A stretch of DNA of 54,968 nucleotides from Candidatus Zixiibacteriota bacterium (GTDB lineage: Bacteria; Zixibacteria; MSB-5A5; GN15; FEB-12). The stretch is from contig JBFMGC010000017.1 of assembly GCA_040752815.1 (NCBI GenBank), positions 1 through 54,968 on the forward strand. The letters are read 5' to 3'. The notes under the pieces were generated by a model that searched no databases, had not been told where the DNA came from, and saw only the letters and a list, made by a program, of their open reading frames with translations. A program made the position numbers and the translations under genes. Positions 1-54,968 of the stretch are shown here, piece after piece (the stretch's first letter is position 1; each line of letters begins with the position of its first letter).

Positions 1-63
1 CCGCAACAGGTGTCGTTCCTGCGGCCGCAGTCGACGCAACCTGATCTCTACCGGACGGGCCAT
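1..63 (-). CDS. Partial IS630-like transposase, N-terminus only
   Basis: The reading frame starts with ATG at 63 and runs off the left edge after 21 codons. It begins MARPVEIRLRRLRPQ, which resembles the start of IS630-type transposases: a short basic MxRP lead, then an L-x-P-x-ER helix. A strong Shine-Dalgarno site (AGGAGG on the minus strand, 71-76) lies upstream and sits inside a small hairpin, a common way of limiting transposase translation. Only 21 residues are visible, so the family assignment is inference. A short DNA-binding protein of another type cannot be excluded. Confidence 0.45.
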   Translation of the reverse strand, partial: MARPVEIRLRRLRPQERHLLR

Positions 64-67
64 ACCA

Positions 68-84
68 GTTCCTCCTTGAGGAAC
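68..84 (-). promoter_or_regulatory. Hairpin sequestering the ribosome binding site of the left-edge gene
   Basis: On the minus strand GTTCCTC pairs perfectly with GAGGAAC across a 3-nt loop. The paired region contains the AGGAGG site located just before the ATG at 63. Folding of this hairpin would block ribosome access. Confidence 0.5.
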
Positions 85-453
85 CAATATGCACTTGTTG
101 AATATTCTTAGCAAATAATAGTTGCTACAGCACTAGAGATGCCGTTGAATGCGCCACGACGGGGCGGTCGACCGGGGGCAGCGCGCTCGAACCGGGCGCA
201 ACATACAACACTATAGCCACCAGCGCGCCGAACCTGGCGGCGTTCCGCTCGACGGTGGACATAGGATTTGCCTCCTTACTCTCAACCGAGCTTTATCCCA
301 GATGTCACTATACCATCATAATATAGCAAAATCGAGCCACCTGTCCCGTGTAGTTTCGGGTGGTTTGGTCCCGGTCATCTCCCCTGAATTGGCTTGCCGG
401 AACCGAGATTCTGCCCGATTGTACCAGTCCGAAACAGGAAAGCAGCGGCGATA
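85..453. other. Intergenic region with no gene recognised
   Basis: Short open frames on both strands here lack ribosome binding sites and recognisable protein features. The region presumably holds the promoters of the left-edge gene and of the secreted protein at 454, but I could not place a convincing -35/-10 pair. Confidence 0.4.
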
Positions 454-927
454 ATGCGTGTGACTCAAATCTGGACAGTGATATCACTGGCTCTGACTCT
501 GGTGCTCTCGCTTGTCGTGTGTGGCAGGTGGGCACAACGACCCGAGGATAGGACGGCCATGCAGGAGCCGGGCCTTTACGAAATCTTCTGGGTCGATCCG
601 CAGATCATCTACGCGGATACGCTGATGACTCTGATTCGCTCGGAGAGAATAGACTCGTCGAGAATTGACCCCGCTGAACTGAGCACGCATCAGCCCGCGG
701 CCATAGCGATTCGAGTCTATCAATCGTCGTGCAATGTCGCGGTGGGGCTGCACGACTCCAGCCTGCGTCTGATTCGCCCGTTGCTTGTGAGGAATCTCCC
801 GGCCGGCTTCTATCGGCTTACTTTGCACCACGACCGCTTCCGGGAGCCGTCGCTGCCGCCGGGCCGGTACTTTCTCAAGGAAGATTATTGCGGCCGGACA
901 GAGATGGCGACGTTTTCGGTGCCGTAG
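454..927 (+). CDS. Small secreted or lipid-anchored protein of unknown function
   Basis: 157 residues. I chose the ATG at 454 because it directly precedes a hydrophobic signal segment (residues about 5-23, ending VVCGRW) and an AGGAAAG site lies about 11 nt upstream; a longer frame starting at 394 would bury that segment. The cysteine after the hydrophobic run resembles a lipobox but has Val at -1, so lipidation is doubtful. The mature part is short, beta-rich in appearance, with a late motif LPPGRYFL. I do not recognise the family. It sits alone before the sigma-54 response regulator with about 250 nt between them. Confidence 0.6.
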   Translation: MRVTQIWTVISLALTLVLSLVVCGRWAQRPEDRTAMQEPGLYEIFWVDPQIIYADTLMTLIRSERIDSSRIDPAELSTHQPAAIAIRVYQSSCNVAVGLHDSSLRLIRPLLVRNLPAGFYRLTLHHDRFREPSLPPGRYFLKEDYCGRTEMATFSVP

Positions 928-1181
928 GGCGGGGCCGCTTTGCTTGCTCGGCGAGGCGAGAACCCGCCATCGATGGCCGAAGCGCCAAGGCCTGCCCTGA
1001 GCTCCGCGAAGGGGGCTCTGCCCTGCGGATTGCTAATTGACCGCCAGTCCCAACTTGTCTAATAATTGCGCAGAGGGAGCGCTCCGATACCCGACCGCAG
1101 AGCCGATATATGGGAATGTCCCCACGTCTCGCCCGGCGAGATCAGGGAAGGTGAGAATTCCGATCCTTTAGGAGCCAAAAC

Positions 1182-2552
1182 ATGCCCAATATCCTGGTGG
1201 TCGAAGACAAAGACTCCATGCGCAATATGCTCCACGAAACCCTGACCGAGGAGGGCTATCGGGTCGATTCGGTACCCAACGGCCGTCAGGCGATCGACCT
1301 CGTCAGCATCAAATCCTACGATCTCGTCCTGACCGATCTTCGGATGCCGGAGGTCGACGGTCTCGCGCTGCTCTCGCGGGTAAAGGAGCTCGACTCGGAC
1401 ACGTCGGTGATTGTCATGACTGCTTACGGCACGATCGAGGACGCGGTCTCGGCGATGAAAAACGGCGCGTTCGACTTCCTGACTAAACCATTTGACACCG
1501 AGCACCTCTGCGTGCTGGTGGGGCGCGCGCTCGAAAACCGGCGTCTGCTTGCGGAAAACAGTCTGCTCAGAGAAGAGCTGCTTTCGCAGTACGGTATCGA
1601 CAACATCATCGGCAAGAACGCCAAAATGATCGAGCTGGGCCAGTTGGTGCAGAAAGTCTCGCGCAGCGACGCCTCGGTGCTGCTGCAGGGCGAGTCCGGC
1701 ACCGGCAAGGAGCTGTTTGCGCGCGCTATTCATAACCTCTCGCCGCGCAAAGACGGCCCCTACATCACGATCAACTGCGCCGCGATTCCGGGGGAACTCC
1801 TCGAGAACGAATTGTTCGGCTCGGAAAAAGGAGCGTTTACCGGCGCCCATGCGCGGAAGATGGGCAAGTTCGAGATTGCCGACGGCGGGACGATCTTCCT
1901 CGATGAAATCGGCGACATGGACGTGGCGTTGCAGGCGAAATTGCTGCGCGTGCTCCAGCAGAAGAACTTCGAACGGCTGGGGGGCAACAAGACGGTCGAT
2001 GTCGACGTGCGCGTGATCGCAGCGACCAACATGGACCTGCCGGAGTTGATTCGGCAGAAGAGGTTCCGCGAGGATTTGTACTATCGCCTGTCTGTCTTTC
2101 CCCTGAATATCCCGTCGTTGAGAGACCGGCCCGATGATGTCCCGCTGCTGTCTGAGGCGTTCGTGGCCAAGTACTGCCGGGAGATGCGCAAGCCGGAGAA
2201 GGCGCTCACCAAGGAGGCGATGAGCCTGCTGGAAAAGTACCACTGGCCGGGCAATGTCAGGGAGCTGGAGAACACGATTGAGCGCGCGGTGATTCTCGCC
2301 GAGGGGCGCAAGATCACGCCGGAGCATTTGGCGATTCGGCTGCGCCGCACCGATGAAATCCAGCTTCGCGAGGGGGCGGGCCTGAAGGAGATCGGCGCGT
2401 ACGCCCAGATGCAGGCCGAGCGGGGGGCGATTATCCGGGTGCTGAAGGAAGTGCGCGGGAACAAACGCAAGGCGGCGCGCGTGCTCAAAATCGACTACAC
2501 GACCCTGTTCGACAAAATCAAGAAGTACAACATCGACAGAGAAGAGGAATAG
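1182..2552 (+). CDS. Sigma-54-dependent response regulator, NtrC family
   Basis: 456 residues with the full NtrC layout: receiver domain (1-115) with phospho-acceptor Asp52 in LTDLRMP, Thr80 and Lys102; AAA+ domain (about 140-375) with Walker A GESGTGKE (170-177), the sigma-54 contact loop GAFTGA (217-222) and Walker B TIFLDEIG; and a C-terminal Fis-type helix-turn-helix (about 425-450, RKAARVLKIDYTTLFDKIKK). When phosphorylated, such proteins remodel sigma-54 RNA polymerase at distant enhancers. A good AGGAG site precedes the ATG. No histidine kinase lies next to it, so its partner and regulon are unknown. AtoC/ZraR-like by architecture. Confidence 0.95.
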   Translation: MPNILVVEDKDSMRNMLHETLTEEGYRVDSVPNGRQAIDLVSIKSYDLVLTDLRMPEVDGLALLSRVKELDSDTSVIVMTAYGTIEDAVSAMKNGAFDFLTKPFDTEHLCVLVGRALENRRLLAENSLLREELLSQYGIDNIIGKNAKMIELGQLVQKVSRSDASVLLQGESGTGKELFARAIHNLSPRKDGPYITINCAAIPGELLENELFGSEKGAFTGAHARKMGKFEIADGGTIFLDEIGDMDVALQAKLLRVLQQKNFERLGGNKTVDVDVRVIAATNMDLPELIRQKRFREDLYYRLSVFPLNIPSLRDRPDDVPLLSEAFVAKYCREMRKPEKALTKEAMSLLEKYHWPGNVRELENTIERAVILAEGRKITPEHLAIRLRRTDEIQLREGAGLKEIGAYAQMQAERGAIIRVLKEVRGNKRKAARVLKIDYTTLFDKIKKYNIDREEE

Positions 2553-2597
2553 GCGCCGACTCGCCCTTGGGAGGCTGTCTCAAAACCTCGATCTGTT

Positions 2598-2660
2598 GCG
2601 TCAGGTCTTGCTTAGAGCCCGACACGCTCCGCGGGTCGGGCCCGAAGTGTGACCTGACGC
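2598..2660. repeat. Intergenic nested inverted repeat
   Basis: Outer arms GCGTCAGGTC (2598-2607) and GACCTGACGC (2651-2660) enclose inner arms GCCCGAC (2617-2623) and GTCGGGC (2635-2641). It lies 45 nt after the response-regulator stop but lacks a T-tract, so it is more likely a dispersed hairpin repeat than an intrinsic terminator. Confidence 0.6.
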
Positions 2661-2810
2661 CATCGATCTTGATTGCGCTGCAGGGCGTCAGTTCACACCC
2701 CTCTTGCCTTATTCAACGGTCAAGGCAAAAGAGACAAGAACTGACGAAACTGTTTCCCGATCTTTTGGAACAGATCTCGCCAAAATGCCCCGTGGGGCGG
2801 CACAAAACTA

Positions 2811-2839
2811 TTGACACTGCAACCCGTAAGCATTTATAT
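2811..2839 (+). promoter_or_regulatory. Sigma-70 promoter of the ArsR gene
   Basis: A perfect -35 TTGACA (2811-2816) is followed after 17 nt by TTATAT (2834-2839). The downstream end overlaps the operator-like repeat at 2837-2865, as expected for autorepression. Confidence 0.7.
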
Positions 2840-2865
2840 CGTTATATGTACATAGGCGTATGCAT
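2837..2865. promoter_or_regulatory. ArsR operator-like repeat, copy 1
   Basis: An AT-rich 29-nt stretch containing the palindrome TATGTACATA. It matches copy 2 (3219-3247, downstream of the gene) at 21 of 29 positions. Its place over the -10 region and start site fits binding by the neighbouring ArsR-type repressor. Confidence 0.6.
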
Positions 2866-2891
2866 CAGTTACGCCGGGTGCGGATAAGACT

Positions 2892-3191
2892 ATGGACGAG
2901 AGAATCTACAGCAGGTATTTCAAGGCTTTTGGCGAGCCGACCCGCCTGAGGATTCTTCGGTTGCTGACCGGCAAGCCTCTGACGGTCAACGAAATAGCTG
3001 AGAGGATCGACCTGGCGCAGTCGACTGTCAGCCGCCATCTGGCGGTGCTTCGAGAGGCGGGGATCCTCAGCGACCGTCGTGACGGCCAGCAGGTGTTCTA
3101 CAGCCTGAACAAGGGGACGGTGCGGGCGTGCTGCGATGGTTTCTGCGACTGCCTGGACATATCGCCGCGGGAGCGGGCCAAGAAAAAGTGA
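2892..3191 (+). CDS. ArsR/SmtB-family metal- or redox-responsive repressor
   Basis: 99 residues, a complete winged-helix ArsR protein: the AFGEPTRLRILRLL helix (12-25), recognition helix LAQSTVSRHLAVLREAG (41-57), and wing DRRDGQQVFYSL (61-72). The usual Cys pair in the recognition region is absent. Instead four cysteines cluster in the C-terminal helix (Cys80, 81, 85, 87; CCDGFCDC), reminiscent of ArsR proteins that bind As(III) or other thiophilic ligands through C-terminal cysteines. It has its own TTGACA promoter overlapped by an operator-like repeat, and a second copy of that repeat follows the gene. The inducer is not deducible; arsenic, cadmium, mercury or a thiol oxidant are candidates. 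Confidence 0.9.
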   Translation: MDERIYSRYFKAFGEPTRLRILRLLTGKPLTVNEIAERIDLAQSTVSRHLAVLREAGILSDRRDGQQVFYSLNKGTVRACCDGFCDCLDISPRERAKKK

Positions 3192-3218
3192 GCGGGGAGT
3201 GATTTTTTTTGAAACTTC

Positions 3219-3247
3219 TATCGATATATGCACATATACGCATATAG
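3219..3247. promoter_or_regulatory. ArsR operator-like repeat, copy 2
   Basis: An AT-rich 29-nt stretch 27 nt after the ArsR stop, 21/29 identical to copy 1, containing the inverted repeat ATATGC/GCATAT. A possible promoter overlaps it (TTGAAA at 3209-3214, CATATA near 3233). It would control the small frame at 3327. Confidence 0.55.
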
Positions 3248-3326
3248 ACAAGAGAAAACATGCCGGGCGAGCCGGCCCGGCCAGGCAAAGGCAAGTATGA
3301 GACAGGTAAGGAAAGGAGAGCACGAA

Positions 3327-3380
3327 ATGGTTCGTTACAGAATACCGCGCGTGGCTCATTGCTGCAGCGGCAGTAAGTGA
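3327..3380 (+). CDS. 17-residue Cys-Cys peptide, possible metal-linked micropeptide
   Basis: ATG at 3327 to TGA at 3380 encodes MVRYRIPRVAHCCSGSK. A purine-rich ribosome site (GGAAAGGAGAG) lies 6-8 nt upstream, stronger than at most genes here. The frame sits between operator-like copy 2 (3219-3247) and an intrinsic-terminator hairpin (3429-3459), so it has its own apparent transcription unit. His-Cys-Cys could bind a thiophilic metal. It could also be the surviving start of a truncated gene or a leader peptide. I do not recognise it. It is too short to have statistical support from coding potential. Confidence 0.45.
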   Translation: MVRYRIPRVAHCCSGSK

Positions 3381-3428
3381 GCGTCCCGGGCATGACGTAA
3401 AACCGCCCTCTTGGACTTTGCGATCTGG

Positions 3429-3459
3429 CCCCTCCGCCGGAGTCTTTTTGGCGGAGGGG
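3429..3459 (+). terminator. Intrinsic terminator after the 17-residue peptide
   Basis: A perfect 10-bp stem CCCCTCCGCC/GGCGGAGGGG with an 11-nt loop, followed by a T-rich stretch (TCGTGGTTTTGTTT). Confidence 0.7.
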
Positions 3460-3563
3460 TCGTGGTTTTGTTTGGATGGGTCAGACGACCCCTGTGAATG
3501 CTCTTGCGCCGCAAGCGGTGGGCCACCAGAACCCAGGAGTTGGCCGCCCGGCCACGCCGGCGT

Positions 3564-4022
3564 CTATTCCCGGCGGTACTCGATCCCGTGGTCCTCGCAC
3601 CATTCAATCGCGACCTTCTCATAGGCGTCGTTCTTGAACTGGTACCAGCCCTCGATCACACCGAGAATGTGTGCCGTATCTTTGAATCGTCGGAATGCGC
3701 CTGAGCCGCGCAGCGAGGTCAACAGGATTTCCGCTTTGGAGTCATCGGGCAGGGACTCCGCGAAACGCTGCATCATGTCGTACTCATTGATCTCGAAGCG
3801 ATCCGGCAGGGGGATATACGGTTTCCCGGCCATGACTTCGCGTGCCGTCTGCAACATGTCCTTGTCGAACTCGCTGTCTCCATCCCCACCGTCTACAGCC
3901 GAGAGTTCCTCCGTTGTAACCTCGACTACTTTGCCCGTTTCTATATTGAGATACGAGCTCACGTCTTCCGACTGCATCTGCATCGAATCCACAAGATCTT
4001 TTAGACGCACCTCTACAGACAT
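3564..4022 (-). CDS. UPF0158-family protein of unknown function
   Basis: 152 residues from the ATG at 4022 (GTGAGG about 7 nt upstream); an upstream GTG at 4034 is a possible alternative. The protein is acidic, with the family pattern of an N-terminal strand, an IETGKV-like segment, the block YIPLPDRFEINEYDMMQRF (about 80-98), and the ending HILGVIEGWYQFKNDAYEKVAIEWCEDHGI. This matches uncharacterised protein family UPF0158, for which I know no established biochemical role. No signal peptide. It stands alone on the minus strand, downstream of the RNA/terminator candidate at 4228-4347, which could be its leader. Confidence 0.75.
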   Translation of the reverse strand: MSVEVRLKDLVDSMQMQSEDVSSYLNIETGKVVEVTTEELSAVDGGDGDSEFDKDMLQTAREVMAGKPYIPLPDRFEINEYDMMQRFAESLPDDSKAEILLTSLRGSGAFRRFKDTAHILGVIEGWYQFKNDAYEKVAIEWCEDHGIEYRRE

Positions 4023-4227
4023 GTTGGGCCTCACTCACTGATTAGGTGACCACTGTTGGAACTGACTGTGTCTTCACACTTGAAAGAAATACGAGCCCGC
4101 GCTGGTGAGTCAATAGGAGTTCTGTTGACGCACACGGTCAAGCAAACAGGTCGGTCCTGAACCGAGTTTCATCCAGATGATGTGAGTGGCAGTGAGGAAC
4201 AGGGATGCAGCCGAAAAAAGTCTACCC

Positions 4228-4266
4228 CAAATAAAAACCCAGGTGGGTCGGTAAACCTACCTGGGT
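4228..4266 (-). terminator. Intrinsic terminator on the minus strand
   Basis: Arms ACCCAGGT/ACCTGGGT close a stem (4237-4266) that is extended by three more pairs after one mismatch. On the minus strand it is followed directly by TTTTTATTT (4236-4228), the classic layout. It ends the RNA candidate starting near 4312, and may also stop nrdJ read-through. Confidence 0.8.
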
Positions 4267-4312
4267 GGACGATATTAGGTAATCCACAGAAAGAGTAACA
4301 CTTTCCGATTGC
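4228..4312 (-). ncRNA. Candidate ~85-nt small RNA or attenuated leader
   Basis: Between a near-consensus promoter (4319-4347) and an intrinsic terminator (4228-4266) lies about 85 nt with no plausible coding frame. Near the 5' end GGAAAG can pair with CTTTC to give a small hairpin; the 3' half is the terminator. It lies downstream of nrdJ and upstream of the UPF0158 gene on the same strand. It may be a free-standing small RNA or a leader whose terminator controls UPF0158. I do not recognise any known RNA family. The start point is inferred from the -10 box. Confidence 0.5.
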
Positions 4313-4318
4313 ACAAAG

Positions 4319-4347
4319 AAAATACCCCCTCCCGCCAGGTTTGTCAA
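4319..4347 (-). promoter_or_regulatory. Sigma-70 promoter of the RNA candidate
   Basis: On the minus strand TTGACA (4347-4342), a 17-nt spacer and TATTTT (4324-4319). Predicted start near 4312. Confidence 0.65.
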
Positions 4348-4472
4348 GGAAAAAATGCAGATTTTCTGCGGCTAATCGCCCCTCGACCGGACCCGCCCCT
4401 CCATCGGCAGGTCCCAACTGCTCAACCCGAAACCGAATTGGAGCCGGGTAAATCGGCCTAAATCGCTCTGGT

Positions 4473-7400
4473 TTAAGAACATCCAGAGGTGGCGCCGCAG
4501 GTGTCGCACTTCAGGCAGGTGCCGTTGCGGACCATGGTAAACTGGCCGCATTCGGCGCACATATCGCCCTCGTAACCTCTCAGGCGCGCGATTTCGATTC
4601 TCTCCCGGAAACGGTGGCTGGGCGCAGCAGACCCGGCATTTTCTGCCGGGGCGACAAGCTCAAGCACCGCTTGCGGTTTTGAAGATGCTTCTGCAGCCGA
4701 AGCCTGCATCGGCTCACCATCGGGGGTTCCTCCATGATTGCCGTTGCCCCCTCCGCCGTTACCGCCATTGCCGCCGCGCGGGTCAAAGCGAAGGTGGCTG
4801 CTGTACAGGTCATCACTCACACGGTTGCCACGAGTCAACTGCCCGGTGATCTGGGCTGTGGCTTCCTCTTCTTCTTCGAACTCGATTGATTCTTCCCGCG
4901 GGGCGCCAAGGGTGTCGCTGCGCAGATCGTCCTCGCTGATATGCGCCAGGTCGGTGCGGCCCAGGTAGCTTATCGCCAACTCGCGGAAGATATAGTCAAT
5001 AATCGATGTGGACATCTTGATCGATTTATTGCCGGTCACGATCCCGCTCGGTTCAAACCGGCTGAACAAAAACGCCTCGACAAATTCCTCAAGTGGCACG
5101 CCGTGCTGTAGGCCGAGCGAAACCGAGATGGCGAAGCAGTTCATCAGGGAGCGGAACGCAGCCCCCTCGCGGTGCATATCGACAAAGATCTCACCGAGAG
5201 TGCCGTCGGAGTATTCCCCGGTGCGAAGGTAGATTTTGTGGCCGGCCACCACCGCCTTTTGCGTGTAGCCCGCGCGGCGATAGGGCAGGCGCCGCCGCTT
5301 GGCGATATAGCGGTAGACCAGGCGCTCGGCCATCTTCTGCGACACGTGCTGGACGGTCATGTCCTTCGCCACAGCGCCCTCGTCGAACAACTGCGCACTC
5401 AGCGGCTGGCTCAGCTTGGAGCCGTCGCGATAGAGCGCCACCGCCTTGTTCATCCCCTCCCAGGCGGTCAGATACGCGTTTTTGACATCTTCGATAGTTG
5501 CCTCAGCGGGCATGTTGATCGTCTTGGAGATCGCCCCCGAGATAAACGGCTGTGCCGCCGACATCATCTGGATATGCGCTTTGTAGCTGATGAACCGTTG
5601 TCCGGTCCGTCCGCACTTGTTGGCGCAGTCGAATATCGGCAGGTGGCTGTCCTTGAGGCCGGGGGCGCCCTCGACCGTCATGGTGCCGCAGCAGTACTCG
5701 TTGGCGGCAATGATCTGATCGGGGGTGAACCCGAGTTCCCTGAGCAGACTGAAATCCCATGATTCCGCCACTTTCGGCGTGAACCCCAGTGTTTCATGAA
5801 CGAACTCTTCGCCGAGCACATGTTTGTTGAAAGCGAAGCTAATATCGAAGCAGGCGCCGAGCGCGCTTTCCACTTTCTGAACTTCCTCGTCGCCGAACCC
5901 TTTGGCTTTGAGCGACTCGTGATTCACAAACGGGGCGTCTTTGAGCGTCTTGCGGCCGGTAGCATGGGTGACAATCCGCTCGATCTCGTCCTCGGCATAA
6001 CCGAGGCGGCGCAGAGCGATCGGGATCGACTGATTGATGATCTTGAAATATCCGCCGCCCGCCAGCTTCTTGAACTTCACGAGCGCGAAATCCGGCTCAA
6101 TGCCGGTGGTATCGCAGTCCATGAGCAGGCCGATCGTCCCGGTCGGGGCGATTACGGTCGCCTGGGCGTTGCGATAGCCGTGGACCTCGCCCATTTCGAG
6201 CGCCTTGTCCCAGACCTCGCGGGCCGCCTGAGTCAGATCTTCCGGAAGGTAGTTAGGATTGATCCCGTGCGGCTTGATGGTCAGGCCTTCGTACTCCGAG
6301 CGGTCGGCGTTGTAGGCCGCGCGGCGATGGTTGCGGATGACCCGGAGCATGTGGTTCCGGTTGCGATAGAAGCCGGGGAACGGCCCGAGCTCTCTGGCCA
6401 TTTCGGCCGAGGTCACGTACGCCTGACCGGTCAGGATACTCGAGAGCGCCCCGCACCAGGCGTAGGCTCGCGCCGAATCGTACGGGATACCCAGGCGCAT
6501 GAGCACCGTGCCCAGGTTAGCGTAGCCCAGGCCAAGCGTGCGAAATTCGTAGCTCTTGCGGGCGATCTCTTTCGACGGGAACGACGCCATCAGCACCGAG
6601 ATCTCCAGCACGATAGTCCAGAGCCTGATAGCGTGGCGGTACCCCTCGATATCCAACTGACCGGATTCGTCAAGGAACTTGGCGACATTGATCGAGGCCA
6701 GATTACAGGCAGTATCGTCGAGGAACATGTACTCCGAGCACGGATTGGAGGCATTGATACGGCCGTCCTCGGGGCACGTGTGCCATTCGTTGATGGTGGT
6801 ATCGAACTGGACACCGGGGTCAGCGCATGACCAGGCGGCGTAGCTGATGCTCTCCCACAGATCGGTGGCCGGAATGGCTCTTGCACTCCTGCCGCTGGTG
6901 CGCACTCGGAGCGGCCAATCCTCGCGGGCTCGCAGCTTATCGAAGAAGGCGTTCGGTATGCGGACCGAGTTGTTGGAGTTTTGGCCCGCGACTGTCAAAT
7001 AGGCTTCGCTATCCCAGTTGGTGTCGAGATCGACAAAATCGATTTCGGATACGCCCTGACGGGCTAATTCGAGGACCTTTTTGATATAAGCGGCCGGGAC
7101 GGCATACTGCCGCGCCGAGGCGAGAGCGTTTCTTAGGGCCGGGTTCTTGGCAGGATCGGTTTCGACCTTCTGATGGCCATTGTCACCCTTGGCTGCTGTT
7201 GCCGCAAAGATATCTCGCAACTGCTGGCGAATGACTTTGGATCCGGCTACCAGCGCGGCGACTTTCTGCTCTTCGACCACTTTCCAGTTGATGAAGTCAA
7301 GAATATCGGGATGATCGAGATCGAGACAGACCATCTTGGCGGCGCGCCGGGTCGTACCGCCCGATTTGATGGCGCCGGCGGCGCGATCACCGATCCGCAG

Positions 7401-8123
7401 GAAAGACATCAGCCCCGATGATTTCCCGCCTCCGGAGAGTGGTTCGTTGACACCGCGAAGGTTGGAGAAGTTGCTGCCGGTTCCTGAGCCGTATTTGAAT
7501 AGCCGCGCCTCGCGCACCCAGAGATCCATGATGCCGCCCTCGTTGACCAGATCATCCTGGACGGACTGGATGAAGCAGGCGTGCGGCTGGGGGCGCTCGT
7601 AGGCGTTTTTCGTTTCCGTCATCACGTGGGTTTCGGGATCGATATAGAAATGGCCCTGAGATTTCCCCGCGATCCCGTAGGTTTCATAAAGCCCGGTATT
7701 GAACCACTGCGGGGAATTCGGTGCAGCCACCTGGGCCGCCAGCATGTAGACCAGCTCATCGTAAAACGCCCGGGCATCGTGGTCGGTATCAAAATAGCCA
7801 TGGCGCTGACCCCACTTGCGCCAGCAGTCGGCCAGACGGTGGAACACCTGGCGGGCGTCGGTTTCGCCGCCGGTTTTTTGATGCCCGTCTTCGTCGAGCA
7901 CGGGGTTGCCGTTCTGGTCGACCAGCGGTACGCCGGCCTTGCGGAAGTACTTCTGGGCCAGAATATCCACCGCCACCGGCGACCAATCCTCCGGCACCTG
8001 GATGTTGTCGTGCTTGAAGACAACGGTGCCGTCGGGGTTCTTTATTTCCGATGAGCGATTGGCGAAGTTTATACGAGAATAGGGAGACTCTCCGTCGCGC
8101 GTGAAAAACCGCTGGAGTTTCAA
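4473..8123 (-). CDS. nrdJ: Adenosylcobalamin-dependent (class II) ribonucleotide reductase
   Basis: 1216 residues. It reduces ribonucleotides to deoxyribonucleotides using a radical made from vitamin B12, without needing oxygen. Visible hallmarks: [10 protein letters not shown] (about 135), [13 protein letters not shown] (about 213), [11 protein letters not shown], the radical-site motif NPCSE (about 460), [11 protein letters not shown], and a C-terminal tail with zinc-ribbon pairs CAECGQF and CLKCDTCG ending GCS, which likely shuttles electrons. The length fits the large zinc-tailed form. The start is TTG, supported by AGGAGG 6 nt upstream. Two NrdR-box-like palindromes lie about 145-190 nt upstream of the start codon. 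No nrdA/B genes are seen in the window. Confidence 0.95.
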
Positions 8124-8266
8124 GAAGTACCTCCTGTACTAATGCAATTTCCGTTTTGCCCTGGCCAGTATCCGCACAGCCGAATGGTGGGTCCCCCGCC
8201 TTTTTCCATCAGACGGGGCCACGCCGTCAAACCGCTAGCGGATCCTTGCTTGTTTCAGCCAAGAGG

Positions 8267-8282
8267 CCACAATATGTTGTGG
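8267..8282. promoter_or_regulatory. NrdR-box-like palindrome 1
   Basis: CCACAATATGTTGTGG: 6-bp arms CCACAA/TTGTGG around TATG, close to the NrdR box layout (ACAC-AT-rich-GTGT). It lies upstream of nrdJ and is the better of two boxes spaced exactly 31 nt start to start. Confidence 0.7.
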
Positions 8283-8297
8283 TTACGAACTTACTCA

Positions 8298-8313
8298 CCA
8301 CAAAAAATAGCGG
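8298..8313. promoter_or_regulatory. NrdR-box-like palindrome 2
   Basis: CCACAAAAAATAGCGG shares CCACAA with box 1 and an imperfect right arm. The 31-nt offset equals about three helical turns, the known spacing of tandem NrdR boxes. Confidence 0.6.
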
Positions 8314-8842
8314 TTTATGGTAACATTTCCTTATTCCTTTGACGGGCAAAGCGGTAGAAAAAGTGGCTACATTTATCCTGACATACAAGTTCAGGTTACA
8401 CAGTGGTGATTGAATTTTTCGTCTCCCGTAATAGCTTGGCTATTATTTGGTTAGTGCACGGGGAGGTAATTGAGTAAGGTGACCCAAGGTCAAATAAGGA
8501 ACCGGCGATGCCGAATCCTGTGAATATCAATTAGTTATAAAGATACCTACACGATTCGCACAATATGATAACAGGTTGTGCACCAAACCGGGCCTCCTCT
8601 TGGGGAAATCTCTATGTGTGGCAACACTATTCTTGTGCAACTGCCACACAAGTGGCACGTATTCTGTGCGACGGTGTGGTCAACAGCGCTCAGCCGCGCA
8701 GCTAACTTTCGATGGTTCTTTATGTTACGCGATACGGCGCGACGCTTGAGTGCGAGGGGGCGTTGGCGAATCGAGTAGTCGCGACTGGGCTCCACCGTGG
8801 CGCGACAACCAAGGACACCACACGAGACAAGGAATAAGCACT
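8314..8842. other. Long divergent intergenic region
   Basis: No supported gene. It holds the start region of the rightward DUF5686 gene and a stem-loop at 8615-8650 (arms TGTGTGGCA/TGCCACACA, 18-nt loop, no T-tract). A minus-strand frame at 8547-8795 has several Cys pairs but no start signal. I see no cobalamin riboswitch signature. Confidence 0.4.
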
Positions 8843-11257
8843 ATGATCGTCCGCCCAAACCTGCTTGCTGCAGCAATCGCGTTCCTGCTGGCGAATCTCG
8901 CTATACCGTTTGCAACCGCTAACGACACTCTGCAAAAGCCGTCCAGGCCCACGGCCACTGAGGGCGTGGTCTTTGACAGGGATACCCACCAGCCGATCCC
9001 GTTTGTGACTGTCCAGGTGACGGGGACAGAACGGTCTACGTTGACCAACGAAAACGGTCGCTACCGGATTCTTCTGGAGCCGGGCGAGAATCAACTCAGG
9101 TTCAGCCATATCGCTTACTTTTCGCAGATCGTAGATCTAACCAAGTTTGAAGGCGAGGGTGACCGTAACGTCTTTCTCCAAGCCTGCATGGTTGATGTCG
9201 GCGGGATGACTGTGTACAGCCGGGCTTATGACCCCGGCCAGGCGATTATCATCGAAGCGATCCGCCGCAAGAAGGACATTCTCTCCCGCCTGCGAGACTA
9301 CCGCTGCGACGCATACACCAAGCTGGTGGTAAACGACCTATCCAAAGAGGATAGCTCGAGGATCTGGCTGCTTACCGAGACCCAGGTGACCACGCTTTGG
9401 GAGCATCCCGACAAATACAAGGAAATCATCACGGCGCGGCGGCAGTCGGCCAATATCAAGGCCGAAAACAATCTGGTGACGGTGGGCGAGATTCTGAACT
9501 TTAACCGCAACCGGATCGACCTGGGTAGATACTCAATAGTCTCTCCCACCGCCGAGGATGCGCTTGATCATTACAATTACTACCTGATGGACACGCTGTA
9601 TATCGATTCGGTGGCGGTGTTTCGCCTCGAGATCGAGCCGAAGAATCCTCTCCGTCCGCTGTTCGAAGGGTACATCCATATCGCCGATTCCACTTACGAC
9701 GTGGTTGCTGTCGATGTCGGCTTTAGTCGGGGAGTGGAGATACCGATGTTTATCAATCCCCGGTACAGCCAGCGGTTCGCCCGGTTTCAAAACGAATTCT
9801 GGGTGCCGATCGAGATCAGGTTCAGCAGCGGCGTCAAATTCGAGGTCCCCTTGCCGGGCATTCCGAAGAAGCTCGATTTTGAGCATGTTGCATCGCTGTA
9901 CAGCTATCAGTTCGATACCGGACACCCCAGGGGGACGTTTAACGAATACGCGCTCGAGGTCGACAAGCTGGCCGATCGGTTCGACAGCCTCATCTGGTTC
10001 AAGCGGCAGACAATCCCGCTTACGTGGGAGGAACATGACGCTTACCGGCGGATCGATTCGCTCGAGCATCGTCCGAAGTCACCCGGCAAAGTTGCGCTAA
10101 GGGGAATCGGCGCCGCGGCGTTTCTGATAGCGAGTCAGCCGGACATATTCCACTTCAATCGGGTGGAGGGGTCATATCTCGGTATCGGCGGAGACACCAA
10201 CCGATTGCACGAAAGGCTGCGGCTTCGCTTGAGAACGGGGTACGCGTTCGACGCTGAGCGGTCGCAGCATCAAGTGGGAGCGACCTGGCGTCTGCACCAC
10301 AGGCGACGGCTGGATATTGGGTTTGACTACTACGACAAGGTAGTATCCCGGCCGACTGTAAATACATCGCCGAATTACAACTCTACCGTTTGGGCGCTGA
10401 TCAGTCGCTGGGATCCGCTCGATTATTACCGCTCCGAGGGATTCCGGACGTTTGTGTCAACCAAGCTTATCGATCACACGGTCATGTCGGTATCGTACCG
10501 GGACTTTACGCACTTTGCCATGCCGGTTCGATCCGAGGCCGGGTTGTTGCGCGAGGAGAGCGATGTCAGGCCGAATCCGGGAGTAATCGAGGGAACGATG
10601 CGCTCGGTAACAGTCGATCTCAGATACGATTCCCGCCACCTGTTCCGCAATAAGGGACGCGATAGTCGGCTCAATGAAGCGCAGTTTCTGGCGCTTTCTG
10701 CCGGCATGGAGTATGCGTCGCAAGAGTTCATCGACAACGACTTCGACTTCCGTCGATACCACATCGACGTGACAGTGAGACGCCGCGCGCTGGGGCTGGG
10801 GATGACATCGCTGAGCCTCTTTGGCGGGACTTCCAATGGTAAACTGCCTCCGCAACGGTACTTCATTCTGGATTTCGGCACCGGTTATCTTTACAGCGCT
10901 GCCGGATTTCCGACTCTAAGCGAGACTAATTTCGCCGGTGACCGCGCCCTGGCGATTCAGGTGACGCATGATTTCAGGCGACGGCTGTTTACGGCCAGCG
11001 GTATTCCTCTTGTAAAAGACATCCCCTTCTGGCTGAGCGTGCGCGGCGGTGTGTTCTGGACCGAGTTCCGCAATCGTGCATACGCAGGCAGTGAATCGTC
11101 ATTTCCCACAGCCGAGAAGCCGTACAGCGAGATCGGGTTCAGTGTTGGGAACCTGACGCCGTTTCTGATGCCGTTCAACCTGGCGGTCTATTTCACCTGG
11201 CAGTTGTCGGACTATGAGACGAGTGATTTCTCGTTTGATGTCGGGATGGAATTGTAA
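8843..11257 (+). CDS. DUF5686 outer-membrane protein with carboxypeptidase-regulatory-like domain
   Basis: 804 residues from the ATG at 8843, which has AAGGA upstream and starts a clear signal peptide (LLAAAIAFLLANLAIPFATA). Residues about 35-115 form a CarboxypepD_reg-like fold (GVVFDRDTHQPIPFVTVQV, then TNENGRYRI), the domain also found at the N-terminus of TonB-linked outer-membrane proteins. The rest matches the DUF5686 layout: a middle region with repeated short beta strands and a C-terminal part of alternating aromatic/polar strands ending in a hydrophobic strand (DFSFDVGMEL), which predicts an outer-membrane barrel. The substrate is unknown. Such proteins are typical of Bacteroidota and related FCB phyla. 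It is not in an operon with a recognisable partner. Confidence 0.85.
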   Translation: MIVRPNLLAAAIAFLLANLAIPFATANDTLQKPSRPTATEGVVFDRDTHQPIPFVTVQVTGTERSTLTNENGRYRILLEPGENQLRFSHIAYFSQIVDLTKFEGEGDRNVFLQACMVDVGGMTVYSRAYDPGQAIIIEAIRRKKDILSRLRDYRCDAYTKLVVNDLSKEDSSRIWLLTETQVTTLWEHPDKYKEIITARRQSANIKAENNLVTVGEILNFNRNRIDLGRYSIVSPTAEDALDHYNYYLMDTLYIDSVAVFRLEIEPKNPLRPLFEGYIHIADSTYDVVAVDVGFSRGVEIPMFINPRYSQRFARFQNEFWVPIEIRFSSGVKFEVPLPGIPKKLDFEHVASLYSYQFDTGHPRGTFNEYALEVDKLADRFDSLIWFKRQTIPLTWEEHDAYRRIDSLEHRPKSPGKVALRGIGAAAFLIASQPDIFHFNRVEGSYLGIGGDTNRLHERLRLRLRTGYAFDAERSQHQVGATWRLHHRRRLDIGFDYYDKVVSRPTVNTSPNYNSTVWALISRWDPLDYYRSEGFRTFVSTKLIDHTVMSVSYRDFTHFAMPVRSEAGLLREESDVRPNPGVIEGTMRSVTVDLRYDSRHLFRNKGRDSRLNEAQFLALSAGMEYASQEFIDNDFDFRRYHIDVTVRRRALGLGMTSLSLFGGTSNGKLPPQRYFILDFGTGYLYSAAGFPTLSETNFAGDRALAIQVTHDFRRRLFTASGIPLVKDIPFWLSVRGGVFWTEFRNRAYAGSESSFPTAEKPYSEIGFSVGNLTPFLMPFNLAVYFTWQLSDYETSDFSFDVGMEL

Positions 11258-11284
11258 GGAGAGTAGGCAGAAAGTCAATCCTCC

Positions 11285-11548
11285 GTGATAGCGACCTCGT
11301 GGCTGACCTTTTACGTTTTCTTGGGAATTCGACTCATGCCGGCGTGGGGCGATACCATACCGTTCTTTAACCTCCATCTTGGCGCAGGGGCGGAGATGTA
11401 CTTCCTAGTTGACAGAGGAGCTCCGGCCATAGGAGTCAACTTCACCGCGCTAGCGGGCCTCCTTTACGTACTTAGAGCGCGGCGTCGACTCGATATGGAA
11501 ACGCCATATGTGAGTACACCAATGACCGAAACCGAGGCGATAAAATGA
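11285..11548 (+). CDS. Possible small hydrophobic protein
   Basis: 87 residues if it starts at GTG 11285, or 70 from the ATG at 11336. It has two hydrophobic stretches (start to about 20; about 47-62) and a short polar tail. No good ribosome site is visible and no family is recognised. It follows the DUF5686 gene by 27 nt on the same strand, so it could be a small partner or a decayed remnant of a beta-barrel gene. Weak call. Confidence 0.3.
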   Translation: MIATSWLTFYVFLGIRLMPAWGDTIPFFNLHLGAGAEMYFLVDRGAPAIGVNFTALAGLLYVLRARRRLDMETPYVSTPMTETEAIK

Positions 11549-11569
11549 GTTGGGAATCGCGCTGGCTGA

Positions 11570-11998
11570 TCAGGTTATTTCAATGAGTTCAATCTCGAAT
11601 ACCAGCGTCTTGCCCGCCAACGGGTGGTTGGCGTCGAGCGTAACATTGTCGCCGTCGATACGCGTTACGCGCACGTTGACTGGCCGCCCCTGATCGTCCT
11701 CGGTCTGCAGCTGCTGGCCGACCCGGGGGACAATGTCTCTGGGAAACTGCTGCTTCTTGACGATGGTCAGGAGACGATCATGGTAGGCGCCGTAGGCGTC
11801 GCCGGGGGTGACCTCGACCGTTATCGATTCACCCGGGGTCATGCCACGCACGCCGTTCTCGAAGCCCGGTATTAGCTGCCTGGCGCCGAGAGTGAACTCG
11901 AGCGGTTCGCGATCGCGCGACGAATCGAATACTTCGCCGGACTTGAACTTTCCAGTGTAGTGGACCTTGACGGTATCGCCGTTCTTGGCTGGCGGCAT
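11570..11998 (-). CDS. FKBP-type peptidyl-prolyl isomerase, SlyD-like
   Basis: 142 residues from the ATG at 11998 (AAGGA 8 nt upstream). The N-terminus holds the FKBP signature (VKVHYTGKFKSGEVFDSS, then PLEFTLGARQLIPGFE), followed by an inserted flap domain (about 65-120) and a return to the FKBP core ending LVFEIELIEI. This is the SlyD arrangement: a proline isomerase with a chaperone insert. SlyD's metal-binding His/Cys-rich tail is missing. No signal peptide, so it is probably cytoplasmic. It lies 61 nt downstream of ahcY on the same strand and may be read from that operon. Confidence 0.92.
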   Translation of the reverse strand: MPPAKNGDTVKVHYTGKFKSGEVFDSSRDREPLEFTLGARQLIPGFENGVRGMTPGESITVEVTPGDAYGAYHDRLLTIVKKQQFPRDIVPRVGQQLQTEDDQGRPVNVRVTRIDGDNVTLDANHPLAGKTLVFEIELIEIT

Positions 11999-12059
11999 GG
12001 TATGATCCTTTTGGGTTTTCATTCTGATGTTTCTCAGCAGGCGAAGACCAAGGTCTGTG

Positions 12060-13319
<1,260 letters not shown>

Positions 13320-13321
13320 AC

Positions 13322-14485
13322 TTATGCTTCCTTTGCCAGCGTGCCGGCCAAATCGGTGTTTTCCCAGGTAAACTGTTTTTCGTGGCGGCCGAAATGCCCG
13401 TAGGCGGCAGTCAGGCGGAATTTTGGCTCGAGCAGTTCCAGGGTTTTGATAATGCCCTTCGGCGTCAGGTCAAAATGCTTGCGGATGAGTTGGGCTATGC
13501 GGGATTCAGGTACCCGATGCGTACCGTCGCAGAACACCATCAGCGAAACCGGTTTGGCCACGCCGATCGCGTACGCAACCTGGAGAGTACACTTGTCGGC
13601 TAGTCCTGAGGCCACCACGTTCTTGGCGATATAGCGCGCCATGTACGAGGCCGAGCGGTCCACCTTGGTGGCATCCTTGCCCGAAAACGCGCCGCCGCCG
13701 TGCGAAGCCATACCGCCATAGGTGTCGACTATGATCTTTCGCCCGGTCAGGCCGACATCGGAGATCGGCCCGCCGGTGACGAATTTGCCGGTCGGGTTGA
13801 CGTAGTACTTGGTCTTGTTGTCCAGCATCCCCTTGGGAATTACCGGAAGAACCACCTTCTCGATTATCTGTTCCCGAGCCTGATTGGTAATGGACTTTCC
13901 GGAACGGTCGAGGATGTCCTCGGAATGCTGGGCCGAAACTACCACCGCCTCGACCCGGCTTGGTACACAATCCTTATACTCGACGGTTACCTGGGCTTTA
14001 CCGTCGGGGCCGAGAAACGGCAGTATCTGCTTCTTTCGAACCGTGGCCAACTGCCGGGTAAGGCCGTGGGCCAGCATGATAGGCATGGGCATCAGCTCTT
14101 TGGTTTCGCGGCAGGCATAGCCGGTCATCAGGCCCTGGTCGCCGGCGCCGCCGCGATCCACGCCCTGCTTGATATCGGGAGATTGCTTCCCGATAGCATT
14201 GAGAATAGCGCAGGTGTCGAAAGTAAACCCGTACTCACGGCGGTCGTACCCGACGTCCTTGATCACGCCGCGCACCAGGCTGTCCGGATCGACATAGCTG
14301 GTGGTGGTTATCTCTCCGCCGACAATGACCAGTCGCCCGGTTACGAATGTCTCGCAAGCGACCCGACAACGTCTGTCCTCGGCGAGAATGCTATCGAGAA
14401 AAGCATCCGAGATCTGGTCGGCCAGTTTGTCCGGATGTCCTTCGGTTACCGATTCCGACGTAAACAGGAAATTCCCTCTCGACAT
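13322..14485 (-). CDS. metK: S-adenosylmethionine synthetase
   Basis: 387 residues from the ATG at 14485, with AGAAAGGA just upstream; a longer frame from 14533 has no support. It forms SAM from methionine and ATP. Family signatures are all present: [20 protein letters not shown] at the N-terminus (His, Asp for ATP/Mg), [12 protein letters not shown] in the middle, and the phosphate-binding loop [17 protein letters not shown] toward the C-terminus. Length is normal. It is the first half of a metK-ahcY unit and lies 49 nt after the nucleotidyltransferase gene on the same strand. Confidence 0.97.
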
Positions 14486-14534
14486 GTCCTTTCTCCTATG
14501 TGATAAAGACCTGCTCGGATTTGTGCGTCCCATG

Positions 14535-15509
14535 TCAGCCAGCTTCGACCTCCGAGGAATCCCCCAAGTTGACGGTCATCCGTCCCCCCCTGATTTTGAC
14601 CTCATTGCCGATCAATGATTCTCTGAGTTCGGTGTCTTCGATCATGCAGTTGCGGCCGATGATCGAATCCTCAATTCGTGAGTTACGAACCACCGTGCCT
14701 TCGGAAATCGATACCGACGGGCCGATCTCGGAATTGACGATCTGTGCTTTGGAGTGAATAAATACCGGGGCCTTGACAGTTGAGCCGGCAATCGTGCGGT
14801 TCTGGGCGAATTCGGCCACCAGGTGGCGGTTGGTCGACAACATAGTTTCTTTTTTGCCGCAGTCAAACCACTCGCGAACCTCATGAGGAACCATGACGGC
14901 ACCGCGATCAAGGAGCATCTGTAGGGCGTCCGTGAATTGAATCTCACCGCGGGTCATCCGACCCGATTCGACATGGCTCCCCAATACGTCGCGTATTGGC
15001 ACGACATCCCTGAAGTAGTAAAGCCCGATAAGCGCCAGGTTGCTTTCCGGATGTTCCGGCTTTTCGACCAGCTTTGTCACTCGACCATCTTTTATCGTCA
15101 CCACACCGAAGCGCTGGGGATCGTCGACCGGCAGCACACCAAGTACACTGTCGCCGGCGTTTACGAAGCGGGTGAGGTCGCAACATACGATCGTATCGCC
15201 AAGTAAGATGAGCACGTCGCCACCAGAAATGCCACGGATAGCCATGTGGAGAGCGTAGCCGAGGCCCAGCAGTTTGTCCTGCTCGACAAAGGTGGCCTTG
15301 AAAGAGTAGTTACTCTCCACGTACTCCCGGATTCTTTCTCCCATGTAACCGATTACAAAAATCACTTCCTCAGGGTGGAGCTTGACAATCGGATCAAGCA
15401 GATGGGCAATGATCGGCTTTCCGCCCACCTCCAATAGCGGCTTGGGCTGGGAATAGGTGTGCGGCCTCAGACGGGTGCCCGATCCGGCAACCGGAATGAC
15501 AACTCTCAT
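14535..15509 (-). CDS. Sugar-1-phosphate nucleotidyltransferase with beta-helix tail
   Basis: 324 residues from ATG 15509 (GGAG upstream). The N-terminal Rossmann-like domain starts [18 protein letters not shown] with the downstream [14 protein letters not shown], the signature of enzymes that join NTP and a sugar phosphate into an NDP-sugar. The substrate-pocket segment GLGYALHMA and LLGDTI (catalytic Asp) are visible. From about residue 240 on, hexapeptide-like repeats ([26 protein letters not shown]) predict a left-handed beta-helix, as in GlmU/RmlA-like proteins. The precise sugar and nucleotide cannot be read from sequence; dTDP-glucose or UDP-glucose type. It heads the minus-strand run into metK-ahcY. 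Confidence 0.88.
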
Positions 15510-15673
15510 GCCTGCTCCGACGTCATAGACGGTCAAGTTACCCAATCACGCCCTGACTGACAAGAGCCAATGTGGACGAGCGAGCAAGCCGAGACGGGGC
15601 CGTGTTGTATTTCGAGACCTTCGCAGGTTGCTTTACTTGCGTCGTTACTCCCAGCGGCAAACCCGACTTTTGC

Positions 15674-16714
15674 CTATTTCGAGACAATGTCCGCCGCCTC
15701 GAGCGGCAGCAGATCCCTTTGAAAACCCTCAGGTCTGAAGAAATTTGGCCGGGGCGCGGCGAAATCACAAAGACCTACCGCAGCCTGCGTTATACGGGCA
15801 GGATGGGAAAACTGCCAGGCTACCGGTACCAGTTGGCCCGGCAGCCAGGTGGTGGTGGCAGGCTGGGGTGAAAAGGTCAGAAGAGTCGATCCCAGCTCCT
15901 CCGAATCGACCCGCAGGTAGATTTGAACGGAGTCTGTCAGACTCTGGTGCGGAAGAAAATAGAACTCGGCCCGGCAGGTTGCGGAATCTTTTTGTGCCAC
16001 GCGAGCGGCAATTAGATCGATACCCAGCGCCGGAAAACTCTTGAGTTTGCCGAGTTCGGCAATCTCGCCCAGCCCGGCCAGAGCGAGCAGCCCCCGGTCG
16101 GCTCGCGGCAACTGGCTTGTGGCCTCCGGGGCAAGCGCTCCGGCCGCGGCCAGTTGCTTCTGGACCCGCGGGATCAGCGCCGTTGTGAAGAACTGCTGGT
16201 TAAGCGTATCGCGAAATAGGAAATAACGCGCCGCCGTAAGTACGTCGCCGAGGGAGTAATTGCCCCTGGACAAGTGGGTCAGATCGACATTTCGGTCATT
16301 GGTAGCGGCCGACCAGCATCCGTAGAGTGCGGCCTGACGCCTGCGGAGAGTGTCCTCGGGTCGACCAAAGGAACTGAGCTGGTAGTACTCGGCCGCCCGT
16401 GAGAACGATGGCGGACCCAGGCCTGCGAGAGAATCGGCCAGGATTTCGAACCAGTTGCCTAGGCGGTCGATTACCTTCTTCCATTCGACATTGTCGAGCA
16501 GTTCGGAGTGCTGGGTGTAGAGGTCGCCGAACGCCTCGGTGATGGCAGCGCTGCCGGTCATCTCGCCACTCTCGATGCGGTCGATTATGACAACAGCTTG
16601 GGCGGGGAATTGATCGGGGTTTTGGTCAGTGTTGTAGACGGCCTGAGTTTTCTCCCGGCTGCAGCTAATGCACAGAACCGCCAGAACAGGAACAAACACC
16701 CTTGTTGATACCAT
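15674..16714 (-). CDS. Putative lipoprotein, last gene of the five-gene membrane cluster
   Basis: 346 residues from ATG 16714; a TTG at 16723 is possible. The N-terminus is a short signal peptide ending LCISCSREK, a fair lipobox with Cys at about residue 18. The mature part is mostly helical to about residue 235 and then beta-rich, with paired strands (AEFYFLPHQSLTDSVQIYLRV) and a final SHPARITQAAVGLCDF. No known domain recognised. It starts 26 nt after the stop of the upstream membrane-protein gene on the same strand, so it is probably the periplasm-facing member of that operon. Confidence 0.7.
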   Translation of the reverse strand: MVSTRVFVPVLAVLCISCSREKTQAVYNTDQNPDQFPAQAVVIIDRIESGEMTGSAAITEAFGDLYTQHSELLDNVEWKKVIDRLGNWFEILADSLAGLGPPSFSRAAEYYQLSSFGRPEDTLRRRQAALYGCWSAATNDRNVDLTHLSRGNYSLGDVLTAARYFLFRDTLNQQFFTTALIPRVQKQLAAAGALAPEATSQLPRADRGLLALAGLGEIAELGKLKSFPALGIDLIAARVAQKDSATCRAEFYFLPHQSLTDSVQIYLRVDSEELGSTLLTFSPQPATTTWLPGQLVPVAWQFSHPARITQAAVGLCDFAAPRPNFFRPEGFQRDLLPLEAADIVSK

Positions 16715-16740
16715 GACCGACAACCATCAATCGCTGTGCA

Positions 16741-17367
16741 CTATAGAAACGATCCGATCCAGTCTTCAATCAAGAAATGCACCCGGCCGATCAGCAGCGA
16801 CACCCGGCCCATCACCGTGTATCCGAAATGCGCGCCGAAGGAAATCATGATGAACCAAATGCCCAGTTTGGCGGCCGCTCCGAGAGTGCCGATGTGCTCT
16901 TTCGAAAAATAGAAGTAGATCAGAGTAGATAAAACTCCAAGAACGACTATTACCGAAAGCAGGGTTGCGCCGAAACCATCGCCACCGTCAAGGGGAAGCA
17001 TCGTGTCCTGCATCTGCGGCAGCACGCGACCATGAAGCTCTGAAATCAGGAAGATCCCAGCGGTGGTGCCCATGACAAATGCCAGCGAAGTTCGCGACAC
17101 CCAGGACCACTTGCCGGACAGGCGACTGAACATGAGAACACCTAAAACGCCGGGGACGAATTTCCACCACTCGCCGCCGAGCATCGGATTCCACAACTGC
17201 TGGACGATAATAGTGTCCCAGATCAGGCCGACCTGATAGCCGGCGGTGAGGCCCGCGAAAATGTGTTCTGCAACGCGATAGACCGGGTTGTCGCGGTACA
17301 TGAACGAAAAGAGCGCCAGCGTGACCAGCGCCACCAGCCAGACCTGGAACAGCTCCCAGCCGCTCAT
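16741..17367 (-). CDS. Multi-pass membrane protein of unknown function
   Basis: 208 residues with five to six predicted membrane helices: about 8-24, 33-55, 68-80, 93-108, 135-152 and 165-190. Conserved-looking polar spots inside or next to helices include YRVAEHIFAGLTAGYQ and FGAHFGYTVMGRV. I do not recognise the family. Its ATG overlaps the stop of the previous gene by 4 nt (17364-17367), which indicates translational coupling. Fourth gene of the 19749-15674 cluster. A channel, energy-coupling or complex-assembly role would be a guess. Confidence 0.75.
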   Translation of the reverse strand: MSGWELFQVWLVALVTLALFSFMYRDNPVYRVAEHIFAGLTAGYQVGLIWDTIIVQQLWNPMLGGEWWKFVPGVLGVLMFSRLSGKWSWVSRTSLAFVMGTTAGIFLISELHGRVLPQMQDTMLPLDGGDGFGATLLSVIVVLGVLSTLIYFYFSKEHIGTLGAAAKLGIWFIMISFGAHFGYTVMGRVSLLIGRVHFLIEDWIGSFL

Positions 17368-18200
17368 GCCGCCCGCCGTTTCGACTGCGAACGTCCCACC
17401 CAGTAACCGACGTTGCCGAGCACTACCAGTCCGATTATCACCAGATGCACCAACGACTGGGACTGCATCCCCACCGTGGCGTCGGCTTCGATCTCGATTA
17501 GCTTCTCATATTCGGCCGCGCCGCGCATCCCGCCGAGCAACCCGACAAACTGGCCCGACGCCACATAGGCGTAGAATTTGGGCGCCATGACCGCGGTTCC
17601 GCCGCAGCCGATCGGCACCCCGTACTGGGCGTTGACAATCGAAACCCAATAGTCGGCGGTGGCGTTGTCGGCGATCTCGAAGATGAACGAGATGTCCGAG
17701 TAGTTTTTGACCGAGTCCATCAGCGGCAGTTGCGCGAGCGGCGTGCCGCTGTTGTCGGTGGGGAAGATCGATTCGATCGATTGCCCCATTCCGGACAGCA
17801 CCGCCACGTAGCCGTACTTATAGCCCAAGTTGACAAAGTCGACACCGTACGTCTTACCGTACTGGTCGCCCATCATGCGGGTGATGCGCTCGGCCATCGA
17901 CGGCCCCCCGTACGGGATGTTGCTTAGCGTGATGACCTTGCAGTTCTTCCTGAACATATGGTGCAATGCGGCGATAGCGATCGGCTCGCACTCGGCGATG
18001 GTGGTCGGATAATAATCGTACACGACCATCACGTTGCAGCCGTCCGGCAGGGCCTCGACAGCATCAAAGAGTGACCGGGCTTCCGGGGTTATGACAATAG
18101 GAAGTGGGGTCGGCAGGAGAAAGGGGAGTATGACCGCAGCCGCCACGGTGAGGTAGATCCAGCGACGGTCGAGCTGATCCATTTTCTGCCAGAAAGACAT
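17364..18200 (-). CDS. Bitopic membrane protein with large extracytoplasmic or soluble domain
   Basis: 278 residues. One membrane helix near the N-terminus (RWIYLTVAAAVILPFLLP) and one near the C-terminus (LVHLVIIGLVVLGNVGYWVG) flank a globular alpha/beta domain of about 190 residues. That domain starts with a strand-turn pattern (CNVMVVYDYYPTTIAECEP) and includes NIPYGGPSMAERI, LGYKYGYVAVLSG and GCGGTAVMAPKFY. The pattern suggests a Rossmann-like or periplasmic-binding-like fold, but I cannot name a family. It follows the upstream gene by 3 nt and overlaps the next by 4 nt. Third gene of the cluster. Confidence 0.75.
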   Translation of the reverse strand: MSFWQKMDQLDRRWIYLTVAAAVILPFLLPTPLPIVITPEARSLFDAVEALPDGCNVMVVYDYYPTTIAECEPIAIAALHHMFRKNCKVITLSNIPYGGPSMAERITRMMGDQYGKTYGVDFVNLGYKYGYVAVLSGMGQSIESIFPTDNSGTPLAQLPLMDSVKNYSDISFIFEIADNATADYWVSIVNAQYGVPIGCGGTAVMAPKFYAYVASGQFVGLLGGMRGAAEYEKLIEIEADATVGMQSQSLVHLVIIGLVVLGNVGYWVGRSQSKRRAA

Positions 18201-18203
18201 CGC

Positions 18204-18863
18204 TCAGCTCTTCCCCATGTAAGTTCGTTCGATACCGAGAATCAGGCGCAGGGACATCGAAGCCGCCCCAAGCGCGGCGCCAATGATAATGCCCCGTTGG
18301 ACCGCCATGTTGGCGCCGTTCATAACATAGGTATTCAGCCACTGCGGCACATCCCCCGGCAACAACTCGAGGAAGGCCTCGCCCATAGGGACACGCCAGA
18401 GCATGATGAGAATAGCAGTGAGCAGAAGCAGGGTGGCTTCCGGGTTACGCGCCCGAAAGGCGCGATACGCTGCCGACGCGATATAAAACGCCAGCGTTGC
18501 GAACATGGTGGCCATCATGGGCGACTGGAGATTGTTAAACAGCCAGTCATAGAGTGATCCATCGCCCCGACCGAAACCTGACCACCACCTGCCGGGAAGA
18601 ACCGCCGGGATTGCCATCGCAAAGACGGCAATCAGAGTAAGAATCTTGTACCGCCAGCCTTCCTTGCGGCGCTCCACGGCAAGCCAGTTCACGCGCACAA
18701 TCGAGACCACTCCGAGAAGCAGCGTGAACCCGCCCACGATTGTCAGCCAGACGGTGAATTCCTGACGAAGGCTCCCGATCAGCGAATCGGCGCGGAAGAA
18801 GAACGCCACCACCATGACAAAGCCGGCGACAAACGCGGTGACTATCGGGAGAGTTGTCCTCAT
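18204..18863 (-). CDS. Multi-pass membrane protein of unknown function
   Basis: 219 residues from ATG 18863; a TTG at 18884 would overlap the upstream gene. About six hydrophobic helices are visible (residues about 5-22, 38-55, 73-88, 113-130, 140-160, 185-205). A distinctive polar segment PGRWWSGFGRGDGSLYDWLF lies between helices 3 and 4. Not recognised. Second gene of the five-gene cluster, 7 nt after the DUF6754-like gene with ATG start and 3 nt before the next. Confidence 0.72.
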   Translation of the reverse strand: MRTTLPIVTAFVAGFVMVVAFFFRADSLIGSLRQEFTVWLTIVGGFTLLLGVVSIVRVNWLAVERRKEGWRYKILTLIAVFAMAIPAVLPGRWWSGFGRGDGSLYDWLFNNLQSPMMATMFATLAFYIASAAYRAFRARNPEATLLLLTAILIMLWRVPMGEAFLELLPGDVPQWLNTYVMNGANMAVQRGIIIGAALGAASMSLRLILGIERTYMGKS

Positions 18864-18870
18864 CGTGAAA

Positions 18871-19749
18871 TCAGACTTCCTCAAACAGATGCACGTACCA
18901 GTCGCCGACCCCGGCAGTGACGAGCACCACGCCTATTATCACCAGGATGACGATTATCATCTTGATAAAGTCCTGCCCCTTGAGGCCGCCGGTCATGATC
19001 GGCTCGCGGGAGAGATAGGCCGATGCCGCATACAGCTCTTCGCCCATCAGAGTGTAGTCACACGCCGCGACAAAAAACGGCAACTGCTCGGCCTGCGCGG
19101 TGCCGGCAATCTGAATCGATCCGGCCGCGTTGCCGGTCTCGGCCAGCAGCAGCGACTCGGCAAAAAACCCGCCCATGTAGATATTGGTGGCGGGGCGCTC
19201 ACGCATCATGTACCCGTTGACGGTCGCGGTAAAGGCGAACTGCTCTCCCGCAACATAGCGGACGGTATCTTTGTCGTAGGAGTCCTTCTTGCCCATCTCG
19301 GTGTACGCCTGCTCGACCACTTCCTGCCCGGCAGCCAGCACCAGCGGGTAGCGGACAGGGACCATCAGCGGGGTCTCATACTGCGCGGTGATTCTGGCCA
19401 CGCGGCCAAGTATCGAAATGCCGGCGATAGTCTGGATTTCGTCGAGTTCCTGGATTCCCGGAATGAACAGCACCGGGCGCCCCATTTCGGTGGCGCGCCC
19501 GACTGCTTCTTCGACAGCGTCCAGACCGGGGATTTTGCGAAGGAAGAGCGGCTTGCCCTGTTTGGCCCAGCGGGTGTAGAGCAAAATGGCTGAGGAGAAC
19601 ACCACGACCAGGATCAAGGCGTTGATCCGGTCGATCCGAAACAGCGATGACTCGACGCTCTGCGCCCAAATCAGTGAGGGGGTGAGGAGGAACGCGAGGG
19701 TGAGTGTGGCTGTCTTCCGGGTGAAGAGGGATCGGAGGTTCACAATCAC
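18871..19749 (-). CDS. DUF6754-like membrane protein, first gene of the cluster
   Basis: 292 residues from GTG 19749; a second GTG at 19743 is also possible. It has a signal-like segment (ATLTLAFLLTPSLIWAQ), a membrane helix (ALILVVVFSSAILLYTRW, about 45-62), a soluble domain of about 190 residues (GRPVLFIPGIQELDEIQTIA, GGFFAESLLLAETG, AAYLSREPIMTG-like), and a C-terminal helix (FIKMIIVILVIIGVVLVTAG). The pattern matches my memory of DUF6754 proteins; no function is known to me. A TTGACA-18-TATATT promoter lies directly upstream and predicts transcription starting at the GTG itself, so the mRNA may be leaderless. Confidence 0.7.
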   Translation of the reverse strand: MIVNLRSLFTRKTATLTLAFLLTPSLIWAQSVESSLFRIDRINALILVVVFSSAILLYTRWAKQGKPLFLRKIPGLDAVEEAVGRATEMGRPVLFIPGIQELDEIQTIAGISILGRVARITAQYETPLMVPVRYPLVLAAGQEVVEQAYTEMGKKDSYDKDTVRYVAGEQFAFTATVNGYMMRERPATNIYMGGFFAESLLLAETGNAAGSIQIAGTAQAEQLPFFVAACDYTLMGEELYAASAYLSREPIMTGGLKGQDFIKMIIVILVIIGVVLVTAGVGDWYVHLFEEV

Positions 19750-19754
19750 AAATC

Positions 19755-19784
19755 AATATACGAGAGTCGGGAGCCGGTTGTCAA
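19755..19784 (-). promoter_or_regulatory. Sigma-70 promoter of the five-gene membrane cluster
   Basis: On the minus strand TTGACA (19784-19779), 18-nt spacer, TATATT (19760-19755). The predicted start near 19748 coincides with the GTG at 19749/19743. Confidence 0.7.
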
Positions 19785-19977
19785 CTGCGTTAGACTGTGT
19801 CGGGAATGGGAACCTCCGGAGGAACGGGAGGAGTATTTTTCGGACTAGCCTACCTACCGCAAAGCTGTTGGCTAACGGGGCCGGCGAGTAATATATTGCT
19901 TGGCAATAGCTCTATCTGTATTGTATTTGCAATGGCCGTTCACTATGGAGCCGCCAAATCACTCCAGGAAGTTTTCT

Positions 19978-21867
19978 ATGGCCGAGCTACCTGAGGATGA
20001 CAGGACGCAATCTTTCGTTGTGCTGACCAAAGGCACAATGGTGTCGCACTATCGGATCGTAGAGAAGATCGGTGCCGGCGGAATGGGCGAGGTCTATTTG
20101 GCGGACGACACGAGGCTCGATCGTCATGTCGCCCTGAAATTTCTGCCTCCCCACCTTTGTCAAGACGAAGGGTGCCGGGCGCGATTCATACGAGAAGCCC
20201 AGGCCGCGGCAAAACTCAGCCATCCCAATATAGTCACGGTTCACGAAGTCAGCGAACTGCACGGCCGTCCTTACATAGTGATGGAGCATGTAGAAGGTCA
20301 GTCATTGCTTGAGGTGATAAAAGGACCCGGATTGACTCCGGATCGAGTAATCAATCTGGTTATACAGGTGTGTGACGGATTGACGGAAGCGCAGAAGTAC
20401 GGAGTTGTACACCGCGACATCAAACCATCCAACATCCTGATCGACTCACACGGCAGAGCCAAATTGCTCGACTTTGGATTAGCGGCAGTCCGCGGAACGG
20501 ACAAGCTCACAAAGACCGGTTCGACCCTCGGCACTCTTGGGTATATGTCTCCCGAACAGGCTTCGGGCCGGACGGTAGATGAGCGATCCGATCTGTTTTC
20601 GCTGGGTGTCGTGCTCTACGAGACGATTACCGGACGGAGGCCGTTCACTGGCGAGGACGAAGCTGCTACTTTGCATGCTGTGACCCACGAGACGCCTCAG
20701 CCCCTGGCGAGGTTCTGCGCGCACGTACCCGATGGGCTCCAGCAGGTAGTGGACAAAGCTCTCCAGAAAGATCCCTCGGTGCGCTATCAGTCGGCATCCG
20801 GGATGATGGCTGACCTGAGGCTTCTGCGACGGAGGTCATACGATACGGATCAGACTATCAAGAGACCCGATGCAAAGAGCCGCTATCTGTTACCTGTCGT
20901 GGGCATGGTAACCCTGATTTTGATCCTCATAGCGGTCGGTTATTTCGCCTTGGAACGAACTAGACTCTCAAGCGGACAGGTCTCTACCAGGTGGACCAAT
21001 TCTATTGCTGTTTTGCCATTCCGCGACTTCAGCGCTAACCGTGATCAGGAGCCATTCTGCGATGGCATGACCGACGCGCTTATCGGCCGGTTGTCGGCCA
21101 TCAAGGACCTGAAGGTCATCTCGATGACATCGGTTATGCGCTTCAAATCACCGGATCGGGACTTGAAGAAAATCGGTCACGATTTGCAAGTGGAGAAGAT
21201 TCTCGAGGGCAGTATTCAACGTGACAGCGGCGCGGTCCGCGTGCGGATGCAACTGATAAACGTTGAAGATGATGCCCAGCTCTGGTCGGATCAGTACGAC
21301 AGCGAGTTGAAGAGCGTATTCACGATACAGGACGACATCTCCCGCTCAATTGTGGAGGCCATGAAGATCGAGTTGCTCGGCGGGGAGGAAACCGCACTCG
21401 TGAAGAGAGCTACGAACAGTGAGGAAGCATACGGCGAATACGTGCAGGGACGATACCACTGGCGCAAGCGAAACGAGGATGCGATAAAGAAGGCCATAGA
21501 GCACTTCGAGACAGCAATCAAATACGACTCGAACTACGCGCTGGCCTATTCCGGCCTAGCCGACGCGTGGTCAGTGCTCCCCACCCACAGCTTCATTACC
21601 ACAGAGGACGCGCTGCCTAAGGCGCGAGAGGCTGCGGAGAAAGCGCTGGAGCTGGATGATCGACTGGGCGAAGCGCATGTGTCCATGGGGCTTGTGCTGA
21701 CGAATGCCAGGAGTATAAGGAATCAGAAAAGGAGTTTCTTGAAGCTATCGACCTTGATCCCGGCTACGTCTGGTCGCACGTATGGTACAGTAACATGCTT
21801 GGGCGTGTGGGAAAACGGGATGAGAGCTTGCGACGACTGCAGCTTGCCTACGAGCTTGACCCGTTGA
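19978..21867 (+). CDS. Ser/Thr protein kinase with TPR tail, 5' part of a frameshifted gene
   Basis: The ATG at 19978 has AGGAAG 6 nt upstream. Kinase domain: GAGGMGEVY glycine loop, ALKFLPP (catalytic Lys), HRDIKPSNIL catalytic loop, DFGLA, GTLGYMSPEQA. A membrane helix follows (YLLPVVGMVTLILILIAVGYFA), then a TolB/FlgO-like domain (SIAVLPFRDFSANRDQE to about residue 495), then the first TPR units. So a membrane-anchored sensor kinase of the PknB type. From about 21705 the frame no longer reads as TPR (RSIRNQKRSFLKLST); the TPR sequence continues one base back in frame to 23351. The last 50 or so residues of this frame are therefore out-of-frame, and the gene is broken or mis-assembled. Confidence 0.85.
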   Translation: MAELPEDDRTQSFVVLTKGTMVSHYRIVEKIGAGGMGEVYLADDTRLDRHVALKFLPPHLCQDEGCRARFIREAQAAAKLSHPNIVTVHEVSELHGRPYIVMEHVEGQSLLEVIKGPGLTPDRVINLVIQVCDGLTEAQKYGVVHRDIKPSNILIDSHGRAKLLDFGLAAVRGTDKLTKTGSTLGTLGYMSPEQASGRTVDERSDLFSLGVVLYETITGRRPFTGEDEAATLHAVTHETPQPLARFCAHVPDGLQQVVDKALQKDPSVRYQSASGMMADLRLLRRRSYDTDQTIKRPDAKSRYLLPVVGMVTLILILIAVGYFALERTRLSSGQVSTRWTNSIAVLPFRDFSANRDQEPFCDGMTDALIGRLSAIKDLKVISMTSVMRFKSPDRDLKKIGHDLQVEKILEGSIQRDSGAVRVRMQLINVEDDAQLWSDQYDSELKSVFTIQDDISRSIVEAMKIELLGGEETALVKRATNSEEAYGEYVQGRYHWRKRNEDAIKKAIEHFETAIKYDSNYALAYSGLADAWSVLPTHSFITTEDALPKAREAAEKALELDDRLGEAHVSMGLVLTNARSIRNQKRSFLKLSTLIPATSGRTYGTVTCLGVWENGMRACDDCSLPTSLTR

Positions 21868-23351
21868 ATCTTGTCACCCTGAGCAATCTGGCCAACAAGA
21901 GAAAGGACGCCAGGAATTGGGAGGAAGCGGAGAGACTGTATCGACAGGTCCTCGAGCTCGAATCCGTACCCTTTGCGGCTGACCGCTTGGGCAGCCTGCT
22001 CCAGACGCTGGGTCGCAACGAGGAAGCCATGGCCCTCTACGTGCGCGTTCTCAAACAATTCCCGACCGATGAAGGGCTATATGCCAGGCTGTGGTACCTT
22101 CACATCCGAATGGGTGACCTGGAAGCCGCATTCAATGACGTTGAGGAGCTCTATAAACAACGACGTGACGATACAAGCAGGTTCATCTCTCGCGGTGACG
22201 TCTATTACACGGTGTTTCGATACGATGAGGCTATCGAGAACTACAAACTCGCTTTGCATTTGAAGCCCAAGTCTGAAATGGCTCTGGAAAGGCTCGTTTG
22301 GGTTTGCCTTGATGCCGGACGCTTCGATGAGGCCATAAAGTATGCGAATAGGTACGTTGAATTCTGGCCTGACCAAACTTGGTCCTACCGCTTGCGCGGA
22401 TGGGTCAATTCCGTCAGGGGAGACCTTGATCAGGTGTTCGGCGATGTCAAGAGGTTGGCGAAACTCGCTCCCGACGACCTGACTCCTTATGCGTTGGAGG
22501 CCGTTACTTACCTTCATTTGGGGAAATTCGCGCGTGCCATGGAGATCATCGAGGACAAATATCTGTCGAGTGACATCGCTGATAATCGAAGGTACGGGGC
22601 CGGCACCAATGCACGCATCCTAGTCGCACAGGGGAAGTTCAACCGTGCGCTGGCATATCTCGACAGTTGTCTTGTCGCCGACAGCCTGAGTGATCTCCTA
22701 TATGACGTAGCGTCGGCGAGATTGCAAAGGATGTATCTCTACGAAGAGATGGGGGATTTCGATCGAGCCTTGGCAGAGGGGAGACGTGTTGCCGAACTCT
22801 ATTTGGAAGCTGATCCTGGTGAGATGATCGCATGGAAGGATTACCTGGTGCAGATTCTCGCCATGCGCGGTGACTTTGATGAAGCGGAAGAAGTTGTGCG
22901 GTGGCTCAAAACCAAAGCCGGGGGACGCACGCTGGCCAGCAACGGGTTTTATTATGGCCTGGGGGCCATTGAATTTGCTCGTGGTGACTACGAGTCGGCC
23001 ATAGAGTACCTGAAAATCAGTGCCGACAGCACACCGGATCGCTCGTCAAGTGGCTACTTCCAGGCACCGATCCTACTCGCCAGGGCGTACCTTGAGGCGG
23101 GGCAGCTCGAAAAAGCGATTGGTCTTTACGAAACCCTCTTAACGAACACATCAACCAATCGTATAGATTGGGTGGTCCAAATAACCAAGGCCCGGTATCA
23201 CCTTGGTCGTGCCTACGAACTGGCCGGTCGCCCCCGTGACGCTGCGACGCAATACGAGAAGTTCCTCAATTATTGGGGTAATGCGGACGTGCGACTTGAG
23301 TCTGTCGATTACGCCCGTGCCCGGTTGGCTAAATTGAAGGCCGGATCTTAA
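21795..23351 (+). CDS. TPR-repeat continuation of the kinase gene, 3' part after frameshift
   Basis: 518 residues from the first ATG in this frame, but protein-like sequence starts earlier, near 21708 (QEYKESEKEFLEAIDLDPGY), directly continuing the kinase's TPR unit. About ten TPR-like helical pairs follow (for example EEAERLYRQVLELESVPFAA and GDYESAIEYLKISADSTPD), ending ARARLAKLKAGS. TPRs usually bind partner proteins. It has no ribosome site of its own, so I regard it as the C-terminal half of one roughly 1120-residue protein. If translated alone it would be a soluble TPR protein. Confidence 0.8.
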   Translation: MLGRVGKRDESLRRLQLAYELDPLNLVTLSNLANKRKDARNWEEAERLYRQVLELESVPFAADRLGSLLQTLGRNEEAMALYVRVLKQFPTDEGLYARLWYLHIRMGDLEAAFNDVEELYKQRRDDTSRFISRGDVYYTVFRYDEAIENYKLALHLKPKSEMALERLVWVCLDAGRFDEAIKYANRYVEFWPDQTWSYRLRGWVNSVRGDLDQVFGDVKRLAKLAPDDLTPYALEAVTYLHLGKFARAMEIIEDKYLSSDIADNRRYGAGTNARILVAQGKFNRALAYLDSCLVADSLSDLLYDVASARLQRMYLYEEMGDFDRALAEGRRVAELYLEADPGEMIAWKDYLVQILAMRGDFDEAEEVVRWLKTKAGGRTLASNGFYYGLGAIEFARGDYESAIEYLKISADSTPDRSSSGYFQAPILLARAYLEAGQLEKAIGLYETLLTNTSTNRIDWVVQITKARYHLGRAYELAGRPRDAATQYEKFLNYWGNADVRLESVDYARARLAKLKAGS

Positions 23352-23412
23352 GTCTCCAACGCGAGCATTTGTGGCTTCAAGGCAAAGCTGCGCTCGCGGC
23401 GATACATCACGC

Positions 23413-23438
23413 CTCCCAGTGCAAGCACTGGGGCACCA
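23413..23438. repeat. Hairpin repeat, copy 1
   Basis: 26-nt unit with internal dyad CCAGTGC-AA-GCACTGG. The second copy (23477-23502) differs at one base; start-to-start distance is 64 nt. It lies between the convergent kinase/TPR and MFS genes. Confidence 0.7.
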
Positions 23439-23476
23439 TATGAAACCCACGTGAGAGGTAGGGCACCCGATTACCA

Positions 23477-23502
23477 CTCCCAGTACAAGCACTGGGGCAC
23501 CA
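23477..23502. repeat. Hairpin repeat, copy 2
   Basis: Same 26-nt unit as 23413-23438 with one substitution (G to A in the left arm), which weakens the dyad to a near-perfect one. Confidence 0.7.
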
Positions 23503-23526
23503 GGGGTTGGGAGCTGGCCGATTGGA

Positions 23527-24750
23527 TCACACTCTCTGCCGCGTAGTGAGGTCGCGACCGCGAACCGCAAACCAAATTGTTCCGGCGAGTCCGAAAACGA
23601 ATGCTACCAGAAAATTCGTGGCCGGGCTTATCAGCCAGAGCAGCGCGCCGCCGAACGCGGCCAGCGATACGATTGTGTCTCGAATCAGGTAGTATAGTCC
23701 GAATACCGCCGCCTCACGGCCTTTGGGCGCCAGGTCCAGTATCAGAGCCTTGCGCGTAGGTTCACCGAATTCTTTCAGCCCGCGCACGAAAAACGCCAGC
23801 ACCAGCGGCCAAAACGAGTGTGAGACGAGCAACATGAGCGGGAAGACCGTGAAGAACACGAACGTAATGACCACAAACGGTTTCTTGGCGGTCTTGTCCG
23901 CCCAATAGGCGACCGGGATGTAGCACAGAGCTGACGTCGCCATTTCTACAGTGGTAAGCACACCGAACTCCACTGCGCTCACCGGCGACGCAATCGTCTT
24001 CATCGCCCAGACCACCGCAAACGCATATGGAATCTGTTCGCAGAAGCGGATCAGGATATCGGAGACAAGCAGGTTTCTCAGATCAGGGTTCAACAGGCGA
24101 AACGCCTTGAGCGGGTTCTTCTCCGGCGTGGAGTCTTCGGCTGATTTTTCGGACGAATGTTCGGATTCGATCATGACCTGCTGCATGACCGCGGCCACCA
24201 CGGCCATCAGAATCGCCGCGCCAAACGCCAGTCGTACTCCCCGTACTTCCCCCCAGGCGCTGATAAACAGGCCGCCTACAATCGGCCCGAACGCCATCGG
24301 CACCCGCCGCACCAGCGAGTGCACTGAAACGCCCATGGTGCGCTTGCTCAAAGGCAAAACACGAGCGACCAGGGCCATTATCGCCGGCAGGGAGATCGCA
24401 CTCCAGGCGATGAAGAACAGCGCGCCGACCAGGACGGCGTAGATCGACGGGAACAGGATGACGATACCGAAGCCGATCATCGCCATCAGATTGAAAACCA
24501 GCAGAGCTTTCTTGATGCCGATGCGATCGGAGAGGTATCCGCCGGGAAACGAGTACAGCGCGCCCAAGAGGTTTTGAAGCCCGCCAAGAAGACCGATCGT
24601 GATCGCCCCGCCGCCGAGCGCCATGAGGTAGATGGGCAAAAACCGCTCGGCCATCCGCTCGCCCATGCCCACGAGTATGACCATGCCGAGCATGGCGATC
24701 ATGCTGCGTTTGAGGGCGAAGAAATCGGCGAGTCTCTTCAGCAGTGACAT
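23527..24750 (-). CDS. Major facilitator superfamily transporter
   Basis: 407 residues, about 12 membrane helices. The MFS loop motif between helices 2 and 3 is visible (GGYLSDRIGIKKALL), as is a matching half-way loop (YWADKTAKKPF) that marks the second six-helix bundle. The central loop (about 190-215) is long and charged. Substrate unknown; drug/metabolite exporters share this pattern. The gene ends convergently with the kinase/TPR gene. The start at ATG 24750 has only a weak ribosome site. Confidence 0.85.
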   Translation of the reverse strand: MSLLKRLADFFALKRSMIAMLGMVILVGMGERMAERFLPIYLMALGGGAITIGLLGGLQNLLGALYSFPGGYLSDRIGIKKALLVFNLMAMIGFGIVILFPSIYAVLVGALFFIAWSAISLPAIMALVARVLPLSKRTMGVSVHSLVRRVPMAFGPIVGGLFISAWGEVRGVRLAFGAAILMAVVAAVMQQVMIESEHSSEKSAEDSTPEKNPLKAFRLLNPDLRNLLVSDILIRFCEQIPYAFAVVWAMKTIASPVSAVEFGVLTTVEMATSALCYIPVAYWADKTAKKPFVVITFVFFTVFPLMLLVSHSFWPLVLAFFVRGLKEFGEPTRKALILDLAPKGREAAVFGLYYLIRDTIVSLAAFGGALLWLISPATNFLVAFVFGLAGTIWFAVRGRDLTTRQRV

Positions 24751-24805
24751 CGGTTACTCAGCGAAGCAGTGAAGCGGTCGCAATTGCGTCGGCGTTCTTT
24801 GTAAA

Positions 24806-24944
24806 CCGCCCAGCGGGAGTTTTGAAGAAGCCCCCATGTGGTGTCGGCCGACTCTGGCCGACACTCACAAGTCCAAATCTGTCGGGCAGGGTCGCCCGAC
24901 AGCACATCGCGCGAGTGGCTCGTTCAACAACTCCCAACGGGCGG
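24806..24944. repeat. Composite inverted-repeat element
   Basis: Outer imperfect arms (24806-24821 and 24929-24944, 13 of 16 matching) enclose two perfect 9-bp hairpins with 6-nt loops: GTGTCGGCC/GGCCGACAC (24841-24864) and CTGTCGGGC/GCCCGACAG (24879-24902). No coding potential. It lies between two minus-strand genes. Confidence 0.6.
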
Positions 24945-24976
24945 GCATCGATCCAGCTTGACTCCACATCTGAAAT

Positions 24977-24995
24977 CCCCACCCGTTGGGTGGGG
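24977..24995. repeat. GGGTGGG-type hairpin repeat
   Basis: Perfect 8-bp arms CCCCACCC/GGGTGGGG around GTT. One of five related intergenic hairpins in the window (also near 34743, 40802, 50028 and 50846). Confidence 0.6.
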
Positions 24996-25028
24996 TACCG
25001 AGAAACCTACAGCACGCATGTGTCACCC

Positions 25029-25901
25029 TCACACCCAATACAACACCGCCATTACGGTCAATATCCACAGCGTCACTGTGATCAGAATCGGGCGGTCGGT
25101 AATCAGAACCCGCATCGGCGAGCCGCCCTTCTCCTCTTTGTGGATCAGATACAGATACCGAAATACGCCGTACACTACGAACGGAATGGTCAGAAACAGG
25201 TTGTGTGTCCCTAGTTTGTCCATCACTTCGGATGAGAAGGAATACAACATGTACATTACCACCACCGACGCGGTAGTCACCCCGATACACTGATCCAGCA
25301 GATACGGCGAGTATTTGCCCAGGATGCGGCGATGTGCGGTGGCATCGGAATCGAGCAGCACCAGTTCGTGGCGTCGTTTACCGAACGACAAAAACAGCGC
25401 GAGCAGCAGCGTGTTGATGAGCAGCCACTTTGAGGCCGCCACGTCAATCGCTATAGCGCCGGCGTAGGCGCGAAGCACGAAACTGATCGCGACAGTCATG
25501 GCGTCGAGTATCACCACATCCTTCAAAAGCATCGAGTAGGCGACATTGAGGGCGAGAAACGCCGCCGAGGCGGCGAAGAATCCCCCGCCCAGCCACGACG
25601 ATCCGCCCAGGCCGATCACAATCAGCGCGAAACCGAGCGCGGCGGCGGGGGCCACGGCGAGTCGGCCCGAGGCAAGCGGGCGGTCTTTTTTGAGTGGATG
25701 ACGGCGGTCTTTAGCGCGGTCGATGATATCGTTGAAAACGTACATCGCCGACGACAGCAGGCAGAACAACCCGGTGGCCAGGAGGGCGTGCTCCAGTTTG
25801 GCGCTGTCACCGAGTTCCCCGGCGAAAACAATCGCCGCCAGCACCACGCTGTTTTTGAGCCATTGTTGGGGTCGTACAACTTTGATCAGGTCCCGCCACA
25901 T
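25029..25901 (-). CDS. UbiA-family prenyltransferase, decaprenyl-phosphate phosphoribosyltransferase-like
   Basis: 290 residues from ATG 25901 (AAAGGAC upstream; the longer frame lacks a site). About eight membrane helices. The first Asp-rich motif NDIIDRAKDRRHP and a second Asp-containing motif (KDVVILDAMTVAISFVLRAYAG) bind the Mg-pyrophosphate of the donor. The N-terminus (VVRPQQWLKN) and the block SFGKRRHEL are characteristic of the branch that moves phosphoribose onto decaprenyl phosphate, the first step to an arabinose or ribose lipid donor. No epimerase partner is adjacent, so the end product is uncertain; other UbiA substrates are possible. Confidence 0.85.
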   Translation of the reverse strand: MWRDLIKVVRPQQWLKNSVVLAAIVFAGELGDSAKLEHALLATGLFCLLSSAMYVFNDIIDRAKDRRHPLKKDRPLASGRLAVAPAAALGFALIVIGLGGSSWLGGGFFAASAAFLALNVAYSMLLKDVVILDAMTVAISFVLRAYAGAIAIDVAASKWLLINTLLLALFLSFGKRRHELVLLDSDATAHRRILGKYSPYLLDQCIGVTTASVVVMYMLYSFSSEVMDKLGTHNLFLTIPFVVYGVFRYLYLIHKEEKGGSPMRVLITDRPILITVTLWILTVMAVLYWV

Positions 25902-26100
25902 AGTTTGGGCGTCCTTTGGAACAGTACGAGGTTCTGGTTCGTATTCCAAGGTCGAAGATAGCGGGGGGCGGTCGCGAAATCAAACCATAAATGTTTATTC
26001 TACAGCGGGTTGCGAATGGTGACTTCGATCGTGTCCGAGAGATCAGCACCCACCCTGCAAAAAGGTTTCTTTTTGCCGCTCCAGGAGCTTTATTCGGTCG

Positions 26101-27045
26101 ATGATTCGCAAACGTCAACGCCGGGTACCCTCCGGTCACTACGCCCTGTTGGTGAACCGTCGCGCCTCTAACTATGAGCCGAAGGCGGTAGAGAAACTGG
26201 TGGCCTCGATTCGGGCGGCCGGGCAGTCCTACACGATTTACGAACCTGAAACAGCAGTCGATCTGCTTCGTCAGGCCGAAGTCGCCGCCGGGCAACGTCA
26301 GGCGAGCGCGGCGTATCCGCGGCCGTACGAGCGAGGCGGCAAGGTTACGGCGCTGGTCGCCTGCGGCGGTGACGGGACTTTCAATCTCGTGGCGCGGGTT
26401 GGTCAGAAAGCTGACTTACCGGTGGGGCAACTTCCACTGGGCAAAACGAACAATGTCGCCTTGTCGTTTTACGGCACATCCGAACCATCGCAAGCAATCA
26501 AGAACATACTTTCATCCGGAGCCCGCGCAACCAATGTCGGCCTGGCCGGTAATTTGCCGTTTTTCGGATCAGTGGGACTCGGTTTCGCCCCCAAGTTTAT
26601 CGAGGAACTGGCTAAACGCCCCCTTCCACGATTTACGATGGGATGGTCTCAGTTGGGCGCGAAGGTAGCTGCCCAGGTGACCTTGGCGAGGACTGTAGTC
26701 AAAGTCGACGCCTTCCGTTTCGAGATCCAACCGATCATCCTCAATGTCAACATCCTGAGTCACAGCATGGGTCTCCCGCTGACGCTTTCGTCGGTGCCCG
26801 ACGACGGGCAGATCGAGCTGGTTTTCGATGCCGGTCTGCAGGCGGGACATTTCTCATCGTTCACGCGTCTAATAAGAAAGAAGCAGTATCTATATAGCGA
26901 CGAATTCCGGCTCTTTCGCGGGCGCGAAATCTCAGTCGAGCCGGTAGCCGGGCGGATGATGTACCTTGACGGTGAGCTTATTGAGCTGCCAACCGATCTT
27001 TTGGAAATCAGGATTGACGGAAAGAAGCTACAAGTCCTTAGCTAA
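26101..27045 (+). CDS. Diacylglycerol-kinase-family lipid kinase
   Basis: 314 residues. The catalytic domain carries ALLVNRRASN (about 16-25), the ATP-binding motif CGGDGTFNLVARV (about 95-107) and PLGKTNNVALSF (about 117-128; the usual form is PxGTxNxxA, here with Lys). A C-terminal beta-sandwich domain ends with the typical YLDGELIELP. Enzymes of this family phosphorylate diacylglycerol, sphingosine or other lipid alcohols at the inner membrane face. Lipid specificity is not readable. An AGGAG site lies about 13 nt before the ATG, rather far. The end overlaps the next gene. Confidence 0.85.
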   Translation: MIRKRQRRVPSGHYALLVNRRASNYEPKAVEKLVASIRAAGQSYTIYEPETAVDLLRQAEVAAGQRQASAAYPRPYERGGKVTALVACGGDGTFNLVARVGQKADLPVGQLPLGKTNNVALSFYGTSEPSQAIKNILSSGARATNVGLAGNLPFFGSVGLGFAPKFIEELAKRPLPRFTMGWSQLGAKVAAQVTLARTVVKVDAFRFEIQPIILNVNILSHSMGLPLTLSSVPDDGQIELVFDAGLQAGHFSSFTRLIRKKQYLYSDEFRLFRGREISVEPVAGRMMYLDGELIELPTDLLEIRIDGKKLQVLS

Positions 27046-27658
27046 GGCTTTCGCGGCTCTTGCGTACTGTGTCGCAGTCTCCACGCCGGCGTGCGCTCAA
27101 GCCGACGCTGACTCCGTCCGGGTCGATTCAATCTTGTCGCCCGTCGCCACACCTGCAGTCGCACCAGTTGACACCTTAGTCTTCATCCCTGAGCCGACCA
27201 CATCGTCTGCTGAAGATGTCACCAATCCGGTTGATCTGGAAAAGCACTTGACCCAGCAGCCGACAGTGGCGCTGTTCAAGTCGCTGCTGGTGCCGGGGCT
27301 GGGGCAGCTCGGCAATCGACGTTATATCAAAGCCGGTGTGGTGGCCGGGCTGGAAATCTGGCTGGTAGGGAAAGCGCTCGATTTCGACCGTCAGGCCGAC
27401 AATGCCCGAGAGGCGTATGAAAACGCAACGAGTCTCGGCGAGCGGCGCAGTTTGTATTATGAGTATGACAGCCTGCGCAAGAGCCGGGGGAAATACGCCT
27501 GGCTGGCCGGGCTGACAGTGTTTGTCTCCATGTTCGACGCTTATGTCGATGCCCACCTGTCAGGCTCGCCCACCGACAGGCGCAACGAAAAATTCTCGGT
27601 TGAGATTGTCCCCGATGATAACGGGGGGGCGCTGGCTCTCTTTTCCTGTCGCTTCTAA
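27014..27658 (+). CDS. DUF5683-type secreted or membrane protein
   Basis: 214 residues from a TTG at 27014, chosen because it starts a clean signal peptide (LAKAFAALAYCVAVSTPACAQA); an upstream TTG (26966) would extend it into non-signal sequence. A Pro/Thr-rich linker (about 30-75) leads to a conserved core with KSLLVPGLGQLGNRRYIKAG (signature of DUF5683) and a hydrophobic helix (WLAGLTVFVSMFDAYVDAHL). Probably anchored in the envelope. It overlaps the lipid kinase gene by 32 nt in another frame, so the two are likely co-translated, suggesting an envelope-lipid link. Confidence 0.8.
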   Translation: MTERSYKSLAKAFAALAYCVAVSTPACAQADADSVRVDSILSPVATPAVAPVDTLVFIPEPTTSSAEDVTNPVDLEKHLTQQPTVALFKSLLVPGLGQLGNRRYIKAGVVAGLEIWLVGKALDFDRQADNAREAYENATSLGERRSLYYEYDSLRKSRGKYAWLAGLTVFVSMFDAYVDAHLSGSPTDRRNEKFSVEIVPDDNGGALALFSCRF

Positions 27659-29100
27659 CCGTCGAGCACGAAATCCCGGATATTCAGACCGTAGCGGGCG
27701 GGGTCGATCTGCCGCACAACCTTGCGATCGGTATTTTCCGGCAGCGAGAGATCGATCCAGATCGGTTCGGCCAGCAGTCCGGCCCGATCCCCGACTATTT
27801 TAACATACGGCCGCAGGGGATCCTTGTCGTTGTTGGTCAGCACCAGGGCGATTTCGTCGCTGGTGAGCAGGATCAGGCTGCCAGCGGGATAGACGCCGAT
27901 GATATCGTTAAAGAGCTTGAGCAGGAACGGGTCGAACTTGTTGCTCATCTGAAACCGCATCTTCTTGAGTACCTGGTCGGCGCCCATGGGGCGCTTGAGG
28001 TAAACCCGGCCCGACGACAGCGCGTCGAAGGTATCCACTATCGAGACGATTCGCGAAAAGAGTGTCGGCTCGCGGCGGCTATAGTGAAGCGCCGGGTAGC
28101 CGGTAAAATCGCTGTTGATATGGTGCTCGAACGCAACGCGGGCCGCCCGTGCCGCATAGAGGTCCAGTTTGAGATTGCGCAGAATCGTTTTGGCGCCAAG
28201 GAGGGGATGCCGCTGCATTTGAATCCAGTCATTCTCATCGAAGGCGTCCGGCTTGCGAATCAAATCCTGCGGCAGCTTTACCTTGCCGACATCGTGGAAC
28301 AGCGCCGAAAACCCGAGTTGCGACAGCCGCGCCCGGTCGAACTCCATGCGCACGCCCATGGTGAGCGCGTAGACGGCGACATTGGTGGAATGGGCGTAGG
28401 TATAGTCATCGAAATCGCGTATCGCGGTCAGCTCAATCATCGAATGCTCATCCCGACTGATATGATCGATCAGGCTGTGCACCACCCGCTTGGTTCGGGC
28501 GGCGTTGATCTCCTGACCGTCGCGGGCACCGGCCACTATTTCCCGCACCACCGTCATGGCGGAGAAAAAAGTGCCGCGCGCCATCTGGCGGAACCGCTGC
28601 CGCTGATCGTCGGTAATCTCAGTCTTGTCCTCGTCGACTTCGTCCACCGACAGCAGGCGAACCTGCGACAGGCCGGAGTCGGCCAATTGGGACGTTATCG
28701 ATGTCAGATCGCGACCGGTCGGTTTGAGTCCGGCCATAAACTTACAAAAGTGCGCGAGCTCATCGGACGCTATATCCGCGTCGATACATACGCCGCCGAT
28801 CCCCAACTGCCGCCATTCATCGACAATGTCCCCCGCGCCCGATCGGCCGGCGCTTTCGAAGCGGACCATCTGCTCATTTACGAAGTAGTGCCCGGAGACA
28901 TACTTGAGGGAAACTTCGGCGCGCACGCCGGCGACCGTCTGGAAAACCTCCATCAGGTTCTGCAGCTGCTTTTTGAAGGCGTCGTTGGACTCGTCGACAA
29001 TTCGCGCGGTTTTGCAGAGGACGAAGAAGGCGTTGAGGAGCCGCTCCTCATTCTGTCCGGCCAGCGTACGGGGAGACATCGTGTCCCTGGGTTCACTCAT
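27655..29100 (-). CDS. HD-GYP-type phosphohydrolase domain protein
   Basis: 481 residues. The N-terminal 200 residues are an uncharacterised alpha/beta region. The C-terminal half is an HD-GYP domain: the first metal motif FHDVGKVKLP is intact, while the later signature reads EHHINSDFTGYP rather than HHExxDGxGYP, so one acidic ligand is replaced by Ile. HD-GYP enzymes degrade cyclic di-GMP; here activity is uncertain and a regulatory, binding-only role is possible. GGAGG lies 5 nt before the ATG. The start overlaps the end of the HEAT-repeat gene by 8 nt, so the two are coupled. The gene converges on DUF5683 with 4 nt shared. Confidence 0.88.
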   Translation of the reverse strand: MSEPRDTMSPRTLAGQNEERLLNAFFVLCKTARIVDESNDAFKKQLQNLMEVFQTVAGVRAEVSLKYVSGHYFVNEQMVRFESAGRSGAGDIVDEWRQLGIGGVCIDADIASDELAHFCKFMAGLKPTGRDLTSITSQLADSGLSQVRLLSVDEVDEDKTEITDDQRQRFRQMARGTFFSAMTVVREIVAGARDGQEINAARTKRVVHSLIDHISRDEHSMIELTAIRDFDDYTYAHSTNVAVYALTMGVRMEFDRARLSQLGFSALFHDVGKVKLPQDLIRKPDAFDENDWIQMQRHPLLGAKTILRNLKLDLYAARAARVAFEHHINSDFTGYPALHYSRREPTLFSRIVSIVDTFDALSSGRVYLKRPMGADQVLKKMRFQMSNKFDPFLLKLFNDIIGVYPAGSLILLTSDEIALVLTNNDKDPLRPYVKIVGDRAGLLAEPIWIDLSLPENTDRKVVRQIDPARYGLNIRDFVLDG

Positions 29101-30982
29101 CGGTGCCTCCGTAAATCAGCTCGCGGCGCTGGTGCAGCGCCGCCCGGGCGCGGGTTTTGATATCTGGCCGCCAACTTCCGGCCATCCGGACCAGCGCGCG
29201 CTCCGCCATTTCGCCGCGATTGTGCGCGAGCGCCTCGAAAGCCGCCTCGCGATAGAACGCCCGTGAAGGATTGCGGAACAGGTTCGGCTTTTGTGCCAGT
29301 TCGAGCAGGTAATCGACGGCGGCATCGCCTCCCAGCCGCGAGTACGCCGTCAGGACCGTTTTTTTGTCGGCGTGACCGAGAGCCGCAAATCGGGCGCCGT
29401 TGATGATGTCGGTCAGCGCGTCGAATGCAGGCTGCCCGCGGCGCCGGACCAGCGCCCGCACCGCCGTTTGGCGAATCGATTCGTCGTCATCCTCGGCGAG
29501 ATTCCGCAGCATAGCCACGCAACAGTCCTGGGGACAATCAGCTAAAGTGTCAACAAGGATGCGTCTGACTTCGGCATCCCGATGGTGAACCACTTTACCA
29601 AGATGATGCAGAGCGTCCTCGCCGCCAATTGTCGCCAGGATGTTCACCGATGCCGCCACAACTTCGGGGTGACGGTCGGTCAAGCCTTTGGCCACGATAT
29701 GCAGGCGGTCCTTGCCCCGAAAAACGAGATAGTCCTTTACGGCGTCGCGGTGATGGACGTGGTTCAGTCCGCCAAGCAGTTCCGCAATGGCCATGAGGGC
29801 TTCCCACTCGAAGTTGTCGAGGTAACGACGGAGTTCGAGACTGCCGATCTGCTGGTTGTCGTTCAGTGCCCGACAGAGCACGCCGATTCGCTCGCGCGAG
29901 CCGGCTGCAACTCGCGTTTCCCTGAGCCGTTCTGCCCAGAGCGGGCGATCCTCGCGAAGCTGGTCCTGCAAATGGGCGAAATAGCGCAGCAGTTCGGAGG
30001 CGTAGGTGAGACGGCCGATCTTGACAAACTCCGTTAGCACCCGGTCCGCGATCGCCACCGTCTCGTAGAAATCAGACATCTCCGGTTCCTGATGGAGCAA
30101 CTCCTTCACCATTTCGCAGGTTGACTCGTGCTCTGCGAACTCCGCGTCAGATCGCACCAGCTCGGCAACATGCTCCGCTTCTTCCTCGGATAGTTTGTGT
30201 TCGTCGCTGAGAATCAGTTTTGTATCGAGACTTGGCCGGGGGGCTGACGAGACATCGCCAACCCCCATCGCCTCGACCGCAGCGCCGATTTGCAGAGCCT
30301 GGTCTGCTTCCTCGTTGCCTGTGGAAAACAGACCGGCGCTCGATGACGACCCCGCCTCACTGTCCTCAAGAAAACTCACCTCGATGCCGCCGTCGGTGTT
30401 TGGAAAGTCACCGTCGGATTGGGAGAATATTTCAGCGTAGTCCCTTCCATCGCTGCTCTTTTCCTGCCCAAAGCCGACTACCGCCTGTCCGTCCAGCTCC
30501 TGTACGAAGGAGTTGCCGTCGAACTGGCGCAGCGCGACATCCTCGACACTTTCATAAGTGATTAGTCTGAGGCCCGTTTCCCATAGCCCTGCCACCAGAT
30601 CACGGGTTCGCCGATCAGCGCCCTGGTAGGCCTTGATCGTGTCGAGCAGGCGGTACACCTCGTTTACATCCAGCCCACTCTTGAAAGTGAGCCGGGTGAT
30701 GCCCGATTCGAAAAAGAGACCGGCCAGGCTCTCCTCGTGGGACTTGTCCGTGAAGACAGTTTCGTCGTTGAAATACAGTTTGTTGGCGCTGATTTTGAAA
30801 TCGAAATCGCCGTAGTCGGCTACCAGGTCGACCAGGCGCTCGGCGAAAGTGCGCCGGAGCGACTGCGGCAGCGGGTTGCTTTCCGGGTAGAGGGAGACGA
30901 TCTTGATGACCTTGAGGAGGTCTTTCAAGATCAGCCGGATATCCTCGAGTTTACGGCTCTGTATTTGTTCGTGGGCGGCCAT
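29093..30982 (-). CDS. HEAT-repeat protein, partner of the HD-GYP gene
   Basis: 629 residues. The N-terminal 170 residues form an alpha/beta region resembling that of the HD-GYP partner (LVADYGDFDFKISANKLYFNDE, compare SLKYVSGHYFVNEQ), suggesting a shared sensory or dimerisation module. An acidic low-complexity linker follows (about 180-260). Residues about 380-620 carry HEAT-type repeats (DRHPEVVAASVNILATIGG, HRDAEVRRILVDTLADC, ESIRQTAVRALVRR). Such scaffolds bind proteins. GGAG precedes the ATG. Together with the HD-GYP gene it forms a two-gene operon, probably a signalling pair tied to nucleotide second messengers or motility. Confidence 0.82.
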   Translation of the reverse strand: MAAHEQIQSRKLEDIRLILKDLLKVIKIVSLYPESNPLPQSLRRTFAERLVDLVADYGDFDFKISANKLYFNDETVFTDKSHEESLAGLFFESGITRLTFKSGLDVNEVYRLLDTIKAYQGADRRTRDLVAGLWETGLRLITYESVEDVALRQFDGNSFVQELDGQAVVGFGQEKSSDGRDYAEIFSQSDGDFPNTDGGIEVSFLEDSEAGSSSSAGLFSTGNEEADQALQIGAAVEAMGVGDVSSAPRPSLDTKLILSDEHKLSEEEAEHVAELVRSDAEFAEHESTCEMVKELLHQEPEMSDFYETVAIADRVLTEFVKIGRLTYASELLRYFAHLQDQLREDRPLWAERLRETRVAAGSRERIGVLCRALNDNQQIGSLELRRYLDNFEWEALMAIAELLGGLNHVHHRDAVKDYLVFRGKDRLHIVAKGLTDRHPEVVAASVNILATIGGEDALHHLGKVVHHRDAEVRRILVDTLADCPQDCCVAMLRNLAEDDDESIRQTAVRALVRRRGQPAFDALTDIINGARFAALGHADKKTVLTAYSRLGGDAAVDYLLELAQKPNLFRNPSRAFYREAAFEALAHNRGEMAERALVRMAGSWRPDIKTRARAALHQRRELIYGGTDE

Positions 30983-31230
30983 AGTACTCCGTCTTCACTG
31001 AAATCGGCAAAACGGGACGGTTTCTGTATCAAGAAGGTACGCACCCACTTGGAGCAAGCAATTTCAGTGGCTCTCGGCCGCAATCGAGGAATCATTGACA
31101 GCGAATATAGAAAGCAGGTATTCTGGCGCGATGACTCTACCCCGGATCGAGGACGGCGCAACGGTCTGTCCAACGCACCCGCTCGGCGCCGCGAGACCGG
31201 CCAGACAGCGTACTTCGCTGGGACAATAGC

Positions 31231-33075
31231 GTGAGCGAACGCAAGCCCGAAAGTCTCCCAAAAGCGCTTACCCCCCTCTTGGTATGGGCGGTGGTTTTTT
31301 GCGATATAGGTACGTCGGTGTACTACGTGCCGGGGATTCTCTACGGTCAGGTGGGCAGTCTGACCCCGATCATGGTGATTGCGGTCACGGTCGGTTTCTT
31401 GCTCCTGGCAGCGAAGTATGTCGAAATCTGCTGGCGCAACCCGGAGGGGGGCGGTGTGGTCACCGTGGCCACCAACGCGTTTACGCCCCGGTGGGGGCTG
31501 TTCGGCGGACTGCTCATTACCGTGGACTACTTTCTTACGTCGGCGATTTCAGCTATCTCGGGGATGCATTATCTCGGGTCGATCTTTCCGAGTTTTGACC
31601 ACTACGCGGTCCTGATAGCCGTCGCCGCCCTGGTCTTTCTGGCCGCCATCAATATCATCGGAATCCGTGAAAGCGCCGGACTGTCACTGACCATGGCAGC
31701 GGCAGCTCTCGTGGTGGCGATAGGCGTCATAATCGTGACCGTGATTATGATGAATGCCGGCGACTGGAAGTCAGTGACTCATCATCTGACAATACCCGAG
31801 GCGGTCCCCATGTCGACCCTACTGGTCGGGTTTGGTGGCGCCTGGCTGGCATTCTCCGGGCTCGAGAGCATCTCCCAGCTCAGCCCGGCCATGCGCCTGC
31901 CGATCGACCGCACCGCCCGAAAAGGGATGCGGCTGGTGATCCTGACAATTGTAGTGTCCTCGCCGGTGCTGACTCTGCTGGCCATCTCGATCCTGCCGGA
32001 TTCGATCAAGTCGACGGAAATCGAGCGGTTTATCTCGGAGCTCGCCGACGTCTACGGCGGTCTACCGATGAAAGCGGCGGTGGTGGTTACCGCCTCGGTG
32101 CTCCTGCTTTTTGCCGCCAACACGGCGATTATCGGCGCTTATCACGTGTTCCTCGCCCTGGCCAACCATGGTTTCCTGCCGAAGGTGCTGCTTAGCCGCA
32201 ATAAATGGTTCAAGACACCGCACGTGGCTATCCTGCTTGCGACGGTCGTGCCGATCGGAGTGCTTCTATTCACCGACGGCGACTTGACGCTGCTTGGCGA
32301 GATGTACGCCTTCGGGTTGCTCGGAGCGTTCACTCTCAGTTCTTCCGGACTCGACGTTCTTCGCTGGCGTGATCATAGTCGAGGCTGGAAGTTTATCGTG
32401 GGTTTGTTCACGACTGCGTTGGTGGTGCTGGCCTGGGCGGTCGTGCTGATTACCAAGCGCGAGGCGACTCTCTTCGGCGGCGCGGTGGTGGCGCTCGGTA
32501 TGCTGGTGGCTGTGCCGTTCAAGCAGGGACTATTCACCGCCTGGTTCTACCGGCTGCCGGTGATCGCCAATCTGGCGACGCGCAAGATAGTCGAGGCCGA
32601 GCAGGAGGTCGAGGAGTTCCGTGATCTGATATCGCTCGGCACCGCCGAGAATATCGCCCAGCTTTATCCGTCGCATACCCTTGTGGCGGTACTGGGCCAG
32701 AACGCCTACCTGATCCGCGAGGCGATCACGCGCGAACGCGGGCTTGGGGGCAACTTCATTTATGCCATTCATGTCGAGGAACGCCCCGGGCTGTTTGTCG
32801 ATGCCGCCGCGGAAGGACCAAGCCGGGAGGCGACCGAGTCACTTAGGTTCGCCTACCGCGAGGCGATGAAACAGAACTTTCAGTTGATTCCGGTCTGGAC
32901 CATTTCGTACTCGGCGGCCGAGGGGATATCCCGTGCGGCCCGGGTGCTGGCCGTGGATACCGTTGCGCTGGGAGTGGGACGGCGCAGCGCCATTTATCAC
33001 TTGCTCCGCGGGCATGTGGTCAACAACCTGATCAAACGCCTGCCGGAGAATTGCCACCTCTGGCTGGTGAACTAA
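31231..33075 (+). CDS. APC-family amino acid/polyamine permease with UspA-like C-terminal domain
   Basis: 614 residues from GTG 31231. Residues about 10-440 form a 12-helix APC transporter; the substrate-helix motif FCDIGTSVYYVPGILYGQVG (about 24-43) is typical of amino acid permeases. The last 150 residues (about 465-614) are soluble and look like a universal-stress-protein fold, ending with GVGRRSAIYHLLRGHVVNN, similar to the UspA nucleotide-binding loop. Such fusions may let ATP or a stress signal gate the transporter. Substrate unknown. It is followed by a small haem-motif gene 69 nt downstream. Confidence 0.88.
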   Translation: MSERKPESLPKALTPLLVWAVVFCDIGTSVYYVPGILYGQVGSLTPIMVIAVTVGFLLLAAKYVEICWRNPEGGGVVTVATNAFTPRWGLFGGLLITVDYFLTSAISAISGMHYLGSIFPSFDHYAVLIAVAALVFLAAINIIGIRESAGLSLTMAAAALVVAIGVIIVTVIMMNAGDWKSVTHHLTIPEAVPMSTLLVGFGGAWLAFSGLESISQLSPAMRLPIDRTARKGMRLVILTIVVSSPVLTLLAISILPDSIKSTEIERFISELADVYGGLPMKAAVVVTASVLLLFAANTAIIGAYHVFLALANHGFLPKVLLSRNKWFKTPHVAILLATVVPIGVLLFTDGDLTLLGEMYAFGLLGAFTLSSSGLDVLRWRDHSRGWKFIVGLFTTALVVLAWAVVLITKREATLFGGAVVALGMLVAVPFKQGLFTAWFYRLPVIANLATRKIVEAEQEVEEFRDLISLGTAENIAQLYPSHTLVAVLGQNAYLIREAITRERGLGGNFIYAIHVEERPGLFVDAAAEGPSREATESLRFAYREAMKQNFQLIPVWTISYSAAEGISRAARVLAVDTVALGVGRRSAIYHLLRGHVVNNLIKRLPENCHLWLVN

Positions 33076-33144
33076 AATCTCGGCAGTCAGCCAATCCGCT
33101 CCGGAGCCGATCGTCAATAGAGTAAACAAACAAGGAAGTGACTC

Positions 33145-33603
33145 ATGAAGCATCGGAAACGCTCATGGCTGTTGTGGCTGGTTCTGATTCTCGTGGTGGC
33201 CGCGCAATTCGTACCGGTCGCGCGTGACAATCCGGCCGTGTTAGCCGATTTCGACGATCGTCCGGGTGTCAGGCTGGTGCTTAAGCGGTGCTGTTATGAC
33301 TGTCACTCCAACGAATCGGTCTGGCCCTGGTACAGCTTCATAGCGCCGGTCTCGTGGCTGGTGGCAAGCGATGTCCACGAGGCTCGGGAGAAACTCAACT
33401 TTTCCGAATGGGGCCTGATGGCTGATGACAAGCGCCGCCATGCCCTGGAAGAGATCTGGAAGGAAGTCGAGGAGGGGGAAATGCCGCTCAGGATCTATCT
33501 GGTGATGCATTCAGAGGCCCGGCTGTCCGATCAAGACATGGCGATACTACACGAGTGGACAGGCGGTGATTCGCCCACTTCGGGCCATCAGCACAACGAC
33601 TAG
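33145..33603 (+). CDS. Haem-binding domain protein, membrane-anchored
   Basis: 152 residues. One N-terminal membrane helix (WLLWLVLILVVAAQFVPV), then a short periplasmic domain with the c-type haem motif CYDCH (with the flanking RCC) followed by SNESVWPWYSFIAPVSWLV. This matches the Haem_bd domain (small membrane-anchored cytochrome-like proteins). A helix-rich acidic part (EEIWKEVEEGEMPL) and a His-rich tail (GHQHND) follow. Role unknown: electron transfer or a haem sensor. An AAGGAAGTG site precedes the ATG. It lies before the metal-regulated locus that starts at 33645. Confidence 0.85.
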   Translation: MKHRKRSWLLWLVLILVVAAQFVPVARDNPAVLADFDDRPGVRLVLKRCCYDCHSNESVWPWYSFIAPVSWLVASDVHEAREKLNFSEWGLMADDKRRHALEEIWKEVEEGEMPLRIYLVMHSEARLSDQDMAILHEWTGGDSPTSGHQHND

Positions 33604-33644
33604 ACTCAAATCTCGGCGCGCGCCGTTTTTCCTACTTAAATTCC

Positions 33645-33673
33645 TTGACACGACCTCCGAAACGAGATATTAT
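33645..33673 (+). promoter_or_regulatory. Strong sigma-70 promoter of the metal locus
   Basis: TTGACA (33645-33650), 17-nt spacer, TATTAT (33668-33673), nearly consensus. Predicted start near 33680, immediately before the Fur-like palindrome. Confidence 0.75.
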
Positions 33674-33687
33674 CGCTCCTGTTTCGA

Positions 33688-33716
33688 TAAATGAAAATGA
33701 ATGTCATTTTCATTTA
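33688..33716. promoter_or_regulatory. Fur-family operator-like palindrome
   Basis: 13-bp perfect arms around a 3-nt centre: TAAATGAAAATGA, ATG, TCATTTTCATTTA. The core TGAAAATGA...TCATTTTCA resembles Fur boxes. It lies just downstream of the strong promoter, a position that would block transcription when a metal-loaded Fur-type repressor binds. Confidence 0.7.
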
Positions 33717-33740
33717 GAGCTAATAACTGAAAGGAAGTCT

Positions 33741-34454
33741 ATGTACCGCAATATACTGCTCGGTATAATGGCCCTGGCGATTCTTGTCGAGTCTGGCCAC
33801 GCCGATCGTCGAAAATACGCCTGGACTTACCAGTACGCTACCATTGCCGAGAACGAAAGCGAGCTCGAATTCTATCAGACCGCCAAACTCGACGAGTCCG
33901 ATCAGTGGGAGTATCGCATTGAAATCGAGCACGGCCTCACTCCGAAATGGGATCTTTCGATCTACCAGATCTTTGCCCAGGAGGAAGGTGGTCCGTTTGA
34001 GTGGGATGCGTTCCAGGTTCGGACGAGGTATCGCCTGGCCCAGCAGGGTGAGCTGCCGCTCGACCCGATTCTCTATCTCGAATATCGGCGCAAGCTCGAT
34101 CTGGCCGCCCAGAACAAGCTCGAGGCCAAACTGATCCTCGCGCGCGACTTTGACCGGGTCAATATGTCATTCAATCCTGTCTACGAATTTTTCTGGGCGC
34201 CGGGGGATCCCGTGCATGAGGTCGGTATCGATTTCGGTCTGTCATACGAGGCGAGCTACCGCTTCTGTTTCGGCATCGAATCCACGTCGCGAGTCGAGTT
34301 CGAGCCGGATGGCGAGAACAGCGAGAGTTCCTATTTTGGGCCAACCATTTCGTTCGCCACTGAAGGCGCCTTCTATACGATCGGGTATACTCGGGGAATC
34401 ACCGATAATTCCAACGACGCCCGGGTGCGGTTTCTCATGGGGGTCGAGCTTTGA
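33741..34454 (+). CDS. Secreted beta-barrel-like protein under the Fur-like operator
   Basis: 237 residues from ATG 33741 (AAGGAAG 6 nt upstream). A longer frame from 33645 would start inside the promoter and is rejected. Signal peptide ILLGIMALAILVESGHA, then alternating aromatic/polar strands (WEYRIEIEHGLTPKWDLSIYQIF, split in the middle by turns) ending with a hydrophobic/charged strand RVRFLMGVEL, which suggests an outer-membrane barrel or periplasmic beta protein. Family unknown to me. Expression should be high when iron (or another metal) is low if the palindrome is a Fur site. The next gene starts on the stop (TTGA overlap). Confidence 0.78.
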   Translation: MYRNILLGIMALAILVESGHADRRKYAWTYQYATIAENESELEFYQTAKLDESDQWEYRIEIEHGLTPKWDLSIYQIFAQEEGGPFEWDAFQVRTRYRLAQQGELPLDPILYLEYRRKLDLAAQNKLEAKLILARDFDRVNMSFNPVYEFFWAPGDPVHEVGIDFGLSYEASYRFCFGIESTSRVEFEPDGENSESSYFGPTISFATEGAFYTIGYTRGITDNSNDARVRFLMGVEL

Positions 34455-34726
34455 TTGCGTGTGGATGCAGAACTGCAGTCGTCGCCCTGGTCCTATTTCT
34501 CTCGGCCTGCAAGCCGAGCGGGGAGCTTGCTCAGAGATCCCCGGGCGAGCAGATACTTCGTTCGCGCTGCCAGAGTTGCCATCGCCTCCCCAAAGCTTCT
34601 CATAAGACCGCCGAGCAGTGGCACGACTGGCTGGCCACTCATCGCCAGAGGGCAAAGCTCAGCGACAGCGATCTTGACACTTTGCTGTCGTACCTGAGCC
34701 GCGCCGGCAAGCCTGACACGATATAG
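34451..34726 (+). CDS. Small lipoprotein with one c-type haem motif
   Basis: 91 residues starting at a TTG that overlaps the previous TGA (34451-34454), so it is translationally coupled. Lipobox LSAC (Cys at about 20) predicts lipidation. A single CQSCH motif (about 39-43) binds haem c. The following sequence has several His (SHKTAEQWHDWLATH) and ends in a helical SDSDLDTLLSYL as in small cytochromes, but there is no Met in the second half, so the sixth ligand may be His. Possible role: electron transfer to the outer membrane partner for metal reduction. Too short for a full diheme protein. Confidence 0.72.
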   Translation: MIACGCRTAVVALVLFLSACKPSGELAQRSPGEQILRSRCQSCHRLPKASHKTAEQWHDWLATHRQRAKLSDSDLDTLLSYLSRAGKPDTI

Positions 34727-35090
34727 TGTTGGAGCCGGTGGCCCACCCGATGGCGGGTGGAGTTGACCCCGTGGACGGATCGGTGTCGAGCTTTCCGCCC
34801 ACCGATCCGCGGGGTCGGAATCCCACGTCGCGATCACTAATGTGCCTTCCCACATCGCCACTTTGCTCCAGGGAACATTCCGTGCGCGGTAGACGTCCTC
34901 GTCTGCCCGTGTATCGAAGAAGGATCTGGAAGGGGCAGACCGGGAGGTCCGTTGCCCACGATCAGGAGTTATTAGTTGGGAAGGCACCAGGGAACATTGC
35001 AGAACGATTGGCGGTTGTAGAAATTACCTTGGGGTAACAAACTTATTAGTGGTTGGGTCGGTTGATTGACTGACGTCGTGGAGTTCTGTT
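34727..35090. other. Intergenic region with two inverted repeats
   Basis: Contains a CCACCCG/CGGGTGG hairpin (34743-34760) and a long inverted repeat (34765-34816, 17 bp in total with a 4-nt bulge). The rest shows no supported gene. A GGAG 7 nt before the TTG at 35091 marks the end of the region. Confidence 0.5.
34765..34816. repeat. 17-bp intergenic inverted repeat
   Basis: Arms GACCCCG plus CGGATCGGTG (34765-34785, with TGGA bulged) pair with CACCGATCCG plus CGGGGTC (34800-34816). No T-tract on either side; a dispersed repeat or a bidirectional terminator. Confidence 0.6.
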
Positions 35091-35573
35091 TTGTTGCTGA
35101 CCGCTGCCCTGCAGGATTATATCGAAATAATATATCGTCTCGAACAAGTTTCGGGGAAAGTCCGTGTCACTGATATCGCGTCAGAACTGGGTACGCGACT
35201 TCCGACGGTAACTCGTACTGTTCGGAAGCTGGCAGCGCTCGGCCTGGTGGCACACGAGCGGGGCCGGGGCGTGATCCTGACGACCGCCGGGTCGCGGATG
35301 GCGCGTGATATCCTGCACCGGCACGAAGATATCGTGGCGCTGCTTACCGGAGTACTCGGTTTGCCCCGAGAGAGAGCCGAGGTCGATGCTTGTCTGATCG
35401 AACACGGAGTTTCTGCCCAGACGGCCCAGCGCCTGCATGAATTCCTTGAGTATTTCAGCGCGCTGTCCCCGTCGACGCAGGCGCTGCTTACCGGTTCTGG
35501 CCGCGGCAATGTCGGACGCAGCCAGCAGTTTCGGAATCTGGCCAAGAGTCGCGTCGTTGGGTGGCGAATTTAA
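35091..35573 (+). CDS. DtxR/MntR-family metal-dependent repressor
   Basis: 160 residues from a TTG at 35091 (GGAG 7 nt upstream). N-terminal winged helix (VTDIASELGTRLPTVTRTVRKLAALGLV) and C-terminal dimer/metal domain with no SH3 tail, as in MntR. Metal ligands: the first helix reads QDYIEIIYRL with Asp and Glu at the MntR positions, RHED carries the His, and CLIEH gives Cys, Glu, His as in DtxR/IdeR. So the set is a mix of the Mn and Fe types. The next gene, a Nramp transporter, starts 18 nt after its stop, so this is probably its regulator. Confidence 0.9.
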   Translation: MLLTAALQDYIEIIYRLEQVSGKVRVTDIASELGTRLPTVTRTVRKLAALGLVAHERGRGVILTTAGSRMARDILHRHEDIVALLTGVLGLPRERAEVDACLIEHGVSAQTAQRLHEFLEYFSALSPSTQALLTGSGRGNVGRSQQFRNLAKSRVVGWRI

Positions 35574-35591
35574 GTCTGATTGAGCCTCACT

Positions 35592-36965
35592 ATGGCGTTA
35601 CGCTTCAAGCTAAAATCCAAAAGTCCTGAACTTACTACGGACGGTTGGCGACGCCAAGCCACCGCCCCTTCCCTGCCCGAAGTATTTTCATCGATCTCCG
35701 TGTCCTCGACGGCAAGTTTCTGGAGGAAGCTACTGGCATTCAGCGGCCCCGGTCTCATGGTTGCAGTCGGCTACATGGATCCGGGCAACTGGGCCACCGA
35801 TCTCGCGGGCGGCGCCAGATTCGGATATACCCTGCTCACCGTGATATTGATCTCCAATCTGATGGCCATTCTGCTGCAGCATCTTGCGCTTAAGCTTGGA
35901 GTCGTGTCCGGGCGTGACCTTGCCCAGGCCTGTCGCGACCATTATTCCCGACCGGCCGGGCTGGCCCTCTGGGTCCTGTGCGAGATAGCAATAGCCGCGT
36001 GTGATCTGGCCGAGGTGATTGGGTCAGCGGTCGCTCTCAACCTTCTGTTTGGCATCCCGCTGATTGTCGGAGTCGTTCTTACTGCGCTCGACGTACTCGT
36101 CATCCTCTTCCTGCAAAATCGAGGATTCCGCTACATCGAGTCCATTGTAGCCAGCTTGATCTTAATCATCGGCAGTTGCTTCGCGTACGAACTGGTGGTC
36201 TCGGAGCCGTCGATACGTGCCTTATTCGGCGGCTTGTTGCCGCAACCCAGGATTGTAGCCAACCCCGAAATGCTCTATATTTCGATTGGCATACTCGGGG
36301 CCACTGTCATGCCGCACAATCTATATCTTCATTCCAGTATTGTACAAACCCGTGCGTATCCCCGCGACGACGCCGGCAAGCGGATGGCGATCAAGTACGC
36401 TACGATCGATTCGACGGTGTCGTTGTTGTTCGCGTTTTTTATCAACGCCGCTATTCTGATCCTGAGCGCGGCGGCATTTCACGGGACCGGCCACCAGGAC
36501 GTGGCCGACATCCACGACGCGTACCAGTTGTTGACGCCGGTTTTGGGCGCGGCTATGGCCAGCACGTTTTTCGCCGTTGCCCTGCTGGCATCAGGACAGA
36601 ATTCGACACTCACGGGCACGATGGCTGGTCAGATCGTCATGGAGGGATTTCTAAATATCCGGCTGCGGCCCTGGGTTCGTCGGCTCCTCACAAGACTGAT
36701 TGCGATAGTTCCGGCCATCATAGTCGCGTCGCTTTATGGCGAGAAAGGAATCGGCCAGCTTCTTGTTCTGAGCCAGGTGATTTTATCAATGCAGCTCAGC
36801 TTCGCGGTGGTGCCGTTGGTTATGTTCACCGGCGACAAGCGGAAAATGGGACAGTTCGCGAACCGAACCTGGCTGGGCGTCACGGCATGGGTGATTACAG
36901 TGGTTATAGTCGGGCTGAACGTATATCTTCTCTACCAGACTATGTTAGAATGGCTGTTCAGTTAG
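35592..36965 (+). CDS. Nramp-family divalent metal ion transporter
   Basis: 457 residues from ATG 35592 (a TTG at 35580 is possible). About 11 membrane helices. The first helix contains the metal-site DPGN ([20 protein letters not shown]), and the sixth carries [15 protein letters not shown], both hallmarks of proton-coupled Mn(II)/Fe(II) importers. The DPGN Asp and Asn and the MPH Met are the metal ligands in the family. It follows the DtxR/MntR-type gene with a short gap, indicating manganese or iron uptake under its control. Gene name mntH would fit but the metal is not certain. Confidence 0.93.
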
Positions 36966-36985
36966 CCGTCTGAAGGGAAGCGAAG

Positions 36986-37399
36986 ATGTACAAGCACATA
37001 CTCGTCCCGCTGGAGAATACACCGACCGACGCCGTGATTCTGGCTCATGTGCGGGAACTGGCGCGGCATCTGAACTCCCGGCTGACGCTAATTCATGTCG
37101 CCGACGGATTTCAGGCCAGACATCAAAAGCAGCTTGGCGAATCGGAGGAGATGAGGCGTGATCGCGCCTATCTCGATAAACGTGAACAGGAACTTCGGGA
37201 CGATGGCTTCGCAGCCGGCGCGATACTTACATGGGGAGAGCCCGCAGCTCGCATTATAGAGGCGGCTGAGTCCAACCACTGTGACCTGATCGCCATGGCC
37301 ACTCACGGGCATCGCCTGTTCGGCGACCTGGTGTTCGGAACGGTGGCCTCGGACGTCCGGCACCGGACACGGATACCGGTTCTCCTGATTAAGGCGTGA
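36986..37399 (+). CDS. Universal stress protein, UspA family
   Basis: 137 residues. Starts YKHILVPLENTPTDA with an alternating strand-helix pattern and ends with the nucleotide-binding loop ATHGHRLFGDLVFGTVASDV and the final strand TRIPVLLIKA. The G-2x-G-9x-G(S/T) loop is approximately kept, so ATP binding is plausible. It follows the Nramp gene by 20 nt, so it belongs to the same transcript and may link metal transport to stress. AAGGGAAGCGAAG precedes the ATG. Confidence 0.9.
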   Translation: MYKHILVPLENTPTDAVILAHVRELARHLNSRLTLIHVADGFQARHQKQLGESEEMRRDRAYLDKREQELRDDGFAAGAILTWGEPAARIIEAAESNHCDLIAMATHGHRLFGDLVFGTVASDVRHRTRIPVLLIKA

Positions 37400-37560
37400 G
37401 CCGGAACCCCCGCAACTTTTACTCATAACCATCGTATGGGGGGAAGCCAAGGTGATTTTCACCTATACAACTTCTGTGGGTTAACTTCGGAGTGTGGGTA
37501 AAGAAGCGTGAGCCGAAGGGGAAATTGTGAGACGAGGCTCTGACCTTGTGGCGGTGTGAA

Positions 37561-37598
37561 GTCGAAACGGCCCCGCCGCGGGCGGGGCTCGTTTCGAC
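37561..37598. repeat. GTCGAAACG-type hairpin repeat, copy 1
   Basis: Arms GTCGAAACG (37561-37569) and CGTTTCGAC (37590-37598), with an inner GCCCCGCC/GGCGGGGC stem. A related copy in the opposite orientation lies at 49942-49973. It is 7 nt from the stop of the papain-like gene and could also serve as a terminator. Confidence 0.65.
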
Positions 37599-37605
37599 CT
37601 ACAAT

Positions 37606-40467
37606 TCAAAGGCAATCCGGCAGGCCGAGCGCCGCGCCGGTTATGAACAAATAGTCGATCAGAATCGTAATGTCACCAATCGAGATGTCTTCACAGGTTG
37701 CGTTGAGCCCTCCGGACTGATTGATATCCGCTTCGGTCAGGCAGTCCAGAACGCCGACACATGATCCGGAGATAAACTTGGCGTCAATCATTACCGTGAC
37801 GTCGCCGATAGTCGGCTCGTCCTCGCCGCTCATATTGGCGTCGCCGACCCTGTTACGGCAGCAGGTCTGGCAGACATCGCCGCATTCCGGATCCTGGGCG
37901 TAGGGCCCGGCCGGGCAGTTGCCGTCGGTGTCGGTCTGAGCTGGGTTCGGCTCGTTCCGGCAGTTGTCGCACACATCCCCAACTCCGTCGCCGTCGGTAT
38001 CGGCCTGATCGGGGTTGGCGAAAGTCGGACAGTTGTCGATTCCGCAGATACCGCCCGGTCCGCCGGGGTCGCCCACGCCGTCGCCGTCGGAGTCGGCGCA
38101 CGCCGCGTTCAGTATGACCGTCATCTTCTGGCCTGAATAGCTCACTCCGCCCAGATCAAGATCCCCGTCGCCATCCATATCCGAGGCCAGCCCTGCCTGG
38201 TAATTGCCAGTGCCGAGCATCAGAATGGCACCGAATGCGCCGTCGCCGTCGTTTATGAAGACACCGATCCCGGTGCTGCCGTAAACCGCTATATCGGGAT
38301 GAGTGTCGCCGTTGACATCCGCAGTACAGACCGCTTCCGGTTTGAGTGTGCCGGTAGTAAGCGTCGTCGTATTGTAAGAGCCGATACCCGCTTTCAGTAA
38401 CACCGACACCGAGCTGCCCGAGTAATTTGCTGTTATGGGGTCGAGATTGGTGTCGCCGTTGACATCGGCCACAGCCACCGAGCGGGGCCCGTCACCCACG
38501 GCGTAGCGGGATTCCGAGTCAAAAGTTCCGGGGCCGTCATTCCAGAGTATCACGAGTTCGTCGGTCGAATACGCGGGGTAGCCGAGATCAAAGTCGCCGT
38601 CACCGTCGAAATCTGCCGTGGAAAGCATATAAGGAAGGCCGGTCGCGGGCCGTTGGGCCATCGTGCCAAACGAACCGGAGCCCAGGTTGAAGTGCAGGCG
38701 CACGGCGGAAGCGTCGCTGCTGGCGGCGGCCAGATCAATGTCGCCATCGGCATCGAAGTCAGCGGCGACAACCGAGCGCGGGGCATTCACTGTCACGACC
38801 GGCGCGGCCGCACCAAACGTGCCGTCGCCGTTATTCAGCAGAACCGAAAGCGTGTTGGATTGTGAGTTGGCCGCCGCCAAATCAGGGTGGCCGTCGCCGT
38901 TCAGGTCGGCGGCGACCACCGAGCGCGGACCGTTCTGGACAACGTAATTGGTCGACACGCCTAAAGTCCCATCGCCGTTAGCGAGACGAACCGTCAGGCT
39001 GGCGGCCGACGCATTGGCCGAGATCAGATCGGCTGAGCCGTCACCGTTGAGATCGGCTGAGGATATCCATAGGGGGCCCTGTGCCGTGGCATAGTCAGCA
39101 GGCGCGCCAAATGCGCCGGTGCCGTAGGCGACCGCGGTCGTGTATGACCAGGAGTGACCATGAAGGAGGCAGAGTCCGGAGGCGCTCTCGCAGCCGGGAG
39201 TCATAATCACGGAAACCTGCTCGCCGGCCATGAAATCGGACGCCGGGTCAAGGGTTACCGACCGGGACGGGTTGTCATAGGCGATCGCCACGTTGTGGCG
39301 GCCTGATACGCTTGCATAGACGAAAGCGTTTGCTGCCGCGATGGTAGCTGGATCCATGTCACAACTGAAGCCGGCAATTACGTTTGCCGACGTGGGCGCA
39401 TCGGTGTCGTTGATGGACGGTAATGTCGGCGTGCAGACTGGATAGGCGATGCCGATCGGTTCGAGATAGTAAATCCATGACTCACATCCCACCTCGTTGA
39501 CACCCATCCGAATGCGGAACCAGCCGCGCTGGCCATTAGGACCTAACTCGCCCCAGTCGGTCCCCCAGGAGTTTTTGACCAACCAGCAGTTCGTGGCGTT
39601 GTCCCAGCCATAAACGGTCACCAGGTGACCACCCTCATACGCACCGCTCACGTATTCATAGACCCCGCCCACATACGAGTTGAAATCTTCATAGACGTCC
39701 ATGTGTGCCGCGACCGGACCGGACTGCACGATATGGTTCTTGATCGTCTCAATTGAGGGGTAGGAGAAATTCCCGTAGGTCGACAGGTCGTAGGCGCGCA
39801 AGGCCCAATCATCGCAGCGATTATCGCACGGCGGCACCGAACCGCCACCCGACACGTAGGGAAAACAGGCTTCGTCGGGGTTTCCATTGTCCATGAACAT
39901 GCTCATGACCCAATCGGCGTTGGCGCCATCGCATGACCCCCGCCAGCAGGAAACCATGTTCTGCTCCGACACGTCCACGAACATATTCGGCTGGTTCAAA
40001 CGTATGCGCAGGCGGGCCTCGAACATGGCCGACGTGGCAAACGCCCAGCAGCTTCCGCATCCCCCCTGATCCTTGATTGACGTCATCCAGTTCCAACCCA
40101 GGTAGTTTCCCCAGGTGAACGCCGGCGGAGCGGCGGCCTGATCGCCCGGTTGCGGAACCGGCCTGACGTCCGGGGCGGTACGGTCTACTATGCTGCCGAG
40201 GGCAGCCCGGCGCTCGTCAACGGACATGCGTGTTCGCGACGTTTCCCCGGCGGTCCAGGAGGCCCCTTTGGCGTCGATGGCCTGGCGAATTCGGTCGACA
40301 TCGTAGGCAGTCATTTGCCCAAGTAGAGCCGGAGTGAACAAAACGGCGACGAGCGCCGCAATATACAGAGTCACAAAAGCGCGACGCTTGTCCGGGCATC
40401 GTGAGTGAACAAGAGGGCAGGTGCTACTTTGAGTGCGCCTCGAAACAGGAACTAACCAATACCACAT
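37606..40467 (-). CDS. Secreted papain-family cysteine protease with FG-GAP repeats and dockerin
   Basis: 953 residues from ATG 40467 (CAGGAG 6 nt upstream). Signal segment LYIAALVAVLFTPALLG (about 34-50), short propeptide, then a C1A peptidase domain with oxyanion Gln134, Cys140 (GGCGSCWAF), His281 (GGHLVTVYGW) and Asn299 (VKNSWGTDWG). An Ig-like stretch (about 345-440) follows, then FG-GAP/VCBS repeats (SADLNGDGSADLISA, AADLNGDGHPDLAAA, ADFDADGDIDLAAA), thrombospondin type 3 calcium repeats (DTDGDGVGDVCDNC), and two dockerin-like units (IGDVTVMIDAKFISG, IGDITILIDYLFITG). All catalytic residues are present. It probably works outside the cell and docks to a surface partner. Confidence 0.92.
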   Translation of the reverse strand: MWYWLVPVSRRTQSSTCPLVHSRCPDKRRAFVTLYIAALVAVLFTPALLGQMTAYDVDRIRQAIDAKGASWTAGETSRTRMSVDERRAALGSIVDRTAPDVRPVPQPGDQAAAPPAFTWGNYLGWNWMTSIKDQGGCGSCWAFATSAMFEARLRIRLNQPNMFVDVSEQNMVSCWRGSCDGANADWVMSMFMDNGNPDEACFPYVSGGGSVPPCDNRCDDWALRAYDLSTYGNFSYPSIETIKNHIVQSGPVAAHMDVYEDFNSYVGGVYEYVSGAYEGGHLVTVYGWDNATNCWLVKNSWGTDWGELGPNGQRGWFRIRMGVNEVGCESWIYYLEPIGIAYPVCTPTLPSINDTDAPTSANVIAGFSCDMDPATIAAANAFVYASVSGRHNVAIAYDNPSRSVTLDPASDFMAGEQVSVIMTPGCESASGLCLLHGHSWSYTTAVAYGTGAFGAPADYATAQGPLWISSADLNGDGSADLISANASAASLTVRLANGDGTLGVSTNYVVQNGPRSVVAADLNGDGHPDLAAANSQSNTLSVLLNNGDGTFGAAAPVVTVNAPRSVVAADFDADGDIDLAAASSDASAVRLHFNLGSGSFGTMAQRPATGLPYMLSTADFDGDGDFDLGYPAYSTDELVILWNDGPGTFDSESRYAVGDGPRSVAVADVNGDTNLDPITANYSGSSVSVLLKAGIGSYNTTTLTTGTLKPEAVCTADVNGDTHPDIAVYGSTGIGVFINDGDGAFGAILMLGTGNYQAGLASDMDGDGDLDLGGVSYSGQKMTVILNAACADSDGDGVGDPGGPGGICGIDNCPTFANPDQADTDGDGVGDVCDNCRNEPNPAQTDTDGNCPAGPYAQDPECGDVCQTCCRNRVGDANMSGEDEPTIGDVTVMIDAKFISGSCVGVLDCLTEADINQSGGLNATCEDISIGDITILIDYLFITGAALGLPDCL

Positions 40468-40948
40468 CGTCTACTCCTGATGAGAACGTTTCAGCTGATT
40501 CTAACCACAAAGCCTATTCAGTAGTTATCGGCGCCAAGCCCAGGCGGTGTAACGAGGGATCAGGTCATAGGATTCCTTCTTCCAGTCTGCCGGAGGCCAT
40601 GAGCGACAGTAAAACCGTCATGCGTGTACCCACTGATGTGTTCGCAGACAAAATAGCGTTCGCCTACGGGTCATACAAGGACTTATTTGGAGTTGATTGG
40701 CGCGGCGGGATTCGCGATGGCAGAGCTGTGGATCGAGTTTCGAGTATTGACCATAGGAGCGAGAAACCGGACGTCGTTTTTTCCGCCAGAGTCATCGCCT
40801 TCCCACCCGCAAGCGGGTGGGCCACGGGGTCGACAGAACGCCCGCCGCTAATCCCCCACTTTTAGAGTTGCCTTTTGACCCTGGCAATAGCAACTTGAGT
40901 CGGCGCTAAGCGTATACCGGAGTAGTCCCTAATCAGCGAACAGGCGAT
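40468..40948. other. Intergenic region between divergent genes
   Basis: No convincing gene. A rightward frame (40401-40865) has no ribosome site, overlaps the protease 5' end on the other strand, and runs through the hairpin repeat at 40802-40821. The region presumably holds divergent promoters, not assignable with confidence. Confidence 0.4.
40802..40821. repeat. GGGTGGG-type hairpin repeat
   Basis: Perfect 9-bp dyad CCCACCCGC-AA-GCGGGTGGG, the best copy of the family seen also at 24977, 34743, 50028 and 50846. Confidence 0.65.
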
Positions 40949-42196
40949 ATGAAGATCCACGTACTTTGCGCGAACGCGGGATTTTTCGGCGCGATAGCAC
41001 TCGGCCTGGCCTGGCCGGCCGGCGCTACGACCTATCAGTGCGGCGACAACGTGCACATCTCGCCGCTGCATGAAATCGCGGACGATTTCTACACGTTTTC
41101 AGACGACACCCGTGTCGACGGTACGATCATCGGCGACCTGGTCGCCATCAGCGCCCAGACGACCATCAAAGGGAACATCCTGCGCTCGGCCAACCTGGTC
41201 GGTCGCTATGGTGACCACAACGGGTCAGTTGACGGCTCCCTGCGTTTTTTCGGAGACCGTCTGTCGGTCGGGGGACGGGTGGGCGGCTCGGTGTTGTTCC
41301 TCGGGCGCAAGCTCCTGGTCAGCCAGGGTTCGCTAGTGGAGAAAGATATCAACGCGGCCGGGGCGGAGGTCATGATCGAGGGGAATGTGCTGGGTAAAGT
41401 GACCTGCGCCGCAGAAACCGTGAGAATCAGCGGTCAGGTCGGCGGCGATGTGTCGGTCGAGGGAGAGAAAATCATCCTCTCACCGCCGGCGGTCATAAGG
41501 GGTAATCTTCTTTACACCACCGAGCGCGAGGACCAGCTCACTGTCGAGCCTGGGGTCACAGTGATCGGCACGACCACCTGGCAGGACTGCAAGACCAAGG
41601 TAGATGAGGATGAGGAGTCGTCTGTACTCAGTGAAGCAGCTTACCGCATCTCCGCGCTACTGGCAGCATTCTTCTTTGGCGTGATCATGATCGGCCTGTT
41701 CAGGCCATACGCGCAGGAATCGATGAATCAGTTGACTTCGCGCTCCACCACAAGCGTCGCGGCAGGTCTGCTGGTGGGACTCGGCCTCGTGCTGGCAGTG
41801 GTGGTTCTTTTCCTGGCTCTGATCGGCACGCTGCTGGGAAATATCCTCCTGCACGGAAGTCTCGCGGTTATCGGCGTGATGCTGCTGATACTCTCAATCC
41901 TTTTGATCCCCATTTCGAGTTTCGTCACTGTTTCCGGCGCGGTAGTGTTCTACACCGGCAAGGTTGTGATCGCGCTGGCCGTTGGGTATCTGGTCCTTAA
42001 GGGACTGCGACCGGGTATCTCCAGACTCAGCAAGGGGGCGCTTCTGCTGGGGTTAGTCATTATAAGTATCGGTGTCGCCCTGCCGTATGTGGGGCCGCTC
42101 ATATACATGCTGGTGTCTCTGGTGGGAGCGGGGGCTATTATCCTCGGCGTAAGGAATTGCCAGCGGGATAAGGGAACGGCAGCGGGAAACGTCTAA
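40949..42196 (+). CDS. Bactofilin-like polymer domain fused to a membrane domain
   Basis: 415 residues. Signal-like start (FFGAIALGLAWPAGA), then residues about 35-195 made of short repeated strands (VDGTIIGDLVAISAQTTIKG, GNVLGKVTCAAETVRISG, GGDVSVEGEKIILSPPAVI), the pattern of polymer-forming bactofilin/right-handed helix domains. An acidic linker (KVDEDEESS) leads to about six membrane helices in residues 235-400. Bactofilins normally are cytoplasmic filaments; here the beta part follows a signal peptide and would face outward. Likely envelope organisation. A response regulator follows 94 nt later. Confidence 0.82.
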   Translation: MKIHVLCANAGFFGAIALGLAWPAGATTYQCGDNVHISPLHEIADDFYTFSDDTRVDGTIIGDLVAISAQTTIKGNILRSANLVGRYGDHNGSVDGSLRFFGDRLSVGGRVGGSVLFLGRKLLVSQGSLVEKDINAAGAEVMIEGNVLGKVTCAAETVRISGQVGGDVSVEGEKIILSPPAVIRGNLLYTTEREDQLTVEPGVTVIGTTTWQDCKTKVDEDEESSVLSEAAYRISALLAAFFFGVIMIGLFRPYAQESMNQLTSRSTTSVAAGLLVGLGLVLAVVVLFLALIGTLLGNILLHGSLAVIGVMLLILSILLIPISSFVTVSGAVVFYTGKVVIALAVGYLVLKGLRPGISRLSKGALLLGLVIISIGVALPYVGPLIYMLVSLVGAGAIILGVRNCQRDKGTAAGNV

Positions 42197-42290
42197 AGTC
42201 ATTCTGACCGGCACCCGATACTCAATCGAAGAGGTTTCACTCCAATAGCTCGCTGCAAGCTGCGCGAGACAACAAGGATGGACTGTCCCC

Positions 42291-43043
42291 ATGAAGGCCC
42301 TGCTGATAGCCCGCAACAACGAGCGTTGGAACGAGATAAGCCGCTGGCTGCACAAAACGAGATGGACAGTACAAAACGTCCCCTCCTGCCGACTCGGTCT
42401 GAAAGCCATCCAGGCCGACCCGGAGATCGATCTGGTGCTGATCGACGGCGCCGGGGCTGAAAACTACGGGCTGTCATTCGTGAACGCAATCAAGCGGGAC
42501 CATCGTCTCTATTCGATACCCGTCATTGTCGGGGGTCACGATATCTCCGAAGATCTTGTGGCTCAATATGGAGCTCTTGGTGTAGACAACATAATCCTGC
42601 TGCCGACCAGCCGTGAGACGTTCGAAGCCAAGGTCCTCAGGGCGATGCAGAGCGGCAAACCGAATGTACTGGTGGTCGATGACGACTCGGCCATACGTGA
42701 ACTCGTTTCCGATTTCCTGGTGCTGGAACGGTATCGGCCGCTGCAGGCCGAAAGTGTCGATCAGGCGCTGGCTGTGCTGGAAAAGGGTCCGGTCGACGTA
42801 GTCATAACGGATATAATGATGCCGGGGAAGACCGGGCTCGACCTGCTGGTTCATGTCAAGCAAACCTATCCGGACATACCGGTGATCATGATTACCGGCC
42901 ATGTCGGCCAGTACACGCCGGACAAAGTGATAGCGATGGGGGCCGACGGCTATTTTGCCAAACCGTTCCACAATCTGGAACTCGTTTATACGCTGCGCAA
43001 GGTGCGCCGCGACCGACCTAAAGTGCGCGTGACCACCGCGTAG
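42291..43043 (+). CDS. Tandem receiver-domain response regulator
   Basis: 250 residues, no output domain. The N-terminal half (1-115) is a degenerate receiver (VLIDGAGAENYG around the acceptor position). The C-terminal half (about 122-250) is a full receiver: VLVVDDDSAIRE, acceptor Asp in ITDIMMPGKTG, MITGH and the KPF motif. Single-output-free regulators of this kind act through protein contact. No kinase or target is adjacent except the membrane bactofilin-like gene upstream and the STAS gene across the convergent boundary. Confidence 0.88.
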   Translation: MKALLIARNNERWNEISRWLHKTRWTVQNVPSCRLGLKAIQADPEIDLVLIDGAGAENYGLSFVNAIKRDHRLYSIPVIVGGHDISEDLVAQYGALGVDNIILLPTSRETFEAKVLRAMQSGKPNVLVVDDDSAIRELVSDFLVLERYRPLQAESVDQALAVLEKGPVDVVITDIMMPGKTGLDLLVHVKQTYPDIPVIMITGHVGQYTPDKVIAMGADGYFAKPFHNLELVYTLRKVRRDRPKVRVTTA

Positions 43044-43178
43044 GGGGGAATCCCGCCTGCGGCGGGCCGCATACGATAGCGAGCGAACGACAATTCTGCC
43101 ACGAGTGGCGGGTATGAAGCAAACCCGCCCCACGTGGTCCACATGACGGCCTCCGCCTTGCCGGGAGGTATCACAGAA

Positions 43179-43203
43179 GAGGCCCTGTCGATGACAGGGC
43201 CTC
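43179..43203. terminator. Perfect hairpin between convergent genes, probable bidirectional terminator
   Basis: 11-bp arms GAGGCCCTGTC/GACAGGGCCTC with a GAT loop. It lies 31 nt after the STAS stop (minus strand) and 136 nt after the receiver gene. T-tracts are poor on both sides, so efficiency is uncertain. Confidence 0.55.
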
Positions 43204-43233
43204 CGGTGGGTGATTGGGGGTTGCGATGGGAAA

Positions 43234-43569
43234 TCAGAATGACTTTAGCGCCGCCGCCTGGCTGTCGAAATGCTCGAATACGGTGATTAGGCGGGTCATG
43301 GTCAGGATCGACTCGATATTGGTGATGTTGGCCAGCACCAGCCGTCCCTTAGCGTTCTTAACCGTGGTAAGCGCGGAGATCAGCATGCCGAGACCCACGG
43401 AGTTCATCCATTCAACACTCTTAAGATCGATGACAAACTGCCGTTTGCCGGCTTGGATATACTCGTGCAGCTTGCCGTGAAACATGGTGGTTTCCTCGCC
43501 GCCCATGATTTTTCCGGACAGCTCGAGCACGATAACGCCTTTTTCGCTCTCGAAATCCTTGAACTTCAT
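43234..43569 (-). CDS. STAS-domain protein, anti-sigma factor antagonist type
   Basis: 111 residues, a complete STAS fold like SpoIIAA/RsbV. Starts MKFKDFESEKGVIVLELSGK, with FVIDLKSVEWMNSVGLGML carrying the conserved Asp and the phosphorylatable Ser (MNS) and the final helix (ITVFEHFDSQAAAL). In the family an anti-sigma kinase phosphorylates this Ser, which controls partner-switching; no RsbW-type kinase or sigma factor gene is nearby. It could work with the kinase/phosphatase systems elsewhere. AAGG lies upstream of the ATG. Confidence 0.92.
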   Translation of the reverse strand: MKFKDFESEKGVIVLELSGKIMGGEETTMFHGKLHEYIQAGKRQFVIDLKSVEWMNSVGLGMLISALTTVKNAKGRLVLANITNIESILTMTRLITVFEHFDSQAAALKSF

Positions 43570-43739
43570 CTACCAGTACCTTTATTTGAGCACTTCGCTT
43601 GTTTTCAGATCGGGTAATCGCGACCGGTTTCGGTTTTCCAACAGCTACGGCGCCGGCCGGTTCGTCCCAATATGGACCCGCCATGGCGCCAAAAGCAAGC
43701 GGTTTTTGGGGTTGCGTTGAGCTACGCCGCCGAAAGGCT

Positions 43740-43773
43740 TAGCGCCGCCGGACTTGCAGGTCCAGCGGCGCTA
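43740..43773. repeat. Hairpin after the subtilisin gene
   Basis: Arms TAGCGCCGC/GCGGCGCTA with inner GGACTTGCAGGTCC. It is 9 nt from the minus-strand stop at 43782. No clear T-tract, so a repeat or weak terminator. Confidence 0.5.
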
Positions 43774-43781
43774 GAGGCGAT

Positions 43782-44810
43782 TCAATCGTTATAGGCAAAA
43801 CAAGGCAGGGGGAGTGGTCCCTGGGTTATGAAAAGATGATCGATCAGGAGAGTGACATCACCGATCGATACATCGGCGTCACAATCGGCGTCACCCAGTA
43901 GTAGATCCGGCCAGGGTGGGTACAGGCCGGACATAAACAGATAATCGATCAGAAAGGTGACATCGCCGACTGATACGGAGCCATTATTGTCGGCGTCACC
44001 GCGAGAGATTGACAGAACTGCTCGGAAGGCGTCCAAACGACCGTAGCCGTATTCCCAGTTTCCCGGTGTAATATCTCCCCAGCCAAGGCTTGTGTCGGCA
44101 GAGTTGCGAAGGATGTAATAGACTGCCTGGGCGCTCAGAGTGGGGTCCTTTGACAAGAGCAGGGCGGCAGTGCCGGAGACGAGCGGGCAAGCCGCCGAGG
44201 TCCCACTAAAATGGCAATCGTAATCCACGTCGTTCGCTGATGGCGGGCAATCAGAAAAGAAAATGGTGTTACCACCCCAGTAGTCCATTTGGTCCAACGA
44301 CCAGACAGCAATCGAATTATCGTCACTGGGCGCCACCAAATCGAGTTCGGGTCCGTAACGGCTGTAGGAGCGGCGATAGTCATCCAGACCAATTGCTCCG
44401 ACAGTAAAGCAATAGGGCAACTTGGCCGGGTAACCCACACCGTTGGGATTTGAATAAAACATAGTTGTATTCCCGGAGGAGAATATGACAGGACAGCCAC
44501 GCCCACCCCGGCCAAACAGAGCAGCACGTTCCAACGCGTCGTTGAGCACGGGATATTGAGGCTCGCGGGGATCAGGGTATCCCCAACTATTCGACAAAAT
44601 GTCAGCTCCGTGAGTCCACGCATAGGTCACACCGGCTGCCAGGTCGCTGGCAAATACACCGATATTGTGGTTTGGGGACGCTTCATCATTGAATATCTTA
44701 ATCGGCATCACTAGCACATGAGCGTCCATAGAGATAACACCGCTCGATGTCTGCGCTCCGCCCGCAATGTCGGTTGTATGAGAGGCGGCGACGATGCCGG
44801 CGGTGGACAT
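43782..44810 (-). CDS. Subtilisin-family protease, C-terminal part after an in-frame stop, with dockerins
   Basis: Shares one reading frame with 44844-45653; the sequence between (from 44843: GPRPGQASYHG) is open and only a TAA at 44844-44846 separates them. This part holds the catalytic His (SYHGMSTAGIVAASH, just before the first ATG here) and Ser (GTSAACPLVSGTAALL) of the S8 triad, with SNSWGYPDP and VFSSGN-like segments. It ends with two dockerin-like units (VGDVTFLIDYLFMSG, IGDVTLLIDHLFITQG). Starting at ATG 44810 it would lack the catalytic Asp and the His and have no signal peptide, so it is non-functional alone unless the stop is read through. Confidence 0.8.
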   Translation of the reverse strand: MSTAGIVAASHTTDIAGGAQTSSGVISMDAHVLVMPIKIFNDEASPNHNIGVFASDLAAGVTYAWTHGADILSNSWGYPDPREPQYPVLNDALERAALFGRGGRGCPVIFSSGNTTMFYSNPNGVGYPAKLPYCFTVGAIGLDDYRRSYSRYGPELDLVAPSDDNSIAVWSLDQMDYWGGNTIFFSDCPPSANDVDYDCHFSGTSAACPLVSGTAALLLSKDPTLSAQAVYYILRNSADTSLGWGDITPGNWEYGYGRLDAFRAVLSISRGDADNNGSVSVGDVTFLIDYLFMSGLYPPWPDLLLGDADCDADVSIGDVTLLIDHLFITQGPLPLPCFAYND

Positions 44811-44843
44811 ACCGTGGTAACTCGCTTGTCCGGGCCTCGGACC

Positions 44844-45653
44844 TTAATCGTGATCATAGTTAATCTCATAGCTGCCAGCTACATCGTATCCGGGAAGGAT
44901 TCTGGACCCAGGCAGGTCTTCGTGGACGTCTAACCCGTCATCCAGCATTGCTACGATTACGGGGCTCTCAAGGCCCACAAAATCCCATACCGAAGCGCTA
45001 TTGAACTGCCCTATCACCTTTTTCGTCTGAGGCTGATAGTTGTGATAATAATCGTACAACATGTACGAAGTAGTGGAAATACGAGCTCTGAAGTCCGGAT
45101 GCGAGTAGATGGTCTGTTCGAGATCGTAGTAGGCGTTGGCTACGTCAAGCATCTGAAGGCCGGTCGAGGCCGTGTTTTTCAACACGTAAACATTCGACAT
45201 TCCCTCGATTTCATGGTCAACGACCACACCGAAGGCCTCGTTGATGCTGTCGACTGCCTGAGCACTGACGAACTCTTCGAAGGCAACGAGAAAGCGGTCG
45301 CCATTCAGCACCGGCTGACCGCTTTCGTCCAGGTAGAACGGCTCCACAAGATCGACGCCCGGAATAGCCCCGAGGGTATCAAGAAACTCCTGATAGCCTG
45401 GCGCTGCCGCGAGCGAGAGCACGACAAACCCCGCCGGCGCTTCCTCCCCAGGCGCACCGGTAACCCTTTCCAGTACGCTCACGGCATCTTCCAACTCCGT
45501 AGTACTGAAACCACCCACCGGTTTGACCGAGACCCGCGTCGTATCGATGGCCAAGGGCACGGTCTCACCCACGCCGTGCCAATACTGTGCGGTAGCCGCC
45601 GAAGCCAGCAGCACAAACAGGCAGTTACCCGCGCAAACCCTGATCGTTCCCAT
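44844..45653 (-). CDS. Subtilisin-family protease, N-terminal part ending at a premature TAA
   Basis: 269 residues. GGAGGA 7 nt before the ATG. Signal peptide (CLFVLLASAATA), then about 180 residues of propeptide-like sequence (GVDLVEPFYLDESGQPVLNGD), then the start of the peptidase domain with catalytic Asp238 in VAMLDDGLDV. The frame stops in YDHD at TAA 44846-44844, before the His and Ser motifs, which lie in the same frame downstream (43782-44843). So the gene, 623 codons in all, is broken by one nonsense codon, or the base is a sequencing error. Without read-through the product is inactive. Confidence 0.82.
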   Translation of the reverse strand: MGTIRVCAGNCLFVLLASAATAQYWHGVGETVPLAIDTTRVSVKPVGGFSTTELEDAVSVLERVTGAPGEEAPAGFVVLSLAAAPGYQEFLDTLGAIPGVDLVEPFYLDESGQPVLNGDRFLVAFEEFVSAQAVDSINEAFGVVVDHEIEGMSNVYVLKNTASTGLQMLDVANAYYDLEQTIYSHPDFRARISTTSYMLYDYYHNYQPQTKKVIGQFNSASVWDFVGLESPVIVAMLDDGLDVHEDLPGSRILPGYDVAGSYEINYDHD

Positions 45654-45757
45654 GATTGTTCCTCCAATCCGAAGACCGAGAGTGTTTATTTACAGCTTTG
45701 TCGACGAGTGACAAAGCCACCTCTTCACACCTCTTCCGAGCCTTTAGCGCCCCAACA

Positions 45758-47083
45758 TTACCGCGCGACCTGGCACGCCAGTCCCTCCTGCCATTGAGTC
45801 CCGCGCCGATAGTGAACAATACTCATACGACCCAGATCGACAGTGATCGCAGCGTGCGGATATCCTGAGCATAGCAAAACCAGCCAGCGACCATCGGGAG
45901 TGACACAATTAAAGTCGACTAGCCCGCCTGTATCCTCCAAATCAGGAAATATGCCATACATGCTCATCCGGCTGACTGTGTTTTTAGAAGCATCGTAGAT
46001 GCGCAAGTCGTAATCGCCCGGCCCCCAGAGCATATCCCCAGGATTCGTGTAGAAGGCGAAATCCCCATTAGGTGTGACGGCCAGGCCGCCTCCGCCCGGC
46101 CAGAAGTACTCAGTGAATATGATTGAATCTGCCTCAACATCGTACACTGCGAATACGCGCTGCACACTGTTGGCCAGTAACAAGTACCATCTGGTTTCAT
46201 CGGGCGACGGGACAATCGCACCGACCAAGTACCCTTCAAACTGCCTGGTGGTCACCGAGTATGAATTATTACTCAGGTCCAGGCGGAACGCATGATATGT
46301 TCCGCGTGTGAAGCCGTACAATCGCTGGCTGTTTTGTGAAAATACCAAGCCCACAAGCGCGCTGTCGCGATAGAGTTCGGAATAATCCGAGGTTCTGAAG
46401 ATACGAAGCACGCCACCAATCGCCGCAAGGAGTTTCCCGTCGGGGGAGGCGGCCTGTACCGTTCCCAGTGGCAGATTGGCCAGAACCGGCACAGTGTCTC
46501 CGTTTTCAATAGAATCGAGTGCTACAATGCGCGCATACCCGCCCCCGCTGGGGCGATATCCCAGCTTGCCGTCGGCTGATACGCTCAGACGTCCCCGCCC
46601 CGGTATATAGAAGGAATCCAATTCGTTGGTTGTAGGATGATAAGCGAAGTACCACCCTTCGTTTACCTTGCCCCAGAAGTACGCTGTGTAGTCCTTCGGC
46701 GGCGGACAGTCCGGCAGCTCCTCGCCGGTAATATAGAGATATTCGATAAGCAGCATCACGTCGGCTAAGTCGATCACGCCTGACGAGTCGCCGTCGATAT
46801 CGGCCTCGTCCAGACCTGGCGCGTCGATCCCGGAGATGAAAAGGTGATCGATCAACATGGTCACGTCACCGATAGAGACCTGATCGAGCGGATCACAGTT
46901 GATATTCCCCAGTTTGCCGGTGCAGAAACAGTCGGCCCCCATAACAATGTCAGAGGTTCCCGCGTGCAACACTATGGCTAGTAGCACTGCCAGGAATAGA
47001 CGTCCCGGACAAACCCGACCCCGCTCGGTTCTTACCCGCCTCTTGCTGCACGTTGATGAAAGTTCAGCCCGCGCCTTTCCCAT
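45758..47083 (-). CDS. Secreted beta-propeller protein with N-terminal dockerin repeats
   Basis: 441 residues from ATG 47083, chosen because it precedes the signal segment (RLFLAVLLAIVLHAGTS); longer starts only add non-signal sequence, and the ribosome site is weak. Right after the signal come two dockerin-like units (SIGDVTMLIDHLFISG, LADVMLLIEYLYITG, about 65-130). The rest has propeller-type repeats (GRGRLSVSADGKLGY, VQAASPDGKLLAAIGG, GGGLAVTPNGDFAFYT, NCVTPDGRWLVLL), as in YncE/WD40-like folds. The N-terminal dockerin place is unusual. It may recognise sugars or proteins outside the cell. Third dockerin-bearing gene in a 9.5-kb stretch. Confidence 0.82.
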   Translation of the reverse strand: MGKARAELSSTCSKRRVRTERGRVCPGRLFLAVLLAIVLHAGTSDIVMGADCFCTGKLGNINCDPLDQVSIGDVTMLIDHLFISGIDAPGLDEADIDGDSSGVIDLADVMLLIEYLYITGEELPDCPPPKDYTAYFWGKVNEGWYFAYHPTTNELDSFYIPGRGRLSVSADGKLGYRPSGGGYARIVALDSIENGDTVPVLANLPLGTVQAASPDGKLLAAIGGVLRIFRTSDYSELYRDSALVGLVFSQNSQRLYGFTRGTYHAFRLDLSNNSYSVTTRQFEGYLVGAIVPSPDETRWYLLLANSVQRVFAVYDVEADSIIFTEYFWPGGGGLAVTPNGDFAFYTNPGDMLWGPGDYDLRIYDASKNTVSRMSMYGIFPDLEDTGGLVDFNCVTPDGRWLVLLCSGYPHAAITVDLGRMSIVHYRRGTQWQEGLACQVAR

Positions 47084-47245
47084 AGACTCATACCCGCATG
47101 GCGCTTCCCAGTTGATTACACTAAAAATCAACCTGGGCGGGGGGATTCTGTCAAGAGTTTTCTTTCGAGAATAAGCTGACACTCAGACCTCTTTAACCTT
47201 GAAACTGGGGTTGTCAAAACGACCACGCCCTGCTACCATTATGCC

Positions 47246-47857
47246 GTGAACAAGCCAGAAAACCGAAACAGAATCCATGTGCGCGAGATCGGCCCGGACG
47301 ACTGGCCGGTAATCAGCGAACTGTTCGGCGAGCGCGGAGCCTGCGGCGGATGCTGGTGCATGCACTGGCGCCGCGAAAAAAGAGGCAAAGCATGGGAGGA
47401 GCTCAAGGGCGAACCGAACAAACGCGCGTTCAAGAAGCTGATCGAATCCGACCAGGCGCACGGGATTGTCGCATTCTCCGGTGACCATCCGATCGGCTGG
47501 TGTTCATTCGGACGTCGCTCCGAGTTTCCTCGCCTGCTCCGTACGAAGGCTTATCAGTTGTCCGATGAAACTGCCGGCACACAGGCCGGAATCTGGTCAG
47601 TCAATTGTCTCTTCCTCGACAAATCGTACCGCAACATGGGTGTGTCGCAACTGCTGGTCGACGCTGCCGTGAAGGCGATTCGCAAGCGCAAAGGAAAGGT
47701 GGTCGAAGCGTATCCGGTGACGCTTACCCAGGACGGACAGAAACTGCCGGCGGCGTTTGCCTTTACTGGTCCGGAGATCATCTATCAGCGACTCGGATTC
47801 AAAGAGGTGCAGCGGCTAGCCCGGTCGCGCCCGCTTTATCGCCTGGAGCTGGCTTAG
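47246..47857 (+). CDS. GNAT-family N-acetyltransferase
   Basis: 203 residues from GTG 47246. GNAT fold: N-terminal strand VREIGPDDWPVISELF, the Cys-rich segment GACGGCWCMHWR typical of one uncharacterised GNAT group, the central strand GIWSVNCLFLDKSYRN-MGVSQ carrying the acetyl-CoA loop (normally Q/RxxGxG/A, here RNMGVS), and the final GPEIIYQRLGFKEVQ. Transfers an acetyl group to an unknown amine. Its TAG overlaps the GTG of the following transporter by 1 nt, and three genes in a row overlap. Confidence 0.88.
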   Translation: MNKPENRNRIHVREIGPDDWPVISELFGERGACGGCWCMHWRREKRGKAWEELKGEPNKRAFKKLIESDQAHGIVAFSGDHPIGWCSFGRRSEFPRLLRTKAYQLSDETAGTQAGIWSVNCLFLDKSYRNMGVSQLLVDAAVKAIRKRKGKVVEAYPVTLTQDGQKLPAAFAFTGPEIIYQRLGFKEVQRLARSRPLYRLELA

Positions 47858-48759
47858 TGGTTGAATTCCCCATATCGGGTGTCGAAACCTGGTGGTGGCT
47901 GCCGACCCTGGTGGCATTCTGCATCTCCGCGATAACCTCAACCGGCGGTGTCACCGGCGCATTCATCCTTTTGCCGTTCACGGTGTCGATTCTCGGTTAC
48001 AGCTCCCCCGGAGTCAGCCCTACTAATCTGCTCTATAACGTGTTCGCGATTCCGTCGGGTGTGTGGCGGTTTCATCAGGAACGGCGCATGCTCTGGTCGC
48101 TGGCCTGGGCCACGACTATCGCCACCCTGCCGGGGCAGACAATCGGCGCCATCATTCGCCTGAAGTACCTGCCTGACGCCCGTTCATTCAAACTGTTCGC
48201 CGGATTCGTGCTATTGTACTTGGGCGGCAAACTTATTCAGGACCTAATCAAGCGGCAGGCCGCCAACGGCCCGACCACGAACGCCACTGGCCATCGCATG
48301 ATCACCCGGCAGCATCTCGGTGTGCGCACGCTGAGCTACGATTACGAGGGCGCCACCTATTCGATCACCACGTGGCCGGTGGTGCTGATTTCGTTTGTCG
48401 TGGGAATCGTGGGCGGCATCTACGGTATCGGCGGAGGAGCGTTGCTCTCGCCGTATTTTGTCGCAATCTACCAACTGCCGGTACATTCGATAGCCGGTGC
48501 GATGCTGCTCGGCACGTTTCTATCATCTGTGGTCGGTGTCATTGTCTACATGGTGGTGAGCCCGTTCTTCACACCAGAGGGGGCGATTATAATGCCGGAC
48601 TGGCTGCTGGGCCTGGCGTTTGGGGTGGGCGGCGCGATAGGTGTGTATGTTGGCGCACGGATGCAGCGCTACGTGCCGCCGCGAGTCATCAAGTGGGTTC
48701 TGGTGGCCGCGCTGCTCTGGATTGCGGCCCAGTACATAGGGGGATTCTTCCGGCGATGA
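47857..48759 (+). CDS. TauE/SafE-family sulfite/organosulfonate exporter-type permease
   Basis: 300 residues from GTG 47857, the G shared with the previous stop (GGAG 8 nt upstream). Eight to nine membrane helices; the two family repeats are visible: AITSTGGVTGAFILLPF (about 20-36) and VVGIVGGIYGIGGGALLSPYF (about 180-200). Such proteins move sulfite, sulfonates or other small anions. The middle has a soluble loop (about 125-165) with GHRMITRQHLGVRTLSYDYEG. The stop overlaps the next ATG (ATGA), so the three genes are coupled. Substrate unknown. Confidence 0.9.
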   Translation: MVEFPISGVETWWWLPTLVAFCISAITSTGGVTGAFILLPFTVSILGYSSPGVSPTNLLYNVFAIPSGVWRFHQERRMLWSLAWATTIATLPGQTIGAIIRLKYLPDARSFKLFAGFVLLYLGGKLIQDLIKRQAANGPTTNATGHRMITRQHLGVRTLSYDYEGATYSITTWPVVLISFVVGIVGGIYGIGGGALLSPYFVAIYQLPVHSIAGAMLLGTFLSSVVGVIVYMVVSPFFTPEGAIIMPDWLLGLAFGVGGAIGVYVGARMQRYVPPRVIKWVLVAALLWIAAQYIGGFFRR

Positions 48760-49361
48760 ACCGGATCGACACTATCGTATTTGATCTGGGCAATGTCATC
48801 CTGCCGTTCGACCCGCTGAAACCCTGTGCGACCTTGGGAGAGATGATCGGCAAGAGCGCCGAGGAAGTCGCCCACCTGATCTATGATAGCAATCTGGAAC
48901 GCCGTTTCGAGCAGGGGAGGATCGACGGAGCGGCGTTCACGAGGGGCGTATCCGAGGCGCTCGACCTGAATCTCGCCGAGAGCGAATTCCGTGAACTATG
49001 GGCGGACATGTTCACCGAGAATCAGGAAGTGTCGGACATAGTCAGGGAGCTTAAGCCGTACCACCGCCTAATGCTCATGTCGAACACCAATCACTGGCAC
49101 TGGCGTCATGCGTTTCTGCACTTCCCGATCGTGTCCGAGTTCGAGAGCTATGTACTGTCGTTCGAGGTAGGCGAGCTCAAGCCGCACCCGGCAATCTACC
49201 GCGCCGCACTGGCGAAGGCGGGAGCGGACCGGTCGGTTCTGTTCATCGATGATATTGAGGTAAATGTCAATGCCGCCCGGATAATGGGGATTGCGGGGAT
49301 TCACTTCTGTTCAGCAAAGCAGCTGCGCAGGGAGTTGATCGCGCTCGGATGCAAGCTCTAA
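48756..49361 (+). CDS. HAD-superfamily hydrolase, subfamily IA
   Basis: 201 residues from ATG 48756, overlapping the preceding TGA. Motif I is DTIVFDLGNVILPFDP: the nucleophile Asp is followed by Leu-Gly, as in HAD-IA proteins of the YihX type. Motif II LMLMSNTNHWHWR, motif III ELKPHPAIYRAAL (Lys), and motif IV VLFIDDIEVNVNAA are intact. So a phosphatase, possibly of sugar phosphates or nucleotides. The stop overlaps the convergent DinB gene by 4 nt. Confidence 0.92.
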   Translation: MNRIDTIVFDLGNVILPFDPLKPCATLGEMIGKSAEEVAHLIYDSNLERRFEQGRIDGAAFTRGVSEALDLNLAESEFRELWADMFTENQEVSDIVRELKPYHRLMLMSNTNHWHWRHAFLHFPIVSEFESYVLSFEVGELKPHPAIYRAALAKAGADRSVLFIDDIEVNVNAARIMGIAGIHFCSAKQLRRELIALGCKL

Positions 49362-49846
49362 CGGATCAAACGATCGCCGCCCAGCAACCTTACAAGATAG
49401 GCCATCTGACCCACGTGATACGCCTCGTGGAGCGCGCCGAATGAGATTATCCCGCCGACCGTGTTGACCGTGCCGGGAACCTGCACCGTGAACGACGGGG
49501 CCCCGTCGAGCTCACCATCTGCAATCGTTTCAAGCCGCTTCAACATCGGATCAGTTATCTTGTTGAATGAGGTTATGATTTGATCGAGCGATGGATACGC
49601 CGCCGGCTCCTGGGGGCGGGCCCCCAGATCAAAAAGTTCGGTCCAGCGAAACGTGGTTTTGATGCCCATGGTGGTCGCGATCTTGTGACGATAGAAGGTG
49701 ATATGACCGGCGAGAAAGCGAAAGGAGTTGCCGATATCGAGGGGGCGATGATCGATGTCTTTGATATCGAGCAGTTCAGTGGCGCGTCGAAACAGGCCGG
49801 TGTTAATCCGATACAGATCAGCGGTGTATGCAATCCTCGGTACCAT
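49358..49846 (-). CDS. DinB-fold protein, paralogue 1
   Basis: 162 residues from ATG 49846; no good ribosome site, and longer frames through 50095 run into repeat sequence and are rejected. Four-helix DinB/YfiT fold with the His triad: GHITFYRHKIA and LHEAYHVGQMAYLVRLLGG. The family binds divalent metals and includes thiol transferases and stress-induced proteins. It ends convergently with the HAD gene. A second DinB gene lies 340 nt upstream on the same strand with the same length and motif order, pointing to duplication. Confidence 0.85.
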   Translation of the reverse strand: MVPRIAYTADLYRINTGLFRRATELLDIKDIDHRPLDIGNSFRFLAGHITFYRHKIATTMGIKTTFRWTELFDLGARPQEPAAYPSLDQIITSFNKITDPMLKRLETIADGELDGAPSFTVQVPGTVNTVGGIISFGALHEAYHVGQMAYLVRLLGGDRLIR

Positions 49847-49941
49847 GGTTCGTGGTTGCAAGGTAGGCGATTCCTGCGTGAAGCACAAGCGAACAAATGT
49901 GGAACAGTTTGATTGCAGCATAAAGTCCGGAAGCATAGTAG

Positions 49942-49973
49942 GTCGAAACGAGCCCGCTTCGGGCCGTTTCGAC
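49942..49973. repeat. GTCGAAACG-type hairpin repeat, copy 2
   Basis: Arms GTCGAAACG (49942-49950) and CGTTTCGAC (49965-49973), around AGCCCGCTTCGGGC. Related to 37561-37598: the 15-nt end GTAGGTCGAAACGAG is the reverse complement of the right end there. Confidence 0.65.
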
Positions 49974-50027
49974 ATCGCCCACGGTCGCGCTGACCATCCT
50001 TGCCACCTTGCGACGCTCCTCCGAGAT

Positions 50028-50047
50028 CCCACCCGCAAGCAGGTGGG
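50028..50047. repeat. GGGTGGG-type hairpin repeat
   Basis: CCCACCCGC-AA-GCAGGTGGG, one mismatch from the dyad at 40802-40821. Confidence 0.6.
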
Positions 50048-50187
50048 CCGCCGGTCGATGGTAGTCGTCGCGAGAGAAAAGTCACCCTTCGACAAACTCA
50101 GGGTGACTTGAATGGCAGAATCGCCGGTCGCGCGCTGACGCGAGGGACCTGCCGCTGGCGAGATCTCCCTACGCCACTACCACCTCA

Positions 50188-50670
50188 CTAGCCTACCAGC
50201 TTATCGCAATCGTGAAGTCTCATAATGTACGCCAATTGGCCGACATGGTAGCTTTCATGCAGCGACAGAAATGCGATTGTCCCGGCGGTCGTTTTCTCCA
50301 ACCCCGGTATCTCGAACGCCGCCTCGCCGGCGAGATCGTCCTCGGTAAGCGCGGGAAACCGTTGTCTGATTTTCTCCGAAATATGGCTAAACGCCTTCGT
50401 GATTTCATCAATCGAGGGGTAAGCCGACGATTCCTGCAGAGGCGCGCCGAAGCTGTACAGCTTCTCCCATTCCACGTTTTCGTTCAGACCGATCGCCTTG
50501 GCCAGCATATAGCGATGCGCAGTGATGTGGCCGAATACCCAGCGGAAGGAGTTGGCTTTTTCGATTGGCCGGGAGTCGATTACCTCGGGTTTCATCTGCT
50601 TGAGGGCCTTGAGTACAAGTTTTTCGGTGATCAGATATAGTTCGCTTACTAGTTTGATTCGTGGGTGCAT
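50188..50670 (-). CDS. DinB-fold protein, paralogue 2
   Basis: 160 residues from ATG 50670 with AAGGAG 6 nt upstream. Same fold and motifs as paralogue 1: FGHITAHRYMLA and LHESYHVGQLAYIMRLH. The metal-binding His pattern is complete. Otherwise divergent sequence, so the duplication is not recent. Possible thiol-linked or detoxification function; unknown substrate. Confidence 0.88.
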   Translation of the reverse strand: MHPRIKLVSELYLITEKLVLKALKQMKPEVIDSRPIEKANSFRWVFGHITAHRYMLAKAIGLNENVEWEKLYSFGAPLQESSAYPSIDEITKAFSHISEKIRQRFPALTEDDLAGEAAFEIPGLEKTTAGTIAFLSLHESYHVGQLAYIMRLHDCDKLVG

Positions 50671-50845
50671 ATCTGCTCCTTGGTGGTTGGGTCTTTGCGT
50701 CTGCAACAATGCGGCCGGGCCGGCGGTTCATATGGATTTCATTTCTGTGATTCATCGGCCAACGGCCAAGCCAACGGAATCGGTGTCACGAGGTTTCCGA
50801 CGAACCGTATCCCTCCGATTGCCCGGTGCGACTGATTCCTGTTCT

Positions 50846-50864
50846 CCACCCGCAAGTGGGTGGG
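50846..50864. repeat. GGGTGGG-type hairpin repeat
   Basis: CCACCCGC-AA-GTGGGTGGG, another member of the family. A second small hairpin GTTGGCG/CGCCAAC lies just beyond (50884-50909). Between DinB paralogue 2 and clpX. Confidence 0.55.
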
Positions 50865-50933
50865 CTGCCAGTCCGCGCGCGGTGTTGGCGCACGGGGACG
50901 TACGCCAACCAGGACTCTGGAAGTCTTGTAGCC

Positions 50934-52211
50934 TTACCCCGCTTTGCGCTTGGACTTGAGCACCATGCGCGGGGGTTCCCCCTCGAGAATGGTCGCGGCC
51001 GTGACCACGATCTCAACCACGTCGTCACGCGACGGTATCTCGAAGAGCGTGCTGAGCATCGCCTTCTCGAATATCGAACGCAGCGCCCGCGCGCCGGTCT
51101 TGCGATTGAGTGCGATCTGCACGGCGGCGTCCAGAGCGGAAGGTTGGAACGTCAGCTTGACATTCTCGAGTTCGAGCATCTTGGCGTACTGCTTGGACAG
51201 GGCGTTCTTCGGCTTGGTCAAAATGCTTAGCATCGCCTCGCGATCGAGTGGCCGCAGCGACGCGGTCACCGGCAGGCGCCCGACCATCTCCGGAATCAGT
51301 CCGTACTCGATCAGATCCGCAGGAATTACGTGGTCCAGGATTTCAGCCGAACCGGCATCGAGCGTGCGGCTCTCCGCCTCGAACCCGACAACTTTGTTGC
51401 CGAGACGGCGCGCGACAACCTTCTCCAGCCCGTCGAATGCCCCGCCGCAGATGAAGAGAATGTTGGTGGTATCGATCTGCACAAACGCCTGCTCGGGATG
51501 TTTGCGGCCGCCTCGAGGCGGGATGTTCGCAACCGTACCCTCGAGGATTTTCAGGAGACCCTGCTGCACGCCCTCGCCGGAGACATCGCGCGTGATCGAC
51601 GGGTTCCCGTCCTTGCGGGCGATTTTGTCGATCTCGTCGATATAGATAATCCCCAGCTCAGTCTTGCGCGGATTGAAATTGGAGGCTTGAAACAGGCGCA
51701 CGAGAATATTCTCGACATCCTCACCTACGTAGCCGGCCTCGGTGAGCACGGTGGCGTCAGCGATCGTGAAGGGCACCTTAAGGAACTTGGCGAGGGAGCG
51801 CGCGATAAGCGTCTTGCCGGTGCCGGTCGGGCCGAGCAGCAGGATATTGGCCTTGTCCAGCTCGACGTCATCACTCTGTCGGGCAAGTTGGCCGGCGCTG
51901 CGCCCTTTCATTACATAGTTGATGCGTTTGTAATGCTGGTAAACCGCGACCGAGACGATCCGCTTGGCCTCTTCCTGGCCGATAACGTACTGGTCGAGAA
52001 ACTCCTTGATATCAGCCGGGCGGGGCAGATCGCGCAGTTCCTCGGTCGGTTCGTAGTCCGGCGCCGCCTGCAGCAGATCGCCGCACAGGGCGACACACTC
52101 GTTGCAGATGAACGATTCGTGTCCCGAGAAGAGCCGCTTGACCTGACTGTGCGGCTTGCCGCAAAACGAGCAGCGCTGGGGTGTGCGGGGTCCGTGTGAT
52201 TCGGCCGTCAT
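50934..52211 (-). CDS. clpX: ATP-dependent Clp protease ATP-binding subunit ClpX
   Basis: 425 residues, the unfoldase that feeds ClpP. N-terminal zinc finger (CSFC at 14-17 and CNEC at 36-39). AAA+ motifs: Walker A GPTGTGKT, Walker [11 protein letters not shown], sensor regions and the conserved ending [14 protein letters not shown]. Length is normal. Together with clpP and tig on the same strand it forms the classical tig-clpP-clpX operon; the gap to clpP is 50 nt. Confidence 0.97.
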
Positions 52212-52261
52212 GGCGACTTTCCTGCTTTCCTATTGAATACGTCCAATTCGCCTCCGGTTCG

Positions 52262-52879
52262 CTACTTCTTCTCCTGCCTCTTGGAGACGTAGATCTTGTC
52301 GATCAGCCCGTATTCTTTTGCCTCTTCGGGCGACATGAAGTAGTTGCGATCCGTGTCTTTCTCTATCCTGTCCAGCGACTGTCCGGTGTGCTTAACCAGC
52401 AGTTCGTTGATTTTGTGCCGGGTCTTTTTGGCCTCCTCGGTCATGATTACCAGATCGGAGACCTGTCCCTGGGCGCCGCCGAGCGGCTGATGTATCATAA
52501 TTCGGCTGTTGGGAAGCGCCGCCCGCTTGCCCGGAGCGCCGGCCATCAGCAGGAACGCCCCTGCCGAGGCCGCCAGCCCCATGCAGGTGGTAGCCACATC
52601 GGGCTTGATAAACTGCATCGTGTCGTACATTGCCAGCATCGCCGAGACCGAGCCGCCGGGCGTGTTGATGTACACAAAGATATCCTTGTCCGGATCCTCG
52701 GCCTCGAGAAAGAGCATCTGGGCCACCACGAGATTAGCCACGTTGTCGTCGATCGGGGTGCCGATGAAAATGATGCGGTCCTTCAGCAGGCGCGAGAAGA
52801 TGTCGTACGCCCGCTCGCCTCGACCGGTCTGTTCCACCACCATCGGTACCAAGTAGTTGCTAACCAGCTTATCGCGCAT
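52262..52879 (-). CDS. clpP: ATP-dependent Clp protease proteolytic subunit ClpP
   Basis: 205 residues from ATG 52879 (AAAGGA just upstream). Serine protease barrel subunit. Nucleophile Ser105 in [14 protein letters not shown] and His130 in [10 protein letters not shown] are intact. The position aligning with the third triad residue reads DTDRNYFMS, with Asn179 where most ClpP have Asp (DRDNFM or DRDFFM). Some ClpP1 paralogues have this Asn, with altered activity. No propeptide is needed before the start. The gene sits between tig (52 nt upstream) and clpX (50 nt downstream). Confidence 0.95.
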
Positions 52880-52931
52880 AAGTCCTTTTCCTTGGGTGCG
52901 TCGAGCGCACCGCTGTATCACCAATCCATGT

Positions 52932-54197
52932 CTATTTCTTTATCGGTACGATGCTCGCTCTGGCGAGCAGGAAGTTGACAATCTTATCCTCTAATATCGA
53001 ATCGCGCAGATCCCGCAATTTGCCGGCCTTGCGCAGGCTCTCTTTGGCCTGGTCCACCGTCACACTATGGTAGGCCGCAAAGCCCTTGATCCAATTCTCG
53101 GTATCCTCGGGCAAAACTTCAATCTTCTCCTGCTCGGCGAGCCTCCGCCAGAGCAGGTCCCAGCGCATTGATTTGACACCTACGGGGAAGTAATGGTTGC
53201 GTAATTCGGTTTCGTCAAACTCTTCGCCCTGCTCCCGAAAATCTTTTACCAGCTTGTCGAGATACTCGTTGATCGGCCCGGCCGGAATCGGCACCTCGTT
53301 GCGGCTGCATAACAGGTCGACAATTTCGCGGCGCTGCGCCCGGCGCTGTAGCGCCTGCTTTTCCTTGAGCATCTTCTGGCGGGCCTGGAGTTTGAACTCG
53401 AGCGCGGTTTCGCCCATTCCGACCCGTTTGGCGAAAGCATCGTCGACCGGCGGCAGTATCCGCTCGTTGACCGACTTGACTTTGCACAAATACGTAATAC
53501 GCGCGCCGGCGAATGTCTTATCCGAATAATCCTTATCGTAAACTACTTCGATCTGCTTTTCCTCTCCGGCATTTACACCGGGCAACTGCTCGCGGAATTC
53601 CTTGATGGTCGACGGATTCCCGAGGTCAATATGTGAATCGGTGAAAGAGTCTTCACTTAGCACTTGATTCGGATCGGTGACTTTCACCAGATCGACAATC
53701 AGGATGTCGCTCGGCCCGGCTGGTCGGTTCAGCGCTCTTAGGTCGGAATAATGTCGGCGGAGATGCTCAACAAAGTCGTTGATCTCGTGCTCCTCGACCG
53801 TGATTTCTTCCGCCTGGAGCACCAGCCCGTCGTAGTCCACGCGCCCTATTTCTGGGAAGACCTCCAGCTCGGCCTGGTACGACATCGTGCCGTCGTCGGC
53901 GAGGTCGAGCGCGGTAATCGTCGGTCGCCCGGCAATCTGAAGTTTGTGTTCGCCGATCGCTGTCGACAGGCTCTCGCGGAACAGCTCGTCGATCACGTCG
54001 CCTTTGACCTGGTCGCTAAATTGCGAGCGGATCATCTCCATCGGCGCCATTCCCTTGCGGAACCCTTTGAGGGTAACCGTGCGGCGGAGCTCGGTAAGTT
54101 TCTTGTCCATCTCCTGATGAAAAGCCTGGGCCGGGATTTCCACTCGCAGTTTACGGGTCAGTTCGGCGCCGCTCTCGATGACCACTTTTGCCTGCAC
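52932..54197 (-). CDS. tig: Trigger factor, ribosome-associated chaperone
   Basis: 421 residues from a GTG at 54197, chosen because GGGAG lies 7 nt upstream and the protein then begins [17 protein letters not shown], as trigger factors do. The ribosome-docking signature is in [16 protein letters not shown] (usually GFRxGKxP, here Gly-Met). The middle holds the FKBP-like isomerase domain ([13 protein letters not shown]) and the C-terminal helical chaperone domain ends [10 protein letters not shown]. It binds nascent chains at the exit tunnel. First gene of the tig-clpP-clpX operon; a tRNA-Leu lies 132 nt upstream on the same strand. Confidence 0.95.
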
Positions 54198-54329
54198 TTC
54201 GTTACTCCCATAGGGTTCAGGCCGGAGCCGGCCGCCAACCTTCGGCGACAATTCACCGGCCGTGCCCTGGCCATGAATTGGACAGCGGCACACAGCGGCC
54301 GGTTGCGGTCCGAACCGGGTTTGTTAATA

Positions 54330-54412
54330 TGCGAAAGGGGGGACTCGAACCCCCACTCCTTAACGGAACTGGATCCTAAGTCCAGTGCGTCTGCCAATTC
54401 CGCCACTTTCGC
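54330..54412 (-). tRNA. tRNA-Leu (anticodon UAG)
   Basis: Folds as a class II tRNA: acceptor GCGAAAG pairs with CTTTCGC, anticodon stem CTGGA/TCCAG with loop CTTAGGA (anticodon TAG, 54378-54376), a short extra arm (TTCC GTTA AGGA) and T-arm GGGGGTTCGAGTCCCCC. Discriminator A at 54330; CCA is not encoded. It reads CUA and other CUN leucine codons. Total 83 nt. Confidence 0.95.
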
Positions 54413-54539
54413 GCACTTTACAGCCCGATAGTTTACAGCAATTCAGCGGCGGTGGCAACGAGGTTTTTGGGGGTGGCCGGAGTGGCCGGCCACGCAACCA
54501 CTGCGCAGGTATAGGGAACGGAGCTACTTCGTCCGGGGG

Positions 54540-54806
54540 TCAGAGCGGCTCGCCCACTCCCAGGCTCTTCAACAGGCCAATGTCCACTGATTTGCCGGCG
54601 CAGCACGACGCCAGGTTGCCGTCTATCGTTACCGCCGGCACCCGGGTAATCCCGCATTCTGCGGCCTTAGTCTGGGCTGACTTGTCGGTTCGCAGATCGA
54701 GTATGCGAAGATCGCAGCTCGGGCAAAGTATGCCCTGAACCTCCTTCACGGTTTCGTCGCACAATAGGCACCCAGCCACGAATATCTCGACGATACGTTT
54801 GCTCAT
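54540..54806 (-). CDS. Cys-rich thioredoxin/glutaredoxin-like protein
   Basis: 88 residues from ATG 54806 (AAAGGA 8 nt upstream); another ATG at 54851 is possible but adds a basic run and overlaps the transposase end. Thioredoxin-like pattern: first strand IVEIFVAG, then CLLC (13-16), a second pair CPSC (28-31), Cys51, cis-Pro motif VPAV (57-60) and CC (68-69). Seven cysteines in 88 residues is high, suggesting metal or Fe-S binding, or a redox relay, in addition to disulfide chemistry. No signal peptide. It lies immediately downstream of the IS5-like gene on the same strand and could be driven by it. Confidence 0.75.
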   Translation of the reverse strand: MSKRIVEIFVAGCLLCDETVKEVQGILCPSCDLRILDLRTDKSAQTKAAECGITRVPAVTIDGNLASCCAGKSVDIGLLKSLGVGEPL

Positions 54807-54852
54807 TTGGTGCGTCCTTTCTTTGACCTTGGGTTTGTGCTTAGAAGCCATT

Positions 54853-54968
54853 TCATAACCTCTTCAGCGTGATGAGCAGGCAAGCGACATGAAAAAACGC
54901 CTCATAAACCACAATATCACGGTCCCAGCGGACCACCAAGCGACGATTATTTCCCAGCCAGGCAAAAG
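54853..54968 (-). CDS. Partial IS5-family transposase, C-terminus
   Basis: Reads in from the right edge and stops at TGA 54855-54853. The visible 37 residues (FAWLGNNRRLVVRWD, then a helical end with CLLITLKRL) match the DDE-region end of IS5-family transposases: the (T)FAWLGxxRRL segment after the catalytic Glu, and the usual leucine-rich tail. The rest lies outside the window. The IS end should lie in the short stretch between this stop and the thioredoxin-like gene. I cannot tell whether the element is intact. Confidence 0.7.
   Translation of the reverse strand, partial: FAWLGNNRRLVVRWDRDIVVYEAFFHVACLLITLKRL

Follow-up and report, generated by a model that had tools for sequence, protein, structure and literature searches.

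A conserved four-gene membrane unit headed by a DUF6754 protein in Zixibacteria and other bacterial phyla, a candidate envelope complex with a MutL-like partner

A unit of four genes, G1-G2-G3-G4, headed by a member of the DUF6754 family, is conserved in the same order in many bacterial phyla, occurs as ancient paralogous copies in Zixibacteria and nearly always has with it a set of partner proteins including a MutL-like protein and a protein named C15. The evidence on the association of G1 to G4 consists of gene order, co-inheritance and co-occurrence. This gene unit is well supported, and its four products may form a physical multi-subunit complex. A possible role, put forward here tentatively, is that of an inner-membrane complex which, served by MutL and C15, exports or assembles a component of the envelope.

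The operon and the extent of the conserved unit

The window, i.e., the whole stretch of DNA that was analysed (54,968 nt), is contig C17 of a Candidatus Zixiibacteriota assembly of 3.19 Mb in 136 contigs, and its nearest named relatives are almost entirely Zixibacterial MAGs. Five open reading frames, G1 to G5, span positions 15674-19749 on the minus strand. They are separated by 7 nt (G1-G2), 3 nt (G2-G3) and 26 nt (G4-G5), with a 4-nt overlap (ATGA) between G3 and G4, which bears out the tightly spaced minus-strand operon of the preliminary description. Alternative TTG starts are found upstream of the ATG of G2 and at 16723 for G5. The promoter that had been placed ahead of the operon is present as a consensus match and is not a mapped promoter: TTGACA-18-TATATT, read from 19784 to 19755 on the minus strand, agrees with the consensus at 11/12 positions. 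Because its -10 element ends close to the GTG start of G1, the mRNA is predicted to be nearly leaderless. An 11/12 match was found within the 200 nt upstream of G1 in 10 of 61 related loci, against 0 of 61 shuffled sequences.

The window also carries a 655-aa Ser/Thr kinase ORF (Pkinase, 173 bits) followed by an overlapping 518-aa TPR ORF in another frame (19900-23351, plus strand); the end of the kinase ORF looks out of frame, so both may belong to one kinase-TPR gene whose frame is broken near 21,800, either by a frameshift or by a fault in the assembly. On the minus strand are encoded a class II (B12-dependent) ribonucleotide reductase, unusually long at 1216 aa, with its barrel-domain match in two stretches (4473-8123), and a probably secreted papain-family protease with FG-GAP, Big_5 and TSP_3 repeats (37606-40467).

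Profiles from each protein were run over the ORFs of about 120 loci. The order G1-G2-G3-G4 is found on one strand in most of the about 80 loci with enough sequence, and 43 of 80 G3-G4 pairs overlap by exactly 4 nt. Since order and spacing recur across phyla, the arrangement is more than a matter of chance. Named carriers belong to the Zixibacteria, Eisenbacteria, Coatesbacteria, WOR-3, Zipacnadia, Brocadiaceae, Anammoxibacter and other Planctomycetota, together with MAGs labelled as Bacillota and as a goat-rumen bacterium. Exceptions exist: other genes lie between G2 and G3 in three Zixibacterial loci (L098, L100 and L104), and G1 is separate from G2-G3-G4 in genomes G086 and G087.

The expectation that all five genes stay together in other genomes therefore holds for G1 to G4 and fails for G5 (346 aa from its ATG; 15674-16714, minus strand), which lies behind G4 in 14 of the 46 Zixibacterial loci that extend far enough downstream and in none of the loci examined elsewhere. 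Given this distribution, G5 is regarded as an accessory, Zixibacterial add-on. Its description as a lipoprotein fits its sequence, in which an invariant Cys18 follows a hydrophobic stretch (consensus LLLxGCG). In 22 loci a sugar nucleotidyltransferase gene directly follows G4. The five-gene system initially proposed is thus a conserved unit of four genes, whose wider partners, namely c57, C18, the MutL-like protein and C15, are encoded outside the window.

Membrane subunits G1 to G4

Regarding G1 (292 aa with a GTG start; 18871-19749, minus strand), the term "DUF6754-like" was an understatement, the protein being a true member of the family (PF20539; 395 bits against a curated cut-off of 27, E 2e-118, positions 3-250 of 257, i.e., 248/257). 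As for the other subunits, its membrane topology was predicted from averaged hydropathy and charge, and comprises a signal peptide, a TM helix (residues 44-62), a cytosolic alpha/beta domain (63-260) and a second TM helix (261-279); an AlphaFold2 model of moderate confidence (pLDDT 79) is likewise alpha/beta. Conservation is strong in the cytosolic domain, where many polar residues are invariant, whereas the outer part, which is short in the window copy, varies by lineage: it can be missing, FN3-like or a beta-propeller. Repeats of the PQQ-type beta-propeller are found in the outer part of G1 from several distant lineages, and the FN3-like assignment was made for one tandem copy with an E-value of 2.5e-4 on a sub-sequence, below Pfam's own cut-off. 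In some Zixibacteria (L060, L063 and L185), one cassette is headed by two adjacent G1 genes, which suggests that G1 could act as a heteromer. The DUF6754 family has no known function, and a search of open-access journal papers returned neither a paper naming DUF6754 or PF20539 nor a description of the system.

The two multi-pass membrane proteins announced by the preliminary description are G2 (219 aa from its ATG; 18204-18863, minus strand) and G4 (208 aa; 16741-17367, minus strand), each with six predicted TM helices, the N-terminus being in for G2 and out for G4. A conserved cytosolic loop, YRAFRAR, follows TM4 of G2. Neither protein has a conspicuous buried pair of acidic residues of the sort usual in ion-driven transporters, which counts against the export or assembly model proposed below. 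G3 (278 aa; 17364-18200, minus strand) is predicted to consist of a TM helix (15-33), a periplasmic domain (34-249) and a second TM helix (250-268); the periplasmic domain yields a confident Rossmann-like AlphaFold2 model (pLDDT 92), and residues D62, E70, P73, D121, D149, T202 and Q217 are invariant.

The initial impression that none of the five proteins carries a domain of known function stands, G1 being a DUF and G2, G3, G4 and G5 matching no Pfam or NCBIfam family; equally, family, PDB and PADLOC searches assigned none of the genes to a known unrelated family. Profile searches of PDB sequences with G1 to G5, C15 and C18 gave no convincing match. With the models of G1 and G3, Foldseek against the PDB returned nothing below an E-value of 0.001 and only generic partial Rossmann-like matches. 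The anti-phage models of PADLOC matched none of the eight components at E 0.1. Profile comparisons between G1 and G3, G2 and G4, and G1 and C15 revealed no shared ancestry, and a kinship of G1 with G3 was rejected as the short alignment covers the C-terminal TM helix only.

Paralogous cassettes and partner proteins

Five DUF6754 genes, each with its cassette, are present in the genome of the window: the window copy (type W), three tandem cassettes on contig C7 (L009 4635-16055) and one on contig C8 (L010 6234-9092). All of the 61 genomes searched in the same order of bacteria have DUF6754 genes, with one to six copies per genome. In gene trees of this genome with outgroups and five further Zixibacterial genomes, the tandem types T1, T2 and T3 and the window type W are each monophyletic for all four genes, with support of at least 0.99, from which it follows that the four genes were duplicated as a set, and passed on as one, ahead of the divergence of the sampled Zixibacteria. 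That several copies have been kept almost universally among the Zixibacteria suggests an important role in the envelope.

The partners comprise a MutL-like protein of the ASKHA ATPase family (about 600 aa), C15 (about 380 aa, barrel-sandwich), C18 (about 117 aa) and c57 (about 150 aa), a predicted membrane protein with a weak match to YcxB. In several non-Zixibacterial genomes, C18, MutL-like and C15 genes, often with c57, flank the cassette on either side, and all or most parts are clustered in L108, L156, L157, L178 and L180. In the genome studied here, the MutL and C15 genes stand beside the triple cassette on C7 (L009 470-4244) and c57-C18 are found on contig C93. Between MutL and C15 (L009 1607-2371, minus strand) is encoded a 254-aa protein with a signal peptide, a C-terminal TM helix and no family match.

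The MutL-like partner matches PF13941 end to end (425.6 bits, cut-off 27) and keeps phosphate motifs of the ASKHA type (DCGSTTTKA and DIGGATTDVF); it falls below the NCBIfam cut-offs for GlmL, both equivalog (235.9 vs 475 bits) and subfamily (165.4 vs 204 bits). Three inspected genomes, belonging to some of the Zixibacteria, encode MutL and C15 as one fused reading frame of 933-982 aa free of N runs (L197 4010-6958, with similar fusions in L198 and L199), suggesting that the two proteins belong to a single unit. In these fusions the C15 portion has diverged, and stand-alone copies are present in the genomes as well. C15 itself has a weak barrel-sandwich match to RnfC_N (E 0.0024; 2.8e-4 in the fusion), and since it has no invariant cysteine, an Fe-S cluster is unlikely.

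The link between DUF6754 and C15 extends to whole genomes. In two phylum samples, identified via the named loci that they contain, 149 genomes divide into 17 with both genes, one with each gene alone and 130 with neither (17/18 vs 1/131; Fisher p 3e-20, shared ancestry ignored), and 294 genomes, with 76 DUF6754 and 71 C15 carriers, into 68 with both, 8 and 3 with one alone and 215 with neither (68/76 vs 3/218; p 1.5e-53, shared ancestry again ignored). G3 is found in 17 genomes of the smaller sample, every one of which has DUF6754. DUF6754 and C15 also co-occur where they lie apart in the genome, G086 and G087 being examples. In the phylum of the window, C15 is present in 123 of 132 genomes and in 77 of the 78 good ones.

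Proposed function and comparison with known systems

The reading that is tentatively preferred, at somewhat less than even confidence, sees in the operon one of five paralogous cassettes for a conserved inner-membrane complex of four subunits, served by MutL-C15, for envelope export or assembly. G1 would present its DUF6754 alpha/beta domain to the cytosol and its lineage-variable domain to the outside, G3 would contribute the second soluble domain, Rossmann-like and periplasmic, and G2 and G4 would make up most of the membrane part. A single cytosolic unit made of MutL, a putative ATPase of ASKHA fold, and of C15 would serve every cassette in trans, with C18 and c57 as putative small partners. 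It can be hypothesized that ATP binding or hydrolysis by this unit resets or energises the membrane complex and that the resulting change of state across the bilayer drives its likeliest job, which is to export or assemble a component of the envelope. The client would be chosen by G1, through its variable outer part, and by accessories such as G5. Against this model, the MutL family is best known for its association with B12 enzymes, not as an energiser of membrane machines, and an ASKHA ATPase of the MutL-C15 kind is not known to act on such a machine. The module also lacks a companion substrate, enzyme or transport family shared by all lineages; its neighbouring genes change from one lineage to the next. 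A link with glycolysis, considered from gapA-pgk-tpiA upstream in L108 and from ptsI and PGI upstream in some Zixibacteria, was rejected as neither recurs across lineages.

The cassette could instead be a transmembrane sensor, in which the outer part of G1 and the periplasmic domain of G3 detect a ligand or the state of the envelope and signal via the DUF6754 domain to MutL-C15. Variable outer domains (FN3, beta-propeller) on a strongly conserved cytosolic domain, several paralogues per genome and the Ser/Thr kinase gene divergent from the window copy would all suit such a role, which is nevertheless judged unlikely since no conserved output domain or regulator accompanies the module and two 6-TM subunits exceed the usual needs of a sensor. 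Somewhat less probable still is a membrane enzyme complex in which the alpha/beta domains of G1 and G3 are catalytic and MutL-C15 is a chaperone that uses ATP to reactivate the enzyme, the part proposed for GlmL with B12-dependent glutamate mutase. The membership of MutL in PF13941 at 425 bits, a family that includes accessory proteins of B12 enzymes according to NCBIfam names, and the invariant polar residues of G1 and G3 speak for this reading, but the long MutL lies below the GlmL cut-offs and G1 and G3 display neither a recognised cofactor-binding motif nor a confident structural match.

Quality control of membrane proteins, as by HflKC or SPFH-NfeD, is improbable. Genes for TldD/PmbA-like, SpoIVB-like and HtpX-like proteases, read by eye, lie nearby in some lineages, but none is consistently linked, and the sole apparent fusion of DUF6754 with an S49 peptidase is an artefact: in a one-contig genome, a scaffold run of N (L194 8358-8457) joins the two genes in frame, and automatic annotation would turn them into a false fusion. 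A redox-driven ion pump akin to Rnf or Nqr, to which only the weak RnfC_N match of C15 points, is very improbable, as G2 and G4 match no subunit of either.

Returning to the envelope complex, the whole may constitute a type of envelope machine not described before, which displays alpha/beta domains on either side of the membrane, is duplicated as entire cassettes, is driven by a shared ASKHA ATPase, MutL-C15, and is kept in nearly every Zixibacterium and in about one quarter of the genomes sampled from the phylum containing the Planctomycetes; this too is advanced with reserve. Its novelty rests on four membrane genes having no recognisable homologue, and would be less if the function proved to be ordinary transport. 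By analogy only, it can be likened to the PilM-PilN-PilO-PilP platform of type IV pili, which combines a cytosolic protein of actin fold with membrane subunits that carry periplasmic domains and sometimes with a lipoprotein. The two differ in that there is no sequence match, two 6-TM subunits are present here and no pilin genes recur in the clusters. With MutL/GlmL (PF13941; NCBIfam GlmL), the partner shares an end-to-end match and the ASKHA-type motifs; in contrast to the family's 450-500 aa, it has about 600 aa, scores below the GlmL cut-offs, is paired or fused with C15 and co-occurs with DUF6754. A membrane-related role is thereby suggested for one branch of a family so far known for its B12-enzyme accessories. 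Finally, G1 is a full member of DUF6754 (PF20539), and what distinguishes the present account is the fixed partners described from genome data: with G1-G4, c57, C18, MutL and C15 tied together, a Pfam family of unknown function becomes testable as a whole system.
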